A stretch of 64,000 nucleotides of DNA from a virus. The position numbers and the translations under genes are program-made. This document shows positions 1-64,000 of the stretch, in pieces. The stretch is taken from positions 1 to 64,000 of IMG/VR virus record IMGVR_UViG_3300045974_000166; one strand, given 5' to 3'. The notes under the pieces are model-generated. The model did not search any database. It worked only from the letters and a program-made list of their open reading frames with translations, and had not been told where the DNA came from. How positions within the stretch are numbered: the stretch's first letter is position 1; each line of letters starts with the position of its first letter.

Positions 1-42
1 AAACTAGAAGAGGAAAACTCCCTCGACGACTTTTTTGCTTAA
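1..42 (+). CDS. C-terminal end of an upstream gene (possible gp32-like ssDNA-binding protein)
   Basis: The window opens inside a reading frame that ends at a TAA at 40-42. The last 13 residues, KLEEENSLDDFFA, form a short acidic tail with a terminal hydrophobic pair. T4 gp32 and other single-stranded DNA-binding proteins end in such acidic tails, and a gp32 gene near uvsX and gp41 would fit the context. With only 13 residues visible the identity is a guess. Confidence 0.35.
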   Translation, partial: KLEEENSLDDFFA

Positions 43-51
43 GGAAACAAT

Positions 52-528
52 ATGGATTATGATATAGAAAATCTGCACAAAGCAGCAATGGTATTTCTTA
101 AAAATAAGGAAAATTCTCGGCAATATATTGACAGTATATCCTTCTCGACATACGTTAAAGAATTTAGAACTATTACTCTAGGTGTGCCGCGGCAATCTGG
201 TAAGACAAAGTACATGCTAGCCTTAAAGGATAAGGTATCATCTGTAATGTTCGTACACAGTCAAGCAATGGCTGATTATTGCTGCAGGTCCGGCCATGTG
301 GTGGACCGATCAAATATCATCACATTCGAAGAAATGTTCTCAGTCGCTAGATTCAACCGCGGCCGAAGGCTCGGTGGCCTGAAATATTCAGTGTTTTTAG
401 TTGACGAATATAGTTTCGCTAAAAAGGAACATGATAATAATTTCGCGGAGTTACTAACGGAGCTGAAAACTCAAAATATATTCGCGGAAGATTTTTATGT
501 GCTAAAAATTGGCACCCCAACATTTTAA
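52..528 (+). CDS. Small P-loop NTPase-like protein
   Basis: A 158-residue protein with a purine-rich ribosome site (AAGGAAAC) before its ATG. A Walker A motif GVPRQSGKT lies at about residues 44-52 and a Walker B-like stretch VFLVDEY at about 113-119. The arrangement resembles the ATPase core of terminases and SF2 helicases, but the protein is far too short to be a full motor. It sits 15 bp upstream of uvsX in the same operon, suggesting a recombination or replication accessory role. The motifs are seen; the function is unknown. Confidence 0.7.
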   Translation: MDYDIENLHKAAMVFLKNKENSRQYIDSISFSTYVKEFRTITLGVPRQSGKTKYMLALKDKVSSVMFVHSQAMADYCCRSGHVVDRSNIITFEEMFSVARFNRGRRLGGLKYSVFLVDEYSFAKKEHDNNFAELLTELKTQNIFAEDFYVLKIGTPTF

Positions 529-543
529 CCAAAGGAAAACGAA

Positions 544-1617
544 ATGGCAAATAACTCACTATTAGACAGAATCAAAAAGAACTCAACTATCAAGGAAACT
601 GCAGTTCTAGCAGATTCAACATTCTTTGATGCTACGGACAATGTTCGTACGGCTATTCCGGCAATTAATATTGCCCTCTCGGGATCTATCTATGGCGGCT
701 TTGGATCAGGTCTTATCATCTGGGCGGGCCCATCAAAACACTTCAAGACGATGTTCACTCTGCTCATGATGAAATCGTACTTGGATACTTACCCAGATGC
801 TATTTGTCTATTCTATGACTCAGAATTTGGTACACCTCAGGCATACTTCGATTCGGTCGGCATCGACATGACTCGTGTCGTTCATACTCCTGTGACCACT
901 ATTGAAGAACTCAAGTTCGACATTATGAAGCAATTGGAAGAAATAAAACGTGGTGACAAGGTCTTTATCGCCTTGGATTCTGCCGGCAACATTGCCTCCA
1001 AGAAGGAAGTTGATGACGCGCTGGATGGAAAATCTGTCGCTGATATGACTCGTGCCAAGCAACTCAAGTCACTCTTCCGTATGGTAACTCCGCACTTGAC
1101 TCTGAAGCAACTTCCTATGGTCGTTGTGAACCACACTTACATGACTCAAGAGATGTTCTCGAAGGCCGTGGTATCTGGCGGCACTGGTATCTATTACTCT
1201 GCTACTGCTATCTTTATTCTTGGTCGTCAACAAGAGAAGGACGGTTCGGACCTCGTTGGATACAACTTCATCATCAACGTTGAAAAATCCCGTATGGTCC
1301 GTGAAAAATCCAAGATCCCAGTGCAGGTTCTTCATGGCTCGGGTATGAACAAGTACTCTGCTCTCATGGATATTGCACTTGAATCTAAGCATGTAGTGAA
1401 ACCAAAGAACGGTTGGTATTGCAAATGTAATCCAGAGACTGGAGAACTTGATACTAAGAACTGGCGCCTGGCAGATACGAACTCAGATGCATTCTGGACA
1501 TCAATCTTGAATGATCCAACATTTGATGAATTTGTTCGTACAACATATGAAGTGTCATCTGGGTCAATGTTTGCTGAGGAACAGGCTGCTCTCGAAGAAG
1601 AAATAGCTGCCGAATAA
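544..1617 (+). CDS. uvsX: UvsX, RecA-like recombinase
   Basis: The 357-residue protein matches phage UvsX in length and layout. The Walker A motif GPSKHFKT (about 62-69) has the UvsX-type GPSKxFK form, and Walker B is FIALDSAGN (about 141-149). The C-terminus is strongly acidic, as in T4 UvsX. The family forms filaments on ssDNA and carries out strand exchange for recombination-dependent replication. AAAGGAAAAC precedes the ATG, and a hairpin terminator follows the gene. The call is secure. Confidence 0.95.
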   Translation: MANNSLLDRIKKNSTIKETAVLADSTFFDATDNVRTAIPAINIALSGSIYGGFGSGLIIWAGPSKHFKTMFTLLMMKSYLDTYPDAICLFYDSEFGTPQAYFDSVGIDMTRVVHTPVTTIEELKFDIMKQLEEIKRGDKVFIALDSAGNIASKKEVDDALDGKSVADMTRAKQLKSLFRMVTPHLTLKQLPMVVVNHTYMTQEMFSKAVVSGGTGIYYSATAIFILGRQQEKDGSDLVGYNFIINVEKSRMVREKSKIPVQVLHGSGMNKYSALMDIALESKHVVKPKNGWYCKCNPETGELDTKNWRLADTNSDAFWTSILNDPTFDEFVRTTYEVSSGSMFAEEQAALEEEIAAE

Positions 1618-1631
1618 GATTGTACTTCTCG

Positions 1632-1666
1632 GGCCGATGTGATATAATAGATCATGTCGGCCTTTT
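1632..1666 (+). terminator. Rho-independent terminator after uvsX
   Basis: A 12-bp stem (1632-1643 with 1651-1662, including two G-U pairs at its middle) encloses a 7-nt loop and is followed by TTTT. It separates uvsX from the helicase gene. The loop also contains TATAAT-like bases, which are probably incidental. Confidence 0.75.
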
Positions 1667-1677
1667 AGCTTTAATAC

Positions 1678-3123
1678 ATGAAACCAGAACAACTAATTTT
1701 CTCACAATTACTTCTCAACGAAGAGTACGTTAGAAAAGTTATCCCGCATCTAAAAGAAGAATATTTCTCTTCGCCAGAAGACAAGAATCTATTCAAAATC
1801 TATACACGATATTTTCACAAGTACAATAAAGTTCCATCAAAACAAGCAATGAGAATTGAGATTGATAATCTCAAGGGATCAAAGCCTGTATATGATGCAC
1901 TAGTCTCGGTGTTAGATTCTACCGAGGTATTTGTCGAAGGCTTAGATTTTTTGGTAGAGGAAACAGAAAAATTCTGTAAGCAGAGAGCAATTTTCAATGC
2001 TCTCCGTGAATCTGTGTTAATTGTCGATGGCCAGGATAAGACGAAAACTCCAGAGGCTATTCCCAATATTCTACAGGAAGCACTTTCTATCTGCTTCAAT
2101 ACTTCTGTGGGTCACGATTACATTGAAGAAGCAGATGATAGGTATGATTACTACCATTTGAACGAGGCTCGTATTCCTACTGGTTTCAAGATCTTTGATG
2201 ATATTACTCGTGGTGGTTTCCCTCGTAAGACGCTGAATGTTCTACTAGCTCCACCCCACGGTGGTAAGTCTCTCATTATGACAAACTTTGCAGCTGGCGC
2301 ACTTAAGGCCGGCTATAATGTGCTGTACATAACGATGGAAATGGCCGAGTTTGAAATTGCCAAACGTATTGACGTTAACCTTATGGACATTGACTTTGAT
2401 ACGCTTGAGTCGATTTCTAAGCCGGTGTTTGATAACAAATTCTCCCAAGTTGCTGCCATGTCTAAGGGCAAGCTTAGGATCAAGGAATATCCAACTGAGG
2501 GTGCTCATGCAGGACACTTCCGAGCATTACTGGAAGAGTACAAGACCAAACAGAATTTTGTACCAGATCTTGTAGTAGTTGATTACATGTCTATTTGTTT
2601 GTCCGAACGGCATAAAGCTGGTGGTGGTGCAAATTCTTACACTATTGTAAAGTCCATAGGTGCCGAACTTAGAGCTCTGGCAATTGTGAACAATTTTGCC
2701 TGTATCTCTGCCGTTCAGACTACTCGTGCTGGTGTCGGTAATTCCGACGTCGATATGTCTCAAACTTCCGAATCATTTGGTGTTCCTGCTATTGCTGATT
2801 GGATGTGTGCTATCATCAATACAGAAGAACTCAAGCAGCTTAAGCAGATCATGTTCAAACAGCTGAAGAATCGGTACAAGAATCTTGATGAACCAAATAA
2901 GTTTCTATCTGGTGTCGACTATGCCAAAATGCGTCTGTTTGAATTAGAAGAATCTGCATCTAAGATTAGTTTCAACTCGGGAACTAGGAATGGTGGAGAA
3001 AAGGTAAAACCAAAAATAGAAACTGCCAATGACAGTATGAATGAGCATAATATGTTCAACTTAGATGTTCTGCATACAATAAACCCCATAAAAGCAGGGT
3101 TTGATGATTTTAAGTTCGATTAA
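1678..3123 (+). CDS. 41: gp41-like DnaB-family replicative helicase
   Basis: A 481-residue protein close in length to T4 gp41 (475). The C-terminal RecA-like domain carries Walker A APPHGGKS (191-198) and Walker B PDLVVVDYMS (about 297-306), followed by a DnaB-type stretch around SAVQTTRAG. The N-terminal 150 residues are helical, as in DnaB/gp41 collar domains. It would act as the hexameric 5'-3' helicase at the phage fork, loaded by the gp59-like protein encoded near 51.7 kb. No clear ribosome site precedes the ATG, so translation may depend on an A/U-rich leader. Confidence 0.94.
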   Translation: MKPEQLIFSQLLLNEEYVRKVIPHLKEEYFSSPEDKNLFKIYTRYFHKYNKVPSKQAMRIEIDNLKGSKPVYDALVSVLDSTEVFVEGLDFLVEETEKFCKQRAIFNALRESVLIVDGQDKTKTPEAIPNILQEALSICFNTSVGHDYIEEADDRYDYYHLNEARIPTGFKIFDDITRGGFPRKTLNVLLAPPHGGKSLIMTNFAAGALKAGYNVLYITMEMAEFEIAKRIDVNLMDIDFDTLESISKPVFDNKFSQVAAMSKGKLRIKEYPTEGAHAGHFRALLEEYKTKQNFVPDLVVVDYMSICLSERHKAGGGANSYTIVKSIGAELRALAIVNNFACISAVQTTRAGVGNSDVDMSQTSESFGVPAIADWMCAIINTEELKQLKQIMFKQLKNRYKNLDEPNKFLSGVDYAKMRLFELEESASKISFNSGTRNGGEKVKPKIETANDSMNEHNMFNLDVLHTINPIKAGFDDFKFD

Positions 3124-3126
3124 ATA
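3119..3126 (+). promoter_or_regulatory. Candidate late promoter ATTAAATA
   Basis: ATTAAATA overlaps the stop codon of the gp41 gene and lies about 40 bp before the next ATG. The same octamer recurs before most late transcription units here and resembles the T4 late element TATAAATA recognised by gp55. Confidence 0.5.
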
Positions 3127-3166
3127 GTATGTCGACGTTGACAACGGATTATAAAGGAAAATTACT

Positions 3167-3388
3167 ATGGCATTATCTACTCGCGAAACGGAACTAAGAG
3201 CCGTTGGTGTTCACAAACCTCTTTCTGCACTTCTTTCTGCACCTCCAATTGCTACTTCTCTAGTGGCTATGGAAGCAGCATATCCAGCAGCATCTAACCC
3301 AGGCGTACTTGGTTCATTTGGCGCGGCCGCTCCTTATGCACTTTGCTATTCCACCGGTGTTCTTTGGAAAACTGTAACGATTGTTTAA
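3167..3388 (+). CDS. Small Ala/Ser-rich protein, unknown
   Basis: 73 residues preceded by an AAAGGAAAA ribosome site. Rich in Ala, Ser, Val and Leu with no charged cluster, and the middle (residues 18-60) is mildly hydrophobic. It stands alone between a candidate late promoter and a strong terminator, so it forms its own short transcription unit and may be abundantly made late. No family recognised. Confidence 0.7.
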   Translation: MALSTRETELRAVGVHKPLSALLSAPPIATSLVAMEAAYPAASNPGVLGSFGAAAPYALCYSTGVLWKTVTIV

Positions 3389-3415
3389 TATTTAGTATTG
3401 CTCAGTCTAAAGATT

Positions 3416-3439
3416 GGGGGCTTCTAGAGCCCCCTTTTT
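3416..3439 (+). terminator. Strong Rho-independent terminator
   Basis: A perfect 7-bp stem GGGGGCT/AGCCCCC with a 5-nt loop is followed by a run of five T. It closes the one-gene unit at 3167-3388 just before the next late promoter. Confidence 0.9.
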
Positions 3440-3443
3440 ATTG

Positions 3444-3451
3444 ATTAAATA
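3444..3451 (+). promoter_or_regulatory. Candidate late promoter ATTAAATA
   Basis: ATTAAATA lies directly after the terminator and 18 bp before the ATG at 3469. An AAAGGA ribosome site follows it. The terminator-promoter-gene order supports its use. Confidence 0.6.
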
Positions 3452-3468
3452 TTCTTAAAGGACAACTA

Positions 3469-3906
3469 ATGAAAATAGCATTTTATATAGCGGAAAATGG
3501 CATGTGGTTAGATAAACTAATTTCTTTCTTTACTGTTTCTAAATATTCTCATTGTGAACTTGTTTTTTCAGATGGTGAATTTGGAAGTTCTTCTGCTAGA
3601 GATGGTGGTCTACGTCTTAAATACATCGAGCAAGATTTTAAATGGGACATCTATGATCTAAAGAATTTAGACGGTTCTGAAATCTCAAAAGAACACGAAA
3701 CACTGATACATGATTGGTTTCTAAAACATGCAGGCGAAAAATATGATTGGTCTGGTGCTATTATGTCATTGTTTGGTGTAAACTGGACATCAGATGATAA
3801 GAAATTCTGTTCATACGTCTGTGCTGCTCTTGTCGGCCTAGATCCAATAGTCACACCACAAATACTCTATGAGAACTTGATCAAAGAGAAAATGATAAGC
3901 ATTTAG
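3469..3906 (+). CDS. Permuted papain-fold (YiiX/NlpC-P60-like) cysteine hydrolase
   Basis: A 145-residue protein with a circularly permuted papain-like signature: a histidine in KYSHCELVF (about 25-33) precedes the probable nucleophile cysteine in KKFCSYVCAAL (about 105-115). In this family the His comes before the Cys, unlike classical NlpC/P60 enzymes. Such enzymes cut amide or ester bonds in peptidoglycan peptides or lipids. Its place at the head of a late operon with membrane proteins makes a lysis or entry role plausible, but that is inference. AAAGGACAACT precedes the ATG. Confidence 0.65.
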   Translation: MKIAFYIAENGMWLDKLISFFTVSKYSHCELVFSDGEFGSSSARDGGLRLKYIEQDFKWDIYDLKNLDGSEISKEHETLIHDWFLKHAGEKYDWSGAIMSLFGVNWTSDDKKFCSYVCAALVGLDPIVTPQILYENLIKEKMISI

Positions 3907-3915
3907 GAATAAATT

Positions 3916-4623
3916 ATGGCAGATTTGAATTCGTTCGCAGAATTGATCCGAAGGGGTAAAGAAGACAAGAGACTTAAAGATCTTCAAGAACAAGAGCGGA
4001 AAAAATCAGAATTTGGCCCAATGCTAGGTGAGTTGTTTAAAACTGTATCTAAGGCAAAAGTAGTAGAACAAAAGCGCCAGAATGTCGTCGATAAAGTAGA
4101 TGAACTTGAGGCTAAATTAATCACTCAGGGCACAGTAGAAGAAATTTTAACTGAAAAGTTAGATGCTCTCACAGACAACTCTGAGAAGAAATTAGTTAGA
4201 ATTGTTAAACAACTTCAAGATGACATTTCTAATCTGAAGAAACAAATTGTCGCTAAGTCTACACCCAATATGCTTGGTACTGCAGGATCTGGTGAAGTTA
4301 GAGTTCTTCGGATGGATGACGTAGATAAATCTGGTCTTAAAGATGGTGCTGTCATGACTTATAGTGCAGCATTAAATAAGATTGTATTCACAGTACCAAC
4401 CACAACAGACGAAGAAATGCCATATTCTAAACGGATTGATTTTATAACCGACGCAGAACTGTATAAAGCAGAAGCAGTAGTTGGTGCATCCGAATCAGCC
4501 CCACTTTGGCGGATTCGTAAAATCACCATTGCTGCCGACAATGACGTATCAGAAACTTGGGCTTCCGGCACAGCTCTATATGATAAAGTTTGGACAGACC
4601 GACTTACATATACCTATTCCTGA
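3916..4623 (+). CDS. Virion protein with N-terminal coiled coil, fibre-like C-terminus
   Basis: A 235-residue protein. The first 115 residues are very charged and heptad-like (long K/E/L/V runs), indicating a coiled coil. From about residue 125 the sequence changes to a Gly/Asp-rich segment containing DKSGLKDGAVMTYSA, a turn motif common in phage tail-fibre and head-fibre proteins. A trimeric fibre or connector is therefore likely. It follows the hydrolase gene by 9 bp. The exact role is unknown. Confidence 0.6.
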   Translation: MADLNSFAELIRRGKEDKRLKDLQEQERKKSEFGPMLGELFKTVSKAKVVEQKRQNVVDKVDELEAKLITQGTVEEILTEKLDALTDNSEKKLVRIVKQLQDDISNLKKQIVAKSTPNMLGTAGSGEVRVLRMDDVDKSGLKDGAVMTYSAALNKIVFTVPTTTDEEMPYSKRIDFITDAELYKAEAVVGASESAPLWRIRKITIAADNDVSETWASGTALYDKVWTDRLTYTYS

Positions 4624-4637
4624 GAACCGAGATCGCC

Positions 4638-5108
4638 ATGAGATCAACTGACATTATCCCGCCTATAGAAACAAAAAATATTTGGTATGCAATTTCACGA
4701 CTGATTTGGGATAGTGATCTTGTGGCAGGTAGATTGATCCTGGCCACCGCAGAATTCATTTGGTCATTTATGTTATTTCTTCCCGGAGATACTCTTGCCC
4801 ATGGCACGGATGGTCGGTCTCATATGATCTGGTTGTTACCAGAAAATGGTTGGGGCCTTGTATTTCTAATTTCTGGACTTATTCAATTTCTTATAGTGCT
4901 ATATGAGAACTATAACACATTTTTTGCAAAAGCTTTTGCTATGTTTAATGCATTCCTTTGGATGTATTTGGTGTTTTCAATTATTGTCGACGCATATCCA
5001 CCGGTTGCCGGGGTTGCAGGTGAAATTGCCTTAATGTTTGGCGCAGTATGGATATGGATTCGACCATATCTTTTAGCAGAGGGACTTTATCGTGCAGGGA
5101 TCAGATGA
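4638..5108 (+). CDS. Integral membrane protein with about four segments
   Basis: 156 residues from the ATG at 4638. An upstream in-frame start at 4590 would overlap the preceding gene by 34 bases and adds an unlikely leader. Hydrophobic segments are visible around FIWSFMLFL, GLVFLISGLIQFLIVL, AMFNAFLWMYLVFSIIV and EIALMFGAVWIWI. It is placed before a single-TM protein that overlaps it by 17 bases. The late position suggests a holin, an antiholin or another envelope function, none of which can be shown here. Confidence 0.6.
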   Translation: MRSTDIIPPIETKNIWYAISRLIWDSDLVAGRLILATAEFIWSFMLFLPGDTLAHGTDGRSHMIWLLPENGWGLVFLISGLIQFLIVLYENYNTFFAKAFAMFNAFLWMYLVFSIIVDAYPPVAGVAGEIALMFGAVWIWIRPYLLAEGLYRAGIR

Positions 5109-5436
5109 AAACAAAACTTATAAACGAACAACTGATTTTACAGAAGAAGGAAAAGAACCAAGTACACAAGATGCATGGCATTTAGCAGGTTTAGCTCATA
5201 CTAGAATTAATGAACTAAAAGTAGATCAAGATTTGCTTAAAAGAGCATTTCTGAAAGATGATCTAGATACTCCAGATTATGATGGTCACAGAAAAGACCA
5301 TAAACTAATGATTGACAATGAAAAAGTAGTTCAAGAATACAAAGTATCAATGACTAAAGACATCATTAAATGGGTAGTATCTTTTATACTTGGCGCAGTC
5401 GTTGTTGGGCTTACAAGCTATGTAAAATCGTTATAA
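5092..5436 (+). CDS. Single-TM protein, GTG start
   Basis: 114 residues. The start is GTG, chosen because AGAGGGA sits 7-8 bases upstream and no ATG is in frame nearby. The first 85 residues are polar and charged. A single C-terminal membrane segment (IIKWVVSFILGAVVVGLTSY) ends six residues from the terminus, so the protein is probably tail-anchored. It overlaps the preceding membrane protein gene, suggesting the two act together, possibly in lysis. Confidence 0.65.
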   Translation: MQGSDENKTYKRTTDFTEEGKEPSTQDAWHLAGLAHTRINELKVDQDLLKRAFLKDDLDTPDYDGHRKDHKLMIDNEKVVQEYKVSMTKDIIKWVVSFILGAVVVGLTSYVKSL

Positions 5437-5439
5437 ATA
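5432..5439 (+). promoter_or_regulatory. Late promoter TATAAATA
   Basis: An exact match to the T4 late promoter core TATAAATA, overlapping the preceding stop codon. It lies about 50 bp upstream of the gene at 5488 and heads the tail-fibre operon. Confidence 0.7.
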
Positions 5440-5487
5440 GTAATACAATTTGATAAGGAATAAATATTATGAGAACAAGGAAATTAT

Positions 5488-5685
5488 ATGTCTGATGCAC
5501 CATTGATCTACACAACTAAAGGCAACATCCCAATTGTGGGATTGCAGCACAAAGTCGAGTGGCGCGTGTCACCAGAACAAATAATCTTCATCGAATCTTA
5601 CTTGTTAGATGATGAAGTTGTTAAACAATCGACACACATTAAAGTTTTAATCGGCGCAGCCTCAATTGGTGACGTCACAATATAA
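5488..5685 (+). CDS. Small protein, unknown
   Basis: 65 residues with AAGGAAATTAT before the ATG. Composition suggests a small beta-rich domain (alternating V/I/T). It is the first gene after the TATAAATA promoter and is followed 11 bp later by a virion-type gene. No family recognised. Confidence 0.6.
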   Translation: MSDAPLIYTTKGNIPIVGLQHKVEWRVSPEQIIFIESYLLDDEVVKQSTHIKVLIGAASIGDVTI

Positions 5686-5696
5686 AGGAGTAAATC

Positions 5697-6170
5697 ATGG
5701 CCCTAACAACAGTAATGCCTACAGCGGCAAAAGCAAACTTTCTAGCTGGAGTTCACCTTGCTAGTAATGCCTATAAAATGGCATTGATCAAGACCGGTCA
5801 CACCGGTGTCTATGATAAGACATTTGTGGCTGCTGGTACGCCAGGTACCGGAGCTCCTACTACTAGTAATATCGGCACTGATGAAGTAACTGCATCCGGT
5901 TCCTACGCAGCTGGCGGTTTTACGATGATTGGTTATACAGCAGGTAACGACAGTGCTTCAAACACAGCATGGATTGATTGGACTACCGATCCGAACTGGA
6001 CCCTGGCCACTATCGGCGCAGTAGGTGCAGTAATCTATAATGATACAGTAGCCGGTAAGCCTGGAGTTTCTTTACATGACTTCGGTGGTCTTGTCTCCAG
6101 TACAGCTGGCACATTCACTGTGACTCTACCACTTCCAGCAGCTGCAACTGCTGTTGTTCGACTAGCATAA
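5697..6170 (+). CDS. Virion-type protein, paralogue of the gene at 18757
   Basis: 157 residues, Gly/Ala/Thr-rich and beta-rich. It shares layout and motifs with the protein at 18757-19233: an early ALxLASNAYKMALI segment against DVFKAALYQ, a DEVTASGSYAAGG against NEVTTVTGYVAGG segment, and a hydrophobic C-terminus ending VVRLA or LVRFV. This is a common tail-associated family of unknown role. AAAGGAG precedes the ATG, and its TAA overlaps the next ATG (TAATG). Confidence 0.65.
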   Translation: MALTTVMPTAAKANFLAGVHLASNAYKMALIKTGHTGVYDKTFVAAGTPGTGAPTTSNIGTDEVTASGSYAAGGFTMIGYTAGNDSASNTAWIDWTTDPNWTLATIGAVGAVIYNDTVAGKPGVSLHDFGGLVSSTAGTFTVTLPLPAAATAVVRLA

Positions 6171-6535
6171 TGCCAGTCTTTCGTGACAGAGTGAAAGATA
6201 CTAGTACTAGCATAGGGACTAGTAATTTCACACTTTCTGGAACTGCTCCTACTGGTTATCAGACATTTCTTACGGCATTTGGTCTTGGTACAAAATTTCT
6301 TTATTGTATCGTAGATAATACATCTGGCCTGTGGGAAACTGGTACTGGATACTTAAGTGCAGCAACAACATTTGTCCGTGATACGGCCGTGATGGATGGT
6401 TCTAGTGGGCCGGGTGTACTAGTAAACTTCACAGCAGGTACTAAGGATGTATTTTGCACTGTAACTTCTCATTGGTTAGAAGATGCTGATAACGGAGCAA
6501 TGCTACACAAAATACGCGGCATGGATATGCCTTGA
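6170..6535 (+). CDS. Tail-fibre adaptor-type protein
   Basis: 121 residues carrying a module frequent in phage tail-fibre regions: DRVKDTSTS near the N-terminus, then GYQTF, then GLWETGTGYLS, then VLVNFTAGTKDVF. The same module forms the N-terminal half of the protein at 12040-12648. Its start overlaps the stop of the preceding gene. Likely an attachment or connector subunit; the exact role is not established. Confidence 0.65.
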   Translation: MPVFRDRVKDTSTSIGTSNFTLSGTAPTGYQTFLTAFGLGTKFLYCIVDNTSGLWETGTGYLSAATTFVRDTAVMDGSSGPGVLVNFTAGTKDVFCTVTSHWLEDADNGAMLHKIRGMDMP

Positions 6536-6546
6536 AAGGATAAGAA

Positions 6547-7311
6547 ATGGCTTTACCAAATAATGATCCAATCTACTCACGAGTAGGTGCTATAGGTCAG
6601 TCAATGATTTTGAAGGCTGCTGCCACAGCCGATTATACTGGCGTTTCGCCTTATGTTCGTGAAGTATGGGCTGGAGATGCTACTAATGGTGGTTATCTAC
6701 AACGGCTTCGTTTTAAAGCACTTGGCGCGAACGTTGCCACTGTTGCTCGTGTCTATATAAACCGTGGTGGCATCAACACAAACTTTGCTGTGGCTCCAAC
6801 TGCTCCAGCTGGAACCCCGTCGGCCGCTGGTGGAACAATGCTTACTGGTAACTACTACGGTGTGGTTATTGCTATCGGTCCCGGTGGTTCACAATCCGTT
6901 ATTGGTGCATATTCAACCGTCGTGGCCGTCACGGGTCCAACGGGTTCTATTTCATGGACATGGACAGCTATTCCTGGCGCTACTAAATATAGACTATATA
7001 TTTCTCCATGGTCAACTGCTACGACTTATGCAACATATGCAACCCGTTATGTTGAATCTGCTACAAACAGTTACTCTCAGACAAGCATGATTGGAGAAAT
7101 CGGTATATTCGATGATCCAACTGTGGGAAATCAATTTCTTTATGGTGAAGTTTCTCTTCCATTAATCTCGGCTGCATCTGCTACCGCAGGTTTTGCAGAT
7201 ATTGACTATCCAATGAATTTAGCTATGCCACCTGGTTACGAATGTTACGTTGGTATTGCAACTGCCGTTGCAGCTGGCTGGGTCGTGACTGGTATTGGTG
7301 GAGTTTACTAA
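6547..7311 (+). CDS. Tail-fibre protein with FN3-like segment
   Basis: 254 residues. The central part (about 75-170) contains a fibronectin-type pattern around TWTAIPGATKYRLYIS, and the ends are beta-rich. AAAGGATAAGAA precedes the ATG, and the stop overlaps the next start (TAATG at 7309-7313). The context of fibre genes on both sides supports a structural role. Confidence 0.6.
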   Translation: MALPNNDPIYSRVGAIGQSMILKAAATADYTGVSPYVREVWAGDATNGGYLQRLRFKALGANVATVARVYINRGGINTNFAVAPTAPAGTPSAAGGTMLTGNYYGVVIAIGPGGSQSVIGAYSTVVAVTGPTGSISWTWTAIPGATKYRLYISPWSTATTYATYATRYVESATNSYSQTSMIGEIGIFDDPTVGNQFLYGEVSLPLISAASATAGFADIDYPMNLAMPPGYECYVGIATAVAAGWVVTGIGGVY

Positions 7312-8267
7312 TGTTAGATTTTGGACATATACCAACTGGAACTGCCGCATCTGACGTACAGTTTTTTGTTGGCAACGGTCAAGCTCAAGGTTCTGAGTGG
7401 ATACCGTGGATTAAGCCTCGTGGAAAAACAATGCTCGATCTTATCATTGTCGGTAAAGGTGGCAATGGTGGTACTGGAACTGTAGGTGCTGCTGGCGGCG
7501 GCGGTGGCGGTGGCGGTTCTGGCGGCCAAGTGCATCTTACAATGCCGCTTGCATTACTACCAGATATTCTTTACTTATCACTTGTTGGCCAAGGCGCTGC
7601 TACTGCTGCACATTCTTATGTATGCATTTGTCCCCCAGTATCTGGGTCAACCGTAGTGGCTAATAATACTCTAGCAATAGGTACTGGTGGTACAGTTGGT
7701 GGTAACTCAGCCACAACTGGCGCTGGCGCTCTTGGTGCGGCCGGTATTGTAGCCACAGCAGCTCTTATGCCACTTGGCTGGGGTTGGGTAGGTTCTAACA
7801 CAACTGGTGCTCTTGTTGGTTCAGCTGGTACGGCTGGTGGTGTTGGTACTACAACTGGAACTGCAGGCGGTAATCTGACACTTCCTGTGACCGGTCTCCT
7901 TGTCACCGGTGGTACTGGTGGTGGTGGATGTCCTACCACTGCTGGTGTTGGACTAAAAGGTGGAGATATAACCGGGCTTGGTGCTTTCCTTACATCTGGC
8001 GGTGGCACTGGCGGTACGGCCGCGGCCGTAGCTCCTACTGATGGAGCTTCAGGTTCGTATCCAGTTATGGGTCTTCGATTTGGATACGGTGGAACTGGCG
8101 GTGGGGGATCGTATTCTGTTGCTACTACTACTGGTCTTGACCAAGCTTCAGGTGGCAATGGTGCTCTTGGTTGTGGTGGTGGCGGATCCGGAGGTGCTTA
8201 TACTGGTTCGATACCGGGATTCCCAGGACTTGGTGGGGCAGCATTCGCAATCTTCACTTGCTGGTAA
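7311..8267 (+). CDS. Glycine-rich tail-tip adhesin-like protein
   Basis: 318 residues from the ATG at 7311. A longer in-frame reading from 7242 exists but would run antiparallel to good coding upstream. After WIPWIKPRGKTMLDLIIVG, a typical fibre glycine-rich-domain entry, the protein is dominated by Gly/Ala/Thr runs such as GGGGGGGGSGG and GTGGGG. These can form polyglycine-II sandwiches like those of the gp38 adhesins. It is a candidate receptor-binding tip; receptor unknown. Confidence 0.65.
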   Translation: MLDFGHIPTGTAASDVQFFVGNGQAQGSEWIPWIKPRGKTMLDLIIVGKGGNGGTGTVGAAGGGGGGGGSGGQVHLTMPLALLPDILYLSLVGQGAATAAHSYVCICPPVSGSTVVANNTLAIGTGGTVGGNSATTGAGALGAAGIVATAALMPLGWGWVGSNTTGALVGSAGTAGGVGTTTGTAGGNLTLPVTGLLVTGGTGGGGCPTTAGVGLKGGDITGLGAFLTSGGGTGGTAAAVAPTDGASGSYPVMGLRFGYGGTGGGGSYSVATTTGLDQASGGNGALGCGGGGSGGAYTGSIPGFPGLGGAAFAIFTCW

Positions 8268-8272
8268 GTTAA

Positions 8273-11200
8273 ATGCTTGGCTTTAGCCCAATTGCAGGTA
8301 CACCGGCTGCGGCTCTACCTGTAGCGGCCACGGCTAGCCCAAATGCAACAGTAAACATTATCGGTGTACCAGGCACCGGCTCAGTAGGAATGGTTTCTGC
8401 TGCTGGCACTGCTGGTGCAGTTAATGCTAATATCACAATTACGGGTACATCGGCCGCAGCAGCGGCCGCTTCCATTTCTACTTCTGGTTCCGCATCAATA
8501 GCTTCTCCATCTGTGTCTTCGGTGGGTGCTTCGGGAACAGTTACAACTATAGGATCCGCAAATACAACTACTACTGGTGTTTCCGGTTCTGGTTCAGTTG
8601 GTACTTTAAGTGCATCTGGATCATCAGTAGTTAATGGAAATGCTACAATCACAGGTGTTTCAACCGCAGCCACATCTTCTGCAGTTACCAGTACAGGATC
8701 TGCAAATAGATCTATTACGGGTGTTTCTGGATCTGGTTCAGTTGGTACGACTACTACCTCTGGATTTGCAAATACATCTATAGTAACAGTTTCTGGAACT
8801 GGTTCAGTTGGTACGACTACTACCTCTGGATTTGCAAATACATCTATAGTAACAGTTTCTGGAACTGGTTCAGTTGGTACTTTAAGCGCAAAAGCCGATG
8901 TAGCTACAAGTGTGACAGGAGTCCCCAGTAGTGCTTTAGTTGGAACAGTTACAACTACAGGATCTGCAAATAGATCTATTACGGGTGTTTCTGGTTCTGC
9001 TTTAGTTGGTACGACTACTACTTTTGGATTTGCGAATACATCTATAGTAACAGTTTCTGGAACTGGTTCAGTTGGTACTTTAAGTGCATCTGGATCAACA
9101 GTAGTAAATAGCAATGCTACAATCACCGGTGTTCCTGGTAGTGCTTTAGTTGGTACGACTACTACCTCTGGATCTGCAAATAGATCTATTACTGGTATTC
9201 TAGGAACCGGTTCAGTTGGTGTCATCACAGCAAAGGCCGATGTTACCACTAGTGTCATAGGTGTTCTTGGTGCGGCAGCGGCCGGCCTTTCGGTTGCTCA
9301 AGGCACAGCAAATACAACTATTACTGGTGTTCCTGGAACTGGTTCAGTTGGTACTTTAAGTGCATCTGGATCAACCGTAGTAAATGGCAATGCTACAATC
9401 ACTGGTGTTTCAGGTTCAGCTGTCTCAGGAACGGTAATTGCAGGACTATCTGCCACGGTTGCCATTACTAATGCATATGCTTCTGGCCAAGTTGCTGTCT
9501 TTGATCGCGATCGTGAACAGGTATCTTTGCTGCTGCACTTCGATACTATATCAACACCTCTTGTAATAACTGACTCTAGTTTACGACCTAAGGTAATAAC
9601 CGGTGCGGTTGCGCTGCATGACTATGTAACTTCGACTCCAACCTATATTGGGGCCGGATCATTTTATAACGATGGTAATGGTGTCTTACTCACTCCTCCA
9701 ACATCTGATTTTGACTTTGCCGACAAACCATTCACTATTGAAGCATGGGTCAATTACATCGGCTCTGATGTTCTAGTTAATCAGGATATTTTTGCTTTAT
9801 ATGATCGGATAGGGTATAGACCGGTAACTTTGGGCATTGATGCCTGGAATCAGACACTTTCATTCTCAGCGCGTGGTCAAAATGGATCAACGTGGTCTGG
9901 GTCTGTTGCTTTCCCGTATGCAGCTGCATTCTCTCATATTGCTTTAGTTCGTTTGGGAAATACTTTCACAGTCTATGTGAATGGTGTTTCGGCTATTACC
10001 TCTTCTACAGGTTCTGGTGACCTATTAGCCGGTGTACAGACAGTATCTATAGCATCAGGGTTATTTGGTTACATAGATGAAGTTCGTGTCACCAAGAGTG
10101 TTGCTCGGTATACAAGTAACTTTACCCCTTCAACTGCACCATTCGATGTATCCGGATATGTCACCGGAACTCCGTCGGTTTATCTCCCAGCAGTATCCGG
10201 TGCAGGCCAGGTTGGGGTTCTAGTCCCAAGAGTTGATACGACTAAAGCGATTACTGGTGTTTCAGCTACGGCCGGTACAGAACGACTTGATTATACATCG
10301 ACGGATCCGTACTGGGGAAATGTACTTTATCAACTCCCATTCGATGGTTCGGCAATTGATCTAAAAGGTACTATAGCGACCTTGAATTTAGCAGGTGGAA
10401 GTCTAACTGCTCCTGGGAATTTTGGTGATTTAGCTGCATCTTTCGGTGGTGGATTTGTCGCTATTTCTCGCGGGTTCAATACGATCCCTGCCAATATGGG
10501 GTCTTCGGACTTCACTATTGAGTTCTGGTTCAAACCCACCGCAGCGGCTGGTGTACTGTTCAGTATTACCGACACCAATTTGTTTGGAACTCTACTAAGG
10601 GTAGAAATAAATGCTGGCAATGCGGTATTGGTTATGCCAGATAACGGCCTGGGAGCTTCTGTCCTTGAATCATCAATAGGAACCGTTACACTTGGTCAGT
10701 GGCATCATGTGGCGGTTTCTCGGTCGGTAGGACAAACGGCCCCGCGACTGTATATCAATGGCGTTAGAGCCACGTCAAATTCCAATACAGGCACATTCGA
10801 CTTTTTCACTTTTGTTAATGATGCAACAATATTCGTAGGTGCTCAAGACGTAGGTGTTGCAAACTTCTCGGGTTCAATCAATGATCTACGGATTACCGCA
10901 GGAGTAGCGCGGTACCCAGTAACATGCACTCCGCCTGGTAAACTACAGTACTCGGCACTTACTACCGGTACTGCCAACAATTTAATTACTACGGCATCGG
11001 CCACAGCATTGGCAACTGCTGTATTAGCTACAGGTAACTCACCAAATGCCACAGTTAATCTTGCCTCAGTAGCAAGTACAGCAGCCGTTGGTTCTGTTAC
11101 GACTCGGGTAGATGCTAGCATTACTATAAGTGGTGTTGCTGGTTCTGGTTCTGCAAATTCCGTTGTAGTTAGAGTAGATAGTACCACAGCAATATTGGGT

Positions 11201-11677
11201 GTTGCGGCGTCAGGCCAATCTGGTAGTCCAACTAACACAACTACAGCTAATATAGCGATTGCCGGCACAGCTGCAGCATCAATCGTAGGCATAATTCTAT
11301 CTAGCGCTGATGCAAGAGTCACAATCTCTGGAGTTTCTGGAACTATAACTATCGGCACAACGACCGAAAGTGCTTCCGCATCTACTAGCATCTCTGGAAC
11401 ATCAAGTACAGCAAACACAGGGATTACGACATATAGTGCCGAAGCCGCCAAGTTTATTGATGGTGTTTTTGGAACTTCGGCAATAGGTCTAGCTAAGGCA
11501 AAAGGAACTGTTGCTGGAGCAAGTGTCTACCCAGATCCGGCCCAAGTTGCTTTTGGTGTTGTATACGGCCCGACCGGAGTAGAATTTACAGGAACTTACA
11601 AAGAAAAAATTCGGTATGAATTAGAGACAGGAAGACTTTCGAAACCAGTTGGAACATCATTGGCATTTCTTTTATAA
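8273..11677 (+). CDS. Long virion fibre with 22-residue repeats and two LamG-like domains
   Basis: 1134 residues. Residues about 20-405 are degenerate 22-residue repeats with the core I-T-G-V-S-G-x-G-S-V-G. Residues about 410-630 and 670-905 each look like a LamG/concanavalin-type lectin domain, with FTIEAWVNY and FTIEFWFKP strands and closing GYIDEVRVTKSVARY and GSINDLRITAGVARY signatures. More repeats follow, and a C-terminal module contains FGVVYGPTGVEFTGTY. The likely role is glycan-binding adhesion by a long beta-solenoid fibre. No clear ribosome site precedes the ATG. Confidence 0.7.
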   Translation: MLGFSPIAGTPAAALPVAATASPNATVNIIGVPGTGSVGMVSAAGTAGAVNANITITGTSAAAAAASISTSGSASIASPSVSSVGASGTVTTIGSANTTTTGVSGSGSVGTLSASGSSVVNGNATITGVSTAATSSAVTSTGSANRSITGVSGSGSVGTTTTSGFANTSIVTVSGTGSVGTTTTSGFANTSIVTVSGTGSVGTLSAKADVATSVTGVPSSALVGTVTTTGSANRSITGVSGSALVGTTTTFGFANTSIVTVSGTGSVGTLSASGSTVVNSNATITGVPGSALVGTTTTSGSANRSITGILGTGSVGVITAKADVTTSVIGVLGAAAAGLSVAQGTANTTITGVPGTGSVGTLSASGSTVVNGNATITGVSGSAVSGTVIAGLSATVAITNAYASGQVAVFDRDREQVSLLLHFDTISTPLVITDSSLRPKVITGAVALHDYVTSTPTYIGAGSFYNDGNGVLLTPPTSDFDFADKPFTIEAWVNYIGSDVLVNQDIFALYDRIGYRPVTLGIDAWNQTLSFSARGQNGSTWSGSVAFPYAAAFSHIALVRLGNTFTVYVNGVSAITSSTGSGDLLAGVQTVSIASGLFGYIDEVRVTKSVARYTSNFTPSTAPFDVSGYVTGTPSVYLPAVSGAGQVGVLVPRVDTTKAITGVSATAGTERLDYTSTDPYWGNVLYQLPFDGSAIDLKGTIATLNLAGGSLTAPGNFGDLAASFGGGFVAISRGFNTIPANMGSSDFTIEFWFKPTAAAGVLFSITDTNLFGTLLRVEINAGNAVLVMPDNGLGASVLESSIGTVTLGQWHHVAVSRSVGQTAPRLYINGVRATSNSNTGTFDFFTFVNDATIFVGAQDVGVANFSGSINDLRITAGVARYPVTCTPPGKLQYSALTTGTANNLITTASATALATAVLATGNSPNATVNLASVASTAAVGSVTTRVDASITISGVAGSGSANSVVVRVDSTTAILGVAASGQSGSPTNTTTANIAIAGTAAASIVGIILSSADARVTISGVSGTITIGTTTESASASTSISGTSSTANTGITTYSAEAAKFIDGVFGTSAIGLAKAKGTVAGASVYPDPAQVAFGVVYGPTGVEFTGTYKEKIRYELETGRLSKPVGTSLAFLL
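8735..8866 (+). repeat. 66-bp perfect tandem duplication
   Basis: Two identical 66-bp units (8735-8800 and 8801-8866), followed by 14 more matching bases, encode one 22-residue repeat unit each. Perfect identity points to recent duplication by slippage or recombination within the fibre gene. Confidence 0.95.
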
Positions 11678-11686
11678 ATGACATGA

Positions 11687-11694
11687 ATTAAATA
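11687..11694 (+). promoter_or_regulatory. Candidate late promoter ATTAAATA
   Basis: ATTAAATA sits in the gap between the long fibre gene and the ATG at 11728. It heads the holin-like gene and the second set of fibre genes. Confidence 0.55.
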
Positions 11695-11727
11695 GTAATT
11701 GAAGAAAATAAAAATAATAGGAACAAA

Positions 11728-12036
11728 ATGAACTTCTTACAAAACTTAAATCTAGAAACAATTATTCTTTTAATTGCTGCTTTGGGCCTAGTCATCACAC
11801 TTATAAGATGGCACATGAAAGAAGGAGCATTTGATGCTTCACAGATTATCACTAACCCAGATGGTACCTTTTCACTTTCAAAATTTGGACAGTTAGTTTC
11901 AATGCTAACTTCTACTTGGGTTATCATCTATCAAACTCGTACCGGTGCTCTAGCAGAATGGTTATTTACTGGCTATATGCTAACCTGGGCCGGCGCCAAT
12001 GCTTTTACTAAGTATTTAGAATCAAAGAAACAATAA
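11728..12036 (+). CDS. Small membrane protein, holin candidate
   Basis: 102 residues. Segment 1 (about 10-28, TIILLIAALGLVITLI) is clearly transmembrane. Two further hydrophobic segments lie around QLVSMLTSTWVIIYQ and WLFTGYMLTWAGANAF, joined by a polar loop containing NPDGTFS. Size, topology and late position fit a holin, but it does not resemble the T4 t holin. ATAGGAAC precedes the ATG. Confidence 0.55.
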   Translation: MNFLQNLNLETIILLIAALGLVITLIRWHMKEGAFDASQIITNPDGTFSLSKFGQLVSMLTSTWVIIYQTRTGALAEWLFTGYMLTWAGANAFTKYLESKKQ

Positions 12037-12039
12037 GAT

Positions 12040-12648
12040 ATGGCACTAATCGTTGCAGACAGAGTTCAGGAAACTAGTACTACAGTAGGTGCTGGCGCTC
12101 TCACCCTTCTTGGCGCTACTACTGGGTATAGAGCGGCGTCTACAGTCTGTGCTAATGGAGATACATTTACCTATTATGCCGAGGATATAGATGTCTCTGG
12201 GCGTCCTCTAGGTGGTTGGGAGACGGGGCTTGGCACATGGGGTACCGGCAATATTCTAACTCGGACGACTATCTATGCATCTTCAAATGCTAATGCAGCT
12301 GTTTCGTGGGCTGCAGGTACACGAAGAATTGGTCTTGGTTTAGTATCTACTGCTGCTTTGGGTCAAGTTTCAGTAAATGGTTCACTCTCATTGACACAGG
12401 GTGGCTTTGATAGTAAACTAACAGCAGCTAATACAGTCAATCGCACTTATACTTTACCAGACAAAGATGGTACTGTGGCCATGGTATCGGACATATCTGG
12501 TAATCCAGCATTTATTGAAACGAATCAGACCGTTACTACTAGTTATACCCTAACTGCTGGCAAGAATGCCATGAGCACAGGACCGGTCACAATCAACTCT
12601 GGTGTCACCGTGACTATTCCAGCTGGTGCTATATGGGCAATCATTTAG
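12040..12648 (+). CDS. Tail-fibre protein
   Basis: 202 residues. The N-terminal 110 residues repeat the module of the protein at 6170 (DRVQETSTT, GYRAASTV, GGWETGLGTW, SWAAGTRRI). The C-terminal part contains TYTLPDKDGTVA and a hydrophobic end GVTVTIPAGAIWAII, both frequent in phage side-fibre proteins. A fibre or connector subunit is likely. Confidence 0.65.
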   Translation: MALIVADRVQETSTTVGAGALTLLGATTGYRAASTVCANGDTFTYYAEDIDVSGRPLGGWETGLGTWGTGNILTRTTIYASSNANAAVSWAAGTRRIGLGLVSTAALGQVSVNGSLSLTQGGFDSKLTAANTVNRTYTLPDKDGTVAMVSDISGNPAFIETNQTVTTSYTLTAGKNAMSTGPVTINSGVTVTIPAGAIWAII

Positions 12649-12657
12649 AGGATAATT

Positions 12658-13878
12658 ATGACAATTACGATTGATGGGAGTGGACCGGTTACTGGTGTCA
12701 ACACATTAGATTTTTCTGGTACAGCTGCAAAAATAACAGGTTATTATTCTGCGATTCATAAGTCACCAGTGCCAGCCGGTGGGGTTGTTCCTGATGTTAC
12801 ATATACAGCTACAGCTCCATCTGAATATACTGGTGGCGAAACTAAGTTTGGCCCCTGGAGACAATACCACAATGTAGCAGAATGGGGTTGGGGTATGACC
12901 TACAATACCAAGCTAGATCCTTATACAGTTTATCCACCGACTTTTGCGGCACGTGATGTTTTTAACACTACTGCTAGTGGTTGTGCGGCAATGCGGATTG
13001 ATATGGCCGAGGGCTCATCAGGTCAAAACTTTTGGTCTATGGAATTTGCTCCACTTGCTGCTACAGCTACCGTTCCAGATTGGGGTGCATCGACCCAATA
13101 CTTTTTGTTTGATTCTGGATTAATGCGAATTCGTGCGGGATTGTCTGAAGCTGCATTCGAACTTCGCACAAATAACTCGGGTGTTAGAAAGACATGGTTG
13201 ACTCGTGTGAATGCAGCTGGCCATTATCTAATCCAGGACACAACTGCTAATGTAAAAGTCATCCCATCTGAAGCCGATGGAACAACATGGTTAGATATTT
13301 CTCCTACTACAGGAAACGTTGGACTTGGTGCTGTTGCCGGCTATGGTTCAAAACTTTGGTTACAGAACGGTGCATCTGCACAAGTATCATTAGGTATGCA
13401 AAATCCGGGCCAAGGAACTGGTCAGATAGGATTTCTTACTACAGGACCTACCTTCTATGTTCGTAATTGTTATGCAGATGGGCTGCTGGCAAATGGTAGT
13501 GGCCTTGCCGTTGATACAACAAGTGTCACAGTAGAAAACCAGCTAAATGTTAATAAATCTATTAGATCAAGTGTAGCATTAACTACAACGGGAAATTATT
13601 CTATAGATTCTTCTACAGCTTATACAGTTGCTAATGGAGCATCAATAGATTTCCCAACTTTTTCTGGATTAATTGTAATTAATAACCACACCAACGGCTG
13701 GATTGGTGTCTATATTTGTGGTGGCGGTGGCGCTCCAACTACAGTTTCTACAATCGGCACTGGACCAGCAATGACAATGAGTTTTGTATCTGCTATTGGT
13801 GGGTATAGAGCAACAAACGCTTATGGTTCAACCGCCAACTTTGGCATTTTTACTGTTAGAACGAGATCTGCAGCATGA
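12658..13878 (+). CDS. Tail-fibre protein
   Basis: 406 residues with an AGAGGATAATT ribosome site. The N-terminus MTITIDGSGPVTGVNTL is a typical phage fibre start. Most of the sequence is Thr/Gly/Ser-rich beta structure with no enzymatic motif. The last codons overlap the start of the chaperone-like gene at 13875, the usual fibre-accessory order. Confidence 0.65.
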   Translation: MTITIDGSGPVTGVNTLDFSGTAAKITGYYSAIHKSPVPAGGVVPDVTYTATAPSEYTGGETKFGPWRQYHNVAEWGWGMTYNTKLDPYTVYPPTFAARDVFNTTASGCAAMRIDMAEGSSGQNFWSMEFAPLAATATVPDWGASTQYFLFDSGLMRIRAGLSEAAFELRTNNSGVRKTWLTRVNAAGHYLIQDTTANVKVIPSEADGTTWLDISPTTGNVGLGAVAGYGSKLWLQNGASAQVSLGMQNPGQGTGQIGFLTTGPTFYVRNCYADGLLANGSGLAVDTTSVTVENQLNVNKSIRSSVALTTTGNYSIDSSTAYTVANGASIDFPTFSGLIVINNHTNGWIGVYICGGGGAPTTVSTIGTGPAMTMSFVSAIGGYRATNAYGSTANFGIFTVRTRSAA

Positions 13879-14264
13879 TACATAATACAGAACATCTTGA
13901 GGGTAATCAATATTTGGTTGATTATGAAAGCCTTGGAATTAGAAAGAAATCTATTTTTGTGGTTGTCCAGTCAGAGACAGAAATAGAAACAATGATTGCT
14001 GAATTGGAAGCACATGTGATTAATCCAGTTCAAGTAGTAATTCAGCCAATTTCTCCAAGACAAATTAGACAAGCATTAACTGCAACCAATTTAAGACAGA
14101 GTGTCGAAGCAGCAATTGCAGCTGGAACTCAAGATTTAAAAGATTGGTGGGAATATTCAACTTCTTTTGAACGTCTAAATCCCGAAGTGATTGCAATGGG
14201 TACTGCATTGGGTAAAACATCTGCTGAACTTGATGCTTTATGGTTGCTTGGTTCATCATTATAA
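13875..14264 (+). CDS. Tail-fibre accessory/assembly-type protein
   Basis: 129 residues starting at an ATGA overlap. The C-terminal half has the widespread fibre-accessory pattern SPRQIRQALTATNLR, then KDWWEYSTSFER, then GTALGKTSAELDALW. Proteins with this region are found directly downstream of fibre genes, where they are thought to help fibre folding or remain attached. The first 50 residues look like a small beta domain. Confidence 0.65.
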   Translation: MIHNTEHLEGNQYLVDYESLGIRKKSIFVVVQSETEIETMIAELEAHVINPVQVVIQPISPRQIRQALTATNLRQSVEAAIAAGTQDLKDWWEYSTSFERLNPEVIAMGTALGKTSAELDALWLLGSSL

Positions 14265-14276
14265 CAGGAATTCATC

Positions 14277-15338
14277 ATGGGCGGTAATTTAAAAGTCAAT
14301 GCAGTACAACTCGGAGATTCTGTCACAGATTCTCAGAATTTTATACTACAGACAAATACCGATGGTACTGCTAAACTTGCTAGAGGTTCGGCTGGAACTT
14401 TAGGTAGTGTAATAATTGTTGATGCTAATAATAGTGTGATCATCAATAGTCTAAATGGTGGACAACTCGCTGGATTCAGGAATCGGATTATTAATGGTGG
14501 GATGCAGGTAGCGCAGAGAGGCAATGTTACTCCCGGTCTTGGATCGTTAACTACATACACGCTTGATCGCTGGGCATGTTACCAAACAGGAGCAGCAGCA
14601 GCAATATCTCAAGGAACGGGGGATAGCGCAACTTTCCCCTATGCTCTGGCGTTCAGCGGGGTTGCATCCAATACAGAAGTAACACTCTTTCAGTGTATTG
14701 AGTCTGCTAACTGTTTTGATTTGTCACAGACTGGATTTACGCTGAGCGTGAAAATATACGCAAATACCGTAAAAACCATAACCATAGGATTTTCTACCCC
14801 CACAACAACCAAAGACACGTTTGGTGCGACTACGACAAATCTACCATCAGGCTCAACTACATTCAGCCATCCCGGTACGGGTTGGGTTACAACAACATTT
14901 TCTTATTCAGCAGCAAATGCAATTGCAAATGCGGCGGCTATTCAACGAGGTTTGCGAGTGCTTATCAGTTTTCCGAACTGTACCTCTGGTGTATTTGGAT
15001 TTACAGGAGTCCAACTCGAAGCAGGCTCAATAGCCACACCATTCGAGCAGCGACCTTATGGCCTTGAGTTGGCTTTGTGTCAGAGATATTACACAACCGC
15101 AACTGTTTATTTTGGAGGCCCAACTGTTGCAGGATGGTCAAACGATTGTTTTGTCTCATTTAAAAATTCTATGAGGGCAGTGCCTACTTTAACCTCTTTG
15201 GGAGGAACAGCGGCTGGCTCTGTGACTACTGTTACCACTTCCCTTATTTCAGTAGATGGGTTTAAGGCAATTACTAATAACTCAGGTACTGGTCAGGGGT
15301 CTGCAAATAATAGCTGGACTGCATCAGCAGAACTATAA
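14277..15338 (+). CDS. Tail-fibre/spike protein with carbohydrate-module signature
   Basis: 353 residues. From about residue 58 it contains the fibre module GFRNRIINGGMQVAQRG, then LDRWACYQ, and near residue 245 QLEAGSIATPFEQRPYG followed by LCQRYY, a combination found in many phage receptor-binding proteins. The next gene carries the same module in a different N-terminal context, so the two are paralogues. AACAGGAA precedes the start. Confidence 0.7.
   Translation: MGGNLKVNAVQLGDSVTDSQNFILQTNTDGTAKLARGSAGTLGSVIIVDANNSVIINSLNGGQLAGFRNRIINGGMQVAQRGNVTPGLGSLTTYTLDRWACYQTGAAAAISQGTGDSATFPYALAFSGVASNTEVTLFQCIESANCFDLSQTGFTLSVKIYANTVKTITIGFSTPTTTKDTFGATTTNLPSGSTTFSHPGTGWVTTTFSYSAANAIANAAAIQRGLRVLISFPNCTSGVFGFTGVQLEAGSIATPFEQRPYGLELALCQRYYTTATVYFGGPTVAGWSNDCFVSFKNSMRAVPTLTSLGGTAAGSVTTVTTSLISVDGFKAITNNSGTGQGSANNSWTASAEL
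14454..14505 (+). repeat. 52-bp exact repeat, copy 1
   Basis: Identical base for base to 15573-15624 in the next gene, encoding the NGGQLAGFRNRIINGGM segment. The surrounding sequences are much more diverged, so this looks like a recombination or gene-conversion joint between fibre genes. Confidence 0.95.
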
Positions 15339-15347
15339 AGAAATAAT

Positions 15348-16544
15348 ATGCCACTAAAACTAAATACACCTTCAGGCGGATCAGTTACTTTAACTCCTGT
15401 TGATACTACGTCAAATGTTACAGTAACTATTCCAAGTACTGCAGTCACACTAGCTGCCGCGGGAGCTAATACCGATATTACAAGCCTTGCCGGGTTAACT
15501 GGTACAGTGTCCGGTCCTACAACATTGACCGGGGCGACAGCAGGGATGGCAGTCACTAATGTTTCTTCTATCAATGGTGGACAACTCGCTGGATTCAGGA
15601 ATCGGATTATTAATGGTGGGATGCGTGTTGCGCAACGAGGCGGAACAGCCTTGTTAACTGGGGGTATCGTATATAGTGCAGTCGATCGTATGGTTGTATT
15701 CCAAGGTGCATTGGCTGTTATATCCGGACAAGTAACTCAAGTTACCAGAACAGCACGTAAATTTGTTGGAATAACTGGACATTCATCGACTGGTGTTGGC
15801 GAAATCTATTGCACCACGCGTTTGGAATCTTCATCTGTTTCTGATATGAGTGGGAAACAGGTGGTAGTAAGTGCTAGGATTTACCAAGATAGTGGTGTAG
15901 CGCAGCTTTTCAAGCTGCGCCTAGATAAACCGACTGTACTGGACAATTTTGGAACTACATCAATAGCTGCGCAGTCTTCTACAGTTTCTGTATCATCGGG
16001 CGTAGAAACAATTATTCAATGGACTACAACACTGGCGTCAACAGACGCAGACTTAGGCTTACAGGTTTATGTAACTATGGTGATAGCTGGGTCTTTGACT
16101 GCGTCAAATATTCTTGTTAGTGATTTCCAACTCGAACTCGGCTCAGTAGCCACACCATTCGAGCAAAGACCTTATGGGATGGAGTTGGCTTTGTGTCAGA
16201 GATATTATGAAGAAAGATCAAATATAGGTGGCAGTACTGGTTATATGAATCTTGCCTGGGGCGCAGCAAATACTACTAGTATGGGTACATTTTCTTTGGA
16301 CTTTCAGGTTAAGAAACGTGCAAATGTTAGTGTATCGTATTCAGCATTGTCTGACTTAGCAATCTTATATAATGGAACGGGTTCTCCAACAGTTGCAACT
16401 TCCTTATCATTGTTTGGAAGTAATACTACAACTGTAGAGATTCAAGTAGGTTGTGCTGCTATATTGCCTCTATTTTCGATTGTTTCTCTAGCTGCAAATA
16501 ATAATGCTACAACTGCAAAACTGATGTTTTCGGCCGAACTATAA
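15348..16544 (+). CDS. Tail-fibre/spike protein, paralogue of 14277-15338
   Basis: 398 residues. The N-terminal 75 residues are a Thr/Val-rich beta segment. Then come the GFRNRIINGGMRVAQRG module and, near residue 270, QLELGSVATPFEQRPYG with LCQRYY. The middle differs strongly from its neighbour, consistent with modular exchange of receptor-binding parts. The likely role is receptor recognition, as an alternative or companion fibre. Confidence 0.7.
   Translation: MPLKLNTPSGGSVTLTPVDTTSNVTVTIPSTAVTLAAAGANTDITSLAGLTGTVSGPTTLTGATAGMAVTNVSSINGGQLAGFRNRIINGGMRVAQRGGTALLTGGIVYSAVDRMVVFQGALAVISGQVTQVTRTARKFVGITGHSSTGVGEIYCTTRLESSSVSDMSGKQVVVSARIYQDSGVAQLFKLRLDKPTVLDNFGTTSIAAQSSTVSVSSGVETIIQWTTTLASTDADLGLQVYVTMVIAGSLTASNILVSDFQLELGSVATPFEQRPYGMELALCQRYYEERSNIGGSTGYMNLAWGAANTTSMGTFSLDFQVKKRANVSVSYSALSDLAILYNGTGSPTVATSLSLFGSNTTTVEIQVGCAAILPLFSIVSLAANNNATTAKLMFSAEL
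15573..15624 (+). repeat. 52-bp exact repeat, copy 2
   Basis: Exact copy of 14454-14505. Flanks diverge immediately on both sides. Confidence 0.95.
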
Positions 16545-16564
16545 TCTATCATAGGTAGTCCCAA

Positions 16565-18229
16565 ATGTCTTTTGGTTCTGGTTCATTAGGTAGTTATTCT
16601 TTAGGTGGTACAGTAGTAGCATCTGGTGATGTTACATTAGCACTTTCTGGCAACCAAACATCTTCTCAAGCTGGATCAATTGCTCTTGTAAACAGTAAGC
16701 CACTTACTAGTACAACTACTACTGTTTCTATAGGAACAATTACTACAACCCAAGCTGTATCTAAAGCACTTACCGGTACAACTTCTACCACCGCAGTTAA
16801 TTCTCTTACAGTAACACAAGCAACTTCTACTGCTCTTACTAGTGTTACTACAACTTCTTCTGTAGGGACACTAACAACAAGCCAGGTCGTATCTAGAACT
16901 ATCTCGGGTGTTACTACAACTGGTGTAGCAGGTACTCAGACTTCTGCACAAGCTGTATCTAAAGCACTTACCGGTGTTGCGACCACATCTAGTCCAGATT
17001 CCCTTACAGCATCTCAAGCAACTTCTACTGCTCTTACAAGTAGTAGCACTACTGGTTCTCTTGGTTCTTTAGGCACTCTTCAAGCTGTATCTAGAACTAT
17101 CTCGGGTGTTACTACAACAACAGCACCTGGATCTATTACTACGCTTCAGGGTTCTATTATTGCTCTTACGGGCAATACTACTACTGCCGCACCAGGGTCT
17201 CTCACAACTGCTCAAGCTGTATCTAGAACTATCTCGGGTGTTACTACAACCGGTGTAGCAGGTACTCAGACTTCTGTACAAGCTGTATCTAAAGCACTTA
17301 CCGGTACAACTTCTACTAATGCTACAGGTTCTCTTGCAACTACACAAGCAACTTCTACTGCTCTTACTAGTGCTACGACTACCGGTGCTGCAGGTTCTCT
17401 TGCAACTACACAAGCAACTTCTACTGCTCTTACAGGTGTAACTACTACAGCTGTAGCTAATTCTCTTACTAAATCTAATATATTTGCTCTATCTGGAGTA
17501 AGTACTTCTGCATCCGTTGGTCTTGTTCTTAAGAATATCCAGCAACTATTAACGGGTGTTCAGACAAATACTTCTTCTGGAAGTATAACTACTACTTCTA
17601 CCAGTACCCGCGCACTAAGTTCGGTTTCTACAACCGGTCAAGCTGGTATTCCAGTCCCAGTGGGTGTAATTACGCCGATCGGTCTTTCTGGTGTTTCTAC
17701 TCTGGCCCAGTTAGGTTTCATAAGTCCAGAAACAGCAGTCGGACTATCTGGTGTTCAAAGTTCTGGTATTTCTGGATCACCACATGTTATTGGTGATTTC
17801 CCAGAGGTTACTGGAACTATACAAGAAGCTACAGAATTCGTTGCATTTACTGCTTCTTGGGTTGCTCCATATCCAGTAACTTCTTATGCATTCTCAAAGA
17901 TGATACCAGGTGTAGATTTATATGCAATAGGAAATACCGTATATGCTACAGGCCGTGGTGATGACATCTTTGAACGAACTATAGAATATGTCGACACTGA
18001 ACTTAACAACCAATCTGTCAGTAGATTTGTCGACCTTCCAAATAAATACTATGGTATCACCAAGTATGTTGCACCAGCAGAATCTATAAAGAACTTCTAT
18101 GTCATTGTTGATTACTACGACGAACTGACACTAGAAACTAAAACTATTGTAAACGAATTAAAATTCAATTACAACTATACCGTTTCAAATGCTGCTCTGA
18201 AAGATGCAGTAAAGAGGGAGATTGCATAA
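16565..18229 (+). CDS. Repeat-rich virion fibre (22-residue units)
   Basis: 554 residues, extremely rich in Thr, Ser, Ala and Val. Residues about 60-305 are 22-residue units starting with QAVSKALTG, QATSTALTS or QAVSRTISG and carrying a GVTTT core; several are near identical in DNA. This matches the period of the fibre at 8273. The last 150 residues form a separate charged domain. Such repeats suggest a beta-solenoid shaft. Its TAA overlaps the ATG of the PAAR gene. Confidence 0.65.
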   Translation: MSFGSGSLGSYSLGGTVVASGDVTLALSGNQTSSQAGSIALVNSKPLTSTTTTVSIGTITTTQAVSKALTGTTSTTAVNSLTVTQATSTALTSVTTTSSVGTLTTSQVVSRTISGVTTTGVAGTQTSAQAVSKALTGVATTSSPDSLTASQATSTALTSSSTTGSLGSLGTLQAVSRTISGVTTTTAPGSITTLQGSIIALTGNTTTAAPGSLTTAQAVSRTISGVTTTGVAGTQTSVQAVSKALTGTTSTNATGSLATTQATSTALTSATTTGAAGSLATTQATSTALTGVTTTAVANSLTKSNIFALSGVSTSASVGLVLKNIQQLLTGVQTNTSSGSITTTSTSTRALSSVSTTGQAGIPVPVGVITPIGLSGVSTLAQLGFISPETAVGLSGVQSSGISGSPHVIGDFPEVTGTIQEATEFVAFTASWVAPYPVTSYAFSKMIPGVDLYAIGNTVYATGRGDDIFERTIEYVDTELNNQSVSRFVDLPNKYYGITKYVAPAESIKNFYVIVDYYDELTLETKTIVNELKFNYNYTVSNAALKDAVKREIA

Positions 18230-18519
18230 TGCCAGCTATTACCAGAGTAGGCGTAGATAATTCTGCTGGCCATGGATTTCCACCAAGACCACCAGATTCT
18301 GCCGGTCAGTCAACTGTGTTTATAAATAGTATACTTGGTACAGTAGTAGGTGCTCATTACCCAGTGCATACGCAGGGATCATCTTCTCATGATGGTAATG
18401 CATCGTCTGGATCCTCTACGGTATTTTTTGAAGGCAAACCAGTTCACAGAATTGGCGATGATATAGATTGCGGAGATGTGTCTGCGGCCGGATCTAGAAA
18501 TGTTTTTGCAGGCGGCTAA
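18229..18519 (+). CDS. 5.4: PAAR-motif spike-tip protein (gp5.4-like)
   Basis: 96 residues, the same size as T4 gp5.4 (97). It has the PAAR-repeat pattern: a GHGFPPRPPDSA turn, HxVHTQGSSSHDG, and paired strand-turn units ending GKPVHRIGDDIDCGD, with His and Cys residues suited to metal binding. PAAR proteins cap the membrane-piercing spike of contractile tails and type VI secretion systems. It starts by a TAATG overlap with the repeat-rich fibre gene. Confidence 0.85.
   Translation: MPAITRVGVDNSAGHGFPPRPPDSAGQSTVFINSILGTVVGAHYPVHTQGSSSHDGNASSGSSTVFFEGKPVHRIGDDIDCGDVSAAGSRNVFAGG
18321..18328 (+). promoter_or_regulatory. Possible intragenic late promoter TATAAATA
   Basis: An exact TATAAATA inside the PAAR gene, followed by GTATAC. 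It could boost the downstream genes to the terminase, but an intragenic match may be chance. Confidence 0.3.
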
Positions 18520-18535
18520 TTTAGGATTTTACATT

Positions 18536-18718
18536 ATGATAATTAATACACCCACTGGTCCCATCAACTCTGATGATTGCACTTACAAAGAAGGTAACTC
18601 AGAAAACGATAACGAAATTATCCATTGGCAAGAATATTGGCTTGGAGAAGAACTAGTCAAACGCGATGTACAGATGCATCTCAAACAAGGTGTGTTTGGG
18701 AATTCAATTGCTGGTTGA
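18536..18718 (+). CDS. Small protein, unknown
   Basis: 60 residues from the ATG at 18536. A longer reading from 18476 would overlap the PAAR gene by 44 bases and lacks a ribosome site; TAGGATTTT precedes the chosen start. Acidic, with two Trp in an HWQEYWLGEELVKRD segment. No family recognised. Confidence 0.55.
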   Translation: MIINTPTGPINSDDCTYKEGNSENDNEIIHWQEYWLGEELVKRDVQMHLKQGVFGNSIAG

Positions 18719-18725
18719 TTAAATA
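18718..18725 (+). promoter_or_regulatory. Candidate late promoter ATTAAATA
   Basis: ATTAAATA overlaps the stop codon of the 60-residue gene and lies 32 bp before the ATT start proposed at 18757. Confidence 0.55.
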
Positions 18726-18756
18726 TACTCAATAATTAAGAAAAGAGGCACCTAAA

Positions 18757-19233
18757 ATTGCAAATACCCAGGCACTATGCACATCATTTAAAACCGAACT
18801 ATTGACCGGTCAACATGTTCTTACCGCAACTAATCCAGCACGGACATTGAATACAGCCGATGTGTTCAAAGCAGCTCTGTATCAAGCAACAGCTACCGTA
18901 GATGCAACTACCACCGTTTATTCAGCAACTAATGAAGTTACTACAGTTACTGGTTATGTCGCCGGTGGCACTGCTGTGACATGGCTTGCACCATCAAGTT
19001 CACCAGTCTCGGCTGCTGCAGGAACTGCATTCACCACGCTGGCAGCATCTATTTCTTGGACTATCACAGGTACTCTGGGCCCATCATTTGATGCAGTACT
19101 GATTTATAATTCTACTCAGGGTAATAAAGCAGTGTCTGTTCATACTTTTACTGCTCAGACTATTACCAATGGCACTTTGACTCTTACGATGCCAACGAAT
19201 AATGCAACTACGGGCCTAGTCCGCTTCGTCTAG
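18757..19233 (+). CDS. Virion-type protein with apparent ATT start
   Basis: 158 residues if translation begins at ATT 18757. The frame is open from 18736 with no ATG, GTG or TTG until a TTG at 18802. AGAGG at 18744-18748 sits 8 bases before the ATT. The N-terminus then reads (M)ANTQALCTSFKTELLTG, which looks like the normal start of this phage protein family, whereas the TTG start would remove it. The protein is a paralogue of 5697-6170. It lies 9 bp upstream of the terminase gene. An ATG-to-ATT sequencing error cannot be excluded. Confidence 0.65.
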   Translation: MANTQALCTSFKTELLTGQHVLTATNPARTLNTADVFKAALYQATATVDATTTVYSATNEVTTVTGYVAGGTAVTWLAPSSSPVSAAAGTAFTTLAASISWTITGTLGPSFDAVLIYNSTQGNKAVSVHTFTAQTITNGTLTLTMPTNNATTGLVRFV

Positions 19234-19242
19234 AAGTACTAA

Positions 19243-20883
19243 ATGGCAACTAAGAGACCAGAATGCTACAATGGCCAACTTAACCTAAAGGCTTCTGGTG
19301 TTCAAATTGAATTCACTGCCGAACAGGTAGATGAATGGATAAAGTGTTCTAAAGATCCAATTTACTTTATCAAGAAGTATGTCAAGGTAATCCACGTTGA
19401 CCGTGGAACTGTGCCTTTTGAGTTGTATGACTTCCAAGAAGACATCATACGGACTTATCACAACAATAGAAAAGCTGTAATTCTTACTGCTCGGCAGATG
19501 GGTAAAACCATTACTACGGCCGCGTATTTTCTTTGGGTGATACTATTCAATTCCGATAAGAACATTGCTATCCTTGCTAATAAGGCGGCCATGGCACGGG
19601 AAATTTTATCTCGTATCCAGTTCGGCTATGAAAATCTACCGTTTTGGATCCAGCAAGGTGTAGTTGTGTGGAACAAAGGTTCTATCGAATTAGATAATAA
19701 CTCTAAGATCTTCACGGCTGCTACGTCTCCCAATGCTATTCGGGGGCAAGCTTGTACCCATGTGTATGTAGATGAAATTGCATTCATTCCAAACAATATA
19801 GCCGAAGAGTTCATGACATCGGTTTTCCCAGTACTTTCTTCTGGTGAAACGACAAAGATCTTTATATCTTCTACGCCTAAGGGCATGAACATGTTCTACA
19901 AGATCTGGGTAGAGGCTAATGCAGGACGGAACGGCTTTGTGCCTGTAAACATCCCATGGTCTGCTCACCCAGCCCGAGATAAGGCTTGGTATGATGAACA
20001 GGTTAAAAATCTTGGTACAGTAAAGGCGGCCCAGGAAGTTGATTGTACATTCTACGGATCATCTAAAACTTTGATTTCTGGTCAGAAAATGGCTACAGTA
20101 CCATTCTTTGATCCCAAATTTATTTCTGGTGGTTTGAAGATGTATGAAGCACCAGTCAAGGGTCATTCGTATGCTTGCACAGTAGATACCTCGCGTGGTC
20201 AGCATTTAGACTTCTCTGCGTTTATCATATTCGACATCAGTACTACACCGTACCGAGTCGTAGCTACGTTCAAAGACAACACAATTGGACTGACTACGTA
20301 TCCGTTCATGATTATGAACACCGTGAAGCAGTACAACGATGCATATTGTCTGATTGAAATCAATGACGCTGGCCAGGAAATTGCTAATACGCTATTTTAC
20401 GAATTTGAGTATGCGAATGTCTATTTCACAGTAAAAGAAAATGTTACCGAGGGTAACGGTTATCCTGGTGTGCGAACTACCAAACGTGTAAAATCTATCG
20501 GTTGTGCGGTGCTTAAAGAACTAGTAGAAGGCGAGGTACTACTACTTAATTCTTTCGACATCATTCAAGAGTTGAATGTCTTTGAACAAAAAGGTGCTTC
20601 GTATCAGGCATCGGATACTAACATCAATGATGACTTGACTACGTGCCTTTGGCTTTTTGCTTGGCTCAGTAAACAACCCATGTTTTCAGATATCACAAAC
20701 ATCAACATTAGACATTTGTTGGCTCAAAAGAACGAAGCTTACATCATGGAAAACATGTCACCATTTGGAGAAGTTTCAGATGGTCTAGAAGATTCTATAA
20801 TGGATTTCAACATGATTCATTCTTCTGGCCCTACTAGAGATCCGTTACAGAATTGGCTTTTGTCGGATGTAAGTTACGATTAA
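19243..20883 (+). CDS. 17: Large terminase subunit (gp17-like)
   Basis: 546 residues. The ATPase domain has Walker A LTARQMGKT (81-89) and Walker B VYVDE (174-178), followed by a coupling motif region ISSTPKG. The C-terminal RNase H-fold nuclease begins with VDTSRGQHLDFSAF (catalytic Asp about 315), and further acidic residues lie in LIEINDAG and in the DTNINDDLTT region. It pumps DNA into proheads and cuts concatemers. T4 gp17 is 610 residues, so this is a slightly shorter version. The small subunit is not recognisable here. Confidence 0.95.
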   Translation: MATKRPECYNGQLNLKASGVQIEFTAEQVDEWIKCSKDPIYFIKKYVKVIHVDRGTVPFELYDFQEDIIRTYHNNRKAVILTARQMGKTITTAAYFLWVILFNSDKNIAILANKAAMAREILSRIQFGYENLPFWIQQGVVVWNKGSIELDNNSKIFTAATSPNAIRGQACTHVYVDEIAFIPNNIAEEFMTSVFPVLSSGETTKIFISSTPKGMNMFYKIWVEANAGRNGFVPVNIPWSAHPARDKAWYDEQVKNLGTVKAAQEVDCTFYGSSKTLISGQKMATVPFFDPKFISGGLKMYEAPVKGHSYACTVDTSRGQHLDFSAFIIFDISTTPYRVVATFKDNTIGLTTYPFMIMNTVKQYNDAYCLIEINDAGQEIANTLFYEFEYANVYFTVKENVTEGNGYPGVRTTKRVKSIGCAVLKELVEGEVLLLNSFDIIQELNVFEQKGASYQASDTNINDDLTTCLWLFAWLSKQPMFSDITNINIRHLLAQKNEAYIMENMSPFGEVSDGLEDSIMDFNMIHSSGPTRDPLQNWLLSDVSYD

Positions 20884-20886
20884 ATA
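20879..20886 (+). promoter_or_regulatory. Candidate late promoter ATTAAATA
   Basis: ATTAAATA overlaps the terminase stop codon and lies about 24 bp before the next ATG. Confidence 0.5.
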
Positions 20887-20909
20887 GAATAAAACAACAG
20901 GGGAACTAA

Positions 20910-21851
20910 ATGGCACTATCTTTCAAAGAACAACTACAAAAGACCGGTATTGGAAATTATCCCGCCGAAGTACTAGCTAATCCTGGATCATATGGTGGTA
21001 CCGGTGGTACCACTCTAAACCCACTCAGCACAGCGACCGGCTTCGTCCCTGTTGGGCTTATTAATACCGCATCGAACACAAACGATGGCGTATTGAAAGA
21101 TTCGGCAGGAACGGCTGTTGCTGCTGTCAAAGCCAATATCATTCCGCAGACTGGTTCGTGGGCAACAATTTCCTCTCTGACCACAGGAAACAACTCAATT
21201 GCCGTTGCTACTACTTCACCAAATGCTACTGGTATTAATGGCCTTGGCCTAGGAACCAAACCTGCGTTGGTAGTTTTGTCTGCTGGAACGGCTACGGCAT
21301 TTGCTCCTGTTCAACCGGGGACTATTATTTGTCCAACTGGCCCGACAGATAATACGGGAGCTTTGGTGGGCTATACGTCTTTTGCAGAAACGGCAACACA
21401 AAGTCACTTAACTCCTGTAGGACTGAGTTTTTATGCTGCAAATTCTGACACTGCAACAAACCCGGGAGGGGGGCTAACTTTTGGTAGTGGTACTGGTGGC
21501 AACGGCGCAGGCGGGGATGGAGGAACTATCTTATTTATTGCTGGCTCAAGTCCCAATAGCATTGGCGGCAGCGTTAATTTAACCCCCGGAACAGGAGTAA
21601 CCCCCGGTAGCGTTAATTTAAATAACGCTAGCGGTTCTCCAACAGTTAGCGTTAACAATAATGGAAGTCTTGGATTCTTCGGTGCCACTCCTGTTGTCAA
21701 ACCAACGGCAGTGGCTAATGCCAACTTCACTAATGGGGCTGGTGCGGCAGTTTTAACTGGATTTAAGTCAGCAGGAGCTAGTGGAGCTAGTGCGTACACG
21801 TTAGGCGACATAGTTACGGCTCTAAAAGCTCTTGGCCTTTTAACTGCTTAA
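20910..21851 (+). CDS. Gly/Ala/Thr-rich virion protein, unknown
   Basis: 313 residues with an ACAGGGGAA ribosome site. The N-terminus MALSFKEQLQKTGIGNYPAEVL is followed by long low-complexity Gly/Thr/Asn/Ala stretches, and the C-terminus (NFTNGAGAAVLTGFKSAGASG, then a short helix VTALKALGLL) resembles fibre-type phage proteins. It pairs with the protease-like gene 13 bp downstream. Confidence 0.55.
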   Translation: MALSFKEQLQKTGIGNYPAEVLANPGSYGGTGGTTLNPLSTATGFVPVGLINTASNTNDGVLKDSAGTAVAAVKANIIPQTGSWATISSLTTGNNSIAVATTSPNATGINGLGLGTKPALVVLSAGTATAFAPVQPGTIICPTGPTDNTGALVGYTSFAETATQSHLTPVGLSFYAANSDTATNPGGGLTFGSGTGGNGAGGDGGTILFIAGSSPNSIGGSVNLTPGTGVTPGSVNLNNASGSPTVSVNNNGSLGFFGATPVVKPTAVANANFTNGAGAAVLTGFKSAGASGASAYTLGDIVTALKALGLLTA

Positions 21852-21864
21852 CTGGCAGCACTAA

Positions 21865-23103
21865 ATGGATTTTCAATACGGTGCAGGCAATATGCAGGTA
21901 ACAGGAAGCACCGATGCAGATAATTTTACCTATACAATTTCAGAATTATCAACACCAAATGTCTTAATAAACAAACTAGACAGACTAGACGCACGAGTTT
22001 ATACTTCGGGGACAAGTAGTAATTTTAAAGTCACGCCCATTCAGGGTGTGAACCAGCACACTATTGCTTTTCAATTACTTAGTGGAGATGTAACTTTTGA
22101 TCCTGAAGGAAATATCTTAAGACTATCGGAAAGTAACCTTTCTCTTCAAATGAGTAATGGATTTTGTGCTCATACTATTAACAGAAATTTAACAGGATAT
22201 ACCATTATAGATAGTTGGAAAATAAATTCTTTAACGAAGCATGTTGACGATGCTATTAAAGCGATGGTTTTCGGAAAGACGCCTAGCACTGCACCGGGTG
22301 GAAATTTATTTATTTATACATCCGAAAGTGGTGGTACTGCTGCACCGAACTACGTCAGGAACCCTAACCTATTCACTGGCGGATTGGGCATGGAGGCAAC
22401 CAGTTGCAGCATGGACAATGGCGTGTTTGAGGCGGTGCTGATTTCCCCGCTGCATGTAATAACAAGTCACATGTTCCCGGTTGCTGGTGGAAACATCGTT
22501 TTCAAAGATAGTACAGGAACTTACATAACTCGTACAATTACTAGCGTTCTTCCTGTAGGGGTTAAACAATTTTTATCAGATACCACTTTCGATTATAGTG
22601 GGTTTGCAATTGGAAAATTAAGTGCTCCGATAACAACTATTGAGCCTTTAACAATTGTTCCTGAAAATTTACTGAGCTACATTCCATCTTTACATTACAA
22701 TTCGGACAACATGGTTGGAATACCCGCACTTTCCAAACACCATGTAAATGGAACAAGAATGAGGGTGGCAAGAATAACTGCGGCATCTCAATATGCAAAT
22801 ACTTCAATAGGTATTTTTCCGTATGGTATATTTTCAGCTTACCCAAATTATTCGAATGTAAATTATAACGCATGGTCGAGCAGTGTTACTGGCGGGGATA
22901 GTAACTCTCCCGTTTTTCTTCCAATCAACGGAAAAGCTGTTCTACTAACGTGTCAATGGCAACTTGGTGGTAGTCGACAATTTACATATATGGTTCCAGA
23001 AATCAATGCAGTTATGACTGCGCTCGGTGGTATCGACCCCGCAACCAGTGTCCCGTATCAGGTGAAGCACCCTGACCTGAGCATGTTCAACACGTACCCA
23101 TAA
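21865..23103 (+). CDS. Virion-associated protein with trypsin-like (S1-type) domain
   Basis: 412 residues. The first 120 residues look like a beta-rich fibre or attachment segment. Residues about 145-375 carry a chymotrypsin-fold signature in the right order and spacing: LISPLHVITSHMF (candidate His202), FDYSGFAIGKL (Asp243) and GGDSNSPVFL (Ser346, matching the GDSGG box with Asn for the first Gly). It could cleave a host surface protein or mature a virion component; that is inference. The gene is the last before the terminator at 23150. Confidence 0.6.
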   Translation: MDFQYGAGNMQVTGSTDADNFTYTISELSTPNVLINKLDRLDARVYTSGTSSNFKVTPIQGVNQHTIAFQLLSGDVTFDPEGNILRLSESNLSLQMSNGFCAHTINRNLTGYTIIDSWKINSLTKHVDDAIKAMVFGKTPSTAPGGNLFIYTSESGGTAAPNYVRNPNLFTGGLGMEATSCSMDNGVFEAVLISPLHVITSHMFPVAGGNIVFKDSTGTYITRTITSVLPVGVKQFLSDTTFDYSGFAIGKLSAPITTIEPLTIVPENLLSYIPSLHYNSDNMVGIPALSKHHVNGTRMRVARITAASQYANTSIGIFPYGIFSAYPNYSNVNYNAWSSSVTGGDSNSPVFLPINGKAVLLTCQWQLGGSRQFTYMVPEINAVMTALGGIDPATSVPYQVKHPDLSMFNTYP

Positions 23104-23149
23104 CCCAATCCCTCGATCTGATTTCCACTCATCTCACCGGGATTACTAA

Positions 23150-23182
23150 GATGGGCCTTTCGGCCCATCAAAGTTTTGTTTG
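23150..23182 (+). terminator. Terminator closing the late (+) region
   Basis: A perfect 8-bp stem GATGGGCC/GGCCCATC with a 4-nt loop (23150-23169) is followed by a T-rich stretch. On the other strand the loop is GAAA. It lies at the convergent junction with the tmRNA gene. Confidence 0.85.
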
Positions 23183-23217
23183 GATGATAAGGAACAATTT
23201 CTAATCCTCAGCTTGGC

Positions 23218-23250
23218 TTAAGCAGCCAGAGCAAATTTCTCGTCGTTTGC
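23218..23250 (-). other. tmRNA tag reading frame (ANDEKFALAA, stop)
   Basis: Ten codons and TAA, preceded by CTCTCTAACT, which resembles the resume-codon context of betaproteobacterial tmRNAs. The tag ends in ALAA, the ClpXP-type degron end, and differs from the common betaproteobacterial ANDERFALAA by one residue as I recall it. The stop codon lies in a hairpin GGCT-GCTTA-AGCC, comparable to helix 5 of bacterial tmRNA. Confidence 0.92.
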
Positions 23251-23336
23251 AGTTAGAGAGTTTTACTTTTAACGTCTATCTGTGACGAGGTGCCCAAAAA
23301 GATACTCTTTTCGTGGTCGATCGCTATGTCAGCCCC

Positions 23337-23436
23337 ATCAAAAGTACTCATGGCGTATATGGGCGAGTCCATTGCTGGAGAGTTTACCTGGGATGCCAAA
23401 CCTGATCAAGTATTACTACAAGATTTAGAGTACTTT
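23337..23436 (-). other. Intervening segment of the permuted tmRNA precursor
   Basis: The 100 nt between the encoded CCA and the 5' acceptor strand begin with AAAGTACTC and end with GAGTACTTT, a 9-bp perfect complement. Together with the acceptor stem and partial pairing of ACCA with TGAT, this gives a nearly continuous 20-bp helix in the precursor, which would hold both pieces in register before processing. Confidence 0.8.
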
Positions 23437-23505
23437 TGGTGGAGCTGCCGGGACTTGCACCCGGGTGTCACAATCATTTCACAATCTGAGTTTACACCCA
23501 TTAGA

Positions 23506-23611
23506 TTATAGCTACATTTTGAGCATAGTCTTGCCACTTACTATAAGACTATTCCACAAGCAGAGCTCGAGTATGTAACTTGTGAGGCAAATACTCAAAA
23601 TGTAGCTATAA
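23506..23611 (-). ncRNA. Structured leader of the tmRNA precursor (three-way junction)
   Basis: An 18-bp perfect inverted repeat (23506-23523 with 23594-23611) encloses two further hairpins: 8 bp (23525-23532 with 23545-23552) and 6 bp (23555-23560 with 23579-23584). It lies directly upstream of the acceptor piece, and its outer edge coincides with the expected start of transcription from the late-type promoter at 23616. It may be a precursor leader or part of the mature acceptor piece; the sequence alone cannot tell. Confidence 0.6.
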
Positions 23612-23615
23612 AAAT

Positions 23616-23623
23616 TATTTAAT
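23616..23623 (-). promoter_or_regulatory. Candidate late promoter of the tmRNA gene
   Basis: ATTAAATA on the minus strand, in the context TTGATTAAATAATT, placed 5 nt before the structured leader. It is the same octamer that precedes the virion operons, so the tmRNA would be expressed late. Confidence 0.55.
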
Positions 23624-23658
23624 CAATTCTCGAACAATCTGGCAATTGAGTTTTCATG

Positions 23659-23847
23659 TTATTCTAATTCAATTGGCACATCGCGCCATTCAAAGACATC
23701 CGGATCTGATCCGCAGTCATACCAACTGTATCTTGGGGATTGTTGGCACCATTTTTGTTGGAGCACATGGACCGTAGTAACAACTTCCTGATAGCCATTC
23801 ACTGGCTTCCAGCGTTGAACCCAACGCAGTTCTGGAGTCGCAATCAT
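23659..23847 (-). CDS. Small Trp-rich protein, unknown
   Basis: 62 residues, unusually rich in Trp (five) with a central YSWYDCGSDPDVFEW segment and an acidic C-terminus. It starts by ATGA overlap with the 45-residue gene upstream, so it is probably translationally coupled. It is the last gene of the early minus-strand block. Confidence 0.6.
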   Translation of the reverse strand: MIATPELRWVQRWKPVNGYQEVVTTVHVLQQKWCQQSPRYSWYDCGSDPDVFEWRDVPIELE

Positions 23848-23981
23848 TTAAATTCTACCGGCTTCCGTTGAACTTGATGTACTGGGTGAAGAATCCATTT
23901 GATACCCAATTGTTCTTTAGCAGCCTTCAGTCGTTCTTCATTGCGCTGGCGCAGTTCAACCATCTCTTTGGTAAGTTCCAT
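23844..23981 (-). CDS. Small basic helical protein, unknown
   Basis: 45 residues from the ATG at 23981, one base after the stop of the upstream DUF2693-type gene. A longer reading from 24032 would overlap that gene by 50 bases. The first 30 residues are a charged helix (MELTKEMVELRQRNEERLKA). It is coupled to its neighbours on both sides. Confidence 0.6.
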   Translation of the reverse strand: MELTKEMVELRQRNEERLKAAKEQLGIKWILHPVHQVQRKPVEFK

Positions 23982-23982
23982 T

Positions 23983-24234
23983 TTATATCCCATAGTAAGT
24001 AACAGAATCCTTGCGGAAACTCCTCCAGGCACATTTTTCCATATCGTACACTTTTACGATTTCTTCATTCACAGTAGAAGGCATTTTGTCCTGCACCGGA
24101 TAGTCGGCACGGGGAATGAGAGCCAAGTTCTTGGTACAGATCATAGTCCGTTCAGAACCATCCGATTGCTTGGTGAACTTTACGGTCACCACGGTATCTT
24201 TAAGTAAAGTGTTGAGTTCGGTGATGGTGTTCAT
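23983..24234 (-). CDS. DUF2693-type small protein
   Basis: 83 residues with the family pattern VTVKFTKQSDGSERTMICT near residue 17 and a C-terminal VYDMEKCAWRSFRKDSV. Such proteins are common in T4-like phages; the fold suggests a small beta-barrel and the function is unknown. A paralogue lies at 29518-29751. Overlaps the upstream gene by ATGA. Confidence 0.75.
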   Translation of the reverse strand: MNTITELNTLLKDTVVTVKFTKQSDGSERTMICTKNLALIPRADYPVQDKMPSTVNEEIVKVYDMEKCAWRSFRKDSVTYYGI

Positions 24235-24446
24235 TTGATAATCTCCAAGTGGTCTGAGGGTACGGTAAAGAAGGGATAGTCGCCCTTGGGATCAAGGGTA
24301 ACTGAGGTGTGAGGTATACGAGTGTAGTATGAATCCTCACGAGCGCAACCGAAGTCGTGCCCATCGAAAATGTAGCAAATGGTTCCGACTTCGACTTCGA
24401 AACGTTTGACAAGCAACTTGTACTTCTGGTGTCCTGAATAGTTCAT
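24231..24446 (-). CDS. Small protein, unknown
   Basis: 71 residues from the ATG at 24446, which overlaps the stop of the upstream gene (ATGA). Beta-rich, with FEVEVGTICYIFDGHDFGCARED in two separate strands and an acidic C-terminus. No family recognised; retained for its coupling and coding character. Confidence 0.6.
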   Translation of the reverse strand: MNYSGHQKYKLLVKRFEVEVGTICYIFDGHDFGCAREDSYYTRIPHTSVTLDPKGDYPFFTVPSDHLEIIK

Positions 24447-24625
24447 TTTGTACTCTTGGCAATTTCGGCCAGTTCTGAATAATTCTTCATCACAAAAGTA
24501 CATTCAGACGAGGACAGGCCTGCTGCGGCCCTGGCACGCGGATCAAACATATTGTATTTGCCTGAAGCACGAACTGCTTCATATTTGAGCCATTGGGCAA
24601 TCTCTTGGTCGGTAAATTTTTTCAT
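24443..24625 (-). CDS. Small protein, unknown, paralogous N-terminus with the upstream mini-gene
   Basis: 60 residues from the ATG at 24625. The N-terminus MKKFTDQEIAQWLK closely matches the 19-residue product of the gene immediately upstream (MKKFSEQELADWYK). The rest is Ala-rich and helical with a short Cys-containing segment. Start chosen at the ATGA overlap. Confidence 0.65.
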   Translation of the reverse strand: MKKFTDQEIAQWLKYEAVRASGKYNMFDPRARAAAGLSSSECTFVMKNYSELAEIAKSTK

Positions 24626-24681
24626 TTGATACCCATCTTTTTGTACCAATCGGCAAGTTCTTGTTCAGAGAATTTCTTCAT
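24622..24681 (-). CDS. 19-residue mini-gene
   Basis: Encodes MKKFSEQELADWYKKMGIK. AAAGGAATAGAA places a good ribosome site 5 bases before the ATG, and the stop overlaps the next start (ATGA). The product matches the first 14 residues of the next protein at 9-10 positions, so it looks like a partial duplication kept as a coupled leader gene. Overlaps the end of the upstream gene by 17 bases. Confidence 0.55.
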   Translation of the reverse strand: MKKFSEQELADWYKKMGIK

Positions 24682-24853
24682 TTCTATTCCTTTCTGGATA
24701 GCCTGTATACAGGCAACTATTAATTTTGAAAACAATCTCGGCCAATTTCGGATCGGCGCAACCCTGATCTGGAGGAAAAGCTTGGGCACCAATTTCATTC
24801 CTGAGTCGAATCAAGTCTTCGACGAGATGTTCGTTGACGAAGGGCAATTTCAT
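24665..24853 (-). CDS. Small helical protein, unknown
   Basis: 62 residues. The first 30 residues are an amphipathic helix (HLVEDLIRLRNEIGAQ), followed by ADPKLAEIVFKINSCLYTGY. ATGA overlap with the upstream gene. Patterns of this type are common in small phage proteins of unknown role. Confidence 0.6.
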   Translation of the reverse strand: MKLPFVNEHLVEDLIRLRNEIGAQAFPPDQGCADPKLAEIVFKINSCLYTGYPERNRNEEIL

Positions 24854-25059
24854 TTGGTAAGCATCTCGTATTCTTTGGTGATCTGAGCATCAACCCAGTC
24901 GTATGGATCACCAGTACGGGCCTTGGCAACACCATAGGGCATCTGACCGTTGTTTGAGTAATACTCATAGAAGTAATCAAACTGAGCATCAGAGAGGCCC
25001 ATGTTGTTGACCAGATTTTGTCCGGCCTTGCGCAGTTGGACTTCAAAAAAGGTAGTCAT
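24850..25059 (-). CDS. Small protein, unknown
   Basis: 69 residues, Tyr/Phe-rich in the middle (DAQFDYFYEYYSNNGQ), followed by GDPYDWVDAQITKEYE. TAGGATCC precedes the ATG, which also overlaps the stop of the 57-residue gene upstream. Unknown. Confidence 0.6.
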   Translation of the reverse strand: MTTFFEVQLRKAGQNLVNNMGLSDAQFDYFYEYYSNNGQMPYGVAKARTGDPYDWVDAQITKEYEMLTK

Positions 25060-25229
25060 AGCAGGATCCTAAAGTTAGAATTGTCGTATCTGTTTTTGTA
25101 AAGTACTTCGGTCAATTGGGCAGACTCAAAGCCTTCATAAAGTTTCATTGACCAGTAAAGCACAGGTGTCTCAAATGTGTACCCGTAGAAAATGGTGCCG
25201 GAGTGTTTCCGAATTTGCCGGAGTTTCAT
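25056..25229 (-). CDS. Small protein, unknown
   Basis: 57 residues (start MKLRQIRKHSGTIFYGYTF). Basic, with aromatic residues and a middle VLYWSMKLYEGFESAQL. Starts at an ATG overlapping the stop of the 177-residue gene and ends overlapping the next start, so it fits exactly between two genes. Confidence 0.6.
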   Translation of the reverse strand: MKLRQIRKHSGTIFYGYTFETPVLYWSMKLYEGFESAQLTEVLYKNRYDNSNFRILL

Positions 25230-25759
25230 GCCATCATTCCATCACGGCGCATCTTGTATTCGCAGCGGTTGATTTCTTCCAGAGCCTCAGCGATTTGGTT
25301 CAGCCGGGTAAAAACCGCGTCATATGCTTGATCGGAAGGGTCGCCATAGGCACCTTCATTATATGCAGCCAACAGTTCTTCCAATTCAAGCTTTTCATTC
25401 ATTAATTCAGATGCAATAGACGGAACCAGGAACTTCGGCAGAGGTTTGGTCGCGGCCTTTTCAGCAGCAACTTCCATCAACTGTTTCCAGTAGCAGGCAA
25501 TGCGCATGGTACCCTTGGCATCAACTTTGCGCCAGTAGGCAATTTGTTTGGGACTCAGGTAGCCGTACTTTTGGTAGAATTCGGCCATCGAGGTGCCCAT
25601 GCGAGCGTGACAGGGTTTGAAACCCATGCCGTTATCGAGACGAGTAGCTTGAGAATCCTGTTCGTCTGCGGTCTGACGATCATTCAGAACCACTAAGGCG
25701 CGAGCAACAGCCTTATCTTTGGTTGCGAGCAGAGAGACGATTTGTTCCTTGGAGACCAT
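25226..25759 (-). CDS. Hypothetical early protein, 177 residues
   Basis: First gene after the promoter at 25789, with an AAGGAATTAAC ribosome site. N-terminal half polar. A YLSPKQIAYWRKVD segment near residue 70 is typical of a small zinc-free helical domain in many phage early proteins. The C-terminal half is a long helix with coiled-coil character. No enzyme motif recognised. Confidence 0.65.
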   Translation of the reverse strand: MVSKEQIVSLLATKDKAVARALVVLNDRQTADEQDSQATRLDNGMGFKPCHARMGTSMAEFYQKYGYLSPKQIAYWRKVDAKGTMRIACYWKQLMEVAAEKAATKPLPKFLVPSIASELMNEKLELEELLAAYNEGAYGDPSDQAYDAVFTRLNQIAEALEEINRCEYKMRRDGMMA

Positions 25760-25788
25760 GTTAATTCCTTTGTTTCAGAAGATGGTTT

Positions 25789-25817
25789 ATTATAACCCAA
25801 GAGGGATTATGTGTAAA
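25789..25817 (-). promoter_or_regulatory. Early sigma70-like promoter
   Basis: TTTACA, 17-nt spacer, TATAAT. The -35 box directly abuts the TAA of the gene at 25818. Drives the genes from 25759 downward. Confidence 0.85.
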
Positions 25818-26018
25818 TTAACCGCGGTCAGCCCAAGCCTCGTCGAGGTCGGTTTCAAGTTCTTTGATCAGTTCGGTCAGATCTTTTTCGTAGGAATCGG
25901 TAACATCTGAGTCACCGAGGGCCAGGCGGATTTCGACCATGGCGTTCTGAATCGACCGTTGAGCGTTAACGAGGTGATGAATCTTGTTCATCGAAGCTTT
26001 TGAGAGAGGGCCGGCCAT
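25818..26018 (-). CDS. Small helical protein, unknown
   Basis: 66 residues from the ATG at 26018, one base after the preceding stop. Amphipathic helices and an acidic C-terminus (LTELIKELETDLDEAW) suggest a coiled coil. The stop codon is immediately followed by the -35 box of the next promoter. Confidence 0.6.
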   Translation of the reverse strand: MAGPLSKASMNKIHHLVNAQRSIQNAMVEIRLALGDSDVTDSYEKDLTELIKELETDLDEAWADRG

Positions 26019-26019
26019 T

Positions 26020-26208
26020 TTAGTGTTCTCCCTTACGAGCAATCATATCCAGCGCACCTTGGAAACCATGGTAGCTTTCGGCATAAATCGCTTTTGATGG
26101 AGCCTTGAAGATCTGATACAAACGACGAGTTTGGTTGTACTTGACTTTCCATGTGTCAAATTCCGTTTTGACTGTGATCGTTTCGCCGCGTTGAGTAACT
26201 TCAAACAT
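26020..26208 (-). CDS. Small protein, unknown
   Basis: 62 residues with an AAAGGAAAATC ribosome site and the promoter at 26237 upstream. Starts MFEVTQRGETITVKTEFDTW; beta-rich then basic. No family recognised. Confidence 0.6.
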   Translation of the reverse strand: MFEVTQRGETITVKTEFDTWKVKYNQTRRLYQIFKAPSKAIYAESYHGFQGALDMIARKGEH

Positions 26209-26236
26209 GATTTTCCTTTGGTTCAGAAGATGGTTT

Positions 26237-26265
26237 ATTATACTACACCAGAGAATATGTGTAAA
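26237..26265 (-). promoter_or_regulatory. Early sigma70-like promoter
   Basis: TTTACA, 17 nt, TATAAT, followed by the conserved leader AACCATCTTCTGAAC and a ribosome site for the gene at 26208. Confidence 0.85.
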
Positions 26266-26266
26266 T

Positions 26267-26440
26267 TTACTCCACGTTAACCTGAATTACAACTACTGCA
26301 TAGCCGTCTTCTTTTTCGAGTACTGGGAACATGTCAATAGAATCAATTTCAAACACATTTCCACCACGATTATCATTTACTTCAACTTGCCATTCTTGGG
26401 GCATTCTTTGAAGTTTGGCAACTAATTCGGCTACAGTCAT
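26267..26440 (-). CDS. Small MTVAELVAKLQ-type protein
   Basis: 57 residues. The start MTVAELVAKLQRMPQEWQV follows a pattern seen in many phage proteins (short helix, then 'LP..AeV'). The rest is beta-rich and acidic. AAAGGAAAATC precedes the ATG, and the TAA lies one base before the next promoter's -35 box. Function unknown. Confidence 0.7.
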   Translation of the reverse strand: MTVAELVAKLQRMPQEWQVEVNDNRGGNVFEIDSIDMFPVLEKEDGYAVVVIQVNVE

Positions 26441-26472
26441 GATTTTCCTTTGAGATTTGGAGAAGATGGTTT

Positions 26473-26501
26473 ATTATACTACAACTAGTATTATGTGTAA
26501 A
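26473..26501 (-). promoter_or_regulatory. Early sigma70-like promoter
   Basis: TTTACA, 17 nt, TATAAT, then the leader AACCATCTTCTCCAAATCTC and AAAGGAAAATC before the ATG at 26440. Confidence 0.85.
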
Positions 26502-26505
26502 TTAT

Positions 26506-26715
26506 CTATGCCCAGCGGGACATGTCGAGACCTTTCTGGATACCCAACTGGTACAATGCCTGAGCTTCGCTAGATACTAGTGGATCAAGGGCAACCATCA
26601 CTTCCCAGTTGAGTATGTCGTTTAGAGCCTTCCGAGGGTTATTCTCGTGCTCGTACTTGTAGATGTGCCGAATGACCAGCGCGTCAATGATGGCTTCTTG
26701 CCATTCGTTTTTCAT
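26506..26715 (-). CDS. Small helical protein, unknown
   Basis: 69 residues, helical, mixed charge (start MKNEWQEAIIDALVIRHIYK). Overlaps the stop of the upstream coiled-coil gene by ATGA. Unknown. Confidence 0.6.
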   Translation of the reverse strand: MKNEWQEAIIDALVIRHIYKYEHENNPRKALNDILNWEVMVALDPLVSSEAQALYQLGIQKGLDMSRWA

Positions 26716-26960
26716 AGCCCTAGCCTTTCTTCCAACTTTTCACTCAGGTTACCATAGCCTGATCCCAAAATTTCGTAGCAGGAACGCAACAGGACTTCAT
26801 CGGCATCTCGCTCGGCCTCTAAACTCTCCCATGCCTTTGTTACATAGGTGTTTTTGTGCCTGGCATCAGATTCTTTCAGCCGCTCATTCTCAGCTTCAAG
26901 TGTGGCAATATATGAAACTGCCTTCTCGAGAGTAGCTAATTCTCTGTCATTGGTGATCAT
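26712..26960 (-). CDS. Small coiled-coil protein
   Basis: 82 residues from the ATG at 26960, which overlaps the stop of the membrane protein gene upstream. Heptad-like LEKAVSYIATLEAENERLKE indicates a coiled coil, a common element of small phage early proteins. Function unknown. Confidence 0.65.
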   Translation of the reverse strand: MITNDRELATLEKAVSYIATLEAENERLKESDARHKNTYVTKAWESLEAERDADEVLLRSCYEILGSGYGNLSEKLEERLGL

Positions 26961-27142
26961 TTCACTTCCCTCAGATCTGTACCGACTATGCACTTCATTT
27001 CTCGGTCAAACCACACCCCTTGTACAGCATCACATTTTTCTCTACCTTCGGTATGCTGTTTGTTAAAGAAATAGATCAGCGGGGTAAATGTCACAGCAAT
27101 GATGATAAGCATGAATATCAAGTCTTTTGTTCTATTACTCAT
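26957..27142 (-). CDS. Small single-TM protein
   Basis: 61 residues. An N-terminal membrane segment (about 8-25, LIFMLIIIAVTFTPLIYFF) is followed by a polar C-terminus with two Cys (EKCDAVQGVWFDREMKC) that could pair in the periplasm. Coupled by ATGA to its neighbour. Likely an inner-membrane protein with a short exported tail. Confidence 0.65.
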   Translation of the reverse strand: MSNRTKDLIFMLIIIAVTFTPLIYFFNKQHTEGREKCDAVQGVWFDREMKCIVGTDLREVK

Positions 27143-27393
27143 GTGGTACCCATCAATGCTTTATGAGCAATAGAACCACATTCGCCTCTGGAGCTCATGC
27201 TGTTGTTAGCACACAGGGAAATTTCATACAGTGCTTTACGAAGCCTAGCATTCTCAAGCTTCAGAAGCATAATGTCTTCGTCCTTCACGGAGATTTCTCG
27301 AGAACCTTCAAAACCGCATTGAGGACATTCGATCCGTGTGTACAACTCATTTGGTGCTGGTTGTATCAGCTCGTAATTGTATTCAATCTTCAC
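27139..27393 (-). CDS. Small protein with Cys pair, GTG start
   Basis: 84 residues from the GTG at 27393, which overlaps the TGA of the upstream gene (GTGA). An ATG at 27423 would overlap that gene by 34 bases. Contains a zinc-ribbon-like half site IECPQCGFEG near residue 23 and a C-terminal helix. Unknown role. Confidence 0.55.
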   Translation of the reverse strand: MKIEYNYELIQPAPNELYTRIECPQCGFEGSREISVKDEDIMLLKLENARLRKALYEISLCANNSMSSRGECGSIAHKALMGTT

Positions 27394-27551
27394 TTTACAG
27401 TCTCTCTTGTTACGGTCACACATTTGCCGTTGTGCATTTCACCTTTGAATTGTTCCGCACAGAGGGCAATCTTCCCATTTTCTTCTCCCGTTTTGGATCC
27501 AATAAATCCCACACCAAGCATTAATGCTACAAGTACGATAAATTCAGTCAT
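27390..27551 (-). CDS. Small single-TM protein
   Basis: 53 residues. The N-terminus TEFIVLVALMLGVGFIGS is a membrane segment, and the rest carries two Cys spaced by a polar loop (ALCAEQFKGEMHNGKCV), much like the membrane protein at 26957. Starts at an ATGA overlap and ends at a GTGA overlap, which supports it as a real gene. Confidence 0.65.
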   Translation of the reverse strand: MTEFIVLVALMLGVGFIGSKTGEENGKIALCAEQFKGEMHNGKCVTVTRETVK

Positions 27552-27733
27552 GGTTCAATGTGCTCCTCGGCAGATTTAAGAAAATTCTCACAGTATTCCA
27601 GCAAGGCAAGATTTGCCTCTACTGAACTTTTAAATGGTCCATAATTGTTGGCCCATGTTTCATCCCAGAAGTACCAGAGCCCGTCAATTTCTTCAACTGG
27701 GTTCAAATGACCCGATTCGTCGCGTTCTAACAT
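27548..27733 (-). CDS. Small acidic protein, unknown
   Basis: 61 residues with an aromatic core GLWYFWDETWANNYGPF at about 18-34 and a helical acidic C-terminus. Overlaps both neighbours by a few bases. No family recognised. Confidence 0.65.
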   Translation of the reverse strand: MLERDESGHLNPVEEIDGLWYFWDETWANNYGPFKSSVEANLALLEYCENFLKSAEEHIEP

Positions 27734-28164
27734 ATGCTTCCTTCTAATTTAGAACATGCATCTACAAATTTTTGCATGTCATTTTTACCATCATCAAATG
27801 CTTCATCGTGAGCATACTGAAGTTCTTGGAGTATCCGGATAAACCTATTGTACTCACTTGGGACATCGATGTTGATGTGATAAGTTTTTTGGATTTTTCG
27901 GACTATCGGTTTTTGAGATTCTTCTGAGATAAGGCCATAATGCCGTCGCAGCTTGCCATTTGAATAAAATGGAACTAGTACTCCAATGGAATCTCTAATC
28001 TTCCGCTTGGTATCAACATAGTCGACTCCATAGTCTTCGATGTAGCAACCACATCCTTGATTCAAAATGTAACCCTTTGAATCTTTCACAATTCTGGCAA
28101 GAGCAGCTGAATTCTTTTTCAGAATCCCTGCTCTTCGTTCTGCTTTAGTTATTGGCTGTAACAT
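27727..28164 (-). CDS. Hypothetical protein, 145 residues
   Basis: Start set at the ATG at 28164 (overlaps the upstream gene by 20 bases); an in-frame start at 28206 would overlap by 62. Basic N-terminus, a GYILNQGCGCYIEDYGVDY segment near residue 32, and a helical acidic C-terminus. No motif recognised. Confidence 0.55.
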   Translation of the reverse strand: MLQPITKAERRAGILKKNSAALARIVKDSKGYILNQGCGCYIEDYGVDYVDTKRKIRDSIGVLVPFYSNGKLRRHYGLISEESQKPIVRKIQKTYHINIDVPSEYNRFIRILQELQYAHDEAFDDGKNDMQKFVDACSKLEGSIC

Positions 28165-28765
28165 GTGGTTTCTTAAGTCGAATGCAACGACGGATTGAGC
28201 GTGCATGGAGCACCTCGGGAGTAATGTGATCTACACTTTCTTGTGCTGGTCGGTGTACAATCGTAAAGTCTTCGGGGACTTGAGTATCTGCATCAAAAAC
28301 TGTATAAACAGAACCAGCTTTGAACCTGAGTCCAGATTCAGAATCTCTGAAGAAATAATCTACCATTACTCCACCATCACCCGGAGTCAATATCGACCCA
28401 AGAGATTTGTTTTCTGGAGAAGTCATGACTCGTGCGGCCTTACGGGCTACCTGGGCCAATCTTAGTGCGCGTTTGATATGGCCAATTTGAACGTTACGGC
28501 ATAATTGTTCTTCAATGGTGACTGCGAACCGATGAGCCGAAACTTCTTCACGCAAGAGTCGAAGGCAATTCGCCATAGTCTTTGGTTCAATTGAACCGCA
28601 TTCATACGCTTCAACTAACTGTTTGACCTGTGAAAATGTACCGGTGATCCGCCGGCCGTATGACCGCAGAATTATTGGATTTTTTGCCTCATTTAGCTTT
28701 CGGCAAAGATACATTGCCGCTGGAGTGTTGCCAAATGTAGTTTCGGGAATTTGTTTGTAGCTCAT
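28145..28765 (-). CDS. Hypothetical protein, 206 residues
   Basis: Basic, helical in the first 120 residues (SQVKQLVEAYECG, LRLAQVARKAARV) and beta-rich in the second half (VMVDYFFRDSESGLRF). It starts at an ATGA overlap with the MazG-like gene. Possibly nucleic-acid binding from its charge. Unknown. Confidence 0.6.
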   Translation of the reverse strand: MSYKQIPETTFGNTPAAMYLCRKLNEAKNPIILRSYGRRITGTFSQVKQLVEAYECGSIEPKTMANCLRLLREEVSAHRFAVTIEEQLCRNVQIGHIKRALRLAQVARKAARVMTSPENKSLGSILTPGDGGVMVDYFFRDSESGLRFKAGSVYTVFDADTQVPEDFTIVHRPAQESVDHITPEVLHARSIRRCIRLKKPHVTANN

Positions 28766-29064
28766 AATTTGATATCCGAGTATTGTTTCAGTTTGCCCAT
28801 TTTTGCTTCAGCAGCACGAGACATAGCAGATGCAGAGATGATGCCCTTATCACAGAGAATTTTGATCATGCAGACCAGATCACCAAGTTCTTCTTCAAGA
28901 TGGTCCTTGTTGGTCCAATTGGGCTTATCTGGATGACAAGAATCCCAACCGAAGCGGAATACCTTGGAGACGGCTTGGATTGTTTCCGCGCATTCTTCCA
29001 ATAAGATATTACAGATTTCAGATTCACCGGGGGTAATCTTGCCGAGTTTAGTTATAGTTGCCAT
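28762..29064 (-). CDS. MazG-like nucleotide pyrophosphohydrolase
   Basis: 100 residues, the size of single-domain MazG/all-alpha NTP pyrophosphatases. The metal-binding acidic motifs are EECAE (23-27) and EELGD (58-62), in the order typical of the family. These enzymes cut NTPs or dNTPs to the monophosphate plus pyrophosphate; phage versions are thought to adjust nucleotide or alarmone pools. It lies in an operon with a nucleotidase-like HAD gene. Confidence 0.8.
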   Translation of the reverse strand: MATITKLGKITPGESEICNILLEECAETIQAVSKVFRFGWDSCHPDKPNWTNKDHLEEELGDLVCMIKILCDKGIISASAMSRAAEAKMGKLKQYSDIKL

Positions 29065-29525
29065 ATATGCATCTCCAGTTTTTGCATGTATTCTGAGAAT
29101 TTAGAATCTTCATATAAGAATGCATGACCTTGGCCTAGGTTGAATGAGTCAATTACCTTGGGTGTGTCATCAATAAGAAGAGTTCCCTGGGTAGAATAGT
29201 TTCTTTTTTCTTCGCCTACCCGCACGAAGTTTCTCGGGAAGGTAATCCCTTCGCGATCAAGCCAGAGATTCTTTTGACGAATGCCTTCTTCGCCCACGGA
29301 ATCATCATGTGTTCCACGAGAGGACAAGATTTCAACTGGGATGTCAAGTTCAATCAATCGCTGAACCAGTTCTTTGCCATTGGGCATCCACTCAAGATTT
29401 TCAAAGATGCGAAGATGCGACACTGCATGCCGAAACTTACGGGGTGTGTCTGGCAAATCTATAGTACTGTATGCTTTCATAAAGTTGCAGACTACACCGT
29501 CCATGTCGAGGTAAATTTTATTCAT
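29052..29525 (-). CDS. HAD-family phosphatase, 5'-nucleotidase-like
   Basis: 157 residues. HAD motif I is YLDMDGVVCNF (Asp7, Asp9), motif II is LSSRG near residue 69, and the C-terminal TLLIDDTPKVID supplies the acidic motif IV. The size and motif I fit phage 5'(3')-deoxyribonucleotidases. It would dephosphorylate nucleotides and thereby work next to the MazG-like enzyme whose gene it overlaps by 13 bases. Confidence 0.8.
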   Translation of the reverse strand: MNKIYLDMDGVVCNFMKAYSTIDLPDTPRKFRHAVSHLRIFENLEWMPNGKELVQRLIELDIPVEILSSRGTHDDSVGEEGIRQKNLWLDREGITFPRNFVRVGEEKRNYSTQGTLLIDDTPKVIDSFNLGQGHAFLYEDSKFSEYMQKLEMHIWQL

Positions 29526-29751
29526 ATGAGATTATAGAATCAAGTCTAAAGGCGCGCCAGTCTTTGATCAAAAGATCATACACACAGACGATGCCGGGGC
29601 GGTTAAGAACTGGTGTGTTAACACCTTCGTGTTGAGAATCTGGAATCCGAGAAAGACTACGAGTACAAGCCATTGTACGAACGATGTTCTTTTTGGTGAT
29701 GAATTTCACCACCACGGTTCCATTTTCTAATTTTTCTAATAAAATTTTCAT
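29518..29751 (-). CDS. DUF2693-type small protein
   Basis: 77 residues with VVVKFITKKNIVRTMACT near residue 12 and CVYDLLIKDWRAFRLDSI at the end, matching the paralogue at 23983-24234. Overlaps both neighbours. Role unknown. Confidence 0.75.
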   Translation of the reverse strand: MKILLEKLENGTVVVKFITKKNIVRTMACTRSLSRIPDSQHEGVNTPVLNRPGIVCVYDLLIKDWRAFRLDSIISYE

Positions 29752-30212
29752 GATATAACCTTGTAAGCGGATGTGATCCGAGTATTCAGAAGGAGTGCGA
29801 CGCCATCAACTAAGGCACCATCTACGATTGCAAATGCATGGTTTGAACTAACGCAAACGTACCGACCAGTCGGATACTTTTTCATGAATGATTTAATCGA
29901 GATTCCGGGATTAATTGGAGCAGCGCAGCCGAGATTTTCAAAAATGAAAGATTCTACTTTGGCAGACAAAGTTGTGCCAAAAGTACCTAGAGGAAATAAG
30001 CCCAAGGCCAGATAGGCTTTGATGCAGATTCTTGTTTCGGTAGACTTACGATCCCTGCGACCATAGAACTTGAACACATCGTGAACTTTTTCATATGGTA
30101 ACCCGGTTGCGTTTGACACGGCACAAACTGCACAATCGGAATACTCACCGTCACGTGAAACACCACGCGACTTCGGAAAGATTGCCGTTTTGTAATTAAC
30201 TGGTGTAGCCAT
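29748..30212 (-). CDS. C39/papain-like cysteine peptidase-type protein
   Basis: 154 residues from the ATG at 30212. A probable catalytic Cys lies in DCAVCAVSNATGLPY (C27 or C30), and a His/Asp pair lies in SSNHAFAIVDGALVDG (H125, D131 or D136). This order and spacing match C39-like papain-fold peptidases found in many phages. The substrate is unknown. Preceded by the 24-residue membrane peptide gene with only two bases between. Confidence 0.65.
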   Translation of the reverse strand: MATPVNYKTAIFPKSRGVSRDGEYSDCAVCAVSNATGLPYEKVHDVFKFYGRRDRKSTETRICIKAYLALGLFPLGTFGTTLSAKVESFIFENLGCAAPINPGISIKSFMKKYPTGRYVCVSSNHAFAIVDGALVDGVALLLNTRITSAYKVIS

Positions 30213-30214
30213 GA

Positions 30215-30289
30215 TCAAATATTGAATTTGATCACGCAGATGACATAAATGACTGCTGCAACCACAACTACAATGTTAACTATATCCAT
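30215..30289 (-). CDS. 24-residue membrane peptide
   Basis: Encodes MDIVNIVVVVAAVIYVICVIKFNI, almost entirely a single membrane segment. AAAGGAAAAGTC is correctly spaced before the ATG and the promoter at 30321 lies just upstream. Similar one-segment micro-peptides lie at 37816, 48307 and 50115. Confidence 0.65.
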   Translation of the reverse strand: MDIVNIVVVVAAVIYVICVIKFNI

Positions 30290-30320
30290 GACTTTTCCTT
30301 TGAGTTTCAGAAGATGATTC

Positions 30321-30349
30321 ATTATAAACCATCTGTCAATATGTGTAAA
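30321..30349 (-). promoter_or_regulatory. Early sigma70-like promoter
   Basis: TTTACA, 17 nt, TATAAT. Drives the micro-peptide and downstream genes to about 27.4 kb or beyond. Confidence 0.85.
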
Positions 30350-30379
30350 TTTTCTTCTAATGAAAAAAGTAGGGTAGGT

Positions 30380-30430
30380 GTGTTACCATTCACGTGGTAC
30401 TAGACGATCGAACTACGACGATCTAAGCAG
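30380..30430. repeat. Dispersed 51-nt element, copy A
   Basis: About 36 of 51 bases match 59697-59749, including GTGTTACCAT at one end and CGATCTAAGCAG at the other. This copy begins inside the last codons of the zinc-protein gene on the minus strand and lies between it and the promoter at 30321. Function unknown; a 3' RNA element is possible. Confidence 0.5.
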
Positions 30431-30716
30431 CGAGCTCATCGGCAATAATAATCGGTTGTATGGTAACTCCATAAGATATTTTATCTTCTGGTGTTTCAAT
30501 ATGAAAGTCCGAATATGTCCCAGAACAATTGAAACAATGCTCATATTTAGCAAGTAAATTAAGTTTCGTTACTTCTGTTTCACCATAAAATCGTTTTCTC
30601 TCGGCATAAGACATTCTTTGATAATACTCAACGAATTCATCTGTGGCCTTTTGGGCATATTCTTTAGATACACCAAAATGAGCCCAGCCGCATTTATTAC
30701 ATACGAGGGACATCAT
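30423..30716 (-). CDS. Zinc-ribbon protein, unknown
   Basis: 97 residues with two CxxC pairs, CNKCGW near residue 6 and CFNCSG near residue 61, suited to bind one zinc. The intervening sequence is helical (KATDEFVEYYQRMSYAERKRF). Overlaps the lipoprotein gene by ATGA. Role unknown. Confidence 0.7.
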   Translation of the reverse strand: MMSLVCNKCGWAHFGVSKEYAQKATDEFVEYYQRMSYAERKRFYGETEVTKLNLLAKYEHCFNCSGTYSDFHIETPEDKISYGVTIQPIIIADELAA

Positions 30717-30991
30717 GAATCAATACCCGGGCAGGTTCCATTAACTTTCGGTCCAGTCGGATTAAACAGAGAAAACCCAACAAAATAAACAGGCATAACA
30801 ATAGTTTCAATAAGAATTATTGACCAAACGACATTACCAACGGAAATCTTATAACACACATCTTTGTTTGGCTGATTGAATAATCCATATGTCGAATATT
30901 CTTTTGTCCCGGTGGCCGTGGTAATATCCATTGTACGACCACAAGCAGTTAAAAGAGAAACAATAAGAATAAGAGCAATTAATTTCTTCAT
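30713..30991 (-). CDS. Phage lipoprotein
   Basis: 92 residues from the ATG at 30991. A type II signal peptide with lipobox LLTAC ends at Cys17. A second hydrophobic stretch (VVWSIILIETIVMPVYFVGF) follows KISVGN. Similar lipoproteins occur in many phages of Gram-negative hosts. Short phage lipoproteins can block superinfecting phage by binding outer-membrane receptors; that is a possibility, not shown here. Confidence 0.7.
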   Translation of the reverse strand: MKKLIALILIVSLLTACGRTMDITTATGTKEYSTYGLFNQPNKDVCYKISVGNVVWSIILIETIVMPVYFVGFSLFNPTGPKVNGTCPGIDS

Positions 30992-30992
30992 A

Positions 30993-31898
30993 TTACCACA
31001 CAGCCTCATCGGGGAGTAATTTTCTATATTGGATAAACCCACAGAAATTGGCCGACCACATTTTGTTCTTGACATCTTTATGAGTTACACCGCGTTCGTA
31101 TGGAGCAAATGGAGTCGGCACAGTCATTGGGGTGCCGAGATGTTCAAACGGACTTGCATGGGCACGATCCATTCCGACCAACTTGTTGTAGATATCCAGA
31201 GCCTTGCCGATTGAGTCATCTAACCTACGATAGGAAACTTGGGCACAGCAAGAGGCCGAGACCTTTTGAGCATCCTCAAGAGTCATATCATTTTCAAACA
31301 CCTGCACAAACTGACCGCTGAGTTCGGATTTGACATACGGCAGATGCCATTGTCCGGGTGATAGAAATTGTGGCGCGGATTGCTCAAACGCTTCGGCAAC
31401 ACAACGAGCAAGTTCATGAAATTCTGGTTGGGCAGCATCATGGTTACGGAGCCAAAGCATGTTTGCCCATTCAGTTCCGGACACAACAGACTTCATCATC
31501 TGCCACGGCTCGGAGATTCGGTTGGCAATTTGCTTGTGTAGACCAATTAGATCAATACGAGTTACATGATCTAGTGCTGAAACCATAGCAGATCCCCAGA
31601 GCATTTTGGCATACAATTTCTCATCACCACTAAGTTCTTCAGTGGCGGACATACCCGCTTTATTCTTTCCCCAGAACACAGGTTCAGCAGGAGATTCTTC
31701 GATTAGTTCAATCATTCGTGCAATAGGAATAGCACGAGAGCTAGCCGAGTTTTTCGAGAGCATTCGGTGAGTCATAACTTCAGAATGTATAAATCTTGGA
31801 TATATCAGCTCAAAAGTAGTCAGTCTGTTTCCAGCCGAATTAATAGAATCTGCAATTACAGTGGCAGAGATACCACTTTTACCTTCAATTTTCACCAT
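30993..31898 (-). CDS. thyX: ThyX, flavin-dependent thymidylate synthase
   Basis: 301 residues from the ATG at 31898. The ThyX signature RHRxxSxNxxSxR appears as THRMLSKNSASSR (43-55). The enzyme methylates dUMP to dTMP using FAD and methylene-tetrahydrofolate, supplying thymidine for phage DNA. It overlaps the upstream gene by 14 bases and is followed two bases later by the lipoprotein gene. It replaces the ThyA-type enzyme of T4. Confidence 0.93.
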   Translation of the reverse strand: MVKIEGKSGISATVIADSINSAGNRLTTFELIYPRFIHSEVMTHRMLSKNSASSRAIPIARMIELIEESPAEPVFWGKNKAGMSATEELSGDEKLYAKMLWGSAMVSALDHVTRIDLIGLHKQIANRISEPWQMMKSVVSGTEWANMLWLRNHDAAQPEFHELARCVAEAFEQSAPQFLSPGQWHLPYVKSELSGQFVQVFENDMTLEDAQKVSASCCAQVSYRRLDDSIGKALDIYNKLVGMDRAHASPFEHLGTPMTVPTPFAPYERGVTHKDVKNKMWSANFCGFIQYRKLLPDEAVW

Positions 31899-32130
31899 TT
31901 GAATCAATACCCAAAGTTGACGGAGAATGATCTAACACATCATGATATAGACCAGATTCTTTTTTGTAGAAAAAAGCATCCGGATCTTCTATTGTGATAT
32001 AAAGATCCGAATGAAAAATAGCATAATCGACGAACGAACCATCGTCATAGTTGTACACACGAAAGAAATATGTTCCGTCGGTGTTTATAAGGTGCCCGGA
32101 GGCGCCATGAGCCCATCTACTTGTTCCCAT
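31885..32130 (-). CDS. Hypothetical protein, 81 residues
   Basis: Start set at the ATG at 32130, within the end of the upstream gene; the longer reading from 32181 overlaps by 65 bases. Begins MGTSRWAHGASGHLINTDG, beta-rich and acidic (IEDPDAFFYKKES). No family recognised. Confidence 0.55.
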   Translation of the reverse strand: MGTSRWAHGASGHLINTDGTYFFRVYNYDDGSFVDYAIFHSDLYITIEDPDAFFYKKESGLYHDVLDHSPSTLGIDSNGEN

Positions 32131-32581
32131 AATAGCAGTCTGAGTGTTGACCGAAAATGCCGCCAGTACAATCAAATGCATGGCCTTCAGCTACCCATTG
32201 TTCCAATGTTTTTGGCTGTGATGGGACTGGTCCTGGTTTATGCACGCGTACAACATGCGGTGGGCCCGCTGGTTCATCCATATGAACACACGTCTCGAAA
32301 TCACCTTTACTAACTTCACAACATGGATTTGTTGGTGTTGATTCTTTAATACATTCACACTTTTCGAAGTCCGAATCAAAGAGCAAGAAATCACGGTCAC
32401 CGAACATATGTTCAGATGCAGTTGGCGCATATAGCGCAGTTTCGGGTGCAATAGAAAACCCGGCGCCGGCGCAAAGTTGTAGGAATTTTGGGAATGCATC
32501 AACCCAGATTTCTGTTTCAAATTCTACCGTAACTACTGAACCGTCAAAATCGTCGGTGCATTGAAATGTAAATTTACTCAT
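32117..32581 (-). CDS. Hypothetical Cys-containing protein, 154 residues
   Basis: AAAGGAAAACTAAA precedes the ATG. An N-terminal beta domain (FTFQCTDDFDGSVVTVEFETE) is followed by a Cys/Pro-rich middle (KCECIKESTPTNPCCEV) and a C-terminus ending FDCTGGIFGQHSDCYYG. The cysteines could bind metal. Unknown. Confidence 0.6.
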   Translation of the reverse strand: MSKFTFQCTDDFDGSVVTVEFETEIWVDAFPKFLQLCAGAGFSIAPETALYAPTASEHMFGDRDFLLFDSDFEKCECIKESTPTNPCCEVSKGDFETCVHMDEPAGPPHVVRVHKPGPVPSQPKTLEQWVAEGHAFDCTGGIFGQHSDCYYGNK

Positions 32582-32594
32582 TTTAGTTTTCCTT

Positions 32595-32894
32595 TTATAA
32601 AATTGTTGAACGATGTGAAAATGTCGAAATAGTTACAGTCTTGGCATCGACCTTGGCCCGTTCTTCTGGTGTCATATCACGGTGGTGCCATTTGCCTGTG
32701 CCTTCATCATCCCAGACTTTGTAAGCCCAGGAGTCTCGGTTAAGACACCGTGCTTTGACCGTTCCTGGTTGTCGGCCGACAGCTTCTTCAATGGAAACTA
32801 CCACATACTTGTTCGTCCACACAGATGAACCCCGACGAAGTGGGTGTACGAATGTAACACCCACATAGGCAGTTTTGCCCCACATATCATTCAT
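32595..32894 (-). CDS. Hypothetical protein, 99 residues
   Basis: AAAGGAAAATCAAA ribosome site. A basic, beta-rich protein with several Trp (WGKTAYVGVTFVHPLRRG, SWAYKVWDDEG). Might bind nucleic acid, but there is no motif to show it. Confidence 0.6.
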   Translation of the reverse strand: MNDMWGKTAYVGVTFVHPLRRGSSVWTNKYVVVSIEEAVGRQPGTVKARCLNRDSWAYKVWDDEGTGKWHHRDMTPEERAKVDAKTVTISTFSHRSTIL

Positions 32895-32906
32895 TTTGAT
32901 TTTCCT

Positions 32907-33191
32907 TTAAGTTATATGCAATGCCACATAGACCTTACCTTCTTGGCCGGTAAGGTCTTTAAATTTTGTCTTTGCTTCTTGAATTTCATATCCAAGAGAA
33001 GTTAGATCAAATTCCGTTTGGTCACCATACAGCGCCCAGAAGCCGATAATGTTCTGATCTCGGGGTGAATCATAGTAACAAGATGAACGTTCCAGATCAC
33101 CATCGGCAATCAGATCACATAGATTTTCACAGAAGACAATGTCTTCGTATGGCAGACCAACGATGATGCCGCAATCCGACTCAACACTCAT
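32907..33191 (-). CDS. Hypothetical acidic protein, 94 residues
   Basis: Strongly acidic, with three clustered Cys near residues 12-38 (ESDCGIIVG, VFCENLC, SSCYYD). ATGA overlap with the DNA ligase gene upstream. Unknown. Confidence 0.6.
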   Translation of the reverse strand: MSVESDCGIIVGLPYEDIVFCENLCDLIADGDLERSSCYYDSPRDQNIIGFWALYGDQTEFDLTSLGYEIQEAKTKFKDLTGQEGKVYVALHIT

Positions 33192-34486
33192 TTCAGTTCT
33201 TTCAAAGAGTTTGCAACATTTTTGTCGAAGCGGATTTGTTTGTACACGGGCAAGAACAGGCTCTTGGTATCGCGGCCCTTTGAGCTGATCACCTCGTTGT
33301 AAGCCACTTCAATAATCTTACCGATGAATTCGGATGCATCCTTAGAGCGGTCTTCATCTTTCAGACCAGTACCGACACCTGTATTTAGGAGGCCGTCTGA
33401 GGTTTCACAGATCAGGTTGCCGATCATGTTGGCATACTTGCCGGCACCTTTTTCGACACCAACACAGATCAGGTCGGCAGATTCTTCAGCTTTCAGCTTC
33501 ACGGAGTTCTTAGAGCGCTTGTCTTCCCAGACAGAATCCAACACTTTGATGATCGCACCTTCTTGTTTACGAGCACGCATTTGTTCATAGAACTCAATGC
33601 ATTCGGCAATGGTTTTCACATTCTTGCCTTCGACCACACGCACCCGGCGAGACCAGTAAGGAGCAAGTTTCTGCAGAGTAGTCCAACGATCAGAATAGAA
33701 AGCTTCACCTTGACCTTCAAGATATTGTTCAAGAGAAACCACGTCCCAGAGCACGATTGTGAACTGGTCCACTTCGGCTTCGGTTGCGGTGTTCCGAACC
33801 AACTTTGTATAGATACCATTAGATTTCTTACGGTCAGGAATGCCTGCGGCAGATTTGATGATCAGTTCGCCGTCAAATACTTGACCGCGGAAATCCCTGA
33901 AGTCTGCATCAAAGAGGCCGTACACATTGAGCTCAGAGCCGTTACGAGAGCGGCAAGCTACCGTACCATCTGGATCAACAGTGATCAACACGCGACCGCC
34001 GTCTTCCTTTAGGGAAACATTGAAACCACATTTGTTCTCAAATTTCTCGAGATACTTGCGAGTCTTGGCATTGAACTTGTCGCAGAGCATCACGGGATAC
34101 TCGGGCACCAGCTTGGGCCAGACTTTGGAAGCCAAGGTGTCCGACGCGCCACAGCGCAGATCATGATGCAGGATTCGGCAAGCAATAGCTGCGGCCGGGA
34201 AAGTGAGTGATTCGATCAGAGTCTGGAATTCAGCACGGGCGGCATCACCGGTCACCTTACGGGCAATGAGTCGGTCAAGTACTTCAAAGACACAAGGACC
34301 GATGTCATTTTTGCCGGTAGTCTTTGGCACTTCTGTGTACCGAATCCAGAAATTGAAGCGAGGATTGTATGCATACTCGAAACACTTTTTCAGAGTTTCG
34401 TTGGAGGCATGAGTTTTCAGGATCGCCAACTTCTCGTTGGTGGAAGCAGTCTGGGCGATCTGATCGACGATTTTGAAAATAGACAT
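33188..34486 (-). CDS. 30: ATP-dependent DNA ligase (gp30-like)
   Basis: 432 residues from the ATG at 34486, two bases after the upstream stop. The adenylated lysine motif is SLKEDGGR (Lys160 in KEDG), followed by FRGQVFDGELII (motif III) and EGAIIKVLD with VKLK (motifs IV-V). The N-terminal 130 residues are the helical domain seen in T4-type ligases. Seals nicks in phage DNA. Slightly shorter than T4 gp30 (487). Confidence 0.93.
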   Translation of the reverse strand: MSIFKIVDQIAQTASTNEKLAILKTHASNETLKKCFEYAYNPRFNFWIRYTEVPKTTGKNDIGPCVFEVLDRLIARKVTGDAARAEFQTLIESLTFPAAAIACRILHHDLRCGASDTLASKVWPKLVPEYPVMLCDKFNAKTRKYLEKFENKCGFNVSLKEDGGRVLITVDPDGTVACRSRNGSELNVYGLFDADFRDFRGQVFDGELIIKSAAGIPDRKKSNGIYTKLVRNTATEAEVDQFTIVLWDVVSLEQYLEGQGEAFYSDRWTTLQKLAPYWSRRVRVVEGKNVKTIAECIEFYEQMRARKQEGAIIKVLDSVWEDKRSKNSVKLKAEESADLICVGVEKGAGKYANMIGNLICETSDGLLNTGVGTGLKDEDRSKDASEFIGKIIEVAYNEVISSKGRDTKSLFLPVYKQIRFDKNVANSLKELK

Positions 34487-34487
34487 A

Positions 34488-34691
34488 TTAAGCGATAAAG
34501 TCGTAGGAATATTCATCATCAACACGGCACATGGAAACCCCACCGGTGGTCAGACCCATCAGAGCTTCTTGCAGCTTATTGGCTTCACGGTGAGTGATGT
34601 CACACACAAAGAGCGTACCGAAGGAAAATTCAGCCTGGGCCGAACCAAGAACCTCGGTCACCCGAGTCAACACAACCGTTTCAAAACCCAT
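34488..34691 (-). CDS. Small protein, unknown
   Basis: 67 residues with an AAAGGAAATATC site and the promoter at 34721. Starts MGFETVVLTRVTEVLGSAQA; a mixed alpha/beta domain with two Cys. It precedes the ligase gene and may be co-regulated with it. Confidence 0.6.
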   Translation of the reverse strand: MGFETVVLTRVTEVLGSAQAEFSFGTLFVCDITHREANKLQEALMGLTTGGVSMCRVDDEYSYDFIA

Positions 34692-34720
34692 GATATTTCC
34701 TTTGTTTCAGAAGATGATTT

Positions 34721-34749
34721 ATTATAACACAATTAGAATTATGTGTAAA
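34721..34749 (-). promoter_or_regulatory. Early sigma70-like promoter (ligase operon)
   Basis: TTTACA, 17 nt, TATAAT; the -35 box abuts the TAA of the gene at 34750. Followed by the conserved AATCATCTTCTG leader. Confidence 0.85.
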
Positions 34750-35040
34750 TTAAAGTAGTTTGATTACTTTACAAAGTAGTTCGTCGGCAAGTTTACTATC
34801 TACCCAAGCAATATAGCCGTCTTCATCAAGTTCACCTGGGATTATGTGAGCTTTTATCAGCGGCACATAAAGTTCACGTTCCCAACTAGAATTACCAAAC
34901 GGCCGTTTTCCAGAAAAGCCTTCTTTTTCTTGTACTAGAGTAGTAAGTAGAAGTTGGAAATAATGCCGGATTGTTTTTGCTCCGGCATCATTTTCTTCCA
35001 TTTCAAGATCAAGAACGGGTTGCTTAGTAAGCTTCGGCAT
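34750..35040 (-). CDS. Hypothetical protein, 96 residues
   Basis: Start placed at the ATG at 35040, which overlaps the preceding gene by 17 bases; the longest reading would overlap by 131. Contains a phage-typical segment SGKRPFGNSSWERELY followed by GELDEDGYIAWVD. Function unknown. Confidence 0.6.
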   Translation of the reverse strand: MPKLTKQPVLDLEMEENDAGAKTIRHYFQLLLTTLVQEKEGFSGKRPFGNSSWERELYVPLIKAHIIPGELDEDGYIAWVDSKLADELLCKVIKLL

Positions 35041-35254
35041 ATGAGTACCAGGTACCATCAGAATTTTGGCATGCAGACCAAGAGACTCTGCGGTTACCGC
35101 ATTCACATCGCCGAGATTCTCCATCCCAGCCGCCGCATTTAGATTTGTCTTCATCGAGATAATTGTTACAATTCATCCCATCAAACTCAATCAAGTAAGG
35201 ACCATGGTCCTTGGTTGCGTTCGAGAGTGCCTCAGCCCAGGTGGCGTAGCTCAT
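35024..35254 (-). CDS. Small Cys-rich protein, unknown
   Basis: 76 residues from the ATG at 35254, coupled by ATGA to the secreted protein gene upstream. The C-terminal half has five Cys (DEDKSKCGGWDGESRRCECG and VSWSACQ) suited to metal binding. Unknown. Confidence 0.6.
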   Translation of the reverse strand: MSYATWAEALSNATKDHGPYLIEFDGMNCNNYLDEDKSKCGGWDGESRRCECGNRRVSWSACQNSDGTWYSYAEAY

Positions 35255-35622
35255 TTGCGCGGCACAGCCATGACGATTCGGTAGCCCGTGTTGGTAGCAG
35301 TCTGCCAAAGTGGTTCTTGCACAACAGTCACTTGGCAATACTTGAGAGCAATCTGACCACCAGTCATTACTGCTTCATCGATTACCTTGGCGACCTTGGG
35401 ATCCAACACAGAGAATGCCCAGATGTTTCCGCCGCGGATTCCATTAGCATTGCCTGCAATCTTCTCGCCTTCCATGACGAGTTCGCCTTCCCAGGATTTA
35501 TTCACAAACCCCTTAGACGAGAACTTTTGAACGGATCCTACACGGACACCATCAGAGTAACATTCTGCCGTTGCTGCCAAAGCCGTTAAGGCCAGGGCAG
35601 CAACCATGATGATCTTTTTCAT
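35251..35622 (-). CDS. Secreted (periplasmic) protein, unknown
   Basis: 123 residues with a clear Sec signal peptide (MKKIIMVAALALTALAATAEC, likely cleavage after ATA). The mature part is beta-rich with two Cys. AAAGGAAAAGCAATC precedes the ATG. An exported early protein suggests an envelope effect such as superinfection control, but nothing specific can be claimed. Confidence 0.65.
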   Translation of the reverse strand: MKKIIMVAALALTALAATAECYSDGVRVGSVQKFSSKGFVNKSWEGELVMEGEKIAGNANGIRGGNIWAFSVLDPKVAKVIDEAVMTGGQIALKYCQVTVVQEPLWQTATNTGYRIVMAVPRK

Positions 35623-35643
35623 GATTGCTTTTCCTTTTTAAGT

Positions 35644-36612
35644 TTAGACTGCCAAGGCCAGCATGTCGGCCAAGACTTCGTTTTTCACCTTTTCGGCACG
35701 GCCGAAGTGTGACTGCCAGAAGGCATGGGATTCATCACGTTTACGACCATTGCCGTGAGTGAACAGATCGGTTGCGGCATTCACAACACCCCAAGCAGTG
35801 CCCTTGGAGTACTGAGCACCATCACCGGATTTATACAGATTCATGAGGGTAGCAACTTCCTTGATACGGCCGGTGGGTTGATCTTCAGCCAACACATCCT
35901 TCATGTAGAATTTCTTCTCAAAGTACTTTTGGACGAAATTGTCGGCAACTTCGACTTCAGCCAATTTCTTGATCGAAGCGGCAAAGGTTTCCCAGGATTC
36001 GTCGATCAGACCCATGTCCATCTTGACCTGAGTAGCATCCCATTCGATGCGGTGAGATTTCTTCACAACACGTTTGGAGTTGTCGTTCAGGGCGACGGTC
36101 AGTGTGTTATTGCACACGGTACGAGTGGAGGTCAGCTTCGCCGTAGTAGCGAGGGTGCCGTCGATGGAAGTCACGAGGAGCAGGTAACCGTTCACGTGAT
36201 CTTTGGTCACGGCCTCGAACGACTTACCGATTTCAGCAGTAGCCCAGAAGCGTTTCCCACCGAAGAGCGACCCAGCGGCCGAGAGCTTCATGCCGTGCAG
36301 TTGAGTCAGATCACGGAAGAATTCCATCACTTCGGCAGGTTGGACGATCTTGTAATCCTTGCCGACGATCGACATGGGTTCCTTGGTATCCGAACGGAAT
36401 AGGACGCGTTTGCCGTCATAGCAGTGTTGACCGTCCATTGAGGTGAACTGGACGGCCGATTGGAAGACTTCCCAGGACAGACCGGCCTCAACAATCCAAT
36501 CTTCGATTGAAGCGCCAGGGGTGAGTTCCTGACCGAGACCGTGCCAGGCCTTGTCGCCAGCATATGCGAATTCGGCGGTGCCATTTTCGCGGATTGTAAT
36601 TGCATGAGCCAT
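35644..36612 (-). CDS. DUF932 family protein
   Basis: 322 residues, matching the phage/plasmid DUF932 family: an N-terminal AWHGLGQ segment near residue 22, a central beta-rich region with CNNTL, and a C-terminal FTHGNGRKRDESHAFWQSHFG signature. Widespread on phages and plasmids; role unproven, sometimes suspected in counter-restriction. First gene after the promoter at 36647 with an AAAGGAAAAATC site. Confidence 0.8.
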   Translation of the reverse strand: MAHAITIRENGTAEFAYAGDKAWHGLGQELTPGASIEDWIVEAGLSWEVFQSAVQFTSMDGQHCYDGKRVLFRSDTKEPMSIVGKDYKIVQPAEVMEFFRDLTQLHGMKLSAAGSLFGGKRFWATAEIGKSFEAVTKDHVNGYLLLVTSIDGTLATTAKLTSTRTVCNNTLTVALNDNSKRVVKKSHRIEWDATQVKMDMGLIDESWETFAASIKKLAEVEVADNFVQKYFEKKFYMKDVLAEDQPTGRIKEVATLMNLYKSGDGAQYSKGTAWGVVNAATDLFTHGNGRKRDESHAFWQSHFGRAEKVKNEVLADMLALAV

Positions 36613-36646
36613 GATTTTTCCTTTAAGGATTTGTTGAAGATGAGTT

Positions 36647-36675
36647 ATTATACCACAATAAGAATTATGTGTAAA
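36647..36675 (-). promoter_or_regulatory. Early sigma70-like promoter (DUF932)
   Basis: TTTACA, 17 nt, TATAAT with an extended TGG before the -10 box. The -35 box abuts the TAA of the gene at 36676. Confidence 0.85.
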
Positions 36676-36852
36676 TTATTTCTTATTGACTAGATTCTTG
36701 GTGGCTTTGCGGTCACGTTTTTCCTGAGCCTTCTTGAGTCGTTCGAAGTCGGCTTCATTTGGTTCAGGTTTTGGCTCGGGCAACAGTACATCTGGAAATC
36801 CACCCATGAGACCAGTTGCTGTCATAATTCCAGCCATAAGTATTCCATTCAT
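36676..36852 (-). CDS. Small basic protein, unknown
   Basis: 58 residues. A hydrophobic N-terminus (GILMAGIMTATGLMGGF) is followed by Pro/Glu spacers and a basic helix ending KATKNLVNKK. Could be membrane-anchored. ATGA overlap with the upstream gene; the stop abuts the next promoter. Confidence 0.6.
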   Translation of the reverse strand: MNGILMAGIMTATGLMGGFPDVLLPEPKPEPNEADFERLKKAQEKRDRKATKNLVNKK

Positions 36853-37070
36853 TCTAATAACTCCAATTCACGTTTAAGATAAGTTCTTGATGCCATATTC
36901 AAAATAATGGCGGCCGAATGGCGCCACATTTCTTCTTTCATTCCTAAATACAGCAGACCAAGCCCCTTGTGCATATTATCCAATTCATCAATATTGAGAG
37001 TTGGAGCTGCAAGAGTAAATTCTCGAGAATACTTTTTGAATTCTTCCCAAGTGCATTCGAACGTGGACAT
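36849..37070 (-). CDS. Small helical protein, unknown
   Basis: 73 residues, helical with balanced charge (TWEEFKKYSREFTL, ELDNMHKGLGLLYLG). Nine bases after the upstream gene. No motif. Confidence 0.6.
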   Translation of the reverse strand: MSTFECTWEEFKKYSREFTLAAPTLNIDELDNMHKGLGLLYLGMKEEMWRHSAAIILNMASRTYLKRELELLE

Positions 37071-37079
37071 TATTTTACC

Positions 37080-37553
37080 TTATTGTTCATTCATGTACTT
37101 GAGACTAGCAGCAACATAGTCGCCGACGCGTTTCATGAATTCTTTCTTAAAGCCGAACATCACGTGATTATCGATGTCCCACCAAAAGTCGGCATTAGTT
37201 CCATATTTTGATTTCACACGATCTTTTTCAAAGTGAACTGCTTCTTTGGTATGAATAACCGAATGTGTGTCACGAGCCTTTTTCAGAAATTCTACATAAT
37301 CTTTGAAATCTGCATCATCAAATGCCGACCACACCCGCAGCGGAGTATCACCTTCTGTGATTTCTGGGACTTGACGGCAGTGCCAAGCATGTGCTGGGAA
37401 TGTTTCGATTGCGCGAAAGGATGCTGGGAGAGCACCAAACTCGAATTCCGCGGAACCCATGTAATCAAAATTGACTGCTTGGGAAAGACGTGTATCTTTT
37501 GGGGCTAATGGGGTTTTGATTTCGGCACGTTGAATGAGATAGGGGTTGTACAT
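37080..37553 (-). CDS. Conserved phage protein, unknown
   Basis: 157 residues. Contains NFDYMGSAEFEFGALP near residue 28, a signature that recurs in T4-like and other large phages in proteins of unknown role. Basic second half with WWDIDNHVMFGFKKEF. Not an obvious enzyme. Confidence 0.65.
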   Translation of the reverse strand: MYNPYLIQRAEIKTPLAPKDTRLSQAVNFDYMGSAEFEFGALPASFRAIETFPAHAWHCRQVPEITEGDTPLRVWSAFDDADFKDYVEFLKKARDTHSVIHTKEAVHFEKDRVKSKYGTNADFWWDIDNHVMFGFKKEFMKRVGDYVAASLKYMNEQ

Positions 37554-37561
37554 TTTAATCC

Positions 37562-37813
37562 TTAGTCGAGAATTGTGACACGGCCGGTGGCGATGGAGTC
37601 CATGAAGTGCTCACCTTGCTCGGGGAATTTGAAGATCTGGTTTCGTGGGATTTTGATTTCTTGGCCCTCCACCACTCGTTTGACAGCTGCGGCAGTCACA
37701 ATTCCGTACTGGATTGTGAGAACACGAGCGACGATGTAATGGTCTGGGTTACCCGGGAAGTCAAGAGCTTTGACGATGTGACCAGAGCAGAGTTGTGTTT
37801 GAGTGCTTTGCAT
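37562..37813 (-). CDS. Small beta-rich protein, unknown
   Basis: 83 residues, beta-strand-rich (HYIVARVLTIQYGIVTAAAVKR split by turns), similar in feel to small SH3-like barrels. Two bases after the micro-peptide gene. Unknown. Confidence 0.6.
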   Translation of the reverse strand: MQSTQTQLCSGHIVKALDFPGNPDHYIVARVLTIQYGIVTAAAVKRVVEGQEIKIPRNQIFKFPEQGEHFMDSIATGRVTILD

Positions 37814-37815
37814 GA

Positions 37816-37893
37816 TTATTTGCGGAGAATGAGATAAAGTGGGAGGAGAACAGCTGTGACAGCAAGGGCCCAGAGCAGTTTAAACGGATTCAT
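37816..37893 (-). CDS. 25-residue membrane peptide
   Basis: Encodes MNPFKLLWALAVTAVLLPLYLILRK: one membrane segment flanked by basic residues. Overlaps the upstream gene by 14 bases and is two bases from the next start. One of four such micro-peptides in the early block. Confidence 0.55.
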   Translation of the reverse strand: MNPFKLLWALAVTAVLLPLYLILRK

Positions 37894-38080
37894 TTTGGGC
37901 TTCTTTCAAAGCAGCACGGGCAAGGCGTTTCATACGGTTGGTCGCAGAGACATCGGAAACATAAGTTTCGCCAACCCAGATAACGATAGGGAAGTTCTTC
38001 GAGGAAACATCGGTCACAACGGCGCGGACTTTAGTACCCAGGTTACGGCCTTCGATGGTTTCGTAGGTAAGTGTGATCAT
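37880..38080 (-). CDS. Small protein, unknown
   Basis: 66 residues with an AAAGGAAAATC site and the promoter at 38113. Begins MITLTYETIEGRNLGTKV, beta-rich, then a basic helix (ATNRMKRLARAALKEAQ). Possible nucleic-acid binder by charge only. Confidence 0.6.
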   Translation of the reverse strand: MITLTYETIEGRNLGTKVRAVVTDVSSKNFPIVIWVGETYVSDVSATNRMKRLARAALKEAQNESV

Positions 38081-38112
38081 GATTTTCCTTTGTGATTTGG
38101 AGAAGATGGTTT

Positions 38113-38141
38113 ATTATACACCATCCATCATTATGTGTAAA
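38113..38141 (-). promoter_or_regulatory. Early sigma70-like promoter
   Basis: TTTACA, 17 nt, TATAAT, followed by AAACCATCTTCTCCAAATCAC and a ribosome site. Lies 6 nt after the tRNA 3' end. Confidence 0.85.
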
Positions 38142-38146
38142 TTAAT

Positions 38147-38221
38147 TGGTGCAACCCCCGGGACTTGAACCCAGACCTTAAGAATTATGAGTTCTCGGCA
38201 CTACCATTATGCTAGAGTTGC
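38147..38221 (-). tRNA. tRNA with CAT anticodon (Met, or Ile2)
   Basis: A full cloverleaf on the minus strand: acceptor GCAACTC/GGGTTGC, D-arm GCAT/GTGC around AATGGTA, anticodon stem GAGAA/TTCTT with loop CTCATAA, T-arm CTGGG-TTCAAGT-CCCGG, and encoded ACCA. G1-C72 pairing rules out a typical initiator. CAT can be elongator Met or a lysidine-modified Ile tRNA for AUA codons, common in AT-rich phages. Confidence 0.93.
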
Positions 38222-38233
38222 GTGTACTATTTA

Positions 38234-38584
38234 TTACCAGGAGCGGAGTTTCCGCATTTCTTCTGGATAGATTGAATAGTCATACGGCTTATACGAACCA
38301 GATTCTTGTAATCTCCGAGATTCGTTATCCAACACATCTTCAAGCCAGCGCATACCGTAGGCAAACCGTGGAACTGCGAACTTGGGAATGTCTTCCGTGG
38401 CTACATAGAAGTACAGATCCGAACGACCACCAGACGTAGGGTCATCGTAGTCGGGCTTGGTTGTAAACACACCAATGAACTTGGCATGAGTCTTGAGTTC
38501 TTCCAGAATGAAGTTCTCAAAATCCTTTGGGGTATTCTCACCCATCGAGGTGTGCGGCCATACAACAACTTGTTTGAATTCCAT
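38234..38584 (-). CDS. Hypothetical protein, 116 residues
   Basis: Starts MEFKQVVVWPHTSMGENTP. Mixed alpha/beta, with FKQVVVW and AKFIGVFTT strands and a helical C-terminus. Three bases after the upstream gene; followed by the tRNA. Unknown. Confidence 0.6.
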   Translation of the reverse strand: MEFKQVVVWPHTSMGENTPKDFENFILEELKTHAKFIGVFTTKPDYDDPTSGGRSDLYFYVATEDIPKFAVPRFAYGMRWLEDVLDNESRRLQESGSYKPYDYSIYPEEMRKLRSW

Positions 38585-38586
38585 GA

Positions 38587-38859
38587 TTATTCCTTAGCTT
38601 TGATAACAACACCAAAATGAGATGACCGGGCCAAAGATGCGCCACCATTGAATGCGGACCTGAAATTATAGTAATCTACGACATCGTATGATAGGCCGGT
38701 TGAATTCAGTCGTTCAGTCATGTGCAGCATAAAACTTTCGGCCGTGGTTCCGTGGGTGTAAAAATAACCGCGGCGAATGACGATCATTCCGTCTTTATTA
38801 CGAGAAACTTGGTCGGCATAGTGGCCGATTGCTTGCTTGACTTCCTTGACTGTGAGCAT
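38587..38859 (-). CDS. Hypothetical protein, 90 residues
   Basis: Start at the ATG at 38859 because AAAGGAAAATC precedes it; the in-frame ATG at 38889 lies in the promoter. Alpha/beta, ending HFGVVIKAKE. Unknown. Confidence 0.6.
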   Translation of the reverse strand: MLTVKEVKQAIGHYADQVSRNKDGMIVIRRGYFYTHGTTAESFMLHMTERLNSTGLSYDVVDYYNFRSAFNGGASLARSSHFGVVIKAKE

Positions 38860-38888
38860 GATTTTCCTTTGTGATTCGGTATGGATCA

Positions 38889-38917
38889 ATTATACTACAA
38901 CGAATATTATGTGTACA
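38889..38917 (-). promoter_or_regulatory. Early sigma70-like promoter
   Basis: TGTACA, 17 nt, TATAAT; the -35 box abuts the TAA of the gene at 38918. Drives the tRNA-containing unit. Confidence 0.8.
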
Positions 38918-39115
38918 TTAATCGAAGCTTTGGATTATCTTATTGCGCAACAGCACTTCCTTCAGCTGTTTGTCGATGAACCGACCGCAGAGCGTCTTGG
39001 CTTTTTCACAGCCGGGGTAACCGAAGGGAAGCAGCGAATAGATCTGCTTCAGCTGATCCAACGTTTTCTGGGCAGCAACTTGGGTTTCAATGAGGTCGTT
39101 CAGTTCTTTACACAT
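38918..39115 (-). CDS. Small helical protein, unknown
   Basis: 65 residues, helical (ELNDLIETQVAAQKTLDQLKQI split over turns), two Cys in the middle, basic end. AAAATC leader before the ATG. Unknown. Confidence 0.6.
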   Translation of the reverse strand: MCKELNDLIETQVAAQKTLDQLKQIYSLLPFGYPGCEKAKTLCGRFIDKQLKEVLLRNKIIQSFD

Positions 39116-39124
39116 GATTTTTCC

Positions 39125-39355
39125 TTAGACGAATTGTACGTTCTTGCGGATCTTTTTGGACATCTTGGAGATGATGCCGAGCTGCACAGAGATGAGTTCG
39201 TCAAAGATCACCTTGGCGTCACGGGGAAGCGCAGAGTACACTTGATGGTACCGAGTGATGACACGGACGGCTTCGTCCTTCTTTTCATGGAATTTAACCT
39301 GGTCGGTGTCCACGAGGATATTCCGACCGTAGGCAAACATTGTGACTTTTTCCAT
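39125..39355 (-). CDS. Small protein, unknown
   Basis: 76 residues, first gene of the unit under the promoter at 39389 with AAAGGAAAAATC. Begins MEKVTMFAYGRNILVDTDQ; helical basic C-terminus (SKMSKKIRKNVQFV). Unknown. Confidence 0.6.
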   Translation of the reverse strand: MEKVTMFAYGRNILVDTDQVKFHEKKDEAVRVITRYHQVYSALPRDAKVIFDELISVQLGIISKMSKKIRKNVQFV

Positions 39356-39388
39356 GATTTTTCCTTTGTGATTTGGAGAAGATGGTTT

Positions 39389-39417
39389 ATTATACTACAC
39401 TCAGAATTATGTGTAAA
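39389..39417 (-). promoter_or_regulatory. Early sigma70-like promoter
   Basis: TTTACA, 17 nt, TATAAT; abuts the TAA of the gene at 39418. Confidence 0.85.
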
Positions 39418-39912
39418 TTATTCCCAAGTCACGCCGGTAGCAACAACCGTACCCAGGATCTGGATCACAGCATATTTGGTGCCTGGCATATGTTTGGCAT
39501 AACTCTCGGCCTCATCTTGTGCAGCTTTCAGGGTTGCATATGTACCAACAACGGCCATGCCGTTATGAAGCTTCAAAACGCTGTAGCTCGGTTTCTTTTC
39601 CGTAGCTGGGGTAATACACTGCTCGGGCTGAGTAGACGCAGAATAGACCCGTGCTGGGGGAGACGAGCGATATGCCATATCCTGGCGTTCGGCCGCAGTA
39701 ATGAGTACATCAAAAACTTCACGGACGCGATCTTTACGAACGAACTTCAGCACTTTGTTGTTTTCACCCAGTGCTGCAATCTGTACCTTGGTGCGTAGCG
39801 GTAGGCGCCACTTGATGTCCTTTTCATTCGGGCATTTAGTAGACACAATGACATTACGACCTTCATCGTAGTAGAAGTCTTTGAGACGAACATCTGAGGA
39901 TTTAAACAACAT
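39418..39912 (-). CDS. Hypothetical protein, 164 residues
   Basis: AAAGGAACTCGCC precedes the ATG. Basic N-terminal half with beta character, a Ser/Pro-rich linker at about 78-100, and a C-terminal small domain (YSVLKLHNGMAVVGTYATLKAAQDEAES) of the type often seen as a repeat-like module in phage early proteins. Unknown. Confidence 0.6.
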   Translation of the reverse strand: MLFKSSDVRLKDFYYDEGRNVIVSTKCPNEKDIKWRLPLRTKVQIAALGENNKVLKFVRKDRVREVFDVLITAAERQDMAYRSSPPARVYSASTQPEQCITPATEKKPSYSVLKLHNGMAVVGTYATLKAAQDEAESYAKHMPGTKYAVIQILGTVVATGVTWE

Positions 39913-39929
39913 GGCGAGTTCCTTTTAAG

Positions 39930-40154
39930 TTAAGCCATACAATCATAAGCATCGTGACCAAGAGAACGACCGTACTGGGCACAGTAAGCTTCCCAGACCA
40001 ACAGGTTATCAAACTTGACCGAGTTGTACTCGTCGACCCAGTCGAACATACGATCCGACGGGTCCTTGCCGTTATCCTTACTCCAGCAATGGCTGTACTT
40101 ATTCAGCATGCCAGAGATGTAGTTAAGACGTTTGATTTGGGTTTTCGTTTTCAT
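39930..40154 (-). CDS. Small protein, probably from a leaderless mRNA
   Basis: 74 residues from the ATG at 40154. The first A of the ATG lies 7 bases after the TATAAT of the promoter, so the transcript should begin at or next to the start codon. A start at 40178 would lie within the promoter. Aromatic-rich (HCWSKDNGKDPSDRMFDW). Unknown function. Confidence 0.6.
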   Translation of the reverse strand: MKTKTQIKRLNYISGMLNKYSHCWSKDNGKDPSDRMFDWVDEYNSVKFDNLLVWEAYCAQYGRSLGHDAYDCMA

Positions 40155-40160
40155 AGGGTA

Positions 40161-40189
40161 ATTATACCACAATAGCAATTATGTGTAAA
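40161..40189 (-). promoter_or_regulatory. Early sigma70-like promoter, leaderless arrangement
   Basis: TTTACA, 17 nt, extended TGG and TATAAT, then only six bases (TACCCT) before ATG. The -35 box abuts the TAA of the DDDIPF-ending gene. Confidence 0.85.
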
Positions 40190-40528
40190 TTAAAATGGAA
40201 TGTCATCATCCCAACAAATTGGGCGTTGAACTTCTTTGTATTGTGGTGCGACATAGTCTGGATTGTGAAAGTTGTTAAAGACTTCGTTATACGATCCAAA
40301 GTTAGTGAAGTCACAACGTAAGCGATCTTGATTGTCTGTCAGAATTTCTGTTATTCCCAGATCTGTGTAGTCACCGCTGGCCACGCCAAGAACGGTGACG
40401 TGGCCATTGTTGAATTCACCATCCCAACTACCATTGATGACGGTGAATTCAAAATTCTTTGGATCATAGTTATCATTCACCGTCACAAGCAGCTGAGGGT
40501 CTCCAGGTTTTCCTAACATGAGCCTCAT
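40190..40528 (-). CDS. Hypothetical protein ending in an SSB-type DDDIPF tip
   Basis: 112 residues. The last six residues are DDDIPF, identical to the C-terminal tip of bacterial SSB, the peptide that docks replication and repair partners. The body is beta-rich (LLVTVNDNY, FEFTVINGSWDGEF) but not clearly an OB fold. It is the last gene of the NAD operon; GGTGAAGTAAA precedes the ATG, one base after the NadV stop. It might be a divergent SSB or a decoy for SSB partners. Confidence 0.6.
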   Translation of the reverse strand: MRLMLGKPGDPQLLVTVNDNYDPKNFEFTVINGSWDGEFNNGHVTVLGVASGDYTDLGITEILTDNQDRLRCDFTNFGSYNEVFNNFHNPDYVAPQYKEVQRPICWDDDIPF

Positions 40529-40529
40529 T

Positions 40530-42005
40530 TTACTTCACCTTTACATCATTGAGCATTGTGAGCATTGAGTTAGCACGAACTTCGTCAAAGGTCTGGGTGA
40601 ATTTAACTTCACCATTTTCGAAGTATGTGTACATTGCATCTTTCCAATCGAAACCTTTATCGGTCCAATTTGCAGGCCGAATAACCGCAGTTTGATATTC
40701 AGTACCTTGGGGGGCACCATTTGTCCAGAGCTGCACACGACCTTTTTTAGATGCTTTGTTTGAAGCAGTAATTGGATCTTTGAACACATCCCGCCATTGT
40801 ACTTCAAGTTTGTCGTACTTAGCATCTGGGTAATCAACCCATTCACGAACACCAACAGCCGAGCATTTCATAGCAAACTCTTGAGTGTCACGATTACATT
40901 GTTGGAGCAGTCCACCACCCATACCAAATGCTATGTTGTCAGCAGACCAACCTGCTACATCAACAACGGTCCGAAGTATGCTAGACAAACTAAGAGAATC
41001 AATGCCATCGCCCCATATAACACGAACATTATTGAGTACTTTATAGCCTTTGGTGTTTTTAACAAATCCAAATCTGCTGCCAAGAATGTTGAACATTTTC
41101 GGAAGAACAACAGTAGGATCACCAGAGTCAGGACGAATAACAACAGTAGCACCACTTGCAATAACATCATCTTTTAACTCCGTTCCCCACATTTCGCAGG
41201 CTTTGTAAATGTCATACGAGTCAGACACCACAGCAAGAATTTTACCATTCCCACCGAACTGCTTGACCATATTCCGGTAAGCATCTACTTCGTTTGTACG
41301 ACCCCAACTTGTGATGGTACTGTGTTCTGCTGCTGGGATGCTAAATCCTGCCACATCACCCCCATAGGTATCCATGACATGCAGTACCCCAGAAATAGTA
41401 TCCGTACCCATAAAGTTGACAAGGTGCGCTGCTCCACCAATACCGGCAGAATCCAGGCTGCTGACACCGCGAGCACCAAAATCATGAAGCTTAAAAGATA
41501 TTGTTGAAGGATCACCGCTTTTCTCCAGGTAGTTTAGAATTTCTTGCTTTATGTGCCAAGAGGTAGTTCCGACAGTTGTAGGATACCAAATTGCTCTGAG
41601 GGCTGTAGTTTCAACCCAAGTTGTAAGCCAGAAACAGTTGGGGTCCGTGTTTTCAATTGTACACAGGACATTTCTTGTTGGGATGATAAGTCCCTCTTTA
41701 GCTGCTCGGATCCGTAGAGGAAGTTTTCCACCGTGGACATCGAGAATGTACTGCCATCCTGCCAAGTTGAAGGGCTCCCCGTGTAAGGTCCAAATACGAT
41801 TGGCGTAGTCGATTTGCTCTTGAGTAATAGGCTCAGCCAAATACTTTGCAAGAGCTTGAACTCCGAGGAATTCTGTTCGGTCATATTTGCCTCCGCGACT
41901 TTCGATGTAAGAGTAGACATATTCTGTTCCTGGTGGATATTGTTTCCACATTGAGACTTTGTACGAGTCGGTGTCTGTGATGATTGATTGAAGTTTGTTT
42001 GTCAT
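40530..42005 (-). CDS. nadV: NadV, nicotinamide phosphoribosyltransferase
   Basis: 491 residues, full length for the NAMPT family (about 460-490). Conserved blocks are visible: ESRGGKYDRTEFLG (about 34-47), KLHDFGARGVSSLDSAGIGG (about 163-182), PAAEHSTITSWGR, and VIRPDSGDP. The enzyme makes NMN from nicotinamide and PRPP, the first step of NAD+ recycling. It lies 24 bp after the NMN adenylyltransferase gene in the same operon. Together the two steps rebuild NAD+. Confidence 0.93.
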   Translation of the reverse strand: MTNKLQSIITDTDSYKVSMWKQYPPGTEYVYSYIESRGGKYDRTEFLGVQALAKYLAEPITQEQIDYANRIWTLHGEPFNLAGWQYILDVHGGKLPLRIRAAKEGLIIPTRNVLCTIENTDPNCFWLTTWVETTALRAIWYPTTVGTTSWHIKQEILNYLEKSGDPSTISFKLHDFGARGVSSLDSAGIGGAAHLVNFMGTDTISGVLHVMDTYGGDVAGFSIPAAEHSTITSWGRTNEVDAYRNMVKQFGGNGKILAVVSDSYDIYKACEMWGTELKDDVIASGATVVIRPDSGDPTVVLPKMFNILGSRFGFVKNTKGYKVLNNVRVIWGDGIDSLSLSSILRTVVDVAGWSADNIAFGMGGGLLQQCNRDTQEFAMKCSAVGVREWVDYPDAKYDKLEVQWRDVFKDPITASNKASKKGRVQLWTNGAPQGTEYQTAVIRPANWTDKGFDWKDAMYTYFENGEVKFTQTFDEVRANSMLTMLNDVKVK

Positions 42006-42029
42006 GGTAAGCTCCTTATAATGACAGGG

Positions 42030-43031
42030 TTAAGAAATCTGTGGATTGAGATGTGCCGGTGGTGGCATTACTCCAAGCATGTAAGAAATGATAGAAAGGT
42101 GATCGTCAAACAGTTTCATATTCGACATCACTTCGCGGATCGGAAACCAACCGCATTCCATAGCATCATCAGCACCGTTAGCACGTGGAAGCGATCCATC
42201 AACATTGGGTTGTACTTTGAAATGCACACAGAGTGTTACACGGGGAATTCCATTGCCACGAGTAGGATCATCAAAAAGATGTTGAGCCATATATGAACCA
42301 CGTAGAACTTTTTCTGGTACACGAATGTTGGTCTCTTCTTGAAGTTCACGGACGGCACAGTCTAGGAACGTCTCAGTGCGATTCTTAAATCCACCCGGTA
42401 GTGCCCATGTGCCGCGGCCCGGAGCACGAGCTCTTTGAATCAGCAGGACATGACCAGAGCATTCCACCAGAGCATCCGCACAGTTAAATGACAGAGTTTC
42501 TGGAAAGGGGTAATCGGCAAAGAGTTTCTTTTCGTTCTGGAAGTAATTCCAATCTTCTATTACTTCTGGTTCAAAGTTAGAACCACCAATCTTGAATCTT
42601 GCTGTACGAATGTCGGTTGAGCAGATTTCATAAGGTGTAGTAAGATTTACAAATCTGTACTGGGGAAACCATTTCAAATAATCATTACCTTCTTTGGCAA
42701 AACCAAAGAGAATAGTTTCTTTCGATTGCCAGTACCGAGCTTGTTCAGTTGCGATCGTAGTCACATCAGAAATCCACTGTGTGTTAGAATACTTGTAGTC
42801 GTTCAGTGGGACAATATCTACACCAGCAAGATCTTCGTGGTCTAGAAATAGTTCAATTTCTGCTTCACGCTCAAGATAGGTATATGGATTCTTAATCGAA
42901 CGAGCAGCATTAGCTGATCCGACTATGATAACGAGATTAGTACATTGAGATTTGGCTTGGCGAATCAGTTCTCTGTGACCAGTATGAAGTGGTTGGAACC
43001 TGCCAATGAGAATACCAGTTGTGTTTTGCAT
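42030..43031 (-). CDS. Bifunctional NMN adenylyltransferase-Nudix hydrolase (NadM-like)
   Basis: 333 residues from the ATG at 43031, chosen for the strong AAGGAG seven bases upstream; an ATG at 43052 lies before that site. The nucleotidyltransferase motif GRFQPLHTGHRELI (10-23) and a later STDIRTARF block mark the NMN adenylyltransferase domain. A Nudix box, GGFKNRTETFLDC(A)VREL(QEE), lies at 213-235. The first domain makes NAD+ from NMN and ATP; the Nudix domain of this family cleaves ADP-ribose-type compounds. Pairs with NadV. Confidence 0.93.
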   Translation of the reverse strand: MQNTTGILIGRFQPLHTGHRELIRQAKSQCTNLVIIVGSANAARSIKNPYTYLEREAEIELFLDHEDLAGVDIVPLNDYKYSNTQWISDVTTIATEQARYWQSKETILFGFAKEGNDYLKWFPQYRFVNLTTPYEICSTDIRTARFKIGGSNFEPEVIEDWNYFQNEKKLFADYPFPETLSFNCADALVECSGHVLLIQRARAPGRGTWALPGGFKNRTETFLDCAVRELQEETNIRVPEKVLRGSYMAQHLFDDPTRGNGIPRVTLCVHFKVQPNVDGSLPRANGADDAMECGWFPIREVMSNMKLFDDHLSIISYMLGVMPPPAHLNPQIS

Positions 43032-43067
43032 TATAAACTCCTTATGTTGCAAATATATTTATTCAAT

Positions 43068-43511
43068 TTATTTTTGAAGATTGGTACGAAGATTCATTAA
43101 AATTCGGCCGAGCATGTTTTGCCCTTCACCTTCACAGACACCCCAGTAGGTATCATGCCAGACATTGGTTTCCTCAAGATGCGCATCACCAGTGTCAATT
43201 AGCTTTTGTGCCAGATCTTTGTCAGCGAATTTTGCCTTTAGAGCATTAGTCATAGCAATAAGTTTATATGTATCCCAATCAGGTCTGAGTACGGCAGTCT
43301 TACCTATCTTTTTAGCTTGGGCACCAGTTGAACTCATAAGGATCTTCAGACGATAATCGTAATCGTTTGATTTTTGATACATGAAAACATGTTCAGATGA
43401 CGTAAATGGAATAGAATTCCAAACACAAATGCATGGATGAAAATTAGAGAGCCAACTGTATTTACCACGAAAGCCCATGATAGGTGGAAATTCGGATTCA
43501 AAAAGATTCAT
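43068..43511 (-). CDS. NADAR (YbiA/DUF1768) family protein
   Basis: 147 residues, full length for the family. Signature blocks: YSWLSNFHPC near residue 18, FTSSEHVFMYQKS near residue 36, a central Asp/Tyr segment, and THLEETN(V)WHDTYWGV-like C-terminal residues with the conserved W-G. NADAR proteins act on ADP-ribose compounds, and some remove ADP-ribose from guanine in DNA, reversing DarT-type attack. It overlaps the small leaderless gene upstream by ATGA. Confidence 0.85.
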   Translation of the reverse strand: MNLFESEFPPIMGFRGKYSWLSNFHPCICVWNSIPFTSSEHVFMYQKSNDYDYRLKILMSSTGAQAKKIGKTAVLRPDWDTYKLIAMTNALKAKFADKDLAQKLIDTGDAHLEETNVWHDTYWGVCEGEGQNMLGRILMNLRTNLQK

Positions 43512-43738
43512 ACCAGCAATTCTTTCATGATCACAAATTTAGCTTCTGGGATCGACCGACAGAGGTCACCATTCACAGAGATATGCTTGAACGACTTAAT
43601 GAGCACTTTGAATTTACCCAGGGTAAGCGACCTTGAATCAGTAGATTTCTGAGACACCGGCACCTTACCTGAAGAGAAGTAAATTGTGCCCCAGAGTTCA
43701 TCCGAGACAGTTTTCATTTGGAAGTGTAGATTAGACAT
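43508..43738 (-). CDS. Small protein heading the NAD operon, probably leaderless
   Basis: 76 residues; the ATG lies six bases after TATAAT. Basic, Ser/Lys-rich with a beta core (LGKFKVLIKSFKHISV). The stop overlaps the NADAR start. Its place at the head of the operon suggests a linked function, not identifiable from the sequence. Confidence 0.6.
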   Translation of the reverse strand: MSNLHFQMKTVSDELWGTIYFSSGKVPVSQKSTDSRSLTLGKFKVLIKSFKHISVNGDLCRSIPEAKFVIMKELLV

Positions 43739-43744
43739 GAATCA

Positions 43745-43773
43745 ATTATACCACAATAAACTTTATATGTAAA
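43745..43773 (-). promoter_or_regulatory. Early promoter of the NAD/ADP-ribose operon
   Basis: TTTACA, 17 nt, extended TGG and TATAAT, with six bases to the ATG at 43738. The -35 box abuts the TAA of the macro-domain gene. Confidence 0.85.
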
Positions 43774-44226
43774 TTAAAACTTCACAAGAGTAACTTTGCC
43801 GCCGTAGAAAGAAAGTTCATGATCAAACTTGGAGATGATGTCAACAATTCTACTTTCATCTCCACCAGCAAGGCCACAGCCAATATACGGCATCCCAAAA
43901 TGTTTCTTGGGGAACATAAACTTCAACTTTTGAAGAATCAGCCAAAATGCTTCATACTCAAAACGATCTTTGCCGTCGGTACCATAATCAAACTGTGTAT
44001 ACGCATTCACAATAATGGGTTTGTAATGAACTAGAGTATACGTTCCAAGTTTATTACGATCGCCTTTAGATGTTTCTTGATCAATTGTCCAGGCACCCGG
44101 GTAATTTTCTTTTATCAGCTTAGCAACTCCAGAGCCCATTGTATTGAAACAATTACAACCGTGGACTATTACATCAAACTTACCACCCTTAGCAAATTTA
44201 ATTAGATCGCCTTGCAAGTATTCCAT
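43774..44226 (-). CDS. Macro-domain protein (ADP-ribose processing)
   Basis: 150 residues, exactly one macro domain. The ADP-ribose-binding loop is HGCNCFNTMGSGVA (22-35), and the second loop is MPYIGCGLAGGD near residue 112. Members hydrolyse ADP-ribose esters or ADP-ribosyl bonds, including those on DNA (DarG) and ADP-ribose-1''-phosphate. It lies directly upstream of the NAD operon, which suggests a common purpose. Confidence 0.88.
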   Translation of the reverse strand: MEYLQGDLIKFAKGGKFDVIVHGCNCFNTMGSGVAKLIKENYPGAWTIDQETSKGDRNKLGTYTLVHYKPIIVNAYTQFDYGTDGKDRFEYEAFWLILQKLKFMFPKKHFGMPYIGCGLAGGDESRIVDIISKFDHELSFYGGKVTLVKF

Positions 44227-44235
44227 AGATTTCTT

Positions 44236-44757
44236 TCAAAGAGAATATTTAAGCAAAAGTTCATCAAGTTCAGCTTCTGTAGAATCTCCCACATCATGAG
44301 ATTTCATAACAACTGCTTCGTGACCAAATTTGGCCAATTTCAATCCGGGCGCATCATCGTCACATAAAGCGACAACCCTTCGGTTCAGACACTTCAAGAA
44401 TCCTTTAAGGTCCTGTGTTGGGTTATTTGAGAGCACTGCCAGAGCAGAAAACCCACGAGAGCAAAGCCGAGCAGCGTCAAACATTCCTTCAACCAAGAAA
44501 ACAAGGTTCGGTGTCAAATGGAGACTTTCGACTCCAAAGACGACCAGAGTTCCCTCAGTTTTGTAAGTGTAGTACCGGCCTTCTTTGGGATCATTGCGTC
44601 TGGTTTTATCGGCGCCAGGCCTGTATTGTTGGTATCCGCAGACTTGGCCTGACAGATTGTACAACAGAGCAGTGGCGACCCGGTTTTCTTCGTCCAACAG
44701 AAACCGATGCAAACCTAGATTCGCATGACGGTCTTTAAGATGTTGGGCGAGTGTCAT
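44236..44757 (-). CDS. Toprim-domain protein, primase-like
   Basis: 173 residues from the ATG at 44757, two bases after the upstream stop. The Toprim motifs are visible: glutamate in VFLVEGMFDAARL (about 88-100) and the acidic triplet VALCDDDAPGLKLA (about 128-141). The N-terminal 80 residues resemble a small primase or RNA-polymerase-like region but lack a zinc finger. It could be the phage primase partner of gp41. Shorter than T4 gp61 (342). Confidence 0.65.
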   Translation of the reverse strand: MTLAQHLKDRHANLGLHRFLLDEENRVATALLYNLSGQVCGYQQYRPGADKTRRNDPKEGRYYTYKTEGTLVVFGVESLHLTPNLVFLVEGMFDAARLCSRGFSALAVLSNNPTQDLKGFLKCLNRRVVALCDDDAPGLKLAKFGHEAVVMKSHDVGDSTEAELDELLLKYSL

Positions 44758-44759
44758 GA

Positions 44760-45077
44760 TTATTTGAATTCGACGAGGATGGCAGAGGAAGGGCGGATAT
44801 ACGTGTCGGCACGCCAATCGTAACTACCTTCACATTCAACGACTTCCTTGACGATGAAGGCCCGAGCGCATTTGCCGAACAGTTCAGCGGCAATATCGGA
44901 ACCCAATTTGCCGTCATTTTCAACAACGATACAGATCTTGGCACCAAGTAAACGGTCATAGTCAACAGTGCCGACATTACAACCGGCCTTCGAAACATAC
45001 TTCCGTACGACTTCCATTGTCTTTACGATTTGGTTGGCAACATCCAACGGTTCCAACTGTTTGACGATTTTACCCAT
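44760..45077 (-). CDS. Hypothetical protein, 105 residues
   Basis: Start at the ATG at 45077, eight bases after AAAGGA; an ATG at 45086 touches the ribosome site. Alpha/beta with two long hydrophobic strands (KICIVVEND, ARAFIVKEVV). First gene after the promoter at 45106. Unknown. Confidence 0.6.
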   Translation of the reverse strand: MGKIVKQLEPLDVANQIVKTMEVVRKYVSKAGCNVGTVDYDRLLGAKICIVVENDGKLGSDIAAELFGKCARAFIVKEVVECEGSYDWRADTYIRPSSAILVEFK

Positions 45078-45105
45078 GACTACCATCCTTTGTTTAAGAT
45101 GGTTT

Positions 45106-45134
45106 ATTATACTACAATTAGTATTATGTGTAAA
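45106..45134 (-). promoter_or_regulatory. Early sigma70-like promoter
   Basis: TTTACA, 17 nt, TATAAT, then AAACCATCTTAAACAAAGGA. The -35 box abuts the TAA of the topoisomerase A-type gene. Confidence 0.85.
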
Positions 45135-46451
45135 TTAAAGAACGCTTAGATAACGCTCCATTGGATTTGTTTTGGTCAGTACAGTGTGTTCTATTGTACA
45201 CTGTCTAATCTTTTCCTCTAGCGATTCTACAGCATCGGTTGTGCATGAGTATAGAGGAATGTTGATAAAGCTCTTGCCGTGTTCGGCTATGGTCACTTTG
45301 GTCCGAATGACTTCAAGCAGTTGTTCTTTGTTCAGTTGACGGAAGTCAATCTTACGATCAACAACCATCTTGATGAACTTTGCCTTGTCGGTCATGAGAC
45401 TGATTTGAGCAAGTAGTTCAAACTTTTCGTATGCAATCTTTTCTTCGAACTTTTCCAACCGATGGTCACAGAAGTATGCAAGCAGATCAGCTGCAGAGTC
45501 AAACAGTTTCAGCTTACCATCTGTACCTAGAGTGGTGATGTTCTCTGTGTGCGACTTACGAAGTTTGAAGAACTTAATCGGGTCGGTATCAATCTTGTCA
45601 CGAGCAATAGCCGTAACTTTCACATCGAAGCAGAAACCTTCCTCTGAGCAATTGTCTTCGTAGTCCTTAATCTTTTCGGCATCAAGTAGATCATTAAGAA
45701 ACTCTACATACTTGGCACGGTCGTAACCAACTGGTAGTTCGGAGATTTTGTAAGTGAACTTACCCACATATTCAACAATACCTTCTGTATACCATGTAGC
45801 AGTATTCTCTGTGTCCTGTGTCACGGTTCCGCGGAAGTGTGGGAATGTGGGTGCAATTGCTTCCTGAGCTTTCAAGAACTTCTTGGGGTCCTTGAGATAC
45901 TTCTTGACAGCAACTGTGAGGTCCTTGATTGAACGAGGGAGAATGTTGCACGCGAAACCTACGGCAATACCTTGAGTACCATTCACTAACACCCATGGGA
46001 TAGTCGGCAAGTAATAAGCAGGCTCTGGATTCTCTGGGTCCGGAGATTTAGAAGTAACCTCTGTGTCAATAAAGTACTTTTTGAACTCTGGGCTCAAGGT
46101 GCAGAAAATGTAGCGAGAACCGGCAGCCTCTTGTACGAGACGTGAGCCAAAGTTGCCATGACCCGTGAAGATGGGACAGTTATTGTTCCAATCGGCCGTC
46201 AGCGTCACCACAGCACCCATGGCGGATTCTTCGCCGTGGTGATAGTTGTACTTGGCCAAACCACCACCCAGTTCTGCAACCTTGACCTTCTTATTTGAAT
46301 GCTCAGTAAGCATAGAATAGATCAACTTACGTGCAGCAGGTTTCACACCATCTATAGCGGATGGGATGGCACGATTTTCAACCGTATACATCGAATAGGC
46401 TTTGAAGCCCGAATCGATTTCATTTGAGATTGAGGATTCAATAATTTTCAT
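45135..46451 (-). CDS. 52: Type II topoisomerase, A-type subunit (gp52-like)
   Basis: 438 residues, near T4 gp52 (442). Start set at the ATG at 46451, which overlaps the stop of the other subunit; the longer reading begins with TTG. DNA-gate features: RAIPSAIDGVKPAARKLIYSM near residue 25, the HHGEESAMGAVV block, and the catalytic Tyr in GSRYIFCTLSPEF (about 116). Cuts and religates DNA during fork movement and segregation. Confidence 0.93.
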   Translation of the reverse strand: MKIIESSISNEIDSGFKAYSMYTVENRAIPSAIDGVKPAARKLIYSMLTEHSNKKVKVAELGGGLAKYNYHHGEESAMGAVVTLTADWNNNCPIFTGHGNFGSRLVQEAAGSRYIFCTLSPEFKKYFIDTEVTSKSPDPENPEPAYYLPTIPWVLVNGTQGIAVGFACNILPRSIKDLTVAVKKYLKDPKKFLKAQEAIAPTFPHFRGTVTQDTENTATWYTEGIVEYVGKFTYKISELPVGYDRAKYVEFLNDLLDAEKIKDYEDNCSEEGFCFDVKVTAIARDKIDTDPIKFFKLRKSHTENITTLGTDGKLKLFDSAADLLAYFCDHRLEKFEEKIAYEKFELLAQISLMTDKAKFIKMVVDRKIDFRQLNKEQLLEVIRTKVTIAEHGKSFINIPLYSCTTDAVESLEEKIRQCTIEHTVLTKTNPMERYLSVL

Positions 46452-48271
46452 GCGAGCATCCAATTTTTGCGGCCGTCGGCTGAATCACCAAATGCCATTT
46501 CCAATTTTTCAAAATCTGCAGCAGTGGCATTCACTTTGATGAATCGCGGGTTTTGCAGACATTGTTTGTAGACTTCCTTGGGCATAGAGCCCAAACCTTT
46601 AAAATAATCCACTGTATAACCTCTAACATTAGCAGCTTCATATTCGTCCTTTGAATAGAATGATTTCAAATCCTTACCCTTGGTACAATAGTACAAAGGT
46701 GCAGTACAACGATTGATGCGGCCTTCAGTAAACAACTCAGGCCAGTTCGAAAATAGATTCATGAGCAGAGCAAAGATGTGATCACCATCGGTATCAGAGT
46801 CGGTAAAGATAGCAATCTTACCATAATTAAGATCTGTAGCAGGTTTACCAAATGATAGACCAATGATAGAAAGTAACTCAGAGATTTCTTTGTTCTTGAT
46901 AATGTCGACCGGTTTCATACCGCGGACATTCATCACTTTACCCTTTAGAGGATAAGCTCCATCGGTCTTGGGATTCCGCACAGAGATATGGCAGCCGACG
47001 GCAGAGAGACCTTCTACGATATATAGAATTCTTTTCTCGGGATCAGAATCAGTTGCAGCAATATGATTCACCACACGGATTTTGGCCGTAGATTTTTGTT
47101 TCTTGGCAAGTTCACGAGCCTCGGCCTGTTCCTTTTTGAACAGTATAGCTTGAATCATTGGGTCAAGAATAGCCGGAGTATTTAGAATCTGCTTCGAAAT
47201 TTTATCGAAATCAATTCCACCCAAATGTGTAGCAACTTCTGAGGCAGTATTGGTGATACGTTCCTTCGTTTGTGAATCAAATTTCATATTCACAAAGCCG
47301 CGAAGAATGGACACAAAAGTCAAATGTTGCTTGATCTGATTTGGCAGCACATCAATTTTGTGCTTTTTCCGAATGTGTTCCTTCAGAGTAACTACGATCT
47401 GATCAAGTACATAGTTTACATGTGAGCCGCCGTTCTTAATCCACAGTCCGTTAACATATGAATGAAGCCGAAACTCTTCTTGTTCGCCAGAAGGACCAAA
47501 AATTAGAACATTCTTTTCGTCTTGTGAAATTACAAATTCCGTGCAATACTTTGAAGCATATTCCTTGGCATTCTTGATCTTGATCTTTTCAGAATTGAAT
47601 GTGAATGTAATCGAAGGATAGCATGCTGCCAAATTTTCAATACGGTCCTTGATGAAATTAATGTGATCGTCTGAAATCACAAGGATACCAAACGCAGATA
47701 GGTCTGGTACAAATGATACCTTAGTAAATTGTTTGGTTGATGCTTTTACGTTAATTGACTTTACCTTGGCATGATCAGCTGTGACCATTTTGAGGTAATT
47801 CTTACCGTCGGAAGTTTCACCAATAAATTCAGATGAAAATACAGCAGTAGCAAAAGAACCGACACCGTTGGCACCAATGGTTTCACGGTCGTCTGAGAAG
47901 TTAGAACCGGCACGAGCTCTAGTCCATGCTAGCACAGGTTGGTAATTTTCACCGTGCTTTACTACAGGGATACCACGGCCGTTATCCTCAACTGTAATTC
48001 GCCATGTGTCATTCTCAAGACCATTTTCTTGTTTGACAAAGTCGATATGAATCTTATTGGCAAATTTAAAATCGGTCCGAATGGCTTCATCAATTGAGTT
48101 ATCAATGATCTCAGAGATGATCTTGAGCAGCCCAGGAATTACTTTGAGTGTTTGATGCTCACCGAAGAACATACCAGATACTTCTTCGGTTGCAACTGAA
48201 CCAATGTACATTGCTGGCCGAATACGCATATGCTGCGCATCGGTCAGTTCTTTAAATTCTTCTTTTTTCAT
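46448..48271 (-). CDS. 39: Type II topoisomerase, B-type (ATPase) subunit (gp39+gp60)
   Basis: 607 residues. GHKL ATPase motifs: EIIDNSIDEA (about 52-61), VEDNGRGIPV, and GANGVGS. The Toprim domain follows, with ILYIVEGLSAVG and IFTDSDTDGDH. In T4 this region is split between genes 39 and 60; here it is one undivided gene. The ATG lies six bases after TATAAT, so the mRNA is probably leaderless. Coupled by ATGA to the A subunit. Confidence 0.94.
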   Translation of the reverse strand: MKKEEFKELTDAQHMRIRPAMYIGSVATEEVSGMFFGEHQTLKVIPGLLKIISEIIDNSIDEAIRTDFKFANKIHIDFVKQENGLENDTWRITVEDNGRGIPVVKHGENYQPVLAWTRARAGSNFSDDRETIGANGVGSFATAVFSSEFIGETSDGKNYLKMVTADHAKVKSINVKASTKQFTKVSFVPDLSAFGILVISDDHINFIKDRIENLAACYPSITFTFNSEKIKIKNAKEYASKYCTEFVISQDEKNVLIFGPSGEQEEFRLHSYVNGLWIKNGGSHVNYVLDQIVVTLKEHIRKKHKIDVLPNQIKQHLTFVSILRGFVNMKFDSQTKERITNTASEVATHLGGIDFDKISKQILNTPAILDPMIQAILFKKEQAEARELAKKQKSTAKIRVVNHIAATDSDPEKRILYIVEGLSAVGCHISVRNPKTDGAYPLKGKVMNVRGMKPVDIIKNKEISELLSIIGLSFGKPATDLNYGKIAIFTDSDTDGDHIFALLMNLFSNWPELFTEGRINRCTAPLYYCTKGKDLKSFYSKDEYEAANVRGYTVDYFKGLGSMPKEVYKQCLQNPRFIKVNATAADFEKLEMAFGDSADGRKNWMLA

Positions 48272-48277
48272 TTAACA

Positions 48278-48306
48278 ATTATACCATACAAAAGATTAAA
48301 TGTAAA
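48278..48306 (-). promoter_or_regulatory. Early promoter of the topoisomerase operon, leaderless arrangement
   Basis: TTTACA, 17 nt, TATAAT, then TGTTAA and the ATG. Abuts the TAA of the 28-residue gene. Confidence 0.8.
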
Positions 48307-48393
48307 TTAATCTGTTAAAAAGTAATGCGCGACATAATCTACCGAAAGTAATACAAGTAGTGCCGCGGCAAGAAATACTAAAAAGTTGATCAT
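48307..48393 (-). CDS. 28-residue membrane peptide
   Basis: One membrane segment (INFLVFLAAALLVLLSVDY) followed by VAHYFLTD. Starts at an ATGA overlap with the RNA ligase gene; the stop abuts the next -35 box. One of four micro-peptides of this type. Confidence 0.6.
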   Translation of the reverse strand: MINFLVFLAAALLVLLSVDYVAHYFLTD

Positions 48394-49520
48394 GAGTATT
48401 CCTTATGAAATCCAACAAAGTTCTTTAGTTCTTTCACATTCGCTTGGTTATTTGCCATGCGCTTAGCATATTCCAACAGAGCATCACGAATGTCGAAAGT
48501 TGGGTTTTCAAACAGTTTGAACATGAACATCTTGGTGTCACGGGAAAGAACCTTCAGAGCAAATTCTTTCCTATCTTTGATACAAGCCAGATCTTCAAAT
48601 TCCCAACGAATGCAATTGACTTTTGCATCAATTGCTTCCATCAACCCCTGAGCATAGTTCTTGATGAACTCGGCGCGGTCTGGCGCCAGCAAAGGTATTA
48701 CATCGTCGATCAATCCAGTCACGATTAGTTTCACACAGTCATGATCCCACTTAAGAGAATCCACGGCGTGGTGACGGTCACAGTATTGCTCTGACTTCAT
48801 TTTAACCATTCGGCCATCTGCAAAAGAAATAACAACACCTTCATCATCAACCAGTTCAGTGACTGACTTACGAAACTCATTAAAGCTTGCAGAATCAATT
48901 GACTTGATCTGCTTCACCAATGGGATTGCATATGACGCACATAGAGATTCACATTTTTCTCGGCTCATCATTTCGCCGGTTGAAATGAAGCGAACACCAG
49001 TAAGAACTAACATGTCTTCTGGATAGTCGATAACTACTCGGTTTTTACGCGAGCAGAATTCAAAAATAGGTGTTGCCCAATAATCTTTGCGAAGAGCTTC
49101 GATGAGGTATTTATATGCCCAATTGTCTTCTATAAGATCGGTGGCCATTTTAGAAATGTCAGTTACACCAGCACGGGTACCAAGAACAAAACTTTGGCGC
49201 TCATAGATCGGGAAGATGCAAGATCCATCCATCTTCTGAGTAATCAAATGTGGCTTGGAAAAATCCAACGCGGCATCGGACTCTGGGAATTCTCCATAGT
49301 TGAAGAACTTTGGAAAACCAAGACGACAAATCCCACCCGAAGCATTATCGAAAGCAGTACCACGGAGGTTAAGCAAAATACTAGTTTCTGCTTCGTCTTT
49401 TCCAACGAATGTAGTCTTGGTGTTTAGATTGTAGTCGATGACGGTATAAGTTCCCTTGTCTTTCACAGAGAACTCAGGCTTGTCTTTTATGGCCTCAAGG
49501 GCGTCGGTCAGAGTGAACAT
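48390..49520 (-). CDS. rnlA: T4 RNA ligase 1-like protein
   Basis: 376 residues, matching T4 Rnl1 (374). The adenylation motif is TQKMDGS (Lys96 in KxDG), preceded by RGTAFD and GFPKFFNYGE, and followed by EGVVISFADG with VKMKSEQY (motifs IV-V). Rnl1 repairs tRNAs cut by host anticodon nucleases together with an end-healing enzyme; no polynucleotide kinase-phosphatase is recognised in the window. Two bases after the upstream stop. Confidence 0.9.
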   Translation of the reverse strand: MFTLTDALEAIKDKPEFSVKDKGTYTVIDYNLNTKTTFVGKDEAETSILLNLRGTAFDNASGGICRLGFPKFFNYGEFPESDAALDFSKPHLITQKMDGSCIFPIYERQSFVLGTRAGVTDISKMATDLIEDNWAYKYLIEALRKDYWATPIFEFCSRKNRVVIDYPEDMLVLTGVRFISTGEMMSREKCESLCASYAIPLVKQIKSIDSASFNEFRKSVTELVDDEGVVISFADGRMVKMKSEQYCDRHHAVDSLKWDHDCVKLIVTGLIDDVIPLLAPDRAEFIKNYAQGLMEAIDAKVNCIRWEFEDLACIKDRKEFALKVLSRDTKMFMFKLFENPTFDIRDALLEYAKRMANNQANVKELKNFVGFHKEYS

Positions 49521-49522
49521 AA

Positions 49523-49777
49523 TTAATACCCAGAATTCATTATTTCGGTAAACACTTTGTAATCAATACAGACTCCATCATGGGTCTGTAAATATTCCAT
49601 ATTTGATCCACAATTCCCGGTGCCCGGGGTGACCATTTTTGAATTCACAACGAAGGGCCGTACCACATTGGAAAACGCGGTACACTTATTGTAATTGATC
49701 GTTGCGACAAACATGACGGAAAGAAATTCATCAAGCACTTTGACCTGGAATGAATTAGAAGATGTAAGATTGATCAT
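49523..49777 (-). CDS. Small protein, probably from a leaderless mRNA
   Basis: 84 residues from the ATG at 49777, six bases after TATAAT; the in-frame ATG at 49801 lies in the promoter. Beta-rich with three Cys (NKCTAFS, GNCGSN, GVCIDY). Precedes the RNA ligase gene. Unknown. Confidence 0.6.
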   Translation of the reverse strand: MINLTSSNSFQVKVLDEFLSVMFVATINYNKCTAFSNVVRPFVVNSKMVTPGTGNCGSNMEYLQTHDGVCIDYKVFTEIMNSGY

Positions 49778-49783
49778 GTGGTA

Positions 49784-49812
49784 ATTATACCACACGAGCA
49801 ATTATGTGTACA
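49784..49812 (-). promoter_or_regulatory. Early promoter of the RNA ligase unit, leaderless arrangement
   Basis: TGTACA, 17 nt, extended TGG and TATAAT, then TACCAC and the ATG. Abuts the TAA of the lipoprotein gene. Confidence 0.8.
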
Positions 49813-50118
49813 TTAATGTACGGCACCAAAGCAGTGCCAAGTTTCGTGTCCTAGAATTTCAAGTGGGAATTTGTCATCAAATGAAGTTGGCTCAGCCATG
49901 TAGATTTCACAGATGTTGCTGTTTGGTTTTGACCGAGCACACCCATTGAATTCAGCATTTGGTAATCCAAGTTGGTGGCAGGTTTCACCAACTTCTTGCT
50001 TCTTTAACCAGTGCATTTCAATAGTCGCCGTATTCCACTTAGAAGAAGTAGTTGGTTGTGGTACAGTCGAACAACCTACTAATGCGGCAACAAGTGCCGC
50101 AGCCAGAATAGTTTTCAT
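49813..50118 (-). CDS. Lipoprotein with HExxH zinc-protease-like motif
   Basis: 101 residues. Lipobox LVGC (Cys16) after a short signal peptide. Near the C-terminus, LGHETWHCFGAVH contains HETWH, the HExxH zinc motif, plus a third His five residues on. Two more Cys pairs may form disulfides. Phages of Gram-negative hosts carry similar small lipoproteins with this end. A periplasmic metal-binding or proteolytic role is possible. Starts at an ATGA overlap. Confidence 0.65.
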   Translation of the reverse strand: MKTILAAALVAALVGCSTVPQPTTSSKWNTATIEMHWLKKQEVGETCHQLGLPNAEFNGCARSKPNSNICEIYMAEPTSFDDKFPLEILGHETWHCFGAVH

Positions 50119-50198
50119 TTGGTGAAAAGTTCAGACACTAGAACAACTACAACCATAGTAGCTACAGAGAGAATGAGGGCTGTGAAGATAAGTTCCAT
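50115..50198 (-). CDS. 27-residue membrane peptide
   Basis: Encodes a single membrane segment (MELIFTALILSVATMVVVV plus LVSELFTK). AAAGGAAAAATC lies before the ATG, under the promoter at 50230, and its stop overlaps the lipoprotein start. Confidence 0.6.
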   Translation of the reverse strand: MELIFTALILSVATMVVVVLVSELFTK

Positions 50199-50229
50199 GA
50201 TTTTTCCTTTGAGTTTAAGAAGATGGTTT

Positions 50230-50258
50230 ATTATACCACACTAGCAATTATGTGTAAA
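50230..50258 (-). promoter_or_regulatory. Early sigma70-like promoter
   Basis: TTTACA, 17 nt, extended TGG and TATAAT, then AAACCATCTTCTTAAACTC. Abuts the TAA of the gene at 50259. Confidence 0.85.
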
Positions 50259-50483
50259 TTACTCGTTCACCTGAATAATATGGTTTGACACACCAAGATA
50301 AGTTATCGTTTTCCCGGCAAATGCTGCTTGTTGTGCTAATCCAGCACGAGCAGATGTACCATTAAGAGCAATAACTGTGACATTCCATGGATCACTAAAC
50401 CCATCTATTTTCACAGCGTAGTGAAAAGCCTTAGGTTGGATTTGGCCATTTGACGGAGGCAAGTCCATTGGTTCGTTCGACAT
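50259..50483 (-). CDS. Small protein, unknown
   Basis: 74 residues from the ATG at 50483 (AAAGGAAAACTTT). Overlaps the end of the Cys-rich gene by 53 bases. N-terminal Pro-rich stretch, then an alpha/beta domain (HYAVKIDGFSDPWNVTVIAL). Unknown. Confidence 0.55.
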   Translation of the reverse strand: MSNEPMDLPPSNGQIQPKAFHYAVKIDGFSDPWNVTVIALNGTSARAGLAQQAAFAGKTITYLGVSNHIIQVNE

Positions 50484-50682
50484 AAAGTTTTCCTTTTTGG
50501 CCGCAGGCGGCAAACCATTTAATCTTTCGTTCATCAACAGCCGATGAACCTTTGCTCTTAACCGAAGTTAGAGCCCATTCGTCTTTGCAATTTACCTTGG
50601 GGTGATGGCAACGAAGATTCCATTCAGAGTTTATTTCTGGTTCAGACCAGGCACAGTTACGACAAAATTTTGGAAATTTCAT
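50431..50682 (-). CDS. Small zinc-finger-like protein
   Basis: 83 residues. Cys/His pattern: FCRNCAW near residue 7, RCHHPKVNC near residue 24, and FAACGQKGKLY near residue 58, a layout seen in many small phage zinc proteins. Overlaps both neighbours. Unknown role. Confidence 0.6.
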   Translation of the reverse strand: MKFPKFCRNCAWSEPEINSEWNLRCHHPKVNCKDEWALTSVKSKGSSAVDERKIKWFAACGQKGKLYVERTNGLASVKWPNPT

Positions 50683-51080
50683 TCTAAATATTCCTTAGGT
50701 GGACGATCGTCACCCTCGGTGAATGTCTTTGAGTACAACGTGAGCATTCTCAAATTGCACATAGCATGTGCCAAATGTGGCAGTCCTGATTCTTCATCGT
50801 TTTCTTCGCCAGCTTGCCAACGTGCAAGATGTCTAAGAGCACATTCATATGGAATAGACCAGGACATACCCTTGGCCCAATTCCAAGACTTATATTTCTT
50901 TTCTCCATATTCCCAGACGCGGGCCTCGTCATATAGAGTAACCATTGGGATCAATGAAAGTTTTGGCTTCCCATTGTTGTATCGAGCACCAGTACCTTTG
51001 GCATCAGAATCAATATTGCCAACGCCCTCAGTTGTAGTAAGAGGATGAAATGTTAACATTTCGTGTGTATCTTCCATCAT
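50679..51080 (-). CDS. DUF5664-type dATP/dGTP pyrophosphohydrolase-like protein
   Basis: 133 residues. The core reads GARYNNGKPKLSLIP, then EYGEKKYKSWNW, then HLARWQAGEENDEESGLPHLAHAMCNL, matching the DUF5664 family. Some members act as dATP/dGTP diphosphohydrolases of MazG-like fold, notably in phages with modified purines; whether this one does is unknown. The acidic EENDEES and HLAHA residues would bind metal. Confidence 0.75.
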   Translation of the reverse strand: MMEDTHEMLTFHPLTTTEGVGNIDSDAKGTGARYNNGKPKLSLIPMVTLYDEARVWEYGEKKYKSWNWAKGMSWSIPYECALRHLARWQAGEENDEESGLPHLAHAMCNLRMLTLYSKTFTEGDDRPPKEYLE

Positions 51081-51253
51081 TTCTTTTTGTCTTCCTTGAC
51101 TGGCTTCATTTCAGATTGAAGTTGAGCCTGAATCATGTTCTGACGAAATGCGGCACGAGCAGCATCATCAGTAATGGTCGAAAGAATATACTTCGTCGTT
51201 GAAGACAACTTGAAGTGTTTGTTTGGCTTGTTTAGACCTTCATAATTTTTCAT
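51077..51253 (-). CDS. Small basic protein, unknown
   Basis: 58 residues, very basic (start MKNYEGLNKPNKHFKLSSTT, end KPVKEDKKK), one helix in the middle. AAGGAAACATT precedes the ATG and the stop overlaps the next start. Possibly nucleic-acid binding. Confidence 0.6.
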   Translation of the reverse strand: MKNYEGLNKPNKHFKLSSTTKYILSTITDDAARAAFRQNMIQAQLQSEMKPVKEDKKK

Positions 51254-51262
51254 AATGTTTCC

Positions 51263-51436
51263 TTACTTAATAAATCGTTCGTATTCAATCATCTCATTCT
51301 CATCATCGAGTCCATACTCAAATGTTTTGTCTTCTTTTGTTTTTGTCTTCAGTACTTTAGCAGTGGCCTTCTTTTTGCGCTCAATATGGGATCCATTTTC
51401 AAATTCTGAATCTTTAGGCCGAAACGTGTTCTTCAT
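51263..51436 (-). CDS. Small charged protein, unknown
   Basis: 57 residues, strongly charged with a basic middle (ERKKKATAKVLKTKTKED) and an acidic end (YGLDDENEMIEYERF). Overlaps the end of the gp59-like gene by 23 bases. Unknown. Confidence 0.55.
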   Translation of the reverse strand: MKNTFRPKDSEFENGSHIERKKKATAKVLKTKTKEDKTFEYGLDDENEMIEYERFIK

Positions 51437-51977
51437 GGTTCTTTATTTTTAGATAGTTGATGGGAGAGAAAAAACTTTTATATTTGATCAACTTCAACAA
51501 TTTAGGCCGAGCAAATGAGAATTGGATAGAATCAAGAATCTTTTCAAGGTTATTGGTTTCGTAGTCCAGCAATAATACAAACTCTGGAGAATAAACTGAA
51601 GCCAAGTAGTTGAAAATCAATTGGTGGAATTTAAACTCACCTTTTTCCATGTACCGATTATATTCTTCTGAGAGTACATAAGAAATAGATTCACGGCGCT
51701 TCTTGTATGCAAAATAATTGTCAAGGATTTCTTGTTTGTTTCCAAACTTCATATCCAAATCTTTTAGTTCGTTTCCAATGCAAGCGTATACAATGTTCTG
51801 AGTAGTCTGAAAATTATTCGACACCCAATCGTATTTATACTTTATACCACCTGGCAGCCTATCAAAAGCCTTCAAAGCTGTAGTAGTTTGAGTACCATAT
51901 TTCAGAATGGAATACTTTTCATTCATAAAATGAAGATGCATTCCATAGTAATAGGAAAATGCTTTTCTTGGATTCAT
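51414..51977 (-). CDS. 59: gp59-like helicase loader
   Basis: 187 residues, T4 gp59 is 217. The N-terminus YYYGMHLHFMNEKYSILKYG parallels the gp59 'HMNGKYDVIKYN' segment; the rest is helical and basic, as in gp59. It follows gene 33 with a TGATG overlap, matching the T4 gene 33-59 order. The protein would load the gp41 helicase onto forked, gp32-coated DNA. Assignment rests on short similarity plus gene order. Confidence 0.65.
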   Translation of the reverse strand: MNPRKAFSYYYGMHLHFMNEKYSILKYGTQTTTALKAFDRLPGGIKYKYDWVSNNFQTTQNIVYACIGNELKDLDMKFGNKQEILDNYFAYKKRRESISYVLSEEYNRYMEKGEFKFHQLIFNYLASVYSPEFVLLLDYETNNLEKILDSIQFSFARPKLLKLIKYKSFFSPINYLKIKNHEEHVSA

Positions 51978-52234
51978 CAGAAACCTTCGAGTGTAGCCTC
52001 ATCGGAACGTATCAGTTCATTTTCAATTGCTGAACGCTTTACCTTTTCAAGCAGAACGTCTGACATATAGGGAATAAGCATCAGTGGTTCCTTGTCTGAT
52101 TCTTCTGAGAACTTTAAAATAGCCTCAAAATAAGTCAGCCCGGGTGATTCCAAGAGCATGCTTTCAATATACTCGGCAAAATTAGTCTTAGACAAAAACA
52201 CAGTCTTGTCGATAGAATAATCGAATTCTTTCAT
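51977..52234 (-). CDS. 33: gp33-like late transcription co-activator
   Basis: 85 residues. The C-terminal 65 residues align with T4 gp33: YIESMLLESPGLTYFEAI against FIIEKMVEEFGMSYLEAT, and SDVLLEKVKRSAIENELIR against SGIIEKIQSEAIDENLLR. gp33 links RNA polymerase to the sliding clamp and, with the gp55 sigma factor, activates late promoters. It sits just before gene 59, as in T4. Confidence 0.8.
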   Translation of the reverse strand: MKEFDYSIDKTVFLSKTNFAEYIESMLLESPGLTYFEAILKFSEESDKEPLMLIPYMSDVLLEKVKRSAIENELIRSDEATLEGF

Positions 52235-52404
52235 TTGAATTTCACCGAGTCTTTGAGAAATTTGGCCACACGATTGTCATTCACAATCGCAGTTACATAT
52301 TTTTTGTCGTAAATCATTTCTTCTGATCCAACAATTACCTTTACATTTGAATAAACATCCGGCACAGTAGCTGAGCGGTATTGGTATTTAATCGTAGTAG
52401 CCAT
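52231..52404 (-). CDS. Small protein, unknown
   Basis: 57 residues from the ATG at 52404, one base after the upstream stop; the longer reading is antisense-like and overlaps heavily. Beta-rich and basic (SNVKVIVGSEEMIYDKKYV). Overlaps the gp33 start by ATGA. Unknown. Confidence 0.6.
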   Translation of the reverse strand: MATTIKYQYRSATVPDVYSNVKVIVGSEEMIYDKKYVTAIVNDNRVAKFLKDSVKFK

Positions 52405-52405
52405 T

Positions 52406-52825
52406 TTAGCGAGCCTCTTCAAGATAATTAAGAACAGAAAGTTGTTTGCGGCACCAGTTGTATTTGGTGTCCAATTCCTTATAGATTTGCCAACCGATGT
52501 GGTCATCTTCATCCATATAGAATTTTGTTGAAACCGTTTCATCATTCAGGAAATAATCCAGGTACGTGCGATACGCAATCATGCAATCATACATATCCTT
52601 GCCGTCTAATCCCTTCAGATTATCTTCGGTATACACACAGTTTGCCGCCCAAGTATCATGGTAATTAGTACCTTCAACCGTGAGCACACATTCCATCTTT
52701 TCAGAAATACCATCAAAGAACCGCTTATGGAGTTCATATGCTACCATAATGAAATCCGAAGAACTTTCGATGACGGAATTATCAATCACTTCTTTAGTAA
52801 TTGACTTAATTTCTTTCATATTCAT
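52406..52825 (-). CDS. Hypothetical protein, 139 residues
   Basis: Acidic and aromatic-rich, with no obvious motif: helical N-terminus (EIKSITKEVIDNSVIES) and C-terminal segment HIGWQIYKELDTKYNW. Coupled on both sides. In T4-like phages unknown genes commonly lie between rnh and 33. Confidence 0.6.
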   Translation of the reverse strand: MNMKEIKSITKEVIDNSVIESSSDFIMVAYELHKRFFDGISEKMECVLTVEGTNYHDTWAANCVYTEDNLKGLDGKDMYDCMIAYRTYLDYFLNDETVSTKFYMDEDDHIGWQIYKELDTKYNWCRKQLSVLNYLEEAR

Positions 52826-53235
52826 TGAATACCTACCATCATTTTGTGAGTAATATGCGGATACAAAGTTGTCAGATTCTTTTTCAGAATTGCCTCCAAC
52901 ACTTTGGCCTCAGGTTCAGACAAAAGTTCCAAGAGATTCTTGGTGTGAAAGAACTTTGTCTTTTTCACAATTTTCGGATTGAATAAAATTTCAGTAAGAA
53001 TATTCATTGTGCTCTTTGAGAGCAAATATGCTCCACAAAGAGACCGATGGAAGTCTGAAAATTTGTATTTCAGATCATCAAGATCAAAATCAATCCATTC
53101 TTCGTCACATGCACGATGAATATAGAACCTAACAAGTGGGCTTCGGGCACACACATCTTTTAGGGCGTCTTCGACATTAGACGCGTTAGACACGTTTGTC
53201 AAAATTTCGTCAAGTTGAAAATCAGCTACTCTCAA
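52822..53235 (-). CDS. DUF6433-like protein, TTG start
   Basis: 137 residues starting at a TTG that overlaps the RNase H stop (TTGA), with AGGAG seven bases upstream. The helical N-terminus and the ending EAKVLEAILKKNL with LYPHIT resemble a conserved T4-like protein of unknown role encoded beside rnh. An internal promoter lies about 100 bases upstream. Confidence 0.6.
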   Translation of the reverse strand: MRVADFQLDEILTNVSNASNVEDALKDVCARSPLVRFYIHRACDEEWIDFDLDDLKYKFSDFHRSLCGAYLLSKSTMNILTEILFNPKIVKKTKFFHTKNLLELLSEPEAKVLEAILKKNLTTLYPHITHKMMVGIQ

Positions 53236-54164
53236 AAGAAATCTCCTATTTTAGAATACAACACATTCATTTTATGGTTCACAAAGAAATTCATCAATTT
53301 CATTTTATCAACTTTGTGACCCTTCTGTTCATTATAACACTCAATTGTATTGGTGTAAATTATTTCTGGTGTATGTTCGTAAGACACAAGCATTTCATTC
53401 CGAGAATAGTTTCGACGTTCTTCTTCGGTGGCACAGGCATCAATAGGATTCTTGGCAGCATAGAATGTTGCCAAATACTTCTCGGAGATCGGTGGCGCAC
53501 GTTTCTTATCGGTCAGTGTGAACCAATCGTCTGAACATTTGATACTGGGGACACCGTCTCCCGCGTCACCTCGCACGATTTTCTCTATGAGAGCATCTTT
53601 TGGCTTGCCTTCTGGCTTCACCAATTTCTTTGTCAGAGGACTCCACTGCTTCACATTCTTATATCGATGGAGTTGAAAGTGATCCTTATCAGAAGAAACA
53701 ATAAGAATTTGATCGGCTTCAATGTCACCAAAAATATTTTCTTCTTGATCTTCTCGGTTCAAGTCCTTATACTTACACAGAGCACCAATAATATCGTCTG
53801 CTTCTGCTTTTTCGGTAGCAAGAACATTGTAAGGAAAATAGTCGCGAAGTGCTTGTTGAATGTACGCCGAAGTCTCGAACACAAATGTCCAGTCAATTCC
53901 GGAAGTATCGGTTTCGCGCTTTTGTTTGCGGGCCCATTTGTAATATGGGAAAGCATCCTTGCGCCAGGACGGTGAGTCAAATGCAATCACCACCTCAGAA
54001 CCGTATTTGCTTTTGTGCATTACTTGTTGAGCACGGATGGTATTTAGAACCATGTGCATCATCATATCACGAGATTCATCCGATGGATTTTGAGCACAAG
54101 ACTTTGCAGCTGCATCCAAAAAGATTGGTGCTAGATACACCTGAGAAAAGTCAATTAAAAGCAT
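53232..54164 (-). CDS. rnh: RNase H / 5'-3' exonuclease (T4 Rnh-like)
   Basis: 310 residues from the ATG at 54164 (AAGGTAAC upstream); T4 RNase H is 305. FEN-family acidic residues are visible in MLLIDFSQVYLA (Asp5), AFDSPSWRKD, TEKAEADDIIGALCKY and IVSSDKDHFQL, and the GDAGDGVPSI helix-hairpin-like block follows. It removes RNA primers from lagging-strand fragments. Carries an internal sigma70-like promoter near its 3' end. Confidence 0.92.
   Translation of the reverse strand: MLLIDFSQVYLAPIFLDAAAKSCAQNPSDESRDMMMHMVLNTIRAQQVMHKSKYGSEVVIAFDSPSWRKDAFPYYKWARKQKRETDTSGIDWTFVFETSAYIQQALRDYFPYNVLATEKAEADDIIGALCKYKDLNREDQEENIFGDIEADQILIVSSDKDHFQLHRYKNVKQWSPLTKKLVKPEGKPKDALIEKIVRGDAGDGVPSIKCSDDWFTLTDKKRAPPISEKYLATFYAAKNPIDACATEEERRNYSRNEMLVSYEHTPEIIYTNTIECYNEQKGHKVDKMKLMNFFVNHKMNVLYSKIGDFF
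53331..53359 (-). promoter_or_regulatory. Internal sigma70-like promoter in rnh
   Basis: TTTACA, 17 nt, TATAAT within the RNase H coding sequence, about 96 bases before the TTG start of the next gene. Intact consensus makes chance unlikely. Confidence 0.7.
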
Positions 54165-54166
54165 CG

Positions 54167-54394
54167 TTACCTTGTGGTTCGGCCGGTGAGCCAGTACATT
54201 ACTAGTGCGAATTGCCAAAACTTAGGTCGGCGAACTGCACCCGGGATTTTCTTCCAAAGTTCGGATTCTGCCAATACGTTACCTTCTATTGCAAGATAGA
54301 TACGATAGACAACCCAATAGATTGTTAGCAAAAATAACACACATCCGGCAGCAACCGCAAGTACGACAAAAATACTTATTGCCGACAACATCAT
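54167..54394 (-). CDS. Small two-TM membrane protein
   Basis: 75 residues from the ATG at 54394 at the overlap with the upstream stop. A long hydrophobic stretch (SAISIFVVLAVAAGCVLFLL and TIYWVVYRIYLAI) spans the first 40 residues, then a polar part with WQFALVMYWL. Probably an inner-membrane protein of unknown role. Confidence 0.6.
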   Translation of the reverse strand: MMLSAISIFVVLAVAAGCVLFLLTIYWVVYRIYLAIEGNVLAESELWKKIPGAVRRPKFWQFALVMYWLTGRTTR

Positions 54395-54873
54395 TCGGCC
54401 CAAATGTTTTTCACATAGGATTTGGCAACAGGCCGAGTCTGACCCAGAGTTGCAACGGCCCAGTCAACGACTTCATTCTTGTCTTGACCGGCAGCTTTGG
54501 CTTCGGCAATTTTTTGACGAATGAGTGATGCATTGGAAACTTTTCCACCGCGGTTTACAACCTTGACCTTTTTCTTTTCTGTGGTAATGTCCACTTGATT
54601 ACCAGAAGAATTCAGGAAAGCCGTCGAAACTTCTTCGAGCTGCACATTCTTATAGAAGACATTGGTGCCGATGTTAATCGATCCATTCGATAGTCCCGGG
54701 CCACCACATGACTTAGTAAGATTCAAAGAAATAACTTCAATGAACGATCCAAAACGTGCCATACATTTATCACGGGCATCATCTTCTGTCAGGGCCTCCA
54801 TGAAAACCGTATTCAGTTCGGCGACATCCTGCTCGGCAGGATCAGAAAAATAGGTAATTACATAGCGATTCAT
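54391..54873 (-). CDS. Hypothetical protein, 160 residues
   Basis: N-terminal alpha/beta part (RYVITYFSDP). The C-terminal half has a basic helical domain (KVSNASLIRQKIAEAKAAGQ then VVDWAVATLGQTRPVAKSYV), a shape seen in small DNA-binding or chromosome-associated phage domains. Start at the ATG at 54873. Confidence 0.6.
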   Translation of the reverse strand: MNRYVITYFSDPAEQDVAELNTVFMEALTEDDARDKCMARFGSFIEVISLNLTKSCGGPGLSNGSINIGTNVFYKNVQLEEVSTAFLNSSGNQVDITTEKKKVKVVNRGGKVSNASLIRQKIAEAKAAGQDKNEVVDWAVATLGQTRPVAKSYVKNIWAE

Positions 54874-54876
54874 CAA

Positions 54877-55053
54877 TTAAACTCCAACGGCTTCAACAGC
54901 TTCAACACAAGAAAACGAAACTTCATAAGTCTTAATTTCGTCATCAACAAACACAACCTCACGGTCATAGTCGAATCCAACAATCTTGGCAATGAAGAAC
55001 TTGGTCAGTTCTTGATCGTTGAACACGTTTACAAAATTTCCGATTTTAAACAT
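54877..55053 (-). CDS. Small beta-rich protein, unknown
   Basis: 58 residues, start MFKIGNFVNVFNDQELTKF, alternating hydrophobic strands (FFIAKIVGFDYDREVVFVDD) like an SH3-type barrel. First gene after the promoter at 55086. Unknown. Confidence 0.65.
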   Translation of the reverse strand: MFKIGNFVNVFNDQELTKFFIAKIVGFDYDREVVFVDDEIKTYEVSFSCVEAVEAVGV

Positions 55054-55085
55054 TTTGAGCTTTCTGTTTAGTTAGTGATGTGTCA

Positions 55086-55114
55086 ATTATACTACACTTA
55101 GCAATATGTGTAAA
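55086..55114 (-). promoter_or_regulatory. Early sigma70-like promoter
   Basis: TTTACA, 17 nt, TATAAT; abuts the TAA of the gp46 gene. Confidence 0.85.
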
Positions 55115-56836
55115 TTATTTTGAGAGGTCCTTAATAAGACTGAATCCGGATTCTTTGTACATGAGCAAATTCCCATCAAACACTTCTGCCAACTGATCTT
55201 TGGATTTGTGTGAAATGATAAAGATGTTGGATGTTTTGAATTCTTCTAACTCGTCAATGAGCGCTAGGAAATTGTCAATACCCTTCTGATCTAGACATTC
55301 CAAGATTTCGTCGAGGAATAGAATGTTGCAGTCGAACGAGTTCCTGATCTTAGATAGTTGACGGAACGTAAGCAATAGAGCTGTATCAATACGAGTCTTT
55401 TCACCGGCAGAGAATGAACCGTATGTGAAATCATCTCGGTGCCGTGACTTGATGATTTCGTTGAACTCAGAATCAAGATTGAACGAGATAAAGAAGTCAA
55501 GTTTCTCTAAGTAACCATTGATCAAACCATTGATGATTGGAATGTACTGATCTACAATTTTGGTTTTAATACCCGAATCCTTGAACAACTCAATCATGAG
55601 GTTGTTGTAATCTTGTTCGGCATTCATCTTAGACTGTTTGTCCTTTAATACTAGCGCTTCCTGTGCAGTTTGTTTTAGTTCAGCCTTAAGGTCGGCTAGT
55701 TCTTCTGATTGAGCATAATCAGCTAGTTCAGTCTCAAGTTCACCAATATCTTTATTCAAACGAGTAACCGTGCCATTGTCGGCAAAATTGCTTGAGTTTG
55801 CATCTGAGATGATTTCATTGATAGAACCAATTTCAGCCATAAGACTTTCTTGATCATGAAGTTTGGCAACGAACTCATCTTTTTTACTAGAGAGTTCTTG
55901 CATCTTTTCCATTGAAGGGGAAACAATAGTAAGTTTGGCCTTTTCATCTAACAGTGAGGCACAAACAGGGCAAGAATCTTCATGTTTCACAGAATCAATC
56001 TTTTCTAGGTGCTTGGCAATTGCATCATCAAAACTTTTGATCCGATCTACTGTACTTTGATGTTCTTCTAATTTCTTCTTAACCTGTTTGTATACAGTAT
56101 TCTTCTCTAGAATTGTTGCAGTCTTTTCTTTGATTCGCACTTCAAGTGCTACTTTTTCTTCTTGCAGAGATTCAAGTTTTGTTTTAAGTGCAGAGACTGA
56201 ATCTCCTTGAATAGATTGAAGGCGGTCAATATGTGCTTTCTGCAATTTTGCTTTAGTAAAGCAATTCTTTAATTCAAGATCAATGAGTTTGATTTCTTCT
56301 TTGTACTTGGAAATTTTAGACTTAAGAATCTGATTCATGAACGAGAACACTTTAATATCAAGGATCTCTTCAATGAATGCACGACGGTCTTGAGTTCTGA
56401 GTGTCATAAATGGCTTATAGTTCTCAACCGATAGTACAGATGTCTGTAGGAACGTCTTGATATTAGTACCAATAATGTTCAGTTCCAAATATTCTTGGAA
56501 ATCATTAGAGATTGTTTGATCTAGTGCTACACCATTTTCAAAGATCTCAAAGATGTTTGGCTTGATACCTCGGCGTACTAGATATGCTTTACCATGAGAT
56601 TCAAACTCAATCTCTACTACTGTACCCTTTTGATTTACAGAGTTCACAATCTGTGGTCTATTGATCTGTTTAATAGTTTGATTGAATAAACCAAAAGTAA
56701 TCAGATTCGCAATTGTAGACTTGGCAGAACCGTTAAAACCTTGGATAACAGTACGAGAATATTTTCGCAGATCAACTTCTAGAAATGCATTACCGATTGA
56801 GAGGAAGTTCTTTCCTCGCACTTTGCTTATAATCAT
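55115..56836 (-). CDS. 46: gp46-like recombination endonuclease subunit (SbcC/Rad50 type)
   Basis: 573 residues, T4 gp46 is 560. Walker A is GFNGSAKST (33-41). A long coiled coil is interrupted by a zinc-hook CPVC near residue 290. Then come the signature-like SAGEKTRID and Walker B NILFLDEILE near the end. With gp47 it resects DNA ends for recombination-dependent replication and host DNA breakdown. Two bases after the gp47 gene. Confidence 0.94.
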   Translation of the reverse strand: MIISKVRGKNFLSIGNAFLEVDLRKYSRTVIQGFNGSAKSTIANLITFGLFNQTIKQINRPQIVNSVNQKGTVVEIEFESHGKAYLVRRGIKPNIFEIFENGVALDQTISNDFQEYLELNIIGTNIKTFLQTSVLSVENYKPFMTLRTQDRRAFIEEILDIKVFSFMNQILKSKISKYKEEIKLIDLELKNCFTKAKLQKAHIDRLQSIQGDSVSALKTKLESLQEEKVALEVRIKEKTATILEKNTVYKQVKKKLEEHQSTVDRIKSFDDAIAKHLEKIDSVKHEDSCPVCASLLDEKAKLTIVSPSMEKMQELSSKKDEFVAKLHDQESLMAEIGSINEIISDANSSNFADNGTVTRLNKDIGELETELADYAQSEELADLKAELKQTAQEALVLKDKQSKMNAEQDYNNLMIELFKDSGIKTKIVDQYIPIINGLINGYLEKLDFFISFNLDSEFNEIIKSRHRDDFTYGSFSAGEKTRIDTALLLTFRQLSKIRNSFDCNILFLDEILECLDQKGIDNFLALIDELEEFKTSNIFIISHKSKDQLAEVFDGNLLMYKESGFSLIKDLSK

Positions 56837-56838
56837 GC

Positions 56839-57888
56839 TTATACCTTGAGCAGTTCTAATGCCTCTGAGTAGGTCTCAGAAATCATTTTCTTAAGTAATA
56901 TTTTGTCCAAATTTGTGTTCATGTTATCTACAACATGATCTATCATATTAAGTGTAGTCTGAAATTCGACTTTAGCATTCATTGATTCTTCTACGGACTT
57001 AGTAATTTTGTCATCAACTATATTTACATCATGCGGATTATTCATGAGCAAATTTTGAAAGAATGAGTCAAACTTATATTGGTTCGTCTTGTTCTTGATA
57101 ATCAGCTTAATGAACTTATCTTTTGCAACTGTGAAATCATAGTACATCTCGTGCGTATCATCATACTCAATCTTTTCATACAGAGTATGTTCAGTACGAA
57201 TGAAGTCAAGTTTGTTTGTATCTGGATCCAATGACCAAAAGCCTTTGGTGTCACCACAATCTGCCCAGTCAAGTTCATATGGTGTACCACAGTATAACAC
57301 ATTATCCTTACGGGAGATTGTGTGGTAATGTCCTGAGAATACTAATTTGTAGTTTTTGAATATAGTATGATCGGCACCAGTCTCGGCAATTTGGAATTTA
57401 TGTAGGCGGAAGCGAGCAAACTCAAAGTGACCAACAGCAAAATCGGACTTTGAGTTTATAGCAAATTCATTACTTTCCTGTACTAACGATTCGTTAATCC
57501 ATGGGTAAAAATCAAAGTTTTTACCTTCAATGATAAAAGTGCATGGGCAAGCATCAATGACAATCATATTTGGTGTAGCCAAACTGCGTACAGAGTTTAC
57601 CTCATTTGTAGACTTGTAATAACAGTCATGGTTTCCAGAAATAATGTATACAGTTATATGCCGTTTCTCACATTCAAGAAGAAACATCTTTCTGGCCATG
57701 TGCAGTGTAAGAAAATTTACAGTCTTTCGTTTATCAAAAAGATCACCAAGTTGTACAATTGTTGTAATACTATGTTCATCTATGTAAGCAAAAAGATCTT
57801 TGTAGAATTTTTCAAAGTAATCATAGTATATAGGATTGTCATTCCTGACACCCCAATGAGTGTCTCCAATAAAAACAATTTTTGCCAT
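56839..57888 (-). CDS. 47: gp47-like recombination endonuclease subunit (SbcD/Mre11 type)
   Basis: 349 residues, T4 gp47 is 339. Metallophosphoesterase motifs in order: GDTHWGVRND (Asp8, His10), QLGDLFDKR, SGNHDCYY, and SGHYHT. The nuclease partner of gp46. Preceded by the gp55 gene with three bases between. Confidence 0.94.
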   Translation of the reverse strand: MAKIVFIGDTHWGVRNDNPIYYDYFEKFYKDLFAYIDEHSITTIVQLGDLFDKRKTVNFLTLHMARKMFLLECEKRHITVYIISGNHDCYYKSTNEVNSVRSLATPNMIVIDACPCTFIIEGKNFDFYPWINESLVQESNEFAINSKSDFAVGHFEFARFRLHKFQIAETGADHTIFKNYKLVFSGHYHTISRKDNVLYCGTPYELDWADCGDTKGFWSLDPDTNKLDFIRTEHTLYEKIEYDDTHEMYYDFTVAKDKFIKLIIKNKTNQYKFDSFFQNLLMNNPHDVNIVDDKITKSVEESMNAKVEFQTTLNMIDHVVDNMNTNLDKILLKKMISETYSEALELLKV

Positions 57889-57891
57889 GTG

Positions 57892-58533
57892 TTAGTCTTT
57901 AGCTAAATCAAAAATATTTGGTTCAACGACCTCTTTAGTTTTCTTGACTTTTTCTGCCTTGGCATAAGGTGTTAAATTTTTGTGTCGTAGAGATGGATGT
58001 AAGTTGCCAGTCTTTTCAGTAGTTTTACGTTGTTCAAAGTAATCAACAAAGATTTCATTTTCCTTTAAGAAATCAACAAACGCATTTGTACCTTCGACAT
58101 CACCCTCAAGATTTTGTTGTATGAATTCGGTAGTTACTTTGTCATTGATCAAACGGGCTCTAATAGATGTTTGTTTTTGTTCCATCTTGATTCGGCCGAT
58201 GAATGAATTCCAGCAAAGTTGGGAAGCATACCCAAAAAAGTTATCGGATTTGAGAGGATCAAATAGATGGAATTTTGCTGTGAGTTGAAGAATAGCATCA
58301 GAAATCATATCTGACCTATAACTATACCCAATGAAATTGTGCATCCGAGACATTTTAGTTGCAATCTGTACAATAGCATCCGCAATACGGGGAGGCATCT
58401 CAGGCCGATCTTCTCCAGCTTCTTTTGAAGCCAAATAAGCAACACGATATTCTTTCATGATGCCAAGAATTTCTTTGTTGTTCACATAGTGATTGTTCTC
58501 TGCAATCTTTTCGATATAGTCTTGTTGTTCCAT
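57892..58533 (-). CDS. 55: gp55-like late sigma factor
   Basis: 213 residues, T4 gp55 is 185. The central block RMHNFIGYSYRSDMISDAIL followed by HLFDPLKSDNFFGYASQLCWNSFIGRI matches the gp55 sigma-2-like region. It directs host RNA polymerase to late promoters of the TATAAATA type, for which candidates exist before most late genes here. The gp33-like co-activator lies in the same early block. Confidence 0.92.
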   Translation of the reverse strand: MEQQDYIEKIAENNHYVNNKEILGIMKEYRVAYLASKEAGEDRPEMPPRIADAIVQIATKMSRMHNFIGYSYRSDMISDAILQLTAKFHLFDPLKSDNFFGYASQLCWNSFIGRIKMEQKQTSIRARLINDKVTTEFIQQNLEGDVEGTNAFVDFLKENEIFVDYFEQRKTTEKTGNLHPSLRHKNLTPYAKAEKVKKTKEVVEPNIFDLAKD

Positions 58534-58563
58534 AATTGGTACTTAGTTGTGAGCGATAGATTT

Positions 58564-58592
58564 ATTATACACTAATAGTCTTTAAAGTAAAA
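58564..58592 (-). promoter_or_regulatory. Weak sigma70-like promoter upstream of gp55
   Basis: TATAAT with a TTTTAC or TTTACT -35 box at 16-17 nt. Same layout as the other early promoters but less perfect. Confidence 0.55.
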
Positions 58593-58593
58593 T

Positions 58594-58601
58594 ATTAAAT
58601 A
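58594..58601 (+). promoter_or_regulatory. Candidate late promoter ATTAAATA
   Basis: ATTAAATA lies only five bases before the gp4 ATG, which would give a leaderless or nearly leaderless late mRNA if used. Confidence 0.45.
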
Positions 58602-58606
58602 TGTAA

Positions 58607-59068
58607 ATGACTAAACCTTCAATTTCTAAAAAGTCTAGATATAGACAAGGCACATACACACCAAAGAACCCAGACAAGTACATAGGTGACGGTGAAATTC
58701 GCTATAGATCTTCTTGGGAACTACGACTGTGTAAGTGGCTTGATAATCACCAATCTGTAGTTTGTTGGAATTCAGAAGGAATGGTAGTTCCCTATTTAAG
58801 CCCAGTTGACAATAAGCAACACAAATACTATGTAGATTTTTTGGCAAAGATGAAACTTAAAGACGGCACAATCAAAACATATGCAATAGAAATTAAACCA
58901 AAAAAAGAAATGATACCCCCACGCAAAAACAAAAACAAAGAACGAATGATTACTGAAGTGACAACATTTGTTACAAACCAGGCAAAATGGGCCCATGCTA
59001 AAGAATACTGTGATAAACTTGGTATTTCATTTTTAGTACTCAATGAACACGATTTAGGAATAGCATGA
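58607..59068 (+). CDS. 4: gp4-like head completion protein
   Basis: 153 residues, T4 gp4 is 150. Matching blocks: GTYTPKNPDKYIGD, IRYRSSWELRLCKWLD, VPYLSPVDNKQHKYYVDFL, AIEIKPKKE and FVTNQAKWAHAKEYC. The conserved D, E and K residues in the last two blocks recall a restriction-endonuclease-type fold. It completes packaged heads before tail joining. Overlaps the next gene by four bases. Confidence 0.92.
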   Translation: MTKPSISKKSRYRQGTYTPKNPDKYIGDGEIRYRSSWELRLCKWLDNHQSVVCWNSEGMVVPYLSPVDNKQHKYYVDFLAKMKLKDGTIKTYAIEIKPKKEMIPPRKNKNKERMITEVTTFVTNQAKWAHAKEYCDKLGISFLVLNEHDLGIA

Positions 59069-59697
59069 AAAATCTTGCATCAAGAAATATGACTTCGATC
59101 TTTGAAGCGATAAAGAAGGACCCAAATTTTAAAGCTGAACGGAGTTCCGATTGGTTTAAAAACAAAATCAAAGAACTTGCGCCTATCGCGCCGGTTGATA
59201 GAGCTAACCTTATGGCGCAAACTAGAGATTCTATGCAGTCAAATAGACTCTTACCTGGTACTATGACATTTTTTGCATATGATCCAAAATATAAAGCAGT
59301 TCTGCCTTACTATGATAAGTTTCCGCTATCATTTATAGTAGGAATTGACAAATCTGGTTTTACTGGACTAAATTTCCACTATCTGTCTATACCAATGCGG
59401 ATTAAACTCTATGATGCAATGTATATTATAGCAAAACAGTCCGTAAATAAAACTACACAACAGGTTTTAGTTCTAAACTGGAAATTACTATCTAACTTTG
59501 CTAGGTTTCCAGCTGCAGCTCCAGCAGTTAAAAAGTATCTCTTTGGTCACGTTCAATCTAGATTTATTAAAGTACCTTTAGAAGATTGGAAAACTGCTAT
59601 ACTGTTAGAAAATGCTGAATTTAAAAAGGCATCAGCTTCATCAGTCAGATCAATATCGACTCAAATCGCTTCTAATGCATTAAAGAATCGAGAGTAG
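59065..59697 (+). CDS. Conserved T4-like protein next to gp4 (possible gp2-type)
   Basis: 210 residues. Blocks LLPGTMTFFAYDPKYKAVLPYYDKFPLSF and GFTGLNFHYLSIPMRIKLYDAM (given here as motifs around residues 62-90 and 99-120) define a family common in marine T4-like phages next to gp4. T4 gene 2, the DNA end protector, lies in the same place, so a related role is possible. Identity not certain. Confidence 0.6.
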   Translation: MKNLASRNMTSIFEAIKKDPNFKAERSSDWFKNKIKELAPIAPVDRANLMAQTRDSMQSNRLLPGTMTFFAYDPKYKAVLPYYDKFPLSFIVGIDKSGFTGLNFHYLSIPMRIKLYDAMYIIAKQSVNKTTQQVLVLNWKLLSNFARFPAAAPAVKKYLFGHVQSRFIKVPLEDWKTAILLENAEFKKASASSVRSISTQIASNALKNRE

Positions 59698-59749
59698 TGT
59701 TACCATACCAAGTGATACTAATACATTAATTCTACAGCGATCTAAGCAG
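59697..59749. repeat. Dispersed 51-53-nt element, copy B
   Basis: Partner of 30380-30430. This copy lies directly after the stop of the plus-strand gene and downstream of the minus-strand promoter at 60022. Confidence 0.5.
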
Positions 59750-59779
59750 TAGTCTACGATTAGAATGGATCCGAGGTGA

Positions 59780-60015
59780 AACCGAGTGATCTGGGGCTGA
59801 GGGTACCGAATGCCCCAAGCTAAAGCTAGCCAATAAGTATTAAGAATACTCTAGATGCAAAGACCCTTAGTATTACCCTCCATTGCATTCCGGGTAGCTA
59901 GTCACTAGCAAGCTAGTTCCATAGCTTATTTCTCTAAATACCTTTAGCACCAGCTTCCAAAGTCCACATGAATAGAATATGGTTCATCGTAGATGAACAC
60001 AACTATCCTTTCTAT
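59780..60015 (-). ncRNA. Candidate structured non-coding RNA
   Basis: About 240 nt downstream of an orphan sigma70-like promoter contain at least five inverted repeats: 7 bp at 59982-59998, 6 bp at 59910-59927, 5 bp at 59897-59909, 6 bp at 59855-59889 region, 5-6 bp at 59837-59851, and GGGGC/GCCCC at 59793-59816. Only 17-18-codon reading frames are present. No known RNA family recognised. Confidence 0.45.
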
Positions 60016-60021
60016 AGAATA

Positions 60022-60050
60022 ATTATATCACGCGTTTTTGCTGATGTACA
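60022..60050 (-). promoter_or_regulatory. Orphan sigma70-like promoter
   Basis: TGTACA, 17 nt, TATAAT with an extended TG one base upstream of the -10 box (TGATATAAT). No protein gene lies downstream before the opposite-strand gene ends at 59697. Confidence 0.75.
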
Positions 60051-60117
60051 ATCTTTTTAGCACAGCTAAGTTATTGATGCTTAAATAGATTCCGGTTTAA
60101 TTACATTCTGTAACAAC
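60051..60117. other. Gap between the orphan promoter and gp51
   Basis: About 67 bases with no gene seen on either strand. It holds AACAACTTAGTTGTT-type inverted bases at the gp51 end and otherwise AT-rich sequence. Confidence 0.5.
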
Positions 60118-60309
60118 TTAGTTGTTTAGTTGGTGCTTGAGATTTTCTTTTTGTATATCAGCTGCAATCATCGACATTTCTACATCAAGTTCCCACCGAG
60201 TCATTTGGTCTATAGTGTCTGCAGAGTAGTTAAATCTATATCGTAGCATATGCATGGCCTTGAAGTAATCTTGCAGATCGATATACCCAAGGCTTATAGA
60301 AAAAAATTC
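60118..60309 (-). CDS. 51: gp51-like segment expressed by -1 frameshift from gp26
   Basis: An open frame of 63 codons, in the -1 frame relative to gp26, runs from 60309 to the stop at 60118. It has no good start of its own until an ATG at 60255 with a badly spaced ribosome site, yet its coding character (YIDLQDYFKAMHMLRYRFNYS, DTIDQMTRWELDVEM) begins before that ATG, right after the slippery run. The T4 gene order 26-51 suggests gp51, a baseplate hub assembly factor. See the frameshift feature. Confidence 0.65.
   Translation of the reverse strand, partial: EFFSISLGYIDLQDYFKAMHMLRYRFNYSADTIDQMTRWELDVEMSMIAADIQKENLKHQLNN
60257..60306 (-). promoter_or_regulatory. Probable -1 frameshift signal (T_TTT_TTT plus stem)
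   Basis: The gp26 frame reads AAT TTT TTT CTA TAA, a perfect slippery heptamer T TTT TTT at 60306-60300. Six bases on, GCCTTGGG (60293-60286) pairs with TTCAAGGC (60264-60257) with two G-U pairs. Heptamer, spacer and stem are the standard parts of a -1 site. Confidence 0.7.
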
Positions 60310-60986
60310 TCAAACCCAGACATAATTTGATCATGATGCTTACCACAATGCTTACAGTCGAATGAGACATCGAGCTTAACCATTGGCATTTCATCTAGAA
60401 ATTTAGCAATTAGACTTTGTTGTTTTGGACTCATTGATTCTACAAACTCAGTCTTTTCTTGTTCTGAATATTCAAATACTTCATCATCAGAATAGATTGA
60501 TGTAATACATTTAGCAACTGTTCCCGAACCATTTGCTTTCCCACCAGCTTTGATAGTTTCGATGAAATCGGATAAAGAAGGATGTCGAAGAACTACGGTA
60601 TAGTTTGTCTCGGGAATCTTGATCTTAAGTTTATCTATTGGATTTGGTTCTACCACTGCTTTGGTAATATCAACTGTGAATTCAGTTTTGGCAGTTGGAG
60701 CACACGAACAAGATCCTATTAGGTCAACGATTTCGCCTACAGATTTTGATCTGATATGCAGGAATAAAAATTCAAGATCATAGTATGGATGCTCATCTGG
60801 GTCCACTACTTCAAAAGTACAAACCTCAATAGTATTCCTAATTGCCGCTCCAACCGTATCAAGATTGTTTTCTTGCAGTGCTAACAGCAAAGCTTTCTCT
60901 TCTTTGACAGTAAAAGGACGGAATGACACAGTTTTGCCATTAGATGGAATTTTAATTGTATACGTTGGAAGAATAATTTTTTTCAT
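60294..60986 (-). CDS. 26: gp26-like baseplate hub assembly protein
   Basis: 230 residues, T4 gp26 is 208. The N-terminus IKIPSNGKTVSFRPFTVKEEKALLLAL is characteristic of the family. Cys pairs in GSCSC near 143 and CKHCGKH near 215 could bind zinc. A baseplate hub assembly factor in T4; in the -1 frame it may extend into a gp26-gp51 fusion, like the G/GT chaperones of other tailed phages. Confidence 0.85.
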   Translation of the reverse strand: MKKIILPTYTIKIPSNGKTVSFRPFTVKEEKALLLALQENNLDTVGAAIRNTIEVCTFEVVDPDEHPYYDLEFLFLHIRSKSVGEIVDLIGSCSCAPTAKTEFTVDITKAVVEPNPIDKLKIKIPETNYTVVLRHPSLSDFIETIKAGGKANGSGTVAKCITSIYSDDEVFEYSEQEKTEFVESMSPKQQSLIAKFLDEMPMVKLDVSFDCKHCGKHHDQIMSGFENFFL

Positions 60987-61005
60987 ATGATCACTTTATT
61001 AATGA

Positions 61006-61701
61006 TTAAGAACCAATTGCAAAGTCTGTACCAAGACCAGAAATGATACTTTGTTTATTTAGGTCAGATTGAAGTCCTTGATAGACTTCTGAATTTGTGT
61101 ATGCGCCTTTAATTTTATCTGATTGAGTAGTAGCATATGTATCTTCTGATGCTGTATCAATACTTGTTTCTACCGTTTCAAATACAAATGACACCGGAAG
61201 ACTCATAATACCAGTTGAACTATAGTCTAACATTATAGAATTGATCACCTTTGGCACAACACGCTTATATGTATAAGAGAAGTTAGAATTTCCTTCTAGA
61301 TCAATCATGTTGAGTTTAAATGATTCAGCTGTATAGTCATCTGGGTAACTAAAATTGCGGCGAGAGTTCACAATCAGTTCTTTCCATTTTTCAAAGAACT
61401 TTTGGACTAGATATGTCTGATCAACATAAAATTGAAGCATTAAATCTTGGTAGTCATAGTCGTGAATAAATTTACGCTTGATACCAGCTTCAAAGTAGTT
61501 ATCATTGGTCATCATCTGTGTAAATGGTGTCTGGGCACCATGACAGAAAAGATTGATTGTGTCGACATCTGGAGCCGAAACTTTGCCAGAATTGAGTAAT
61601 CCCGGTGGTAAAGTGAGTTCTACATAGAAAAGATACGGCCGAGCAATATTTGTGGCTCTTATAGAGGCACTAAATTTGTTTAGAGGTGGTGCTGTAGACA
61701 T
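61006..61701 (-). CDS. 54: gp54-like tail tube initiator
   Basis: 231 residues. Tube-protein blocks: NIARPYLFYVELTLPPG near residue 18, CHGAQTPFTQ, then DYDYQDLMLQFYVDQTYLV near 80, and VVPKVINSIMLDYSSTGIMSLPVSFVFE near 145 (motif positions only). These match the gp19/gp54 tube fold in T4-like phages. Shorter than T4 gp54 (320). It lies opposite gp48, its partner at the baseplate-tube junction. Confidence 0.75.
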   Translation of the reverse strand: MSTAPPLNKFSASIRATNIARPYLFYVELTLPPGLLNSGKVSAPDVDTINLFCHGAQTPFTQMMTNDNYFEAGIKRKFIHDYDYQDLMLQFYVDQTYLVQKFFEKWKELIVNSRRNFSYPDDYTAESFKLNMIDLEGNSNFSYTYKRVVPKVINSIMLDYSSTGIMSLPVSFVFETVETSIDTASEDTYATTQSDKIKGAYTNSEVYQGLQSDLNKQSIISGLGTDFAIGS

Positions 61702-61713
61702 TTAGAATGTACC

Positions 61714-61721
61714 ATTAAATA
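61714..61721 (+). promoter_or_regulatory. Late promoter ATTAAATA for gp48
   Basis: One half of a divergent pair in the 52-bp gap between gp54 and gp48; 32 bp before the gp48 ATG. Confidence 0.7.
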
Positions 61722-61726
61722 ATTAG

Positions 61727-61734
61727 TATTTAAT
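61727..61734 (-). promoter_or_regulatory. Late promoter ATTAAATA for gp54-gp26
   Basis: The other half of the divergent pair, reading toward gp54, 25 bp before its ATG. Two copies on opposite strands in so short a gap argue strongly that this octamer is the promoter core. Confidence 0.7.
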
Positions 61735-61753
61735 CCCACATTAAAGAATTCTA

Positions 61754-62872
61754 ATGGATGCAACAACTCAAAAAATAGATAAGAAGAATATTGCCTCTTA
61801 CTCTAAGACTACTAATGATATAGATGTCTTATCCGGTAAGAAAATTCTTGCTTTCCCAACATCTCTTGGATCCACCATAAAAGATGAGGCAGGGAATGAT
61901 TTTGCCTATGTGATTATTCGAATTAATACTTCGGACACAGGATCTAAACTTAGAGAAGATGCATCTTCTGGTGATGTACTTATAGCCGCAGGTGCTGTAC
62001 AGACTGGTTCTGCACAAGATTTAGGTAAGTTAGACAAAATTACCAATAAATTTAACCCACTGACTTCAAACAAATATCTAGAAGGTCGGCAAGCAGATCA
62101 AGACCTATCTACTAGATATGGTAAAGCCGCTGTAAGTAAAGAAAATTCTAAAGGTTGGACAAAGAAATTTGGTCTTACTAAGCTAGACAAAGTTATAGTT
62201 CTCCCGATGCCAGCTGACTATTCTGTTGATACTGCAATTAATTATGAACCTACTGAATCTGGGGATTTATCTAAAATTTTAGATGCGGCCGCCTCAATAG
62301 AATCTGGTGGTATTTCTGCATATCTTAAAATGGCGGCAACAAGCATAGCAGCATCTATTGGCGCCGGTGCTATTAATGCAGCCAAAGATGTAATGGGTAT
62401 GAAACCTGGTTCTACAGAAGATATGACTAGAAAACTCTATGCTATGAGTAGAGAAGCAGAAAATCCAAAGAAAGAAATTTTGTTCAAGGATATCGGTTTC
62501 AGAAACTTTACTTTCGCTTATGTACTTTCTCCAAAGAATGCACTTGAATCTGCTACAATACAAGAAATAATCAGAACACTTAGATATTATGCTCTACCAG
62601 AACTACAAAAGGGTAAACTTTTCTATACATTTCCCGGTGAGTTTGAAATTGCAATGATGAAGGGTGGAATTGAAAATACAGCATTACCGAGAATTGCAAC
62701 TTGCGTACTGGAAGATGTTGGGGTTACCTTTACATCTGGTGGTGGTACCTGGGGTAATTTACCAGACGGTATGACACCAATGGTTAATCTAACTCTTCAG
62801 TTCAAAGAAATAGAAATCATTGATAGAAACAGAGTTTGGAATCGCGACTCTGTAATTACATCGGGTTATTAA
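61754..62872 (+). CDS. 48: gp48-like tail tube cap / baseplate protein
   Basis: 372 residues, T4 gp48 is 364. C-terminal half blocks: DIGFRNFTFAYVLSPKNALES and IIRTLRYYALPEL, then TFPGEFEIAM and VNLTLQFKEIEII typical of gp48/gp54-type tube proteins. An Ala/Ile-rich middle (about 175-215) is hydrophobic. It joins the baseplate hub to the tail tube. Confidence 0.88.
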   Translation: MDATTQKIDKKNIASYSKTTNDIDVLSGKKILAFPTSLGSTIKDEAGNDFAYVIIRINTSDTGSKLREDASSGDVLIAAGAVQTGSAQDLGKLDKITNKFNPLTSNKYLEGRQADQDLSTRYGKAAVSKENSKGWTKKFGLTKLDKVIVLPMPADYSVDTAINYEPTESGDLSKILDAAASIESGGISAYLKMAATSIAASIGAGAINAAKDVMGMKPGSTEDMTRKLYAMSREAENPKKEILFKDIGFRNFTFAYVLSPKNALESATIQEIIRTLRYYALPELQKGKLFYTFPGEFEIAMMKGGIENTALPRIATCVLEDVGVTFTSGGGTWGNLPDGMTPMVNLTLQFKEIEIIDRNRVWNRDSVITSGY

Positions 62873-62873
62873 G

Positions 62874-63419
62874 ATGACATACTTTGCAAATTTTCCATAC
62901 ACAACATTTGAATTCAACGGAATCGATTCCGTTGTGAAAAATGTTTTAGAACGCGCCCGGTTTATCACTGAGTATGCACCTTATACAGATTTGTTCCAAG
63001 TTTATGAAATAAGCAATGGTGAAACCGTTCAATCTATTGCCAATGATTACTATGGTTCTGCCACATATCATTGGGTAATCATGATCTTTAATGAAATACA
63101 TGATCTAGAAAATGAATGGCCCCGTGATAACTATCAGTTAGATATTTACTGCACAAACAAATACGGTTCAGCTAAAGATTCAGTTATGTCATGGATTGAT
63201 CCAAATGGTAATGTTGTCGGTGAAGTAAAGACATTTGTACTTGGTCAGATTTGGACTCCGCCAGCTAATCCAGGTACATTGGGCAATACTTATTATCTTC
63301 CGATGACATTTGTAGAATATGAAGAAAAACTCAATGAAGCAAAACGTATTATCAAAATTATGCGGCCAGAACTACTTGGTGATTTTGTCAAACAATTTCA
63401 TGATAAATTAAATGGCTGA
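62874..63419 (+). CDS. 53: gp53-like baseplate wedge protein
   Basis: 181 residues, T4 gp53 is 196. The LysM-like start around YEISNGETVQSIANDYYGSATYHWVIMIFN and NEWPRDNYQLDIYCTNKY-type blocks match gp53. It locks neighbouring wedges in the assembled baseplate. One base after gp48; overlaps the next gene by eight bases. Confidence 0.9.
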   Translation: MTYFANFPYTTFEFNGIDSVVKNVLERARFITEYAPYTDLFQVYEISNGETVQSIANDYYGSATYHWVIMIFNEIHDLENEWPRDNYQLDIYCTNKYGSAKDSVMSWIDPNGNVVGEVKTFVLGQIWTPPANPGTLGNTYYLPMTFVEYEEKLNEAKRIIKIMRPELLGDFVKQFHDKLNG

Positions 63420-64000
63420 AAGTAAAACATCCATCTCATCTCCGGGTGAGATAAACATAAGACGTTTTGATCTTAGATCTACCAATGGTAAGATGTTTAG
63501 TCTTTCGACTCAGGTTGCAGATTTGACTCTATACGAAGATGTGTTTTCAAACACTATGTCTGGATATGCAATTATTCAGGACTCATTAGATCTTATTAAT
63601 ACACTTCCAATTATGGGAGAAGAAATTCTTTACATAGATCTTCAGACACCATCTTTGACTAAGAGTATAACAAAGACATTTTATGTCTATAAGTTAGCTG
63701 GCCTGGCTCAAAAGAAACGCGCCTCAACTTATATGCTTTATTTTTGTTCTTTTGAACTAATTAGTTCATTGAATTCAAAAATTTCAAAATCATTTAAAGG
63801 TAACATCACAGATACAGTTAAAGAAATCTTTGGTAGTAAACGATTCCTTGCATCAGAAAAGAATATTGTTTCTGATACTACAGCTAATGACTATTCATTT
63901 GTTGCTCCGTTTTGGTCGCCACTTCAGACAATCAATTGGTTGACTACTAAGAGTTTAAATAAGAGAGGTATCTCTAACTTCTTATTTTTTGAGAATAACA
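63412..64000 (+). CDS. Baseplate hub protein (gp27-like), partial
   Basis: An open frame from the ATG at 63412 runs off the window (196 codons seen). Blocks such as LTLYEDVFSNTMSGYAIIQDS, FKGNITDTVKEIF and FVAPFWSPLQTINWL recall hub proteins of marine T4-like phages, probably the gp27 type that forms the collar around the spike. The start overlaps the gp53 stop. Confidence 0.65.
   Translation, partial: MAESKTSISSPGEINIRRFDLRSTNGKMFSLSTQVADLTLYEDVFSNTMSGYAIIQDSLDLINTLPIMGEEILYIDLQTPSLTKSITKTFYVYKLAGLAQKKRASTYMLYFCSFELISSLNSKISKSFKGNITDTVKEIFGSKRFLASEKNIVSDTTANDYSFVAPFWSPLQTINWLTTKSLNKRGISNFLFFENN

Follow-up and report, generated by a model that had tools for sequence, protein, structure and literature searches.

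Anatomy and neighbourhood of the gene

The window, i.e. the first 64 kb of a viral record of 192,097 bases, carries a tmRNA gene at a junction where plus-strand late genes meet a minus-strand block of small genes. Read 5' to 3' on the minus strand, the order of its parts is T-arm, acceptor 3' strand with CCA, intervening segment (IVS), acceptor 5' strand and tag:

23437-23499, minus strand: acceptor piece (T-arm, acceptor 3' strand, encoded CCA), from direct reading and the Rfam model
23464-23448, minus strand: T-arm with T-stem CCGGG/CCCGG
23447-23441, minus strand: acceptor 3' strand CAGCTCC
23439-23437, minus strand: encoded CCA, within the ACCA that follows the acceptor strand; the CCA end is 23437
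23337-23436, minus strand: IVS of 100 nt, predicted to be excised
23428-23436, minus strand: 5' arm of the IVS stem, AAAGTACTC
23341-23349, minus strand: 3' arm of the IVS stem, GAGTACTTT, by which the acceptor helix is prolonged into the IVS
23340-23337, minus strand: TGAT, following the 3' arm of the IVS stem
23330-23336, minus strand: acceptor 5' strand GGGGCTG, with G1 at 23336 as the predicted RNase P cut
23274-23290, minus strand: hairpin CGTC/GACG on the 5' side of the tag, with its arms paired in the Rfam model
23218-23250, minus strand: tag frame GCAAACGACGAGAAATTTGCTCTGGCTGCTTAA, encoding ANDEKFALAA (codons 23250-23221) and a TAA stop (23220-23218)
23150-23169, minus strand: 3'-terminal hairpin GATGGGCCGAAAGGCCCATC, between the late genes and the minus-strand block
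23506-23526 and 23591-23611, no strand assigned: arms of a 21-nt inverted repeat (95%) directly upstream of the tmRNA, the right arm overlapping a TATAAT

The two acceptor strands pair at seven of seven positions, including the alanine identity pair G3·U70, and the tag has a hydrophobic, degradation-type end. All parts that the earlier note had read from the sequence (T-arm, CCA, 100-nt spacer, GGGGCTG and tag), as well as their order, were found where it had placed them. The Rfam model RF04321 (tmRNA_permuted) matches 23499-23218 on the minus strand with 103 bits (cut-off 47, E = 5.8e-19), and RF01850 (beta_tmRNA) matches 23546-23147 on the same strand with 87.8 bits, which is marginal at a cut-off of 84 (E = 4.2e-25). 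The beta-tmRNA match in permuted order, which the note had named as support, was obtained, together with a match to RF04321 that stands further above its cut-off. RNA folding of the region gave z = -5.2, none of 100 dinucleotide shuffles being as stable.

According to PHROG matches to a UvsX-like recombinase, a DnaB-like (gp41-type) helicase, the terminase large subunit, topoisomerase II and an SbcC-like protein, the phage is T4-like; the nearest named relative of its terminase is that of Synechococcus phage BUCT-ZZ01 (50%). Together with the Rfam matches and the complete acceptor stem, these matches bear out what the earlier note had read here, a T4-like phage with a tmRNA gene in permuted, two-piece form. 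The tmRNA region and a 25-kb part of the window were each searched at DNA level against 50,697 phage records, with no match for either.

The RF01850 match extends beyond the hairpin at 23150-23169, which is likely a terminator common to the tmRNA and the convergent plus-strand late genes. The inverted repeat on the other side has no aligned counterpart in the related contigs L312 and L314 (see below), and was for this reason kept out of the tmRNA. A motif family, TTTACACATAAT-N-GTATAAT, occurs in nine exact copies between 26206 and 55114 of the window (minus strand) and in five further copies at 131-151 kb of the record (plus strand), many of them immediately 5' of ATG starts. These are probably the early promoters of the phage; no copy lies in front of the tmRNA. 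A plus-strand ORF across the IVS (23290-23511) was judged to be a chance ORF, having no PHROG match and no convincing tblastn relative. Neither SmpB nor SspB gave a family match anywhere in the 192-kb record, which may be incomplete. We therefore assume that the host proteins are used, and the tmRNA presumably relies on host SmpB.

Selection on structure and proposed function

Relatives were gathered by a terminase search, which yielded contigs at 81-92% protein identity. In L312, L314 and L315 the tmRNA directly follows the terminase, and we regard them as syntenic homologues; in the window, two genes separate terminase and tmRNA. The sister genes lie at 7715-8011 in L312 and at 6458-6730 in L314. 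For L313, whose terminase protein is 92% identical, no tmRNA match was found in its stretch downstream of the terminase, which suggests that the gene is dispensable and comes and goes between sister phages.

Compensatory changes were sought in an alignment of the window, L312 and L314. The acceptor stem is identical in all three, G·T third pair (G3·U70) included. Elsewhere, pairs are changed on both sides: four in the IVS stem, with changes in both arms, two in the tag-proximal hairpin (both in L314) and one in the T-stem, where a G-C pair is replaced by T-A in L314 with pairing kept. The IVS stem is general among the phage loci, and its arms match their own partners (8.5 of 9 bases paired) better than arms swapped between phages (6.0). 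The paired changes and the constant acceptor stem are the mark of selection for structure, not of decay. Inspection of the alignments by eye gave the tags ANDEKFALAA for the window, ANEERFALVA for L312 and ANDAYFLVAANA for L314, the last without the usual LAA end. Given this variation between relatives, rescue may be more important than tagging.

The mechanism we propose is drawn from the bacterial two-piece tmRNA; bacterial permuted tmRNAs function as two pieces, as PMC11915505 cites from Keiler 2000. The minus strand would give rise to a single precursor transcript, in which the acceptor helix would run about 9 bp into the IVS and present the CCA and G1 in the manner of a pre-tRNA. RNase P would cut at G1 (23336) and the 3' tRNA-processing nucleases after the CCA (23437), so that the 100-nt IVS is removed and two RNAs remain joined by acceptor-stem pairing. 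The G3·U70 pair would direct alanine charging by host AlaRS, and host SmpB would bring the charged RNA to ribosomes stalled on broken mRNA. Addition of ANDEKFALAA would then permit release of the product and its degradation by host proteases of the ClpXP type. The phage would probably benefit in that ribosomes stay available during cleavage of host or phage mRNA. It is plausible, as the earlier note suggested, that the gene serves to control ribosome rescue during infection. As one explanation for the locus, a permuted phage tmRNA with two-piece processing, alanine charging, host-SmpB rescue and ANDEKFALAA tagging is in our judgement highly probable.

It is improbable that the phage RNA instead acts as a decoy or inhibitor that blocks rescue by competition with host tmRNA, be it for SmpB or for stalled ribosomes. 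There is a precedent in the tag-less tmRNA-like RNA of mycobacteriophage DS6A, which inhibits host tmRNA (PMC11915505), and the tags differ among the sister phages. However, the DS6A RNA lacks a tag frame, whereas the tag frame, resume region and degradation-type ending of the window gene are all intact. Still less probable is a decaying, nonfunctional copy captured from a host. This would fit the outcome of ARAGORN, which called only a tRNA-Met in the window and missed the tmRNA, and the several non-standard pairs joining the two pieces in the Rfam model, but decay is at odds with compensatory changes and a constant acceptor stem in three divergent phages, and with the intact tag frame. An ordinary one-piece tmRNA accounting for the same parts is very improbable, no supporting point having been found: the CCA end precedes the 5' strand, the permuted models score best, and the standard one-piece model RF00023 was not reported in the window by the Rfam scan.

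Permuted tmRNAs of other phages and the content of their IVSs

The window gene is a real circularly permuted phage tmRNA, but it has known predecessors in other viruses, where such genes prove to be common. The earlier note knew of one-piece phage tmRNAs only; that permuted ones are unknown is not supported. Of 133 unique phage tmRNAs in a survey of 2022, 53 were suggested to be two-piece, with phage Melnitz as a reported case (PMC9004378), and at least seven phage isolates examined here carry a permuted gene, with Stenotrophomonas, Xanthomonas, Pseudomonas, Alcaligenes and Acinetobacter as hosts. A tmRNA database of 2025 holds 79 phage sequences. With a stem detector, we collected 186 distinct permuted loci, nearly all viral, from IMG/VR using tag, length-window and acceptor patterns plus one ORF-biased pattern; the terminase search and non-viral collections contributed a few. 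ARAGORN, the tool of the 2022 survey, called 162 of the 186 permuted and can miss complete two-piece tmRNAs, the window gene being one of the 24 uncalled. The RF04321 cut-off was passed by 49 of 50 contigs, 48 of the 50 having been picked for the acceptor signature. Complete two-piece tmRNAs occur in phages outside the described groups, in support of the view that ribosome rescue, with reliance on host SmpB, is widespread among phages.

The newest element is found in related loci, in which a stable RNA gene conceals micropeptide ORFs in the segment to be excised, the IVS; the IVS of the window has no ribosome-site-led ORF. Among 43 permuted genes of bacteria, IVS length is 4-47 nt and no ORF occurs, whereas phage genes sampled by tag have a median IVS of 83 nt. 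We counted ORFs that are led by a ribosome site, start within about 30 nt and cover at least 60% of the IVS. Such an ORF is present in 30 of 132 phage IVSs of at least 60 nt (samples not chosen for ORFs, only identical IVSs removed), compared with 3.4 expected from dinucleotide shuffles and 7.0 from shuffles keeping the stem arms, a contrast that is somewhat inflated as the criterion was fixed after the first examples had been seen. Of these 30 ORFs, 22 terminate at the UGA within the UGAU adjoining G1, and 23 look transmembrane (1.3 expected); most products are single-transmembrane peptides of 21-41 aa.

With the ORF-biased sample included, 42 IVS ORFs fall into 21 sequence clusters (loci L022, L067, L074, L092, L098, L104, L120, L121, L447, L459, L477, L494, L510, L517, L588, L604, L611, L662, L681, L705 and others). 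Some clusters show purifying selection: between L092 and L681, members of one cluster, there are 12 synonymous changes and 1 non-synonymous change, other pairs being less one-sided. The Pfam family CxxCxxCC matches the 86-aa IVS product of L104 above its cut-off. Also, the IVSs of L174 and L164 have a zinc-ribbon-like ORF, which in L174 continues past G1 into the tmRNA coding piece. Three phage families with IVS ORFs were sought among isolates; one was unmatched, and two led to permuted-tmRNA isolates with IVSs lacking such ORFs. A literature search, most subscription journals being outside its reach, found no published IVS ORF; one permuted gene with a tRNA-Ala inside its IVS has been reported (PMC11915505).

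We lean towards the view that the IVS serves phages as a cargo slot. Roughly one in four long IVSs would hold a small gene, usually for a single-transmembrane peptide of 21-41 residues, with the ribosome site in the CCA-side stem and the UGA abutting the RNase P site at G1, so that folding and processing of the precursor could control the peptide. The non-coding window IVS would then represent an empty or RNA-only state of the slot.

Origin and comparison with known two-piece tmRNAs

Capture from a betaproteobacterial host, as proposed in the earlier note, is not borne out: the RF01850 score is barely above the cut-off, and a tree joins the gene to phage tmRNAs, with weak deep support. The 87.8 bits of the window gene compare with 160-305 bits for 15 bacterial genes. 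In the tree, a clade of the window gene with L312 and L314 (99% local support) falls among phage genes, outside the 14 bacterial beta genes included, the deep branches being weak. The betaproteobacterial genes were obtained by a separate genome search; a scan of genomes with a T-arm/acceptor pattern gave mostly actinobacterial and other tmRNAs, not those of betaproteobacteria.

The window gene matches the betaproteobacterial model over its full length, and its tag differs by one residue from the betaproteobacterial ANDERFALAA. On the other hand, the acceptor strand is CAGCTCC instead of CACCTCC, the IVS is 100 nt instead of 4-42 nt long, and the CCA, often unencoded in betaproteobacterial genes, is encoded. 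Alphaproteobacterial tmRNAs (RF01849) share the gene order, and several of them have an IVS stem and UGAU|GGGG; however, RF01849 is not the best-scoring clan model for the window gene, and the alphaproteobacterial T-loop and tag differ. The permuted tmRNAs of Methylophilales phage Melnitz, Stenotrophomonas phage Marzo, Pseudomonas phage PA_L9, Alcaligenes phage QDWS595 and others share gene order and a tag frame with the window gene. The isolates read here likewise have an encoded CCA and an IVS stem prolonging the acceptor helix, most of them also TGAT before G1, whereas the window gene differs from the known phage genes in its beta-type Rfam match, its tag and the absence of detectable DNA similarity.
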